The position numbers and the translations under genes were made by a program. The notes below the pieces were generated by a model that was not told the DNA's origin, ran no database searches, and saw only the letters and a list, made by a program, of their open reading frames with translations. A stretch of DNA of 31,703 nucleotides from positions 1-31,703 of IMG/VR virus record IMGVR_UViG_3300046009_003547. One strand, 5' to 3'. The stretch is from a virus. This document shows positions 1-31,703 of the stretch, piece after piece (position 1 is the first letter of the stretch; the number at the start of each line of letters is the position of its first letter).

Positions 1-96
1 TCATCAAACCGCCCAAGTAGAGTAATTTGGCTTATAACCAGAGCAGTAAGTAATAATATCTATGTTGAATTTAATAAAAGCCGGAGAAATGTATGA
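1..96 (+). CDS. 3' end of an unidentified gene (partial)
   Basis: Frame 1 is open from the left edge to a TGA at 94-96, while frames 2 and 3 both stop within the first 25 bases. The final TGA overlaps the next gene's start as ATGA, a common junction in phage operons and the main reason to believe this is coding. Only 31 C-terminal residues are visible (a mixed stretch containing WLITRAVSNN and ending KSRRNV), too few to assign a function. A chance open frame of this length remains possible. Confidence 0.5.
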   Translation, partial: SSNRPSRVIWLITRAVSNNIYVEFNKSRRNV

Positions 97-287
97 AATA
101 TTGGGATAAGTGGTCAGATAGTATACTGGGCCTAGGACACATAGTTAGTATATCTAGAGAAGGTAGTGAGTTTATAATATGTGAAGAATGCGATGGTTAT
201 TATGATAAGACATTTACTAAGGAAGAGACTATAGAACTATTAGAAGAGGCAATAGCCTGGGTAAAGGAGCAACCTGATGGACTTTAG
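93..287 (+). CDS. Small acidic hypothetical protein, 64 aa
   Basis: A 64-residue protein of unknown function. The start is supported by a GGAG at 83-86 and a spacing of six bases. The out-of-frame ATG at 89 stops after six codons, so 93 is the right start. The protein has two cysteines in an ECDGYY context and an acidic helical C-terminal half (TKEETIELLEEAIAWVKEQ). It has no signal peptide or membrane segment, so it is probably cytoplasmic. It overlaps the gene before it by four bases and the next gene begins inside its last codons, so the three look co-translated. Its orientation, opposite to the fibre operon, suggests it belongs to a different transcription unit, probably early or accessory genes. 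Confidence 0.75.
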   Translation: MKYWDKWSDSILGLGHIVSISREGSEFIICEECDGYYDKTFTKEETIELLEEAIAWVKEQPDGL

Positions 288-447
288 GTACAATAGACAA
301 ATAGCAGAGTGTTTTACAGAGGAATGTAAGGAGACTTTCCTTAAGACCGGCCCTCGACATGTATATTGTACACATTGTCAGAAAGACCGGCAAAAGGAAA
401 GAAGTAGGAAGTGGAATAAGGAGAAGAGTAAGAGTGTTGCTATCTAG
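277..447 (+). CDS. Small four-cysteine (zinc-finger-like) protein, 56 aa
   Basis: A 56-residue open frame with a good AAGGAG at 264-269 and start ATG at 277, overlapping the end of the previous gene by 11 bases. It has a CX4C pair (C12, C17) and a CX2C pair (C31, C34) separated by 13 residues, followed by a very basic C-terminus (KDRQKERSRKW). Cysteine pairs of this kind next to a basic tail are typical of small zinc-binding nucleic-acid-binding proteins; the role here is inference. The stop TAG (445-447) overlaps the stop of the convergent fibre gene through a shared CTAG tetranucleotide, leaving no space for a terminator between the two operons. Confidence 0.65.
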   Translation: MDFRYNRQIAECFTEECKETFLKTGPRHVYCTHCQKDRQKERSRKWNKEKSKSVAI

Positions 448-2753
448 TATGTCTGTGTAGAGGAGAGTAATACAGCAGGTGTACCTATACTAACCCAATT
501 AGCACTATCAGTAGCAAAGGCTGCACTTGCTTGGTGTTCAACAATACATCTATAATTAGTGCCTGCATTTTGTACTAAAGAACCTATTACATACAATGTA
601 CCTGTTACCCAAGCATTCGCCAAAACACCCTCTGTCTTTACATACCAACCAACTGGTTGCCCAGTTGTAGTATTAAGATTTTGTATATATTCCCCTGCAC
701 TTTCAAAAAATCCAACTATAGGAGTACCATATGAATATCTTTTATGTGGGTCAAGGTTCTTCCTATTACAAATTTCTACTAGTTCATCGCTTAAACAGGA
801 AGCACTCTGTTGAATAACTGAATTTATAGGGCATATTGATATAGCCGATATAATAGTTTTAGCTAATCTTGTTGTAACATTCCATAGACTAATATCAGTA
901 GCAAATGAGGCACTTGAAGTGTGTGTGGTATTACATGAGTAATATACACCATTTACATATACTCTATTGGTTGCCACATAAGATGTACTCGGTTGCCATA
1001 ATTTTTCTGTGACTTCCCCTTGAAAGAATACTTTTGTATACTTAGTATCTTCATGTAAAGCAAAGTATCTCTTTTGTGTATTTGGCCCTGGTAATGTTAT
1101 TTCATTTGCTGTAGCAGATGCCCCACTCATCCAAGCTCTTGCAACAGAGGCAGTATTTAAATCAGCAAAGAAATTCTTATCTATATCTAAGCAACGTAAT
1201 CTTATCCTTCCATTATTGCTATCTCTAACAGTATTATATGATATAGCGAACCTTTTAGTAGCTTGTGAATTTAATAATAATGAAATACTATCTGTATTTA
1301 ACTTTAACTGTAGTCCGTCTGCTAGTATATCTATGCCTGTAGAATAGTTTGCTACTGTATTTCCTGTATTAGTAGTATGTTCAAACCCAGGTACTGTTGT
1401 ACCGCTAGAAGAAGTAATAGCCTTTTTATGTAAATTATCAAAAGTAATAAAACTTTTACTATTCTTATTAAAAGTCATTAATTCATTTTCAGCACTAGCA
1501 GCTACACTATTATCCCAGCATGCTTCATCTAGTTCAGATAGCTGCCACCTAGTTCCTGCTTCTCTTTGAGTTACTTCAATTAAATTTCCGGTTGTTCTAG
1601 CTCCTGTACCATTAGACGTAACTATATCTCTACCTATTAAGAATGGGCCAAACCCACCCTCGTACCTAGCTGCAATAACTCTGTTTCTACCACCAGCACC
1701 ATCATAGAACATTGCCGCCGATCTGCATGGCCCAACATATTCCCAGTTTATACCATTATTATCAACTGCTTGCCCTGTTGTATGCGTAGGAAAAGTTGAT
1801 CCAGCAGTCATGTTAGCTACATTAGATATTACTTTATATTCTAATCTTGTCGTAGGATTATAATATCTCTCTAAATATTGTATAGATAAGCCAGAACTTA
1901 TTGCAGTAGGCAAACTTTGTTGAAAGCATGGTTTAAAAAAGACATTTTGATTATGCCCAGTGTATCCACCTACTTTACTGGTGAATCTAATCCCATAAGT
2001 ACTTCCGAATTTAGCTAAGTTAGAGGTTGTTTGGAAATTTACACTATGGAACTCGTTTTCATTTACCCAACCACTCCCTCCCCCAATCAACCCTGGGCCA
2101 TCAGAGTGTATTTGAATACCAACCTTAAACCCAACCAGCGAACTAATATGGAATCTATTGTATGCAGTGAAGTTTCTTGCTGTAATTTTTAAAGCTGTTG
2201 TAAAATCTTGTATTCTACCTATTTCAATGTGGGAATCTATAACATCTATAAATTCTATTCCAATATGGTTATAATCATTATACTTATGTCCAGAAGCACC
2301 GTAAAACAAAGCAGATGATATTAGGTTAATACCTACATAATTTCCTTGATATGCTACAGTTCCGGCTGTACCGATTGTTAATAAAGAGCCTGAAACAAAT
2401 TGTGTAAATATCAGTTTTGCACCAGTCATATCAAGATCAATAAATGGCCCTAGGTCAAGTTGACCACTTACAGCGTAGCTACCTGGAGTTACTTTAAGTA
2501 AAACCCTATTTGTAGCAGATGCTACTGCTTTAGCTTGTGTAATTAGTGCCCGTAGTGCTGGGCCTGCATCTGTTACACCGTCTGCAACAATACTAGCTGT
2601 ACTAAAAGTATTATCATTAGTCCAAGATATACCATCGCTAGTACGTAGTAGTTTTGTATCCTTAACCAGTGCAAGTCCTTCAAAATCCGTTGCACTAGGT
2701 AGTTCACTTGCTGTATCAACTATAGTTAAGCCAGGTAAATAATGTTTACTCAT
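444..2753 (-). CDS. Tail fibre or tailspike: beta-helix plus two carbohydrate-binding-like repeats
   Basis: A 769-residue virion surface protein, probably a receptor-binding fibre or spike. Residues 1-45 look like a short capping segment. Residues about 55-110 (VADGVTDAGPAL onward, then GSYAVSG) match the entry of pectate-lyase-like right-handed beta-helices, and the region to about 450 is rich in short beta-strands with Asn and Gly turns. Residues 585-628 and 714-757 are two copies of one module with pattern W-Y-G-V-Y.C-H-F..D...W, resembling carbohydrate-binding family 5/12 or ChiC-type folds. The ATG has an AGGA eight bases upstream, and the gene lies seven bases after the previous beta-helix gene. 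It is last in the leftward operon. No depolymerase active site can be assigned by eye. Confidence 0.8.
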   Translation of the reverse strand: MSKHYLPGLTIVDTASELPSATDFEGLALVKDTKLLRTSDGISWTNDNTFSTASIVADGVTDAGPALRALITQAKAVASATNRVLLKVTPGSYAVSGQLDLGPFIDLDMTGAKLIFTQFVSGSLLTIGTAGTVAYQGNYVGINLISSALFYGASGHKYNDYNHIGIEFIDVIDSHIEIGRIQDFTTALKITARNFTAYNRFHISSLVGFKVGIQIHSDGPGLIGGGSGWVNENEFHSVNFQTTSNLAKFGSTYGIRFTSKVGGYTGHNQNVFFKPCFQQSLPTAISSGLSIQYLERYYNPTTRLEYKVISNVANMTAGSTFPTHTTGQAVDNNGINWEYVGPCRSAAMFYDGAGGRNRVIAARYEGGFGPFLIGRDIVTSNGTGARTTGNLIEVTQREAGTRWQLSELDEACWDNSVAASAENELMTFNKNSKSFITFDNLHKKAITSSSGTTVPGFEHTTNTGNTVANYSTGIDILADGLQLKLNTDSISLLLNSQATKRFAISYNTVRDSNNGRIRLRCLDIDKNFFADLNTASVARAWMSGASATANEITLPGPNTQKRYFALHEDTKYTKVFFQGEVTEKLWQPSTSYVATNRVYVNGVYYSCNTTHTSSASFATDISLWNVTTRLAKTIISAISICPINSVIQQSASCLSDELVEICNRKNLDPHKRYSYGTPIVGFFESAGEYIQNLNTTTGQPVGWYVKTEGVLANAWVTGTLYVIGSLVQNAGTNYRCIVEHQASAAFATDSANWVSIGTPAVLLSSTQTY

Positions 2754-2757
2754 CTTC

Positions 2758-4143
2758 TTATCCTATATTAGCTGGATGAATTGGGTTAAAAGTACTTTGT
2801 ACCGCGCCGATGTCTATAAAGTAGTCTGGTACTGGTTTACCATTTAGGTCAGATGGTCTTGGGCCAGTAGACCAGTACTTAGTACCAGCAGCGATTGCGG
2901 GACTTGTACTTGTAGGATAGTATCCAGAATCTAACAAAGGATTAGTATTTAATGAGTCCCCTGGAACTGTTACCTGTGCTCCTAATTGGGCATTAAATAT
3001 AGGATACGTTGTTTGGTTATAAAATAAGTTATAACTATGAGTATCCAAAGAGCGTATCTCTAATCCATAGTTTGAACCAACAAGGATGTTATTAGTAAAT
3101 GATATTTCGTTTGAGTTATAATTATTACGTATATTAGATAATGTAGTTAGGCTTCTAATAAAGGTATTATTATATACTTTAACACCTGTCAACGCTGAAG
3201 TAACGCCATAACAGTCTAAGTTATAACTTACTTGGTTTAAGAACATATTACCATATACCTTAGTACCATTTGAATTGTCTGTACCTTCGCCGGAAATAGT
3301 ATTATTAAAACCGTCTTTAAAAATATTTGACCTAACGATAAGGTTTTTTGACCCAATAAAGATAGGTTTATTTACAGTGGCTCCAACATAAGCTAAACAA
3401 GTATTATACTCTATTACTCCACCAGTGTAACCAGCGGTCATCGTAGAGACAATTAAACAGTGTTTACTGTCTTTATTACGGTGGTCTAACGTATTATGAT
3501 GTACGTATATATTTCCTGACGTACCTGAAAACTGTAGACAATCTCCATTATTATCATTTACAGAGGGATTACTTATAGTACAGTACCCAACTTCAGCGTT
3601 ATTACAATCTAACCATACTCCATCACTACCTATGTTATCTATTATACAGTTTAGTACTTTACAGTTTTGCCCACGTAGGTCTAGGCCATTAAATGCCCCG
3701 CTGTTATCATGTAGGTAGCAGTTCTGCACTATAATAGATATATCATTTGTATTAGTGCTACCACCATTTTGAATTAACTTACCAGCATGTCCTGTTATCT
3801 CTAAACCATCTATAGTTACATGGTGTGTATTAGTTGAAAATACTATTCCAGCAGTAACACCTGGGCCTGGTATTATTTTAGGCATAGCTAAGCTACTATC
3901 TCCGTAATAACTAAGTACTACCCTATTAGCACTATCCCCAGATACACTCCAAGCAATACTTCTATCAGGCTGTGCATCACTACCATGTAAGGCCCAAGTA
4001 GTGCCTCGTTTTTGTAAGTATCTATTCCCTACAGCAGCAGTATGCCCAGTCCATAATGTAGTTTTCCATGTGTTAAAGGGAGTAGCTTCACTTAGCCCAT
4101 TACCATTTGTAGGTGCGCTGGGGTCAATATAGTATGTTGCCAT
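2758..4143 (-). CDS. Right-handed beta-helix tail protein with DIGA-type C-terminal anchor
   Basis: A 461-residue predicted parallel beta-helix virion protein. The N-terminus (MATYYIDPSAPTNGNG, then ATPFNTW) is the usual entry of secreted and phage beta-helix proteins. The middle is a ladder of short strands with Asn-rich turns (HHVTIDGLEI, VLNCIIDNI, NIYVHHNTL, LIVRSNIF). The last ~45 residues (KYW, RPSDLNGKPVPD, DIGAVQST) are the terminal motif known from choice-of-anchor-Q-type proteins, and the same motif recurs in the upstream neighbour. The role is probably host polysaccharide binding or cleavage at the tail tip. The junction with the upstream gene (TAAGAAGATG) is identical to that with the downstream gene. 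Confidence 0.8.
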   Translation of the reverse strand: MATYYIDPSAPTNGNGLSEATPFNTWKTTLWTGHTAAVGNRYLQKRGTTWALHGSDAQPDRSIAWSVSGDSANRVVLSYYGDSSLAMPKIIPGPGVTAGIVFSTNTHHVTIDGLEITGHAGKLIQNGGSTNTNDISIIVQNCYLHDNSGAFNGLDLRGQNCKVLNCIIDNIGSDGVWLDCNNAEVGYCTISNPSVNDNNGDCLQFSGTSGNIYVHHNTLDHRNKDSKHCLIVSTMTAGYTGGVIEYNTCLAYVGATVNKPIFIGSKNLIVRSNIFKDGFNNTISGEGTDNSNGTKVYGNMFLNQVSYNLDCYGVTSALTGVKVYNNTFIRSLTTLSNIRNNYNSNEISFTNNILVGSNYGLEIRSLDTHSYNLFYNQTTYPIFNAQLGAQVTVPGDSLNTNPLLDSGYYPTSTSPAIAAGTKYWSTGPRPSDLNGKPVPDYFIDIGAVQSTFNPIHPANIG

Positions 4144-4147
4144 CTTC

Positions 4148-6439
4148 TTACCTACATTGTGTTATATTTAAAATAGCTGTACCGGAGGTAGTTTTCCAGG
4201 AGTAGGCTGTGTTGGTTCCCATGTATATTGTAGCAGGTGTGTTAGGAGGTATGTAGAACCTATTTACCCACATTGTGCCACTGGAAGCGTTGCTTTCAGA
4301 AAGTGTTTGTCCAATACCAATACCTACATACGCACCTACTGTTAAAGACACATTCCTTATCTCTAACTTAAGTAAGTTATCAGCCATAAATTCACTAGCT
4401 ACGACAGTAGTTGCTTCTTTGTCGCCGGAGAAGATAGAGGGGATGGAACTTTTAGCTAGGGTAAGTTCTGTAACAGTGCTTGTAGTAGTACTTTCAAGTA
4501 CGTCCGTCCTACTATCTAATTCCGTTACCTTATCAAGTTGTACCTCTACCTCCGCAGGAGTATAACTAAGTAACTCTGACAACGTAGCCGAAGGATTAGC
4601 ACTATTAATTAAGTTCTTAGGATGTCCCGCGTTAGCTGTACTTTGTACTGCTCCTATGTCAATAAATGTATCAGGTAAAGGTTCTCCATTTACATCGCTT
4701 GGCCTAGCTTGTGTCCAGTACTTTAGCCCTAACCCTATTGGATTTGCTGTACCTGCGGTAGCACTCCCATCATCTGCAATAGTAACTGTACCACTAGCTC
4801 CATTTAAATCATACCCCAACACTCTCCAAGCGGTTAAGTCTGCCGCATTAGCTGCTACTTTCCTTCCATAAACACTACCTTTCCGGTCAAAGATATTATT
4901 ATCTATATTAAAAGTAGGGGAGCCATTTAAGGTCTCTATCCATATATTCCCATAGTCAGTAAATCCACTCTGCACCGCGCAATTACTTGTAATGTTATTA
5001 TATATATTATAAGTATGCCCTGTGACAGAGGTATGTGGTGTAAGGCGCATAGCTGATCTAGCATATACACCACCATCTATTGTATTATTAGCAATAGTAG
5101 TAGTTCCATTTACACCACTCGTTGAACGCATTAGTATTTGGAACAGATCGCTACTTGATACCGACACAGCATAGGGCTGTATACGCATATTCTTAGCGAA
5201 ATTACCTACTATAGTTGCATTGGTATAGTTACAGTCGAAGGCTATAAACCTCTTATTAACACTATTACCTCTGTTGCGTAAAATCTGTATATTCGGATAG
5301 TTATGCGCTAAGGTTGTACCTATAAATACCGCACTACCTCTTGATCCTGATACAGTTGTTCCAGTAGGAACTACATCATATTGCGGCCCACCGTAGTTAC
5401 ATACTCCATCGCGTATAATGATCTTTGCTATATCCCCGCCTTCCCAACCTACTGCAACTCCCCCATCGAAGTCTCCTACAAAAGTAGGTTTACCAGTAGC
5501 AATATCGGTTTCAGGTATAGTGCCACAATAGTTAGTAATCCAGTTGTATACTTCCAACTCCCCCGTACCGGTATACATACCACCAACTTTTCCAGGTCTA
5601 GGATGGGAACCTGCAATCTTGAATCCGCCGCCTGATATACAATGATTAACTGTACCATTAAGTCTTACCCTATCTCCACCTGTAATCCAGATACCATCTT
5701 TGGTATTATCACAGATAAATGTACCATTTTTATTACTAACATCTGTACATTGGTCTATCCAAACAGGGGCCGATTGATAATAGATAGCTCCTGTGTTGTT
5801 AATCGTAAACTGCCCTTCAAAAGTTATCCCAGTTTTACCAGTAGCAAAGATCATACCCCCGTTCCAACTTTCTGCATTACTTATAAACCAATAAGAGGCT
5901 CTTATATCTACATTACTAGGTGTTTGTCCAGAAGGTAATCTAACATATAAGGCTCTGGTTATTGTATCTAAGGTCTCTGTTATAATAGTCCATTCATTCT
6001 CTTGTATAGCTCCTAATACAGTAGCAGAGGAATTAGCATACAAGGATGAAGACATTCTAGGAAGAGCTATTCCATTTATAAGTAGATGACAGGTTTCATA
6101 TACACCTTTCTTCCATACATTAAGTCCTGCATCAGCTAGATACCATGGGGCATTTGATACCTTTTGATAACTATAACTACCTTGTAATTTAATACCATTT
6201 GAACCATTTAAATCAGTTGATCCGTCGAAGATAGCATCTTCAGATACGATAGTTAGCCCACTAGCAGCGATAGTTAATGGTTCGTAGTAAGGGGAAGGAT
6301 TTAATAGTATTAGCCTATCACCGGAAGTTGCTCCTATAGCATTACTATTAATAGTACTTAGCCCCACGATAGGGTTTGCCCTAGTACCTGTACCACTTGT
6401 ACCACTACCAGCAGGTGCAATATAAAAGTCTCTAGCCAT
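4148..6439 (-). CDS. Beta-helix tail protein with duplicated C-terminal module
   Basis: A 763-residue virion surface protein. Residues 1-40 (MARDFYIAPAGSGTSGTGT) again mark a beta-helix entry, and a strand-rich helix region continues to about 560. Residues 569-610 carry the same KYW, RPSD.NG.P.PD, FIDIGAVQST anchor as the 461-aa neighbour. A third segment, 625-763, starts with YTPAEVEVQLDKV, passes through a Thr/Ser-rich linker and ends in a beta-sandwich-like block (YVGIGIGQ, NRFYIPP, AYSW). This segment is homologous by eye to the whole 131-aa protein encoded just upstream. The start ATG lies one base after the preceding stop, implying translational coupling. Receptor binding is likely; an enzymatic role cannot be judged. 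Confidence 0.8.
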   Translation of the reverse strand: MARDFYIAPAGSGTSGTGTRANPIVGLSTINSNAIGATSGDRLILLNPSPYYEPLTIAASGLTIVSEDAIFDGSTDLNGSNGIKLQGSYSYQKVSNAPWYLADAGLNVWKKGVYETCHLLINGIALPRMSSSLYANSSATVLGAIQENEWTIITETLDTITRALYVRLPSGQTPSNVDIRASYWFISNAESWNGGMIFATGKTGITFEGQFTINNTGAIYYQSAPVWIDQCTDVSNKNGTFICDNTKDGIWITGGDRVRLNGTVNHCISGGGFKIAGSHPRPGKVGGMYTGTGELEVYNWITNYCGTIPETDIATGKPTFVGDFDGGVAVGWEGGDIAKIIIRDGVCNYGGPQYDVVPTGTTVSGSRGSAVFIGTTLAHNYPNIQILRNRGNSVNKRFIAFDCNYTNATIVGNFAKNMRIQPYAVSVSSSDLFQILMRSTSGVNGTTTIANNTIDGGVYARSAMRLTPHTSVTGHTYNIYNNITSNCAVQSGFTDYGNIWIETLNGSPTFNIDNNIFDRKGSVYGRKVAANAADLTAWRVLGYDLNGASGTVTIADDGSATAGTANPIGLGLKYWTQARPSDVNGEPLPDTFIDIGAVQSTANAGHPKNLINSANPSATLSELLSYTPAEVEVQLDKVTELDSRTDVLESTTTSTVTELTLAKSSIPSIFSGDKEATTVVASEFMADNLLKLEIRNVSLTVGAYVGIGIGQTLSESNASSGTMWVNRFYIPPNTPATIYMGTNTAYSWKTTSGTAILNITQCR

Positions 6440-6440
6440 C

Positions 6441-6836
6441 TTAAACCCCTTGTACTAAATGTACACTAACAGTGGCCCCGCCACCTAACCAGCTATAGAA
6501 ACTATAGTTTGCAATATTAATATAACAAGGGCCAGAGGAAGTAGGTAGTTTAAACCGTGTCACGTTATTAACACCGCTTGCGGCATTAGCCTCTGCCTCG
6601 CTCTGCGACTGCCCTAGACCTATATAAACTACATTACTAACACTTAGGTTCTCTGCACAAAGTACTTTAGCGCCTGTAGCACATGCTTCACTCTGACCAG
6701 CAACGCTGGTAGTCGCACTCTTAGTACTATCATATATAGAAGGTAAGAATGGAGTTTGTACAGCAGCCGATAGGCTATCTACAAGTGCTAGCCTTGCATT
6801 TACTTCTGCAGTAGTATAGTTAATCTTTTCCATCAA
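6441..6836 (-). CDS. Small tail protein, paralogue of the C-terminal module of the 763-aa protein
   Basis: A 130-131-residue protein. Its N-terminus (INYTTAEVNARLALVDSL) and C-terminal block (VVYIGLGQSQSEAEANAASG, NVTRFKLP, SFYSW) align with residues 625-763 of the neighbouring beta-helix protein, so it is a stand-alone version of that domain. The longest frame begins with TTG at 6836, but the ATG at 6833 follows AAGGAAGG at a normal distance and is the preferred start. The gene overlaps the upstream 30-aa gene by about 17 bases. The domain is probably a head-domain-like or knob-like binding module, but its precise function is unknown. Confidence 0.75.
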   Translation of the reverse strand: MMEKINYTTAEVNARLALVDSLSAAVQTPFLPSIYDSTKSATTSVAGQSEACATGAKVLCAENLSVSNVVYIGLGQSQSEAEANAASGVNNVTRFKLPTSSGPCYINIANYSFYSWLGGGATVSVHLVQGV

Positions 6837-6912
6837 AGTCCTTCCTTTGTTTAGGCAAGCTCCATAGGTTCACTGGAGGGAATTTAAAGTCAGGCCATTG
6901 AGCTACGCTCAT
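6820..6912 (-). CDS. Conserved-looking 30-aa protein in the tail fibre cluster
   Basis: A 30-residue frame that begins MSVAQWPDFKFPPVNLWSLP and ends in a Lys/Asp-rich tail. The start follows AGGAG at about eight bases and overlaps the upstream gene's stop as TAATG, so translational coupling is likely. It runs about 17 bases into the next gene. From memory, very short phage proteins with a WP.F.FPP.NLW core occur near tail fibre genes in other siphophages; I could not verify this here. It fills an otherwise unexplained gap of about 75 bases. Function is unknown; its position suggests a virion or assembly role. Confidence 0.65.
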   Translation of the reverse strand: MSVAQWPDFKFPPVNLWSLPKQRKDFDGKD

Positions 6913-7415
6913 TATAGTTCTCCTACTGTTACATCTATAGATCGGTCAAACTGTTCAACCTTACCATCTTTACGAAGAATAGTTATATGGTTAGTTAAGG
7001 TAAACAATGCTAGCGCCCCTGTATCTACTACCTTAACACTACATACTCCGTCATCAAAAGATGGGTCAGCTAGAGTAACTCCTACTGACGCACTAAAAGT
7101 GCTTGCAGTTATACTATCCCCTGTATTAAGCATAAGATTCCAAGGTACTGCAAGCCATATTACAGTACCATCAGTAGTCTTACCATTAGCTTTCGTAGCA
7201 AAAGTAGGTTCAGTGCTTGCACTGATGCCTGGATTCATACATACATAGTAAAACCCATTCGGCATCGACGGCCTCATTGTATCATCTAACAAGTACTCTG
7301 TAGAAGATACTCTTTCTTTAGGTCTATAGACGAAAGGATAGTACTTCTCATCCATTGGGTCATGGAGAAAGGGGTACTTAACTACTTTCTTATTAGATGA
7401 TATAATCAGGGACAT
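6912..7415 (-). CDS. Putative fibre-tail adaptor-like protein
   Basis: A 167-residue protein in two parts. Residues 1-95 contain a phage structural motif (PNGFYYVCMNPG, then TTDGTVIWLAVP). Residues 95-167 are an Ig-like beta-sandwich (GDSITASTFSASVGVTL, then FTLTNHITI and a RKDGKVEQFDRSIDVTV end). The second part resembles the domain called fibre-tail adaptor in siphophages, with the usual pattern of a SITSSTW-like strand and a final DRS strand. It sits between the upstream virion protein (four bases away) and the 30-aa gene (one-base overlap). It probably links distal fibre proteins to the tail tip. The assignment rests on pattern recognition only. Confidence 0.65.
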   Translation of the reverse strand: MSLIISSNKKVVKYPFLHDPMDEKYYPFVYRPKERVSSTEYLLDDTMRPSMPNGFYYVCMNPGISASTEPTFATKANGKTTDGTVIWLAVPWNLMLNTGDSITASTFSASVGVTLADPSFDDGVCSVKVVDTGALALFTLTNHITILRKDGKVEQFDRSIDVTVGEL

Positions 7416-7419
7416 AGTA

Positions 7420-7980
7420 TTATGCAGTAGCCGCAGTAAGAGTAACAGTTACATTAAGTATATCGCCGGAGATAACACTTCTATTGCCAGCGCCAAAGGC
7501 CGCGCCGCCAATAAGGATACCAGTAGTACCACCTTTAGTATTATTAGTAGTAACAAAAGCCCCACCAATAGTAACAGTAGCATTAATATTAAACACAGCT
7601 TTACTAGCTGAGTTGTCCACACTTTGCGATGCAACAGTACCAAGCGTCAGCGCCTGTCTATTTGCTTCACTATAACCAGTAACTTCAGTCCAACCACCGT
7701 GTGAGGCCATAGTATCTGCCGCCGCAATAGTAGGTGTCGAAGACACTAAACCTACATAGAAGGCCGCAGTATATGTACTACCTTTCCAGAATTTATTAAG
7801 TATCTCATTAAGTCCTTCGTTTACAACAATGTTATATACTTCTTCCTTCCACTTAAGCGTACCGTCGGCACTGTAACACTCGAAAGTATACTTATTCCGT
7901 GTCTTTAAACCTACAGCACTCTGTGCTCCAGCAACTAGACCGGCTTCCGTCCCCATAACTGTATTAATTTCTTCTAACAT
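7420..7980 (-). CDS. Phage virion or tail-tip associated protein, 186 aa
   Basis: A 186-residue protein of a family common next to fibre genes in many tailed phages. Its hallmarks are a VVNEGLNEILNKFW segment (residues ~52-65), a YVGLVSSTP segment, AADTMASHGGWTEVTGYS (~87-104), a SKAVFNINA strand and a terminal SGDILNVTVTLTAA strand. The fold is probably all-beta and virion-associated; the precise role is not established. There is no signal peptide or membrane segment. The start has a GGGGAAAAG ribosome site that overlaps the end of the preceding gene. The four-base spacing to the following adaptor-like gene supports one operon. Confidence 0.7.
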   Translation of the reverse strand: MLEEINTVMGTEAGLVAGAQSAVGLKTRNKYTFECYSADGTLKWKEEVYNIVVNEGLNEILNKFWKGSTYTAAFYVGLVSSTPTIAAADTMASHGGWTEVTGYSEANRQALTLGTVASQSVDNSASKAVFNINATVTIGGAFVTTNNTKGGTTGILIGGAAFGAGNRSVISGDILNVTVTLTAATA

Positions 7981-7989
7981 TCTTTTCCC

Positions 7990-9549
7990 CTAACTGGAAG
8001 TAAATAGTGTATCTTTCCCTGAGTTAATAAAGTGCAACTTACTTGTTGCAATTGTAAATAGTATTTCTTGTGTACCTATACGTGCAAGTACACTAGGATT
8101 TGCCCCCATAAAGGTAGATAGTATTTGGAAATCCATCCCAACATACTCATTTGCTATTAAAGTAGCTACAATATTTTCAGCTAACGTAGATGTAAGTGCA
8201 ACTTGTCCATTTATCAAAACATTGCTAGCTATAGCTTGCTCTAGGGAGGTAGTAAGATTTACAGTACCTGATACCTCTAGCTGTATCTCAGAACTAGCAG
8301 AACTCTGCATAGCTAGAGCTATGCTTTCAGTTATAGAAAATCCACCGGCATTAGTAATGGCAGAATTTGTATTAAATGTACAACTTGTAGACGTATTTAA
8401 GTTACCTAAAGGAAAAGCTTCTACATTAGTATTAACTGTAATACTACCATTTGCGCTAACACTTGCATTACTTGTAACTCCATGTACACTACTTACCCCA
8501 AGAGATACTTGTATGTTCCCAGTAGCTTGTAGAGCCGAGGCTGTATTTATATCTTGTATAGAGTCCAATGCCACCGTATTTAATATATTTATATTTGCCG
8601 TAGTATTAACTAATTGGGTCTGGCCCATGGTAAGGGTACTATTTATTTCGGTGTTATTAGTAGTTGTAACACTATTAGCCTCACTAAGTGTTAAGTCAGC
8701 TACAGCAGACAAAGAAGAATCTAATAACGTACTATTATTATATATAATAGATATTCCTACATTATAAGTGCTTCCTGTAGTACTTATAATAGATATGTAA
8801 TAACTTCTCTGTCCTGGTTCCATGATTTGCCAAACATTAGCAGCAAATCTTCTAAGTTCTTCTGAGGTTAGCGCTTTATTTATCCATCCTGATAGTAATA
8901 CCGGGCCTGCTGATGTAAACGATGATGTTCCTAGCTGTGGGCGGTAAGTAGAACATACTGATAAACTATCAGCATACATTGTTCCAGAACCATTGGTGCT
9001 TGTTGTATTGCTTGATATGGTGCCATTCAGGCAAAAAATCCTGCTTGCATTATTGGTTTGTGAGCATGCAAAAAACGTTGGAAGCCCTATTGTCGGGGTT
9101 CCCATGTTCCCGACAAATACACGACCTAAACCACCGCGAGAGACTAACGAGTATTGACCGCTTGCATTAGTGCCTAGCCCGAATTCTGTATATTTTTCTT
9201 GAGCTGATGCATAGCCATTGACCAAAGAAGTCCATGTTTGATTTATGGCTGTAGAGGTTGGAACGAATAGAGCAAATATTGTTCCAGTAACATTGCCATT
9301 AGTAACACTTACAGTAGTTAATGCTCTATTGTATACATACTTTGAACCAGTACCATCCCAACCAACACCTGCTGAACTAACTACCTTTGCTGGTGAGTTA
9401 TTCCCACCAGCATTAGGTAGTAGCGGATTTCTAAGGTTATGTCCAACTACTACCGCCTTCAAGTTTCTTGCAAAGTAGTTATTTTTTGCAAAACCTGTAA
9501 ACTGTGCAGGTTGTTTATGATACCTTTCAGGTAGTATAAGTAGTGACAT
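7990..9549 (-). CDS. LamG-like (concanavalin A-type) tail protein with Ser/Thr/Asn-rich beta-repeats
   Basis: A 519-residue virion surface protein. Residues about 60-246 look like a LamG or concanavalin A-like lectin domain. They end in LTSEELRRFAANVWQIMEP, the characteristic exit segment of such domains in phage and marine proteins. Residues about 262-470 are extremely rich in Ser, Thr, Asn and Ala, with degenerate strand-turn units (INSTLTMG, TANINILNTVALDS, VSANGSITVNT), suggesting a fibrous beta-structure. The last 50 residues form a distinct domain. The likely role is carbohydrate recognition at the tail tip. Its shared operon with two beta-helix proteins suggests several binding specificities in one particle. 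Confidence 0.75.
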   Translation of the reverse strand: MSLLILPERYHKQPAQFTGFAKNNYFARNLKAVVVGHNLRNPLLPNAGGNNSPAKVVSSAGVGWDGTGSKYVYNRALTTVSVTNGNVTGTIFALFVPTSTAINQTWTSLVNGYASAQEKYTEFGLGTNASGQYSLVSRGGLGRVFVGNMGTPTIGLPTFFACSQTNNASRIFCLNGTISSNTTSTNGSGTMYADSLSVCSTYRPQLGTSSFTSAGPVLLSGWINKALTSEELRRFAANVWQIMEPGQRSYYISIISTTGSTYNVGISIIYNNSTLLDSSLSAVADLTLSEANSVTTTNNTEINSTLTMGQTQLVNTTANINILNTVALDSIQDINTASALQATGNIQVSLGVSSVHGVTSNASVSANGSITVNTNVEAFPLGNLNTSTSCTFNTNSAITNAGGFSITESIALAMQSSASSEIQLEVSGTVNLTTSLEQAIASNVLINGQVALTSTLAENIVATLIANEYVGMDFQILSTFMGANPSVLARIGTQEILFTIATSKLHFINSGKDTLFTSS

Positions 9550-10005
9550 TTAAGTAATGTCCGACAGATAAGTTATGTAATGTAATGTATTACCTGTTCC
9601 TAACGTAGCTCCGGTTGAATTTTTTATAACTATTTTTAAATGTGTAGGTATAAATTCTAGTGCCTGACGAACATTGAAAGCTTTACGTTGCAAAGTACTA
9701 TCGGGAGACAAAGGCAAATAGTCTATGTAATATAAGTCTGCTTCTGATGTTGAAGTATATGGAGAATCAGGAGGGCCACTGGTGTACGTAGTACCTCCAT
9801 CAAATGATACTTTCGCAAACACATATACTGCTTCATCGCCCGATGTGACACCAGGGGTAATAGCTAACTCGACAGCTAAGTCAACTGGATTAATTGTTGA
9901 TAGGTTTATTGCAGGACTGATAGCATAGCTACCATTAGTTACACTATCAAAAGCTGAGGCTAATGAAACTTGTGTTCTGGTAGGTAAAAGCTTTCCGGTT
10001 GCCAT
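9550..10005 (-). CDS. Virion structural protein, probably beta-sandwich, 151 aa
   Basis: A 151-residue protein with repeated strands (DLAVELAITPG, VYVFAKVSFDGGTTYTSGP) and a C-terminal half with AFNVRQALEFIPTHLKIVIKN. Similar proteins are found near tail-tip genes in siphophages, as I recall them, and have no established function. It lacks a signal peptide and membrane segment. Its start overlaps the previous stop by one base (TAATG) and its stop abuts the LamG gene's start, so it is translationally coupled on both sides. A role as a small tail-tip or fibre-attachment protein is inferred from context. Confidence 0.6.
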   Translation of the reverse strand: MATGKLLPTRTQVSLASAFDSVTNGSYAISPAINLSTINPVDLAVELAITPGVTSGDEAVYVFAKVSFDGGTTYTSGPPDSPYTSTSEADLYYIDYLPLSPDSTLQRKAFNVRQALEFIPTHLKIVIKNSTGATLGTGNTLHYITYLSDIT

Positions 10006-10451
10006 TACATTAACTCCCTAGCTTGTGCTATATCAAGGTGCGTAGCATTTATACCAAGTATATCTAACCTACTTACCTGCTCAGTAGCAATGGTAAGTAA
10101 TGCCTCTTTATGCTCTTCGGTGAAATCAGGTATTAATGGTTCCGCTACTAGGGCATTTAGTAACGCTATAAACTTAGCTTGTACCATAGGTATTGTAAGA
10201 TCAAATACTGGAAAGTCATTTAAAGCTAAAGTTACATCTTTACAAGAATCGGACTGACTTTCCATAATAGGGCGCCTTACCCCTATTAAAGAGAAATATT
10301 GCTTAATGACATGTGCGGTAATCTTACCTAATCTTGGTATATCTTTACGCTGCAATACTGCAAGCACTGCCCCATCATTACCTTGTGCTAGGTCGAAAGC
10401 AATCTCTTGTGCCAACGGCCCAGTAGTAAGTTCTTCTATTAACGTAGTCAT
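10005..10451 (-). CDS. Conserved phage protein of unknown function, 148 aa
   Basis: A 148-residue, mostly alpha-helical protein. It begins MTTLIEELTTGPLAQEI, has a RKDIPRLGKITAHVIKQYF segment and ends with GINATHLDIAQAREL. I recognise this as a family that recurs in tail-tip or fibre regions of siphophages of Gram-negative hosts, usually labelled hypothetical. It has no signal peptide or transmembrane segment. It sits directly after the signal-peptide protein with no gap and overlaps the next gene by one base. It could be an assembly factor or a minor virion protein. Confidence 0.65.
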   Translation of the reverse strand: MTTLIEELTTGPLAQEIAFDLAQGNDGAVLAVLQRKDIPRLGKITAHVIKQYFSLIGVRRPIMESQSDSCKDVTLALNDFPVFDLTIPMVQAKFIALLNALVAEPLIPDFTEEHKEALLTIATEQVSRLDILGINATHLDIAQARELM

Positions 10452-11006
10452 TTAGTTACCTAATATTCCAGGTATATCATTAACATTAATTAAACCTTCA
10501 AAAGTAAGTACTCCAGGAGAAGCACTAGTACCTGTACCTGTACTTAATGTTTTCTCTGCAAAGGTAGCATTTCTTTTAGAGGTTGCTGCAAGATGTGCCC
10601 TATTTGCTACAGCCCCAGCACCAGTACCGCTGAATATGTCATTAAAGGCCGCAATTACATTGGTTAAACTAGGATTAACACTGCCAGTAGCAAACATAGT
10701 ACGCCATGCGTCACGCTCTCCCTGACTTCTTGCAATAAAACCACCTGTACCAGACCAGTTAAAGGTAGTCCCTTCGGAAGATACTTTAGTCTGGTAGTCT
10801 GCTTGACTTACGGCTGTTCTCCATACTATAAAAGTACTATCACTATTTAACCATGTAGCTATGCATCCATGATCTCCATTTATGTAACACGAAGTGATAC
10901 TAGATTCTGCTTGTATTGCAGCCTTTAGGTTATCTTTCTGTGGTTGTGTAAATTCTGCCCTTGCAAGTGCTGGAAGCAGTAGTAACGCTATAAGGTATTT
11001 TTTCAT
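10452..11006 (-). CDS. Phage protein with an N-terminal signal peptide, 184 aa
   Basis: A 184-residue protein. Residues 1-18 are a clear signal peptide (MKK, hydrophobic ALLLLPALA, likely cleavage before EF). The mature part has TWLNSDSTFIVWRTAV, WRTMFATGSVNPSLTNVIAA and DIFSG motifs plus an AEKTLSTGTGT segment. These match a family I know as a cytoplasmic-looking phage protein in tail regions, normally without a signal sequence. Two cysteines (about residues 40 and 48) could form a periplasmic disulphide. A strong AGGAGAA lies just upstream and two hairpins precede it. Export during late infection is inferred. Assembly into virions would then require a different route from its neighbours. 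Confidence 0.7.
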   Translation of the reverse strand: MKKYLIALLLLPALARAEFTQPQKDNLKAAIQAESSITSCYINGDHGCIATWLNSDSTFIVWRTAVSQADYQTKVSSEGTTFNWSGTGGFIARSQGERDAWRTMFATGSVNPSLTNVIAAFNDIFSGTGAGAVANRAHLAATSKRNATFAEKTLSTGTGTSASPGVLTFEGLINVNDIPGILGN

Positions 11007-11019
11007 AAGTTCTCCTAGG

Positions 11020-11061
11020 TATACACATCCTTGTGTATGATTATAAGTACGTAGTACTTAT
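11020..11061 (-). promoter_or_regulatory. Two hairpins in the leader of the signal-peptide gene
   Basis: The 58-base gap between two leftward genes holds two perfect inverted repeats. ATAAGTAC/GTACTTAT (11043-11050 with 11054-11061, loop of three) is followed, in the leftward RNA, by ATACACA/TGTGTAT (11021-11027 with 11032-11038, loop of four). The second loop reads AGGA in the RNA, and the true AGGAG ribosome site follows shortly after. They may stabilise or process the mRNA, or tune translation. There is no U-tract, so a terminator is unlikely. Confidence 0.45.
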
Positions 11062-11064
11062 TAT

Positions 11065-11391
11065 TTAGCCGTTTACAGCGTCTACTAAAGAAGCTACTTC
11101 AGTATTTTCAACAACAGAGGCAGACAAAGCAGCTGAGTTATCAGCAATTTCTACCAATAATGCATCAGCAGCAGCTAAATCATTAGCAGCCAGCAGTTTA
11201 CGTACTTCAGCTACCAGAGCTTGTGTGGCTTGTTGTGAAGCTACAATAACGTCTTGTTGCGCGGATACAGCAGATAATACATCTTGAAATGTTGCCATTT
11301 GATCACCTAGTTGATTTAATTTACTTAACACTACTTCTAACTGATCTTCAGTCATATTGTAGTTTATATTAACATCTACGCCATGTGCCAT
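11065..11391 (-). CDS. Small coiled-coil protein, 108 aa
   Basis: A 108-residue Ala/Leu/Gln-rich acidic protein of predicted long helices, with heptad-like spacing through residues ~15-75 (VVLSKLNQLGDQMATFQDVL onward). There are no cysteines, signal peptide or membrane segment. Its composition resembles small coiled-coil proteins found beside lysis or tail-fibre genes in phages, but I cannot name a family. Position in the operon, after the lysis cassette and before the exported protein, suggests a virion accessory or trimerisation factor. Non-coding spacers flank it on both sides, so it may be translated independently. Confidence 0.65.
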   Translation of the reverse strand: MAHGVDVNINYNMTEDQLEVVLSKLNQLGDQMATFQDVLSAVSAQQDVIVASQQATQALVAEVRKLLAANDLAAADALLVEIADNSAALSASVVENTEVASLVDAVNG

Positions 11392-11422
11392 AGATACCTC
11401 TTATTCCCATGTTTACAAAGCC

Positions 11423-11445
11423 TTTAACTGATGGGAGCAGTTAAA
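11423..11445 (-). promoter_or_regulatory. Hairpin at the end of the lysis cassette
   Basis: TTTAACTG and CAGTTAAA form an 8-bp stem around a 7-base loop (11431-11437). In the leftward RNA the stem includes the stop codon of the 45-aa membrane protein. It lacks a following U-tract, so it is better read as an mRNA stability or processing element than an intrinsic terminator. Confidence 0.35.
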
Positions 11446-11578
11446 ATAAGACTGGTCTGTAGATGAAGTTAAAGTAGTTGTACAACATACTACTAACAAG
11501 AATAAGTATAAATACGTTACGTATAACTACTAACGTGTTACATGTTTCTTGAAACTTATCACCTTTATACTTTTTCAT
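11441..11578 (-). CDS. Small membrane protein next to the endolysin, 45 aa
   Basis: A 45-residue frame whose ATG overlaps the endolysin stop as ATGA. It has a charged N-terminus (MKKYKGDKFQE), then one hydrophobic segment at about residues 16-36 (LVVI, R20, NVFILILVSSMLYNYF), and a short tail (YRPVLF). Single-pass proteins coupled to endolysin genes usually belong to lysis (holin, antiholin or spanin). The length is short for an Rz-type spanin and there is no lipobox, so a holin or antiholin role is more likely. SD is weak (AAGG about ten bases upstream), consistent with coupling to endolysin translation. Confidence 0.5.
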   Translation of the reverse strand: MKKYKGDKFQETCNTLVVIRNVFILILVSSMLYNYFNFIYRPVLF

Positions 11579-12132
11579 TTAAGTACCTTAAGATTCTTTC
11601 TATAAAGGCGTAGTCTTTCTTCCCTACCGTTGTATCCGCCGTTTATTACTTTAGTTATTGCAGAGAACCTATCTACGTCTGCTAGTGCGTTGCAGTTATG
11701 TGTGTTCCAGAACCATCCGGCACTAAGTGCCGCATAAGGCATTTCACATAATATTTCAGGGTTATTTACAAAGTCTACTTCTAATGCCTTACTAAGTTCC
11801 TTGTAGTTATAGTAACCTGTAATCTGTATCCAGCCACGTCCTTTATAGAACCTACCTGTAGTAGTGTCTTTAGAATGCGCCGCAGTAAGTGCCGCAGGAG
11901 TTAAGTTCCCAAGGTCTTTACGATACTCATAGGCTTCACCTGAGGCTATTTCTTCTACATAGCGAAAGCTACCACTCTCATGTGTTATCTGTGCTAAGAA
12001 CGCCGCAATGCGTTCCCTTGTATTTATCTTATATCTTTCAAGTGTTATATTTAATGGCTCTAACGCCTCTATACGAAGTCTATCCGTAGCCTGCGGTACA
12101 CACTTTTCTAACTTATCCAATGTAATTAGCAT
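11575..12132 (-). CDS. Endolysin, glycoside hydrolase family 19
   Basis: A 185-residue peptidoglycan hydrolase of the GH19 (chitinase-like) fold, which cleaves glycan strands to release progeny. Diagnostic features are the catalytic HESG at residues 51-54 (E52), a second acidic cluster YVEEIASGEAYEYR at 58-71, and GRFYKGRGWIQITG at 93-106 followed by YYNY. Its length fits single-domain phage GH19 endolysins and it has no separate cell-wall-binding domain. There is no signal peptide or signal-anchor, so release needs a holin, consistent with the two membrane proteins encoded upstream. It starts just after the 54-aa protein and overlaps the 45-aa protein by four bases. Confidence 0.93.
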   Translation of the reverse strand: MLITLDKLEKCVPQATDRLRIEALEPLNITLERYKINTRERIAAFLAQITHESGSFRYVEEIASGEAYEYRKDLGNLTPAALTAAHSKDTTTGRFYKGRGWIQITGYYNYKELSKALEVDFVNNPEILCEMPYAALSAGWFWNTHNCNALADVDRFSAITKVINGGYNGREERLRLYRKNLKVLK

Positions 12133-12134
12133 AA

Positions 12135-12299
12135 CTACCTACAGATACAAGAACATTCAATTAATGTAAGTAAAGACTTACCAAAGGTAAATATAAGTAA
12201 GAACCCTAGCAACGTTAGTGCTTGAAATAACGCAACATGCGGCCTTTCTCTATCACTTTTACGCCGAGTATATCTCTTATCTTCACATATACCAGGCAT
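12135..12299 (-). CDS. Small membrane protein, possible second holin or antiholin, 54 aa
   Basis: A 54-residue frame that begins directly after the holin-like gene's stop (TAAATG) with GGGGAAG upstream. The N-terminal 20 residues are strongly basic (KRYTRRKSDRERP). They are followed by a single transmembrane segment at about 22-39 (VALFQALTLLGFLLIFTF) and a cysteine-rich end (ECSCICR). The charge pattern predicts the basic N-terminus stays in the cytoplasm. Placement between a holin-like gene and the endolysin supports a lysis role (holin, antiholin or pinholin-like), but no family is recognised. Two or three terminal cysteines are unusual for holins and might form disulphides in the periplasm. 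Confidence 0.6.
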   Translation of the reverse strand: MPGICEDKRYTRRKSDRERPHVALFQALTLLGFLLIFTFGKSLLTLIECSCICR

Positions 12300-12662
12300 T
12301 TACTTCCCCACTTTATTACTTAGTCTAACTAACACAAGTTCCCAGTTTTTCATAATAAATCTGAAAGTCTCTTCTGACATAAAAGCAAAAACAGCAGAAA
12401 CTACAATTGTAGTATCTTGTGACCACTTATTAATAAGTCCAACATGTACAAAGAGCATAGCAAGTCCAAGACTTAGTATAAAATATCTAAAGAACTTCTT
12501 TCCACATGAAATATGTCCGTTTCGGCATTCTGCCTCATATACAATACGTGTAAAGGCGGATATAAATGCGATTGCAAAGGCTCCGAAGTATATATTAGTA
12601 CTAATCCATATTGCTACACCTACAATAAACTTTATAAGAAAGCTAACTGTACTTTCTTGCAT
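12300..12662 (-). CDS. Holin-like membrane protein, 120 aa
   Basis: A 120-residue protein with about three hydrophobic segments (residues ~8-37, 59-77 and 84-100) and a basic C-terminal tail. Size, topology and the adjoining endolysin match class I holins. The pattern GAFAIAFISAFTR, then FILSLGLAMLFV, then SAVFAFMSEETF recalls the lambda-type phage holin family. It would accumulate in the inner membrane and open holes for the endolysin. It is the first gene of the leftward operon, so its 5' leader (to about 12750) probably carries the operon's promoter. No dual start motif is visible at its N-terminus. Confidence in the membrane nature is high, in the family moderate. Confidence 0.75.
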   Translation of the reverse strand: MQESTVSFLIKFIVGVAIWISTNIYFGAFAIAFISAFTRIVYEAECRNGHISCGKKFFRYFILSLGLAMLFVHVGLINKWSQDTTIVVSAVFAFMSEETFRFIMKNWELVLVRLSNKVGK

Positions 12663-12755
12663 GTAATCCCCTTACTTGTATGGTAAAGTAGTTAAAGGCA
12701 CAGCATAGATTCCTTGTAACTTGGTTATAAAAAAGGTAGGTTATATTTGCTTTTT

Positions 12756-12784
12756 ATGGTATCATGTTTGCGGGAATAAATCAA
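12756..12784 (-). promoter_or_regulatory. Candidate leftward sigma-70 promoter for lysis/fibre operon
   Basis: Read leftward, TTGATT (12784-12779) is followed by 17 bases and then TACCAT (12761-12756), four of six matches in each box with ideal spacing. It would start RNA near 12749, about 87 bases before the holin-like gene. The match is modest and unconfirmed. Confidence 0.3.
12757..12765 (+). promoter_or_regulatory. Candidate rightward extended -10 promoter
   Basis: TGGTATCAT is an extended -10 element (TG, one base, then TATCAT, five of six matches). There is no good -35 box. It overlaps the -10 of the leftward candidate, so the two promoters would compete. RNA would start near 12772 and carry a leader of about 185 bases to the small terminase gene. 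Confidence 0.3.
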
Positions 12785-12789
12785 GGTAG

Positions 12790-12806
12790 GGAAAATATAA
12801 TTTTCC
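12790..12806. repeat. 17-bp interrupted palindrome (operator or cos candidate)
   Basis: GGAAAAT and ATTTTCC flank a three-base ATA. The perfect 7-bp arms give two-fold symmetry, which fits a regulator operator, an RNA hairpin in the leader, or the symmetric core of a terminase cutting site. Only the symmetry is observed. Confidence 0.4.
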
Positions 12807-12844
12807 GTTTGAAATCAAGTACTTACAGTCGGTTCTCCCACTCA

Positions 12845-12909
12845 ATACCCTAGCTAGGCTCGCTACCGAAAACAGGCTTTACTCACTTGTTTGCTAGGGT
12901 ATCTTTTTT
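12845..12909 (+). terminator. Hairpin with U-tract in the leader of the packaging operon
   Basis: ATACCCTAGC (12845-12854) pairs with GCTAGGGTAT (12893-12902), a 10-bp stem followed at once by CTTTTTT. The 38-base loop is long for an intrinsic terminator. A competing palindrome CCTAGCTAGG (12849-12858) and a possible outer ACTCAA/TTGAGT pairing could give alternative folds. Placed before the first gene of the operon, it would act as an attenuator or antitermination target rather than an operon end. Confidence 0.5.
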
Positions 12910-12935
12910 GAGTAGCTATATAAAGGAGTAAATTT

Positions 12936-12965
12936 ATGTCAAATACTAGAGGTCATTATGGCTGA
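12936..12965 (+). CDS. Possible 9-codon leader peptide overlapping terS
   Basis: ATG at 12936 follows a near-perfect AAAGGAG (12922-12928) and encodes MSNTRGHYG before a TGA at 12963-12965. It overlaps the first codons of the small terminase gene in another frame. The best ribosome site in the leader thus serves this peptide, which could couple translation into terS. Without expression data this is tentative. Confidence 0.35.
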   Translation: MSNTRGHYG

Positions 12966-13629
12966 AGATCAAGTACATACCCTAACCATAGAAGAACGTA
13001 TCTTAGATGTTAATAGCAAAGTATCTCCAGTTATACTAGGAGGTCTTGTAGGTAAGAACCACTCACAGATATATGCATGGTCACAAGATGGGAGGTTGCC
13101 TCATCCGTTGTCTAACTATAATTACGTAGAGTGCTTGAAGCATCTAGTTAATTCATTACTTAAAGCTGAGGAAGTGAAGAAGCTTAAACTTGAAGCTAAC
13201 CTTCGGTTACAGGAAGAACAAAGACAAAGGAGAGAAGAAGAACGCAGCTCTAAACAAAATACTACTAAGTTCACCGCCTATGCAGATGATGGAGAGATGC
13301 ACCCATTAATGCAGGATAAGATACGTATGGCAGTTAGGAAAGACCATGCAGTGACAGCACAAACATGGCAGAAGGTAGCAATAGAGCGAGGGGATTACAT
13401 TGCTGCTAGAGAAATGGAGGAGTTAGTAAAACCCTTCATACTTACAATACGTGATAGCCTTAACTCTATTATACTTGATTTCCCTGAGACACAAGAAAAG
13501 ATAGATGGGGTTTTAGATAACTTATATACCATAGGTGTGCAATTACTAGAAGGTTCCGATAGGGATAAAGAATCATTTATAGAAACAATCCTTGAGACTC
13601 CGATAGACGACTTACAAGAGGCAATCTAA
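12958..13629 (+). CDS. terS: Terminase small subunit (DNA recognition)
   Basis: A 223-residue protein in the position of the small terminase, directly before the GpA-type large subunit, with a one-base stop/start overlap (TAATG at 13627-13631). Residues ~20-65 (VILGGLVGKNHSQIYAWSQDGRLP) look like a winged-helix or Nu1-like DNA-binding domain. Residues ~66-99 are a highly charged coiled coil (KAEEVKKLKLEANLRLQ, then RQRREEER). The C-terminal half is helical and acidic and would contact the large subunit. The role is binding the phage packaging site and activating TerL. AGAGGT precedes the ATG at close spacing; the stronger ribosome site further upstream belongs to a possible leader peptide. 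Family identification is mainly by context and length. Confidence 0.75.
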   Translation: MAEDQVHTLTIEERILDVNSKVSPVILGGLVGKNHSQIYAWSQDGRLPHPLSNYNYVECLKHLVNSLLKAEEVKKLKLEANLRLQEEQRQRREEERSSKQNTTKFTAYADDGEMHPLMQDKIRMAVRKDHAVTAQTWQKVAIERGDYIAAREMEELVKPFILTIRDSLNSIILDFPETQEKIDGVLDNLYTIGVQLLEGSDRDKESFIETILETPIDDLQEAI

Positions 13630-15716
13630 TGGAAGTCGTAGAAACAATACGTAATATATCTGAGCGAAGTTTCCTAGCGAAGCTATTGCTTATACTTAAA
13701 CCTACAGTACGTATGAGTACTATACAGTGGGCCGAGACACATCGTGTTATGGCATCTACTGAGAGTTCTATCGTTGGGAGATTTGATTGTTCACGGACTC
13801 CCGCGTTTGAATATCTATATAACCTATGTGATAACTGGTTCATACATATAATAGGTTGTATGAAGAGTTCCCAGATAGGTGCATCAGAGATGGAGAACAA
13901 TGTCATAGGAAAGACTATGGACTTGACTCCTTGCAATGCAGCGGTGTTCTTTCCGGGTACTAACTTACTTAAAGAATATTCGCGTAAGCGTTTTCAACCT
14001 TTCTTTAGAACATGTGCTACCCTTCGCGAGAAGGTTAACATAGGTATACCTAAACCGGCTCATGACTTCTTCTCCTTTATAGGAGGCTCTTTGAGCCTTA
14101 AGACTCTTGGCTCTATACAAAGTGTACTATCTTCCCCGATACCTTTTATAATACTTGAAGAATTCGCACAGGTAAAGGCTGAAGTAGCTAAACAAGGCGA
14201 CCCCTTAGGGCTAGTAATGGGGAGGCAGAAGTCCTTCTTCATTGGTATGAAGAAAGTACTTGCGTTTTCAACACCTACCTTCAAAGACTTTTGCAATATG
14301 GAGAAGTTGTTTAACAAAGGTCTACGTCTTGTGTTTAAGGCAAAGTGCCACGCTTGCGGAGAGTTAATAGAATTGTCCGGCTGGACTATGGATAACGTAA
14401 TACAATACTATGAGTACAGCGACCGCTATATAGATGAAGCCTATGGTAAGTATGACCCTGATACAGCACACTTTGCATGCACTGCATGTAATGCAGTTTG
14501 GAGCTTCCAACAGAAGACAGAAAATATAATTGCAGGTAAAGAGTACGGTTTTATAGATGACTGTGGAGACTTTAGCCTTGGCTGGCACTCTATGGCAGGA
14601 GATAAGGAAGTTATAACTAGAGATGAGTATAACCGTAGGGAACTAGAGATAGATAAGTTTGCTTTACGTAAGAAACTTAAGGATAACAAAACGTCTTTGA
14701 CGTATTCCCTACAATACCCTGAGATACTATCTTGCTTCGAAGCTACCTCCGATGCACAAGCCCTTGCTACTAAGAAGATACTAGCAGAACTGGCGTTCCA
14801 AAAAGGTGACGAGACATTACTTAAGGACTGGTTTAACAATAGTAAAGGCTTACCCTATACCTCTGGTGTATCTGCAATAGAAGCAGAGGAAATGAAAACC
14901 TTCAGGAAGAACTACCCTGAACATATATGCCCAATGGAAGGTCTTATACTTACAGCGGGTGTTGACGTACAGATAGATCGCTTTGCGATAGTAATACGTG
15001 CCTGGGGGCATAACAACAACTCTTGGCTTGTATCATGGAAAGAGATACATGGTAATGTACTTGTACAAGAACGAGACGCTAATGGACACTTCCTAGGTGT
15101 ATGGGCACAGCTTACAGACATACTTGTTAAAGGTACAATACCTCATGCAAGTGGTAAACCTATGCACATTGCTGCCGTATCTATAGATTCTGGTGATAGT
15201 ACAGAGTTAGTATATCGTTGGGTACTTGCTATGAAAGAACTATTAGACAATAGGCTTACCTCTACAATAGTTATGGCAACTAAAGGTGTAAGAGACTTAC
15301 GTTTTAGTGATAACGAGATATACCAAGAACCTGCTATGTTTGACCTTACAAATGAGCGTAGCACTAGGAAGAGTATTGCAGAGCAGATGGGTGTACCATT
15401 GTACTATATCGGGGCACATAGGGCACACGAAGAGATACTAAGGCGTGTGGCACTTAACCAAAACCCAGATGCACGTAGTAATATGTACTACCATAACGAA
15501 CAATCCTATGGTCAGTATGAAGAACAGATGACCTCGTGCCGGAAACTTATAGACCCAAACTCTTCCTATACGAAGAGTGTATTTAAACTTATCCCTGGTA
15601 AACGTAAGGAAGCTATGGACGCTGAGAAGAATGCACTACACGCTGCCTATGCCTTGCAACTACGTAACTATACCTACACACATTGGAAATCTTTAGAGGA
15701 TTACTACTATGGCTGA
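13629..15716 (+). CDS. terL: Terminase large subunit, GpA type
   Basis: A 695-residue packaging motor and nuclease of the lambda gpA family (lambda gpA is about 640 residues). The ATPase has a GpA-style Walker A variant at residues 76-84 (GCMKSSQIG, K79), and FIILEE at 173-178 is a plausible Walker B. A zinc-binding insertion, typical of GpA, has CX2C pairs at C240/C243 and C284/C287. The nuclease starts at TAGVDVQIDRFAI (residues 442-454; D446, D450 are candidate metal ligands), with further acidic residues in the C-terminal third. It works at the prohead portal, using ATP to drive DNA inside and cutting it. It overlaps the next gene by eight bases. Confidence 0.93.
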   Translation: MEVVETIRNISERSFLAKLLLILKPTVRMSTIQWAETHRVMASTESSIVGRFDCSRTPAFEYLYNLCDNWFIHIIGCMKSSQIGASEMENNVIGKTMDLTPCNAAVFFPGTNLLKEYSRKRFQPFFRTCATLREKVNIGIPKPAHDFFSFIGGSLSLKTLGSIQSVLSSPIPFIILEEFAQVKAEVAKQGDPLGLVMGRQKSFFIGMKKVLAFSTPTFKDFCNMEKLFNKGLRLVFKAKCHACGELIELSGWTMDNVIQYYEYSDRYIDEAYGKYDPDTAHFACTACNAVWSFQQKTENIIAGKEYGFIDDCGDFSLGWHSMAGDKEVITRDEYNRRELEIDKFALRKKLKDNKTSLTYSLQYPEILSCFEATSDAQALATKKILAELAFQKGDETLLKDWFNNSKGLPYTSGVSAIEAEEMKTFRKNYPEHICPMEGLILTAGVDVQIDRFAIVIRAWGHNNNSWLVSWKEIHGNVLVQERDANGHFLGVWAQLTDILVKGTIPHASGKPMHIAAVSIDSGDSTELVYRWVLAMKELLDNRLTSTIVMATKGVRDLRFSDNEIYQEPAMFDLTNERSTRKSIAEQMGVPLYYIGAHRAHEEILRRVALNQNPDARSNMYYHNEQSYGQYEEQMTSCRKLIDPNSSYTKSVFKLIPGKRKEAMDAEKNALHAAYALQLRNYTYTHWKSLEDYYYG

Positions 15717-15975
15717 GATAACACTGGCGGAAGCCGAAGCAGAATTACTTATAGTAAATAAGGCCATACAAGACCTTATAGAGAATAAACGTATTAACGA
15801 ACATAAACTAGCTACAGGGGAATTTTCTCGTTGGTATAAGTTCGATACCGTGTCACTAGACACTCTTATGGCTTACCGCAGGGAACTACGTTCTTTAATA
15901 ACTGCACTACAACCAGAGGTCGCACCGACTTTTCGCTCCAATGCCTGTATACCACTTGTAGTAAGAGGTAACTAA
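15709..15975 (+). CDS. gpW-like head-tail joining protein
   Basis: An 88-residue protein between the large terminase and portal genes, exactly where lambda gpW (68 residues) lies. It has the expected helix (AEAELLIVNKAIQDLIENKR), a short beta-hairpin region (RWYKFDTVS) and a second helix (DTLMAYRRELRSLITAL), followed by an extended tail. gpW-type proteins sit under the portal, close the filled head and allow tail attachment. The extra ~20 residues at the C-terminus are not in lambda gpW. Start ATG overlaps terL by eight bases and its stop overlaps the portal start by one (TAATG). Confidence 0.8.
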   Translation: MAEITLAEAEAELLIVNKAIQDLIENKRINEHKLATGEFSRWYKFDTVSLDTLMAYRRELRSLITALQPEVAPTFRSNACIPLVVRGN

Positions 15976-17444
15976 TGTCTAATGAAAATGATGTAATATA
16001 CAGTAACCTATCGCAGGTTGTGCCTTCTTTCGAGGGTGCAGGATATACCTATCGTGAAGGTATGCGAGGGTTGTTTGATGGTAGTGCAGATAGTCTTGCG
16101 GCTAGAGAACTACGTTTTCTACAGAACCGTTCAGCGCATATATGCCGTAATAATGGCTACGGAAAGACGGCGTTAAACAAATGGGTAACTAATGCTAACC
16201 ATATAAAAACCATCTGGAAGAACAAAGACGGTAGTTTACATAAAGTAATGCAAGGTTACTGGGATGAATTTATAGCTAACCCATCTTTCGACGGGTACGG
16301 TGACTACAGAGTATTCCAAGGTGTGAGTAACTCTTCCCTTTTCCTTACAGGTAACTCGTACATACGTAAACTTATTATACGTACAGGGAATACGAATGTA
16401 GTTCCGCTTAAACTTCAGCTTATACCTGCTGCATTACATGATGTACTATATACTGGTACAGCTTCTACGGATACTAGAAAGAATATCCAATATGGTATGA
16501 CTTTCGTAAACTCTATCCCTACAGAGTATCACTTTCTAGTAGACCCACTAAAGTTAAAACCTTACGAGGCCGGAACATCGCACGTAACAGTACCTTCAGA
16601 AGAGATTGTACATACTTTTATACGCCAAGAACCTGCCCAGTGGTTAGGTATACCATTACTTGCTCCGGTTATACTTTCTCTATATGCCTTAGATGACCTT
16701 AAGTCTTCTACGATAAACAAACAACTTGCTGCGCAGAGTATTGCAGTTATTGTAGAACAAACGGCTAATGCTCTAAATATGCTACCTGTAGGTGCGCATA
16801 CAATAGAGAATAAAACTGACTATGTAAATGATGGTAAAACCAAGACAGTATTTAAGAACAATCCTAAGGAGTCGCAAACGTTGTATCTTAACAAGGGTGA
16901 AAGCGCTAAGATGTTCCAAGGTACTGATATAGGTAATAACTTTGCGTCACTTATAGAAGGTGAATTGCGTAAAATTGCTGCAACACTTGACCTAGCATAC
17001 CATGAACTTACAGGTGATGCAGGAGCATTAAACTACAGCTCCCTACAAGGTATAATGGTACAACAGCGGAATCGTTTAGAATACCTACATAACTTCCTAT
17101 TTATACCTCTACGCGAGGCACCTATCGCCTCTGCATTTAAAGACCTAGCTGTAGTATACAATAGTAAGTGCGCCAGCGCAGTACCTTACTTTCAACTACC
17201 TAGATGGCGCGGTACTGATGATCTTAAAGATGCCCAGGCAGACTTACTTGAAATACAAAATGGGTTTGGGTTACTTACTGAGGCTCTTACAGAGCGTGGT
17301 CTTACTATAGAACAAGTTATCGCAGATTTAGAGGCAAGGAAGCAACTCGAAGAATATGGTATTGTACTTAACTCTGCTGGCAGCGCCGATAGTATGAGGC
17401 AGACAGGTAACACAGAGGCTAATAGTAATAGTACTGGAGTATAA
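15975..17444 (+). CDS. Portal protein, lambda gpB family
   Basis: A 489-residue portal (lambda gpB is 533). Residues ~49-73 (RSAHICRNNGYGKTALNKWV) match the conserved N-terminal region of this family. HTFIRQEPAQWLGIPLLAPVI at 213-233 is the diagnostic core motif. ELTGDAGALNYSSL, followed by the QQRNRLEYL helix, marks the C-terminal clip and crown part. It forms the dodecameric ring at one head vertex through which TerL moves DNA and to which the connector and tail attach. Its C-terminus is a low-complexity Asn/Ser/Thr tail, consistent with the processed C-terminal end seen in lambda-type portals. It is followed by a hairpin and a new promoter. Confidence 0.92.
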   Translation: MSNENDVIYSNLSQVVPSFEGAGYTYREGMRGLFDGSADSLAARELRFLQNRSAHICRNNGYGKTALNKWVTNANHIKTIWKNKDGSLHKVMQGYWDEFIANPSFDGYGDYRVFQGVSNSSLFLTGNSYIRKLIIRTGNTNVVPLKLQLIPAALHDVLYTGTASTDTRKNIQYGMTFVNSIPTEYHFLVDPLKLKPYEAGTSHVTVPSEEIVHTFIRQEPAQWLGIPLLAPVILSLYALDDLKSSTINKQLAAQSIAVIVEQTANALNMLPVGAHTIENKTDYVNDGKTKTVFKNNPKESQTLYLNKGESAKMFQGTDIGNNFASLIEGELRKIAATLDLAYHELTGDAGALNYSSLQGIMVQQRNRLEYLHNFLFIPLREAPIASAFKDLAVVYNSKCASAVPYFQLPRWRGTDDLKDAQADLLEIQNGFGLLTEALTERGLTIEQVIADLEARKQLEEYGIVLNSAGSADSMRQTGNTEANSNSTGV

Positions 17445-17453
17445 CTAATATAG

Positions 17454-17476
17454 GTAGAGGAACTAGTTTCCTCTAC
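17454..17476 (+). terminator. Hairpin after the portal gene
   Basis: GTAGAGGAA (17454-17462) pairs perfectly with TTCCTCTAC (17468-17476) around a five-base loop. Only TTTG follows, so intrinsic termination would be weak. It lies between the portal stop and a strong promoter-like element, suggesting a boundary that separates two expression levels. Confidence 0.5.
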
Positions 17477-17490
17477 TTTGAAAATAATAC

Positions 17491-17519
17491 TTGACATACA
17501 GCACGTAGTGTGTAATAAT
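17491..17519 (+). promoter_or_regulatory. Strong sigma-70-like promoter before the protease/decoration/capsid genes
   Basis: A perfect TTGACA (17491-17496), a 17-base spacer and AATAAT (17514-17519, five of six matches to TATAAT). Transcription would begin near 17526, about 20 bases before the protease gene. Such a consensus element inside a late structural operon is unusual and would boost the decoration and capsid proteins. Confidence 0.65.
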
Positions 17520-17546
17520 TTGAGAAAACCATTAAAAGGTTAGAAA

Positions 17547-18743
17547 ATGAACCTAGACCATTTAGAAGGTAAAGAGCTGTTCAAGGCTCTTAAAGCTAAC
17601 AAGGATACTATAATAAAGAGCAAAACCTCTTCAATTAAGTACGCCGATTCTATTATATCGACTCCTTCTATAGTTTCCAGAGAACCTAAAACTACAGTAG
17701 TTAAAGAAGACGGGTCATCTGACGACCCTACATCAGACCGAGGTACTATAGATGTTACAGTTGTATGTAATACTGCTTGGTTTTGCGACTCTCATATGGA
17801 CGTTCTTTCTGATACTGCTTATGATGACAGTATTGCTGCTAAAGGGAACGCTATACCTCACATATCCGATCACAAGTGGGAAAGTACATCACATGTAGGC
17901 GATGTAACTAAGGTATATACAAAGAGCATCGCTCTACGCGACTTAGGTCTTGACCAAGATGGAGAAGCTACAGCTCTCCTTATGGACTCTACAGTACGTA
18001 AAGATTACAACGAAGACGTATATAGATTTTATAAGAATGGAAAGATCAACCAACACTCTATCGGACTAACCTACGGGGCATTAGCCCTTGCACTTAATAG
18101 TGAAGATGAAGAGGACATTATCGAGTATACTACATGGAAAGAACACTACGATAAGATTATTAATAAAGAACTTGTAGATAAGAAGGGGTACTTTTGGTAT
18201 GTTCCAAAGGTAGATATAGTAGAGAACTCTTGTGTACTCTTCGGGGCCAATGGCCTGACACCTACTTTATCTAGTAAAACATATTCCTCCCTAGGGAATA
18301 CTGAAGTAAATGTAGTAAATCAACCAACATCTAAAGGTGTAACTATGACATTAGAAGAAGCCCAAGGGAAGATTGCCTCCCTTACAGTAGAGCTTGCTTC
18401 CGCTAAGACAGAACTAGCTTCTGCCAAAGCTGCTGCATCTCTTGAAGAACGTACTAGAGTATCTAGTATTATTAAAGCAGCTAATACCTTCGGTATCGCT
18501 ATTGCGGCTGCTGAAAAATTTATTGAGAAAGGTAGTGATATTGAGACTGTTACTGTAGCTTTCGAGACTATTAAAGAAGCTGCACAGGCCGCAGGTCATG
18601 TAGATACTTCTACTAGCAGTTTCGGTACTGCATCTCAAAAGTCTGACTTTAAAGAACCTAAAGACGACGGAAAGATATTTAAGTCTGCCTTCGATGAAGC
18701 TTTAGAGGCTAAACATTCTAATCCATTTGAAGGAGTTATCTAA
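17547..18743 (+). CDS. Prohead protease with C-terminal scaffold-like coiled coil
   Basis: A 398-residue protein. The N-terminal ~270 residues look like a herpesvirus-type/HK97-type prohead serine protease. Candidate catalytic His is H105 or H109 (PHISDHKW) and candidate nucleophile is S171 (KINQHSIGLTYG). Residues ~265-350 form a coiled coil rich in Leu, Ala and Glu (KIASLTVELASAKTELASAK), followed by IIKAANTFGIAIAAAEKFI. Fusion of protease and scaffold in one protein explains why no separate scaffold gene is visible. It would guide capsid assembly and then degrade the scaffold. An internal start (MTLEEAQGK) at about residue 267 may give a free scaffold, as in lambda C/Nu3. Its stop overlaps the decoration start by one base. 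Confidence 0.85.
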   Translation: MNLDHLEGKELFKALKANKDTIIKSKTSSIKYADSIISTPSIVSREPKTTVVKEDGSSDDPTSDRGTIDVTVVCNTAWFCDSHMDVLSDTAYDDSIAAKGNAIPHISDHKWESTSHVGDVTKVYTKSIALRDLGLDQDGEATALLMDSTVRKDYNEDVYRFYKNGKINQHSIGLTYGALALALNSEDEEDIIEYTTWKEHYDKIINKELVDKKGYFWYVPKVDIVENSCVLFGANGLTPTLSSKTYSSLGNTEVNVVNQPTSKGVTMTLEEAQGKIASLTVELASAKTELASAKAAASLEERTRVSSIIKAANTFGIAIAAAEKFIEKGSDIETVTVAFETIKEAAQAAGHVDTSTSSFGTASQKSDFKEPKDDGKIFKSAFDEALEAKHSNPFEGVI

Positions 18744-19567
18744 TGGGGTATCAAGGTGGATGGACTACTTATCCTGATAAAGTAGTAAAACCAATTTTTT
18801 CACGCAGTGAATGTACTAAGACTAAGGTTGCGACTATTAAGTCTGGTCAAGTACTTAAAGCATATACTTGGTTGGAAAGCGATGGCGCAGGTAAGCTAAT
18901 TGCCCACGGTGGTATTACTGAAAGTGCGTTAGTTACTATCAATGGTGCATTGGCCGCCGCTGCTACCTTAACAGTAGGTACAACTGGTATCGTATTTACA
19001 GTAGGTTCTGCTGGCGCAACTATTGAACAACTTGTTAATGCAATGTCTGTTCTTGTTGGTGGTGATAGTACTACTACAGCTAACGCTGCATTACTTGCCG
19101 CAGGTATCCCAACAACTGTTGGTACATTTACCTCTGGTACTGCTCCTGCATTTAACTTTAACAAAGTAGATGCAAATACTGTTGTAGCTAATGCGACTAC
19201 TTCTGCGTCTAACGTAACTGACTTAGCTGTAGCTGCTTCTGCTGGTACTGCACCAACTGTTACTAAAACTGAAGGTACTGCAACCTTTAACAAAATTGCT
19301 GGTATGACAGTATATGATGTTAATGCTACCGCAGGTGATGTAGATGCGTCAGTCTTTATTGAAGCAGCATTCTACGCTCAAGGCCCATTGTGGGCAGTAG
19401 ACACTGCTGTAGATACTGTAGCAAATGCAGATGGTACTACGACCGCATGTACTACATACAACACTGGTTGCGCTGGTACTTCTGCTGCGAGTAACTTGTT
19501 AAAACAAAAATTCATTGAAGGTTCTGAATTCACCTTAGATGTAATTAGAACTGGAGAGGTATACTAA
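18743..19567 (+). CDS. Head decoration protein (gpD-like) with inserted beta-domain
   Basis: A 274-residue protein directly before the capsid gene. Residues ~24-58 (KVATIKSGQVLKAYTWLESD, then KLIAHGG) and ~183-222 (KIAGMTVYDVNATAGDVDAS, then EAAFYAQGPLW) match the two halves of lambda gpD-type decoration proteins, which are normally 110-140 residues. Between them, residues ~60-181 form an Ala/Thr/Gly-rich extra domain (ALVTINGALA, TIEQLVNAMSVLVGG, SNVTDLAVAASAG) with an adhesin-like pattern. It would stabilise the capsid shell after expansion and display the extra domain outside. An alternative is that the whole protein is an unusual long decoration family. ATA codons are nearly absent, as expected for high expression. 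Confidence 0.75.
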   Translation: MGYQGGWTTYPDKVVKPIFSRSECTKTKVATIKSGQVLKAYTWLESDGAGKLIAHGGITESALVTINGALAAAATLTVGTTGIVFTVGSAGATIEQLVNAMSVLVGGDSTTTANAALLAAGIPTTVGTFTSGTAPAFNFNKVDANTVVANATTSASNVTDLAVAASAGTAPTVTKTEGTATFNKIAGMTVYDVNATAGDVDASVFIEAAFYAQGPLWAVDTAVDTVANADGTTTACTTYNTGCAGTSAASNLLKQKFIEGSEFTLDVIRTGEVY

Positions 19568-19568
19568 T

Positions 19569-20708
19569 ATGGCTGAGTTCTTAAACCCGTATCAAACAGG
19601 TAAGGTACTGTCTGGTGTAATACCAGCTAACCGTATTGCCCGTCCTAACTTCTTGCAAAGTTGGTTCTCAAGAGTAGAAACTACTACTAGTGAGACTGTC
19701 AACTTTGATAGAGAATTCCAAACTAAAAACACCGTTGCAATGTATGTTGCGCCAAGAGTAGATGCTCCTTTGGTAACATTACAAGGCTTTGGTACTCAAG
19801 AACTACGTTTTGCCTATGTTAAAGAAGGTCTTACTTCTTCTGACTGGGAAGAGATTAACCAACGTATGTTGGGACAAGAGTTCGGTAGTGTAGATTGGTA
19901 TGCTAACTGGTTGGAAGCAACTAGAAAGAAACTAGCTATTACAGAGTTTAACTTCGAGAACCTCTTTGAGTTGAATGCTGCTAATATCTTGGTCAATGGT
20001 AGCCATACTGCATCTAGCCCATTGCATGAGGTTGTTGTATATAATTTTAACCGTACCGTAGTTACTACTGATGCAGATTACTTAAAAGGTATTGTACCAC
20101 AAGTAAACTTAACCACTTTAGTGGGTAACGGCGGCGCAGGTAAACGTGCATGGGATAGTACTGGTGGTACTAAAGCTCCTACCCCCTACAAAGACCTTAT
20201 TGCAGCTTGTAATACTGTTCGTCGTAGAGGTAGTGTTAGTGCGGTCATTTTGACTGGCACAGCCTGGGATTACTTAGAAGCTGACATTAATACTAACTAT
20301 AAAACTGCGGCTGATATGACATTGTCTGTAGACAATAGAATACAGTTGCACGTCTTACCTACTGTAGAGAAGTATCAAGACCTTAACTTCCGTAGAACTC
20401 TGTCCTTGGGCGATGGTACATTGGTAGATATCTATACCTATGATGCTATCTACCATGATAGAAATACAGGTGCTGAGACAAGATATGTTCCTGTAGGTAA
20501 GATGCTAGTACTGCCATCTAAAGACAAAGGTATTAAAGTCTACGGTAGAATTATGCATCCTGATGCTGGTTTTAGAGCACAACCAAGATTCATTAACTCT
20601 TGGAAGGATCAAAAAACTGGTAAAGTAGAAACAGAGATACATATGAACTACTTAATGGGCCATACCGATATTGATACATGCGTATCTTGGCAAGTAACTA
20701 GCTCATAA
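19569..20708 (+). CDS. Major capsid protein, lambda gpE family
   Basis: A 379-residue capsid protein similar in length to lambda gpE (341). Typical features are the N-terminal FLNPYQTGKVLSGVI, a VNFDREFQTKNTVAMYVAPRVDAPLV stretch (fold-defining, ~43-68), a helical spine with EEINQRMLGQ, and a C-terminal domain with GRIMHPDAGFRAQPRF (~324-339). It forms the icosahedral shell. Codon use differs from flanking genes: by hand count 3 ATA against 14 ATT/ATC for Ile, versus 23 ATA against 3 in TerL residues 1-350. A hairpin follows the stop. It begins one base after the decoration gene's stop. Confidence 0.9.
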   Translation: MAEFLNPYQTGKVLSGVIPANRIARPNFLQSWFSRVETTTSETVNFDREFQTKNTVAMYVAPRVDAPLVTLQGFGTQELRFAYVKEGLTSSDWEEINQRMLGQEFGSVDWYANWLEATRKKLAITEFNFENLFELNAANILVNGSHTASSPLHEVVVYNFNRTVVTTDADYLKGIVPQVNLTTLVGNGGAGKRAWDSTGGTKAPTPYKDLIAACNTVRRRGSVSAVILTGTAWDYLEADINTNYKTAADMTLSVDNRIQLHVLPTVEKYQDLNFRRTLSLGDGTLVDIYTYDAIYHDRNTGAETRYVPVGKMLVLPSKDKGIKVYGRIMHPDAGFRAQPRFINSWKDQKTGKVETEIHMNYLMGHTDIDTCVSWQVTSS

Positions 20709-20729
20709 CCGAGTATAACCAAAAGTCGT

Positions 20730-20764
20730 CCAGTAGAACTAGAGTATACTTACTCCTCTACTGG
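20730..20764 (+). terminator. Large hairpin after the major capsid gene
   Basis: CCAGTAGA (20730-20737) pairs with TCTACTGG (20757-20764), and inside it GAGTA (20742-20746) pairs with TACTC (20751-20755) around a four-base TACT loop. The total is 13 pairs with one asymmetric internal loop. No U-tract follows, so it may be a partial terminator, a processing site or a 3'-end stabiliser of capsid mRNA. Confidence 0.45.
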
Positions 20765-20783
20765 GCGCACCAACGGAGCATCT

Positions 20784-21437
20784 ATGTCTAGTTTTAAAGT
20801 AACCTTTAGTGGATTAAATACTTTACAACAAGAGTTATCTCAAGGTAACTTAGATAAGCAGTTGGTTAGAGCTGTAGGCTTAGAACTTCTACAAGTACAT
20901 AATGCGTTACGTTTTGCAGTACATGAGCAATATGCAATAGATAAAAGTCTCGATAGTGTACTTAAAGGAAAGAGTGTAAACTCTTATAAACAAGGTAAAG
21001 CTCTTATAGGCGCAAGCCTAGAATATGAAAACAAACCTATTCGTCTTGCGGAGTTTCCATTTACAGTAAAAACATTACTTGTAAAAAACCGCATGATGCT
21101 ACCAGATGGTACACTACGTTTTGCTAGTATAAAGAATAAGATACGTGCAAAAGAGTACTCTGTTATGGTAAAGAGGAAAGGTGGATATAAGGAGATATAT
21201 GGTAAGACTGGACGAGGGGCGTTTAGAACTAATAAGGTTCCAAGTAATAAAGTACAACTACTTGAGCGCCAACAAGATGCAACATGGAAGGACGAGCCTT
21301 TTACAAGGGCACACTATAAACCACTCTTTGGGCCTAGTCTAGCTACAATGGCAAATAGTGTACTAGAGACAGATAGTAAGATAGCAAAACTAATAGCTGG
21401 TATTGAAGATCGTATTGCAACTAAGGTATGGGTGTAA
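20784..21437 (+). CDS. Minor tail / tail completion protein, gpZ-like
   Basis: A 217-residue protein after the capsid gene. Lambda gpZ (192 residues) is the expected neighbour, and the C-terminal segment with LFGPSLATMANSVL and the trailing helix fits that family. The middle is basic and rich in Lys/Arg (IKNKIRAKEYSVMVKRKGG). gpZ-like proteins join the finished tail to the head connector. CGGAG precedes the ATG. It overlaps the next gene by one or ten bases depending on the start chosen. The sequence match is partial; position and length carry most of the weight. Confidence 0.65.
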   Translation: MSSFKVTFSGLNTLQQELSQGNLDKQLVRAVGLELLQVHNALRFAVHEQYAIDKSLDSVLKGKSVNSYKQGKALIGASLEYENKPIRLAEFPFTVKTLLVKNRMMLPDGTLRFASIKNKIRAKEYSVMVKRKGGYKEIYGKTGRGAFRTNKVPSNKVQLLERQQDATWKDEPFTRAHYKPLFGPSLATMANSVLETDSKIAKLIAGIEDRIATKVWV

Positions 21438-21769
21438 TGAAAGTAGAAGATGAAGGGCTAAGACAGGAAATGCTACAACTTGCAGGTGAAGAACTTGTCT
21501 TTAATGACTTCACCATACTAGGGTATCCTGGATTTTCTACTACAAGGTTATACGATGGCGAAGCTAGTATGTACCATGTAGATAAGATGGAGTTTAACTT
21601 CCATGTAACTACAGCAGATGCGGCCACAAACGGAGTTGTTAAAGGTAATAGCTTCACTTTTAGTGATGGAGTCTACGACTTCTCCTTTAAACTAGAAGCA
21701 GATCCATTACCAGACCTTACAGGATTTAGTAAACTACACGTAGTGTATAAAGGACGTACTGATGTTTAG
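21428..21769 (+). CDS. Head-tail joining protein, gpFII-like (by position)
   Basis: A 110-113-residue protein with an N-terminal helix (EGLRQEMLQLAGEEL) and several beta-strands (SMYHVDKMEFNFHV, then GNSFTFSDGVYDFSFKL, then KLHVVYKG). This architecture, with a length near 117, is that of lambda gpFII, the tail-binding connector protein. Two starts are possible: ATG 21428 and, three codons in, ATG 21437, which overlaps the previous stop as TAATG. The second is favoured because such overlaps recur in this operon. The gene order (Z-like before FII-like) differs from lambda. It overlaps the next gene by eight bases. Confidence 0.55.
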   Translation: MGVMKVEDEGLRQEMLQLAGEELVFNDFTILGYPGFSTTRLYDGEASMYHVDKMEFNFHVTTADAATNGVVKGNSFTFSDGVYDFSFKLEADPLPDLTGFSKLHVVYKGRTDV

Positions 21770-22187
21770 TGAACAAAGTATTATAGACCTTATTGAGCCT
21801 ACAGGATACAATGTAGCTGAGTTTCCAGATACTCAATTTGATATATATAAAGAATTTGATGAAAGGTTGCCGCTAATATATGTAGGATACTCTCCTATAG
21901 ATAGCAGAGTTCCTGGTAGTATGCAAGCATATAGTTTCCTAGACTTACATGGAGAGGAACTAACACAGTCTTTTGATATACATCTTGTATGTAATAAAGA
22001 AGATTTACCACAGATATTTGTTGATACGCATATGTCATTAATAGGTAAAGTACCTAAAGGAATTGCAGAGCTTCGCTCTACTGTTTTAAATTTTGCCCAA
22101 GGTGGGCTTATTGGTAAGAATAATGGAACTGTCCATTGGTTAAATAGATATAGAATAGGGTTTCCTACATTATTAACTTTAATTTAA
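21762..22187 (+). CDS. Tail terminator, gpU-like
   Basis: A 141-residue protein between the joining protein and the tail tube gene, where lambda gpU (131 residues) would sit. It starts with a helix (EQSIIDLIEPTGY) and continues with alternating strands and helices (LPLIYVGYSPID, SFDIHLVCNKEDL). Tail terminators form a ring that stops tube growth and presents a docking surface to the head. The family is too divergent for confident recognition by eye; position and size support the call. No signal peptide or membrane segment is present. Confidence 0.6.
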   Translation: MFSEQSIIDLIEPTGYNVAEFPDTQFDIYKEFDERLPLIYVGYSPIDSRVPGSMQAYSFLDLHGEELTQSFDIHLVCNKEDLPQIFVDTHMSLIGKVPKGIAELRSTVLNFAQGGLIGKNNGTVHWLNRYRIGFPTLLTLI

Positions 22188-22197
22188 AGAGGTAAAC

Positions 22198-22365
22198 ATG
22201 GCAAGTGTAGTATTTGATAAAGATGGTAATGTAGTTACCATAAATACAGGTAGAGGCAATGAGCAAGTAGAACTACCATCAGAGGCAAGTGCCTGTGGTA
22301 GAGCTGCATTAGCTGCATTAGCTTCAGTTGAAACCGCAGTACAAGAAGAAGAGGAAGCTAACTAA
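22198..22365 (+). CDS. Small hypothetical protein before the tail tube gene, 55 aa
   Basis: A 55-residue frame with AAAGAGG six bases upstream of its ATG and a TAATG overlap with the tail tube gene, so it is probably translated. It has an N-terminal strand-turn (MASVVFDKDGNVVTI), a middle GRGNEQVELP and an Ala-rich acidic C-terminal helix (CGRAALAALASVETAV, then EEEE). I recognise no family. Its place between tail terminator and tube genes suggests a minor tail or assembly factor. Translational coupling may help set the rate of tube protein synthesis. Confidence 0.65.
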   Translation: MASVVFDKDGNVVTINTGRGNEQVELPSEASACGRAALAALASVETAVQEEEEAN

Positions 22366-23885
22366 TGGCTATTACCGTTAAATATCACGAAAAGAACCAG
22401 GCCGTCTTCTTTGCTCTGCAAAGCGGCTCTGGTGATACTAATAAAGTTGCAACAAGTTCATTAACCCCTACTACTGCTATTGCTGCTACAGGTGTTACTT
22501 CTGATGCTACTAGAGAAACAGGAGCGTTGACATTCTTAGGTGACTCTTTGTCACGTGATGAGTTTACATACCAAAAAGATAAGTATATCGACTTAGGTAT
22601 TGAAACGTACCAAGAGGTGCTATTTGACCTTACTTCACCTATTGCACCTGATACTTATGCTATTTGGAAAATTTTTCAAACTTGTGGTGGTAATGTTGTA
22701 GTTAATAGTGATAATACTGTCTATGCAGGTAATCACTTAGACTCTCCAGACTACGGTACTGCTGATGTAAGATATTCTACTCCAGATGATCCAGATGGTG
22801 ATAAGTTATTTAAGTTCTGGGACTTACGTGGCACTGTGGATGTAGATGCATCTATCGGTGAACCACCTAAACTTAAATTCTCTCTTAAAGGTAATGCTGA
22901 TGACCCAGTACAAGCACCTAAGCAAAGTGCTGATACAGGTTTCCAGACTACACGCGTAGCGCCTTCTATTCAGAGTTCTACAATCCGTAAAGCTCAGATT
23001 GCTCTGTTAGATGATACTTTCACTAATGCAGTTGGTACAGTATTAAGTGCTGCTAGTTTAGTAAGTACTGGTAGAGTTATTGTTACTTTTACAGCTAACC
23101 ATAACTTAAATGTTGGTGAGATTATTGCTATCAATGTAAGTGGTGCAAGTGTATCAGCTTTCAATGGTTCATACATTGCTATGGTTGAATCTAATACAAC
23201 TATTAGTTACTTTGTAAAAGGTTTAACTACCGCACATACAGGTGTTACAATTTCATCTTGTAAGAAAGGTGACACTCCTACTTATAACTTCTGTTTTAGT
23301 ACACTGTCTGCGCCAAACTTTTGGGGCTTTGATTTGACACGTTACCAAACAGGCTGTGACTTTGGTTTTACTAAAGGTGCTGTACCTACTGACGTAACTG
23401 CTGGTATGTTGGCGGCCCCTGCTGCTAAACTGGTTGTAACCTCTATTACTATCTCAGGCGCTACGTTAGCAACTGTCGTAACGGCTGTCCCACATGGTAT
23501 GAGTACAGGAAACAAAGTTACTATTGCGGGGGCAGGTGGTGTAGATGCGTTGAAGATTAACATTACTGCGACTGTTACAGTTACCAATACGACAACATTT
23601 ACATATGTAGTTGCGACATCTACAAACGGAGCAGTATCAGCTGCATCAGGTACAATTATTACTGCTATTAATAACAGTAATACATCCTTTGACCCTGACT
23701 TATTTGTAACACGTTTCTTCGGCTTGTATCTATCTTTTGGTGAGAGTAATGCCGCTGGTAAACGTGTAGGTTACTTATGGAACAAAGCACAGATGTCTAA
23801 CACTAAAGAAGGTAAAGTATCTACCTACTTTGGTCGTGAGGCAACCTTCCGTAATACTGGACAAAGTTTCATGTTGTGGAGCTAG
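22365..23885 (+). CDS. Major tail tube protein with two Ig-like insertions
   Basis: A 506-residue protein, much longer than typical tube proteins (about 200-260). Residues 1-225 and scattered later parts (FTYQKDKYIDLGIETYQEVLFDL, WDLRGTVDVDASIG) fit a tube fold. Two extra beta-domains follow: residues ~226-297 (GRVIVTFTANHNLNVGEIIA onward) and ~356-431 (ATVVTAVPHGMSTGNKVTIAG onward). Both carry the NH or HG..(t/v)G..(i/v).I motif of phage Ig-like repeats. The end (EGKVSTYFGREATFRNTGQS) closes the tube domain. It polymerises into the tail tube. Position after the terminator and before the chaperone genes supports the role. An intrinsic terminator follows directly. Confidence 0.8.
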   Translation: MAITVKYHEKNQAVFFALQSGSGDTNKVATSSLTPTTAIAATGVTSDATRETGALTFLGDSLSRDEFTYQKDKYIDLGIETYQEVLFDLTSPIAPDTYAIWKIFQTCGGNVVVNSDNTVYAGNHLDSPDYGTADVRYSTPDDPDGDKLFKFWDLRGTVDVDASIGEPPKLKFSLKGNADDPVQAPKQSADTGFQTTRVAPSIQSSTIRKAQIALLDDTFTNAVGTVLSAASLVSTGRVIVTFTANHNLNVGEIIAINVSGASVSAFNGSYIAMVESNTTISYFVKGLTTAHTGVTISSCKKGDTPTYNFCFSTLSAPNFWGFDLTRYQTGCDFGFTKGAVPTDVTAGMLAAPAAKLVVTSITISGATLATVVTAVPHGMSTGNKVTIAGAGGVDALKINITATVTVTNTTTFTYVVATSTNGAVSAASGTIITAINNSNTSFDPDLFVTRFFGLYLSFGESNAAGKRVGYLWNKAQMSNTKEGKVSTYFGREATFRNTGQSFMLWS

Positions 23886-23897
23886 TCTAGCAAATAT

Positions 23898-23924
23898 AGA
23901 GGGGTGAAAGCCCCTCTTCTTTTA
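23898..23924 (+). terminator. Intrinsic terminator after the tail tube gene
   Basis: AGAGGGG (23898-23904) pairs with CCCCTCT (23911-23917) around a TGAAAG loop, followed by TCTTTTAT. The GC-rich 7-bp stem with a pyrimidine run is a good rho-independent terminator. It would reduce transcription of the chaperone and tape measure genes relative to the tube gene. Confidence 0.75.
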
Positions 23925-23945
23925 TAACTATTAGAGGACAATCTA

Positions 23946-24503
23946 ATGAAAATCATTGTATCAAAAACAAGTAAAGCATTTAAAGAAGTACCGGCGGATG
24001 TAAAGGGTGTAAAGAATCCTATCGTATTAGGTATTAAACTCTACGGTAAAGCAGATAAAGCTGCCTTGCAAGCTGAGTATAAAAAAGTAAGTTCTACTAA
24101 AGAACTAGATAAAGCGCAAGCTTTCCTGAAAAAGCATGATGAAGAAGGTGATAAAACTACCGATGAGTTTTATGACATACGTGATGCTATGTTAGCTGAT
24201 ATAGAGGCACTTTCAGAGTCTTATGTAGCGCAGCTAACAGAGTTCTACAAAAAACAAGTACTATTTTTGAAAAATGTAGCAATTACTATTGCAGATGACA
24301 AGGGTGTAGAAAGTGTACTAACTATTGCAGATACTCGTGTTGTCGAACCAGTTGAGTCTTTATGGGTGGATTCAAATGAATGTCTAGCCGTCCTCCTAGA
24401 TTACTACTTTGAAGAAGAAGCCTATAAAGACTCCCTACCAGGGATTATCTCTTCTACAGTGTTTAACTACACACTTAAGAAGGAAGAGAAAGCAAAAAAC
24501 TAA
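23946..24503 (+). CDS. Tail assembly chaperone, G-like
   Basis: A 185-residue protein in the position of lambda gpG (140 residues), between tube and tape measure genes. It is charged and helical, with a Lys/Glu-rich middle (KELDKAQAFLKKHDEEG) and a central LTEFYKKQVLFL segment. The C-terminus ends in a Lys/Glu stretch coded just before a slippery A AAA AAC and the TAA stop. It would bind the tape measure protein during tail assembly together with the frameshifted G-T product. TTAGAGGA precedes the ATG. The family is diverse, so identification rests on order and on the frameshift signal. Confidence 0.8.
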   Translation: MKIIVSKTSKAFKEVPADVKGVKNPIVLGIKLYGKADKAALQAEYKKVSSTKELDKAQAFLKKHDEEGDKTTDEFYDIRDAMLADIEALSESYVAQLTEFYKKQVLFLKNVAITIADDKGVESVLTIADTRVVEPVESLWVDSNECLAVLLDYYFEEEAYKDSLPGIISSTVFNYTLKKEEKAKN

Positions 24504-24544
24504 TAGAAGCTGGTGAAGTACTAGGAAAATTGTCTATACTAGCT
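24481..24544 (+). promoter_or_regulatory. -1 programmed ribosomal frameshift site of the tail chaperone pair
   Basis: The heptamer A AAA AAC occupies 24494-24500 in the correct phase (GCA AAA AAC TAA), so a -1 slip enters the T frame exactly before the G stop. An SD-like AGGAAGAG lies about 6-13 bases upstream (24481-24488). Seven bases after the heptamer, AGCTGGT (24508-24514) can pair with ACTAGCT (24538-24544; one G-U pair), a 7-bp stem around a 23-base loop. SD-like sequence, slippery site and stem at this spacing are the known components of -1 frameshift signals in bacteria (dnaX, phage G-T). Confidence 0.85.
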
Positions 24545-24898
24545 AAGATAAACCGAGCAGAGGAAGAGGGCCGGAAGAAGCTAGAACAACATAGACTAGA
24601 GTATCCAGGATTAAGATTTGCAGATGACGAAGAAGAGATAGAAGAGACGATGCCTCTTGAGGTTGAATACTTCTATCTCTTCAAGTGTAATATAAAATAC
24701 CATAAGGTATTTAAGTTACTCCGAAACTATATGTCTGAATACTATGTACTTGACACAGCGTTATTATTACGTCTTATAGACGAGTTTAAACTCCCTGTAG
24801 TGAAAGCATTAACTTATATACCCTATATCCATAGCGGATACTTATCAATAGTTTTAGAGGAAAATAAAACAGATGGCACAAAAGATAATCGGGATTAA
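24500..24898 (+). CDS. T part of the G-T tail assembly chaperone, made by frameshifting
   Basis: A reading frame in the -1 phase relative to G, open from 24479 and continuing to 24898. After the slip, translation reads on from the CTA at 24500, giving 132 extra residues and a G-T protein of about 317. The T portion is helical and charged (INRAEEEGRKKLEQHRLE, later MPLEVEYFYLFKCN), with a YIPYIHSGYL segment near the end. A TTG at 24530 could open it as a separate gene, but it lacks a ribosome site and would drop the conserved overlap. G-T recruits the tube protein to the tape measure. The last 26 bases overlap the tape measure start. Confidence 0.8.
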   Translation, partial: LIEAGEVLGKLSILAKINRAEEEGRKKLEQHRLEYPGLRFADDEEEIEETMPLEVEYFYLFKCNIKYHKVFKLLRNYMSEYYVLDTALLLRLIDEFKLPVVKALTYIPYIHSGYLSIVLEENKTDGTKDNRD

Positions 24899-27800
24899 AC
24901 TAGAGGTTGATGCAGAGCAAGGGAAGAAGATAGGTCTAGTCTTTCAGCAAGCTGAGAAGTCTGCTGATGGACTGGCAAATAGGACAAAGAATCTACAAGC
25001 TATAGAGCAAGAACGTGTAAAGATAATTACCCAACAAGGTGATGCATTTACTAAACTTTACTCTACTATATCTAAAGTTAACCAAGCTTATGAAAATAAC
25101 TCCAAAGGGGCTAACTTAGGTTATGGTAATGCCACAAGAGCACTAGAAGGTTATCAACGTACTATTGAACGTACTACTGCCGCGCTAGATGAGTTAAAAC
25201 GTAAACAAACCTCACTAGCATTGCAAAATAACTTTGGTCTAAAGGAACAAGTGCAAAGCACTCCAGCTAAAGCACCTGCTGTAAACTATAGCTATGCTAC
25301 TGGTGCATACAAGGATAAAGAGGCAGAGTACCGTAGGTATATGCTCTCTATGGAAGAAATGGCACATGCTGAGAATGAAAAGTACAAGAAAGGACTAGAG
25401 GCTAAGAAGTTTGCAGATCAAGCGTATATTAACTCTGCTAAGGTAATGTATGCACAGATGTTCGACGAGATTGCAGCTAAGGAAGCTGAGGCAGCAAGAA
25501 GAGCTAAACCTGTAGATGCTAGAACCATAAACGCTATAGGGCAGAATCCATATGCGTCATATAATACTGCTACTGGAGCTAAGAGCTTCAAGCCTGTAGA
25601 TACTTTTGACCCGCAGGCCGAGGCCGCTAAAGTACGTGCCGCAGTAGAGTATGAGAATACACTACGTGATGCAGGAAGGAATAAGCAACTTATAGCACAA
25701 GCTAAACATGCTAAAGATACTCTAGCAATAGAACAGAAACTAGCTAAAGATATAGAGTTAGTTCGTCAACGTGTGTCTGGCGGTTTTATAACTAAAGGTC
25801 AAGGGTTCGAGGAACAACGTAAGGCAGTTGAAGCCTATGGTAAAGCCCTTAAAGCACTTCCTTCACTTAATCCACACATTGCAGAACACAAGAACCTACT
25901 TGTACATATCGGTGAAATCATCGGGGCTTATAGAGTACTTAACTTTACCATAAACACTGCATTAGAAGCATTAAAAAACATCCCTCGTGCTGGTATAGCA
26001 CAGCAACAAACACAAGCTAGTGTCTTTGCTATCTTTGGTATAGAAGAGGGGCAAAAGAACCTACAGTTTTTACAAAACCTAGCTCAAAGCGCTGGACAAT
26101 ACATAGGTGACTTAGAGCAATCATATAGAACCTTCGCCCCTTCTGCTGTATTAGCAGGAGCAAAGCAAGCCGAGGTTAATAAAATCTTCAAAGACTTTAG
26201 TGAAGTATCTACAGTATTACATTTATCAACAGACCAAGTTAAGTCTCTTTACCTTGCTCTTGAACAAATGTATGCAAAAACTACTGTACAAAGCGAAGAG
26301 ATTAAGAAACAGTTAGGTAATACCCTACCTGGTGCTGTAGAGATAGGTGCTAAAGCTTGGGCTAGTTATGCTAAACAAGCTGATACATCTGTATCTGCAT
26401 TTATGGCAGCTATGAAAAAGAACCTAGTTGTTACTAAGGACTTTGCTCCTGCCTTCGCAGCCGAGTATAGGAAAATATTTGGTGGTGTAGATGATAGTGT
26501 ATTCAATGATGTAAGAACTAAGTTACAGAGTAACTTACAACGTATGCGGTCAGAGTATGAGAACTTCTCAAGAAGTATTTTCTCTGCTACTGAAGGTATA
26601 ATGAATGAGACAGTTAAACTTGCTGCCGGTGCTTTACAAACTGTAAGAGAGAATTTAGAAGGTATAGGGCAGGCTCTTAAGGTTATTGCTGTACTTGGTG
26701 TAGCTAAAGCTATACAAGGCATAGGAGCATTCGCCGCCGGTAGTTTAATTGGTACATTAAAGAAATCAACCGCAGAAGGTATTGTAGAGGTAAGTAAATT
26801 TAGCTTTGCACTTGAAACTGTTGGAGAAAAACTACGTTTACTGGGGCCAGTAGTTAGTACAGTGTTTAACCCACTAACAGCTACAATTGCTGCTATTAGT
26901 GCTGGAGCTACCCTAGTAGCTACAAGTCTCACAGATATGGAAGTTAAGTATGGTAAATTAAACCATGCTAGTGAAGAACAAGTTAAAGCGCAGATGGAGA
27001 TATATGCAGCACAACAAGAAAGTGCTGATGGTGCTGGAGCGTTGCTACAAGCAATGACACAGGTAGAAGAGAAGTCTAATAGCTTGTTTATATCTTTCAA
27101 AGGTACAAGTATAGAACTTAGTACTATTTTCAAAGTACTAGGTGATTACCTAGCACAAGCTATGGAAAAGAATTTACAATTCTTAAAAGGTATTAAGGAT
27201 AATGTTGTTACTGCGTATACAAGTATTACTACTGGAATATCTCAAATAGGTTCTAGTATAGTAAGTTATATACAGAATCTTGCTTCTAGTGCATTAGAGA
27301 AAGTATTAGAGTATATAGCTAAAGTTAAAGCTGCTTTTGTAGCTACAGCCGAGTTTATAGGTAATGGGTTTAATGTAAAAGACTTTAGTACTACGTACAA
27401 TACTACTCTTACAGAGTCACTTAGTAATAATAAGAAACTTGTACAAGATATTGGTGATAGCGTAGGAAAAGTTACTGACAGGGTTAAGGGTCTTGGTACT
27501 TCTGTAGTAGAAGGTGTGTCTAGTGGATTTGGGTTTATCTCAGATAACTTAAAAACAACTACTGAGACTATACTACGTAAGGCAGCACAAGAGCAAAACA
27601 AGATAGACGCAGCATTACAAGAACAGCAACGTAAACGTGTTGAACTTAATAAAGGTTTAGATAATAAACCTGAAAACGATATGACCGGCCTTGGTGTAAA
27701 AGGTAAGGCGTCTAGTAAAGCTGACGAAGCATTACGTAAACAAGAAGACCAAGCAGCTAAAGTATTAGAACTAGAGAAACGTCTTATTGCAGAACAAAAT

Positions 27801-30800
27801 GCAATGGAACAAGATTATTATCGTAATCATATAGATGCAATTAAGTTCATGTATGACTCAGACTATATATCTTTTAAACAATATATAGATCAGAAAGGAG
27901 CTATAGAGGAAGTAGCAAATACTAAAACATTACTTGCTATAGATGAGGAAATAGAGCGTGTTAAAAAGAAACTAGAGATATATTCCCAAGTACCTCAAAT
28001 TATTAAAGATGCCCAAGGTATGTTAGATGGCATAGCTAAAGGCAACGCTACACTTAACTTTGGCAGCGATGAGAAGAACAACCAAGCTATTGCAGAGGCA
28101 AGAGAGTTAGTTGATAATTATAATAACTCTCTTAAAGGCACTAATACTAGATTAGATGAAGTCAAGAAAACCGAGTTAGAACTAACACAACTAGGTAGAC
28201 AAAAAGCGCAGTTACAAAACCAGATCGCGTCGCAGACAGCACAGAATGCACAAGATACTAAAGTTCAAAATAAGGAAATAGAAGAATCTCTTGCAGTTAC
28301 TAAGCAAGCATACCTAGAACAATTAGGTGTTATTAATGAGATAGCTATACGTAAAGCTGTAGAAGCTAAGTATGCTGGGGAGATTGCAGACTTAGCTAAA
28401 ATAGGTATAGGCGACCCTAACTATGCGGCGGCCCAACAAAGGCTTACTCAAATAGAGCAACAAAAGGAGATAGATGTTGCAGGTAAGCTATCTGAAATGC
28501 GTAGGAAGCAAACACAAGAACTACGTGATATAAGTTCTGCGTACAAAGATGTAGCCTATAGTGCAAATGATGCCATAAATAGTCAACTTGGTGGATTTGG
28601 TGCATTGATTAATGCTATTAACAATTTTGGGGCTAAAGATAATGACTATGCCAAAGCTAGGCAAGAGAATGAAGATCGTTATACAGCAGCTGTAGAACGT
28701 AGAAAAAACATTGTTGAGTCTATACAAATACCACTAGATTACGACAAAGGACAGAAAGAAGCTTTTGAGAATGCAGATAAAGCCGCTAAAGCTTCAGCTC
28801 TTACACGTACTCAAATTGATATGGACGAGACAGCCTCTAAGATAGGTAACATGCGTCAAATCGCGGGAGTTAGTAAGGCTTTCTTTGCAGAAAATACTAA
28901 AGCTAGACGAGCTCTACACAACGCCGAAATGACTTTAGGTGCTGCTGAAATGGCTTTTAAACTAGGCTCTCTTGCTATAGAAGGAGCTAAAGCTATATTA
29001 GTACAAGGCCAAGGTGAGCCTTATAGTGCTTTTGCGCGTATCGCAGCTATGACAGCTTTAGTTGCAGGTATTATCGCAGGTGTTGGTGGAGCTATGACTA
29101 AGACAGGAACATCTAATGTATCTATGCCTGTTAGTGATTCTAAAGGCACTACTTTCGGTGCGCCAGACCAAGAAGCAACTGATTTAACTGATACATTGTC
29201 GTTTTTAGCTGATGTAAATTATAAGTCCTACAGAGAGTTAAGAAAACTTAATGAAAATTTCGCAGGTATTTCTAATGACATTTATAGATTAACACTGTTA
29301 CAAGCAAGTGGTAAAGCCTTACTTCCTGTTAGACCTACTCTTGAAGGAACCTTCCCAGGAACTAATATACTTAACACCCTTAAAAGCCCAGACCCATTCC
29401 AGAACATTATACAAAAGAATTCAGCTAATAAGATGAACAAAGACCTTATAACTGGGGTTTTAATGAGAGCTTTGATGGGTTCTACTACTATAAAAGTAAT
29501 AGACGAAGGTATTATAACAGCTAGGACTACGATTGCATCCCTACTACGTGGAGAACAAGTACTTGTACAGCAATATGCTACAATAGAAGCAACTAAAAAG
29601 TCTTTATTTGGCAAATCTACTGAAATATTTGACTCACTAAGTAGATCTAGCAACGGAGCGTCTACAATAGTTACATCCTTATATACAAACATAGCTAAGA
29701 GTGTAATTAACCTTGCTAGAAACGTATCAGAAGTAGAACTTAATAAAGCCTTTAACTATGTTATACCAGAGTTAAAAGTATCTCTACAAGGTAAAAATAC
29801 CGCCGAGATACAAAAAACCTTACAAGGTGTTATATCTAAACAGCTTAATCTTATGTCTTTGAAAGTCTTTAGTGTATTTAAAGACCTAAGGCAGCTTAAA
29901 GAAGGTATGTTTAGTACAGTATCTAGGATATTTGCTGAACGTGAGATAGTAGAGACGTCGTTTAAAGACATTGGGGTAACTTCACTACCTACTGCAAATA
30001 TAGAGGCTATTAAGTTCTCTGATGCAATGATACAACTTAGTGCTACTACTGGCACTGCTGTAGAGAAGATTAAAGCCTTCCAACAAGCTGAGAGTGATTT
30101 CTATAAGAACTTCGTTTCTAAGAACCAACAAAATTTAGATACTGTTACCAAGGTAGCAGAGGGACTATTTAGTGTATTTGAAAAAGGACTAAGTAAGACA
30201 CAACAAGCTGTAGTAGACCAAGAGGTTAAGGTAGCGCAAGCTAGAGCTAAGTTAGCACAAGTAGCTGAAACCAGTAATGCCACAAGTACAGTTTACGAGA
30301 ATGCTAGAAGAGAAGTATACAATGAAACTAATATACTAGATACCTTAAGACCACAAAGTAAGTCACTACGTGATTACTTCCAGGAGGCGTTTGCTTCCAC
30401 TGGTAACTTTGGCGATGCGCTTATATTAGTTAAACGTCAACTTGACTTAGCTACTGACTCAGGTAAAGAAACTTACAGTCTTATTAATGATCTTAACGAC
30501 ATAACATCTAAGTATAACGATCTTACAAAAGAATTATATGACTCCATAGATAAACAAGTAACAACACTACGTGATAGCATCGACCTACGTACACAAGACC
30601 AATTACTAGCAGCTCTACGAGCTTCACGTGACATAAACGAACAAAAAGAACTCTCTACTAAGATACAAAAACTAATGCTTGATAAGCATAATGCAGAAAT
30701 TAGTAGTATAAAAACCATAACCTCTGCATATAAAGCTCTTGGAGACTTAGTTAAGAACATGCTCTTAGGCGACCTATCTACTCTTGGGCCAAAAGCTAAG

Positions 30801-31703
30801 TTAGACGAGGCACGTAGTCAGTATGAACGTACTCTTGCTACTGCACAGGGGCCAGATAAAGTAGCGGCAGCAGAGGCAGCACAGAAACTAGGTAGTATCG
30901 CGCAGGCTTACTTGCAACAAGCTAAAACATACTATAGTTCCACAACTGCATATGCTAGTATCTTCGCTAGTGTAACTGCTACACTTAAAGCTCTCGCAGA
31001 TAGTGTACCTGATACTACTACGGAAACAACTGTAACACAGGCTGTTATAGATAGCACTAATGCTACAATTGCTGCATTAGATACATTACGTAAAGCTGTA
31101 ACTGAGGCACTTAGTGAAACACTTAAGGTAGAGATAACTAATGTTCAGGATAGTGTGGAGCAAGATACACCTAAAGGTGTAGGTACGCTTGAAGCACTCT
31201 TTAATAAACTAGCTACTGCCGATAAAGGCGAGAAAGCCCTACTTAATAAACAAATCGCGGCCTACAATGCAGGGTATAAGAAGTCAGGTACAACGGGTGC
31301 AGAGCTAGCACTTGCAGCAGAGCAAGAGAGACAGGCTGCGAAAGCTACACTTAAAGGTAAAGAAGGTGAATATAACTTAGCTAAAAAGAACAAAGATAAA
31401 GCACTAATGGCAACATTAGCACTTGACATTGCCGAGGCAAAAGCTATAATAGCAGCTAAGACGGCGGTGCTTCGTACTGTAGGTTTTAAAGCCTCTGGCG
31501 GCGATGCCTTTGGGCCAACTGTAGTAGGTGAAAGAGGCATAGAGTTCCTTAATCTACCACGAGGCTCTAGTGTTAGTAGTAATGCTCAGACTAACTCTAT
31601 CATTGCAATGGCTAATAAACAAGTTATTGCAGAGCTGCAAGGTATGAACAAGGAGCTGCGGTCGTTGAATGATAGAATGGGCGACATAGAACGTAAATCA
31701 TCT
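24873..31703 (+). CDS. Tape measure protein (continues past the window)
   Basis: An open frame of 2277 codons from ATG 24873 to the last base with no stop, far above lambda gpH (853 residues). It is Ala/Lys/Gln-rich and mostly helical, with long coiled-coil stretches. Hydrophobic segments occur at residues ~600-620 (IAVLGVAKAIQGIGAFAAG), ~665-685 (LTATIAAISAGATLVATSL) and ~1388-1410 (AAMTALVAGIIAGVGGA). At residues ~2208-2230, FGPTVVGERGIEFLNLP is the motif usually seen near tape-measure C-termini, so the true end should be close. It sets tail length and is ejected through the tube. The initiation region overlaps T; AGAGG lies about 15 bases upstream of the ATG. No peptidase or lysozyme motif was seen. 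Confidence 0.92.
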   Translation, partial: MAQKIIGIKLEVDAEQGKKIGLVFQQAEKSADGLANRTKNLQAIEQERVKIITQQGDAFTKLYSTISKVNQAYENNSKGANLGYGNATRALEGYQRTIERTTAALDELKRKQTSLALQNNFGLKEQVQSTPAKAPAVNYSYATGAYKDKEAEYRRYMLSMEEMAHAENEKYKKGLEAKKFADQAYINSAKVMYAQMFDEIAAKEAEAARRAKPVDARTINAIGQNPYASYNTATGAKSFKPVDTFDPQAEAAKVRAAVEYENTLRDAGRNKQLIAQAKHAKDTLAIEQKLAKDIELVRQRVSGGFITKGQGFEEQRKAVEAYGKALKALPSLNPHIAEHKNLLVHIGEIIGAYRVLNFTINTALEALKNIPRAGIAQQQTQASVFAIFGIEEGQKNLQFLQNLAQSAGQYIGDLEQSYRTFAPSAVLAGAKQAEVNKIFKDFSEVSTVLHLSTDQVKSLYLALEQMYAKTTVQSEEIKKQLGNTLPGAVEIGAKAWASYAKQADTSVSAFMAAMKKNLVVTKDFAPAFAAEYRKIFGGVDDSVFNDVRTKLQSNLQRMRSEYENFSRSIFSATEGIMNETVKLAAGALQTVRENLEGIGQALKVIAVLGVAKAIQGIGAFAAGSLIGTLKKSTAEGIVEVSKFSFALETVGEKLRLLGPVVSTVFNPLTATIAAISAGATLVATSLTDMEVKYGKLNHASEEQVKAQMEIYAAQQESADGAGALLQAMTQVEEKSNSLFISFKGTSIELSTIFKVLGDYLAQAMEKNLQFLKGIKDNVVTAYTSITTGISQIGSSIVSYIQNLASSALEKVLEYIAKVKAAFVATAEFIGNGFNVKDFSTTYNTTLTESLSNNKKLVQDIGDSVGKVTDRVKGLGTSVVEGVSSGFGFISDNLKTTTETILRKAAQEQNKIDAALQEQQRKRVELNKGLDNKPENDMTGLGVKGKASSKADEALRKQEDQAAKVLELEKRLIAEQNAMEQDYYRNHIDAIKFMYDSDYISFKQYIDQKGAIEEVANTKTLLAIDEEIERVKKKLEIYSQVPQIIKDAQGMLDGIAKGNATLNFGSDEKNNQAIAEARELVDNYNNSLKGTNTRLDEVKKTELELTQLGRQKAQLQNQIASQTAQNAQDTKVQNKEIEESLAVTKQAYLEQLGVINEIAIRKAVEAKYAGEIADLAKIGIGDPNYAAAQQRLTQIEQQKEIDVAGKLSEMRRKQTQELRDISSAYKDVAYSANDAINSQLGGFGALINAINNFGAKDNDYAKARQENEDRYTAAVERRKNIVESIQIPLDYDKGQKEAFENADKAAKASALTRTQIDMDETASKIGNMRQIAGVSKAFFAENTKARRALHNAEMTLGAAEMAFKLGSLAIEGAKAILVQGQGEPYSAFARIAAMTALVAGIIAGVGGAMTKTGTSNVSMPVSDSKGTTFGAPDQEATDLTDTLSFLADVNYKSYRELRKLNENFAGISNDIYRLTLLQASGKALLPVRPTLEGTFPGTNILNTLKSPDPFQNIIQKNSANKMNKDLITGVLMRALMGSTTIKVIDEGIITARTTIASLLRGEQVLVQQYATIEATKKSLFGKSTEIFDSLSRSSNGASTIVTSLYTNIAKSVINLARNVSEVELNKAFNYVIPELKVSLQGKNTAEIQKTLQGVISKQLNLMSLKVFSVFKDLRQLKEGMFSTVSRIFAEREIVETSFKDIGVTSLPTANIEAIKFSDAMIQLSATTGTAVEKIKAFQQAESDFYKNFVSKNQQNLDTVTKVAEGLFSVFEKGLSKTQQAVVDQEVKVAQARAKLAQVAETSNATSTVYENARREVYNETNILDTLRPQSKSLRDYFQEAFASTGNFGDALILVKRQLDLATDSGKETYSLINDLNDITSKYNDLTKELYDSIDKQVTTLRDSIDLRTQDQLLAALRASRDINEQKELSTKIQKLMLDKHNAEISSIKTITSAYKALGDLVKNMLLGDLSTLGPKAKLDEARSQYERTLATAQGPDKVAAAEAAQKLGSIAQAYLQQAKTYYSSTTAYASIFASVTATLKALADSVPDTTTETTVTQAVIDSTNATIAALDTLRKAVTEALSETLKVEITNVQDSVEQDTPKGVGTLEALFNKLATADKGEKALLNKQIAAYNAGYKKSGTTGAELALAAEQERQAAKATLKGKEGEYNLAKKNKDKALMATLALDIAEAKAIIAAKTAVLRTVGFKASGGDAFGPTVVGERGIEFLNLPRGSSVSSNAQTNSIIAMANKQVIAELQGMNKELRSLNDRMGDIERKSS

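Follow-up and report, generated by a model that had tools for sequence, protein, structure and literature searches.

The IMG/VR virus record IMGVR_UViG_3300046009_003547 (31,703 nt, analysed over its whole length and called the window below) carries a short gene whose zero frame ends, as read directly in the sequence, with GCA AAA AAC TAA, and a second frame, one base back, that remains open far beyond this stop. How is the protein encoded by this second frame produced? The first gene is a G-like tail assembly chaperone ORF on the plus strand (23946..24503, 185 aa, from ATG 23946 to TAA 24501-24503), and the slippery heptamer A AAA AAC (24494..24500, +) lies in frame directly 5' of its stop codon. 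The -1 frame stays open across 24479-24898, bounded upstream by a TAA at 24476-24478 and closed by a TAA at 24896-24898, and its T domain (24500..24898, +; 132 codons plus the stop) would be entered via frameshift. Both the heptamer before the stop and the open T frame had been pointed out in an earlier note on this DNA, and both are read directly in the sequence. The site is almost certainly a programmed -1 ribosomal frameshift of the lambda G/GT kind, and as such it is an ordinary case of a known, textbook kind of mechanism, met in a divergent phage lineage. A slip at A AAA AAC is predicted to yield a G-T fusion of 317 aa (185+132), whose junction reads EKAKN-LIEAGE, and a junction peptide would contain AKNLIEAGEVLGK (or AKKLIEAGEVLGK).

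As in lambda-type G/GT systems, the locus lies between a major tail protein gene and the tape measure gene, the upstream gene being a candidate by position only. This candidate (22365..23885, +) is the ORF directly 5' of G, is found in the same place in the relatives, and its product has no confident family match. The tape measure protein gene (24873..31703, +) is an open ORF of at least 2277 aa that leaves the window at its end, has a PHROG match (best E 8.9e-20), and overlaps the end of T by 26 bases at its start. The window also encodes a lambda-family terminase and portal, as well as a major head protein. Genes of its left part are mostly on the opposite strand, and an endolysin/chitinase-like gene (11575-12132, -) and long genes with a CBM_5_12 carbohydrate-binding module and beta helix (444-6439, -) possibly encode lysis and tail fibre or host-surface proteins. 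Searches of curated families with G and T gave no confident match; Pfam Phage_TAC_4, the family matched by most members, was recovered for 4 of the 12 genomes compared, weakly (best E 0.024). The structures of G predicted for the window and for one relative (L018) reached a pLDDT of 85 and 82, respectively; the former had no significant match in the PDB, and for the latter the comparison covered the viral library (BFVD). In this library, both had weak matches that included named tail assembly or tape measure chaperones, with no named tail chaperone at E <= 0.001. Taken together, position, gene order and frameshift make a tail chaperone pair by far the best reading of G and T.

The comparison set consists of 12 genomes, namely the window and 11 distinct IMG/VR relatives that were gathered by searching with the capsid protein. 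This bait was needed because scans of viral contigs with a single query, either G or the tail protein, returned no relatives. Searches of an annotated phage collection at the DNA or protein level found no relatives of G or T, and no prophage relatives were found in the bacterial genomes searched. In the 11 relatives, homologues of G, and likewise of T, occupy the same locus, and the pairwise DNA identity of G-T is about 45-60% for most pairs and 70-80% for the closest ones. The G proteins fall into two length classes, set apart by a helical insertion of about 30 residues halfway along the protein (window vs L007, L009, L017 and L018).

The earlier note had proposed to look for the heptamer in related phages: it is retained in 11/11 relatives, and A AAA AAC consequently stands in frame at the end of G in 12/12 genomes. 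Together with one more base, it forms the longest invariant run of G-T in the 12-genome alignment, AAAAAACT, and the longest invariant run was AAAAAACTAAT when four genomes were compared. The codon following the heptamer is TAA in nine of the twelve genomes (including the window) and TAG in L017, and in L016 (13663-13675) and L022 (14081-14093) the sequence AAAAAAC TCA TAG moves the zero-frame stop one codon downstream, so that a stop right behind the heptamer is common, not required. On its 5' side, the -1 frame is open over merely 3-24 nt in the 12 genomes, thus confining the shift to the heptamer itself. In-frame A_AAA_AAC occurs five times among the 9,695 codon steps of the genes of the window, and of these five occurrences only 24494-24500 is located at a gene end before a long open -1 frame. 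The arrangement is that of lambda-type G/GT genes, with an in-frame X XXY YYZ at the 3' end of G and an open -1 frame beyond it.

Such conservation also bears on the possibility that RNA polymerase, and not the ribosome, slips at this place, inserting an A in the A6 run and giving rise to the fusion. The run has six As in every genome, and one extra A would presumably yield the identical frame change, but six As are few next to the run lengths given for slippage of this type (n > 7; PMC3711429). Moreover, the C behind A6 is also invariant, as would suit a shift on the codon pair AAA AAC better than one on a simple stretch of As, and transcriptional slippage is highly unlikely to be the source of the fusion.

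Does T require the frameshift at all? It could be a separate gene, with its own initiation at TTG 24530 or with reinitiation at the G stop, the heptamer being incidental; AGGA is indeed found close upstream of TTG 24530, which is the only start nearby in the window, and in two relatives (L007 and L023) a T-frame ATG stands right at the G stop (TAATG). Over the first ten codons after the heptamer, however, 67% of the single-base differences between codons leave the amino acid unchanged in the T frame, compared with 14% and 10% when the same codons are read in the zero frame and the +1 frame, respectively. The variable site in these early T codons is the third T-frame position, and the first 40 T codons contain no stop in any of the 12 genomes. 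These constrained codons are located upstream of TTG 24530, and a start at the position of this TTG is confined to the window. In three of the genomes (L008, L009 and L017), the T frame is devoid of any ATG, GTG or TTG. T has thus no conserved independent start, as in lambda-type G/GT genes, and the constraint begins at the shift codon. Initiation at 24530, which the earlier note had named as the alternative that would refute it, is contradicted by the upstream T-frame constraint and by the start-less T of these relatives, and the retention of the heptamer in every genome is contrary to an incidental role, making a separately initiated T very improbable. Judging from these comparisons of sequence, T is very probably made by frameshifting, and the 317-residue G-T fusion put forward in the same note is supported by both the heptamer conservation and the T-frame constraint. 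The ATG directly at the G stop (CTAATGG; L007 14786-14800, L023 6159-6173) is absent from the other ten genomes; T alone might additionally be initiated at this non-conserved codon in L007 and L023.

In the -1 frameshift reading, the majority of ribosomes would translate G and terminate at TAA 24501, while a minority, with tRNA-Lys and tRNA-Asn on AAA AAC, would slip one base back onto AAA AAA. The slipped ribosomes would resume at CTA 24500 in the T frame and thereby produce the 317-residue G-T protein. We infer from the conservation of the site that such slippage occurs in cells. By analogy with lambda, G would coat the tape measure protein, and the T domain would recruit the tail tube protein.

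The earlier note had gone further and described a complete cassette, in which the heptamer is flanked by a Shine-Dalgarno (SD)-like element and a 7-bp stem beginning 7 nt downstream. Both flanking features are present in the window, and the heptamer part of this description stands in all genomes, whereas the relatives do not all keep the SD-like element, and the stem, likewise not conserved, is of a common type. The SD-like AGGAAGAG (24481..24488, +), a candidate upstream stimulator, has a predicted duplex of -5.7 kcal/mol, a strength that 10% of the windows inside G equal or exceed. L009 lacks the element, and nothing makes it stand out in L017, L018 and L020, so that a conserved upstream SD-like stimulator of the dnaX type was not found in the family, though one is present in the window.

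The candidate stimulatory stem pairs a 5' arm AGCTGGT (24508..24514, +) with a 3' arm ACTAGCT (24538..24544, +) through seven pairs, one of them G-U, begins exactly 7 nt past the heptamer, and has an MFE of -11.0 kcal/mol, inner pairs included. The outcome of RNA folding, another check that had been proposed, is mixed: the downstream fold of the window is stronger than expected from synonymous-codon shuffles (p = 0.02), but a comparable 7-bp stem (G-U allowed, 5-9 nt spacer, loop 3-30) is found at 11.4% of window positions. The folded region ranks in the strongest 2-3.5% of the 40-nt windows of the genome. Strong folding is also enriched across the family relative to synonymous shuffles (Fisher 6e-5 at 60 nt, an optimistic value since related genomes are not independent), being very strong in L020-L023, strong in L008, and lacking in L016, L017 and L018. 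The strong stems of the family are not one and the same: they pair different stretches, and RNAalifold returned no consensus structure on the 12-genome alignment. Rfam has no relevant match near the frameshift site. Three relatives (L008, L020 and L021) share a stem of GC(A/G)TTAGG with CCTAA(T/C)G, about 15-55 nt past the heptamer, which shows one compensatory A-U to G-C double change, synonymous in T on both sides. A pseudoknot between the loop GTCTAT (24532-24537) and ATAGAC (24593-24598), spotted by eye, was dismissed as likely due to chance. Stimulatory roles for the stem and the SD-like element are plausible.

How does this locus compare with known systems? The lambda G/GT heptamer is G GGA AAG, whereas it is A AAA AAC here, and the shift would take place at the very last codons of G, unlike in lambda. 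In both cases, a short chaperone ORF lies just 5' of the tape measure gene, with the shift near its 3' end and with T in the -1 frame. The neighbouring genes of the window, for the tape measure protein and for a lambda-type terminase and portal, also fit with lambda G/GT. The programmed -1 frameshift of lambda G/GT and of its long-tailed phage relatives is described in Xu, Hendrix and Duda 2004 and reviewed in PMC5009743; unlike these relatives, G and T of the window match known tail chaperone families at no confident score. Several other phages are credited with the same heptamer: for HCTV-2, A_AAA_AAC is named as the site of the g-t shift (PMC5009743), and AAAAAAC is given as the shift site of phiCbK (PMC3556154) and Loki (PMC5313236), and tentatively of Dragolir (PMC6003738). 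In the Acinetobacter phage Loki (gp12/gp13; PMC5313236; LN890663), AAAAAAC is located directly 5' of the G stop as in the window, the record carries the identical AAAAAACTAAT at the site, and T likewise begins with LIE. One member of the annotated Loki chaperone pair is a two-piece joined CDS (LN890663). Comparison of the G and T proteins of Loki and the window by hhalign detected no relation, and Loki has an extra gene between T and the tape measure gene, whereas the latter directly follows T in the window. The Caulobacter phage phiCbK, a large prolate-headed siphophage likened here from its published description, has its AAAAAAC slippery site in a pre-tape-measure chaperone gene (gp93/gp94), as here (PMC3556154). 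Outside phages, dnaX of E. coli similarly combines an A-rich heptamer with an SD-like element upstream and a stem downstream. Its heptamer, A AAA AAG, ends with AAG instead of AAC, its AGGGAG is 10 nt 5' of the heptamer (7 nt for AGGAAG in the window), and its frameshift product is the shorter one, in contrast to the longer fusion predicted here.

The last codon of the heptamer may matter for its efficiency. The earlier note had rated A AAA AAC below A AAA AAG as a shift site in E. coli, in agreement with the Atkins review (PMC5009743). The lineage fixes A AAA AAC, mostly with a stop directly behind it. A rather doubtful proposal built on this is that a tRNA-Asn of the hosts (with a hypomodified wobble base, for example) may turn AAC into an efficient bacterial shift codon, and that the stop next to it would act as a pausing element that replaces a conserved stem. 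No tRNA genes were found in the window nor in the four relative loci scanned.

For a divergent and database-poor phage lineage, recognizing the frameshift is a gain for annotation, as T would otherwise be missed or mis-started. It would also add 12 genomes in which A AAA AAC, and not A AAA AAG, serves as the tail chaperone shift site, and these genomes may constitute a natural test set for the effect of tRNA-Asn and of the adjacent stop codon on slippage.
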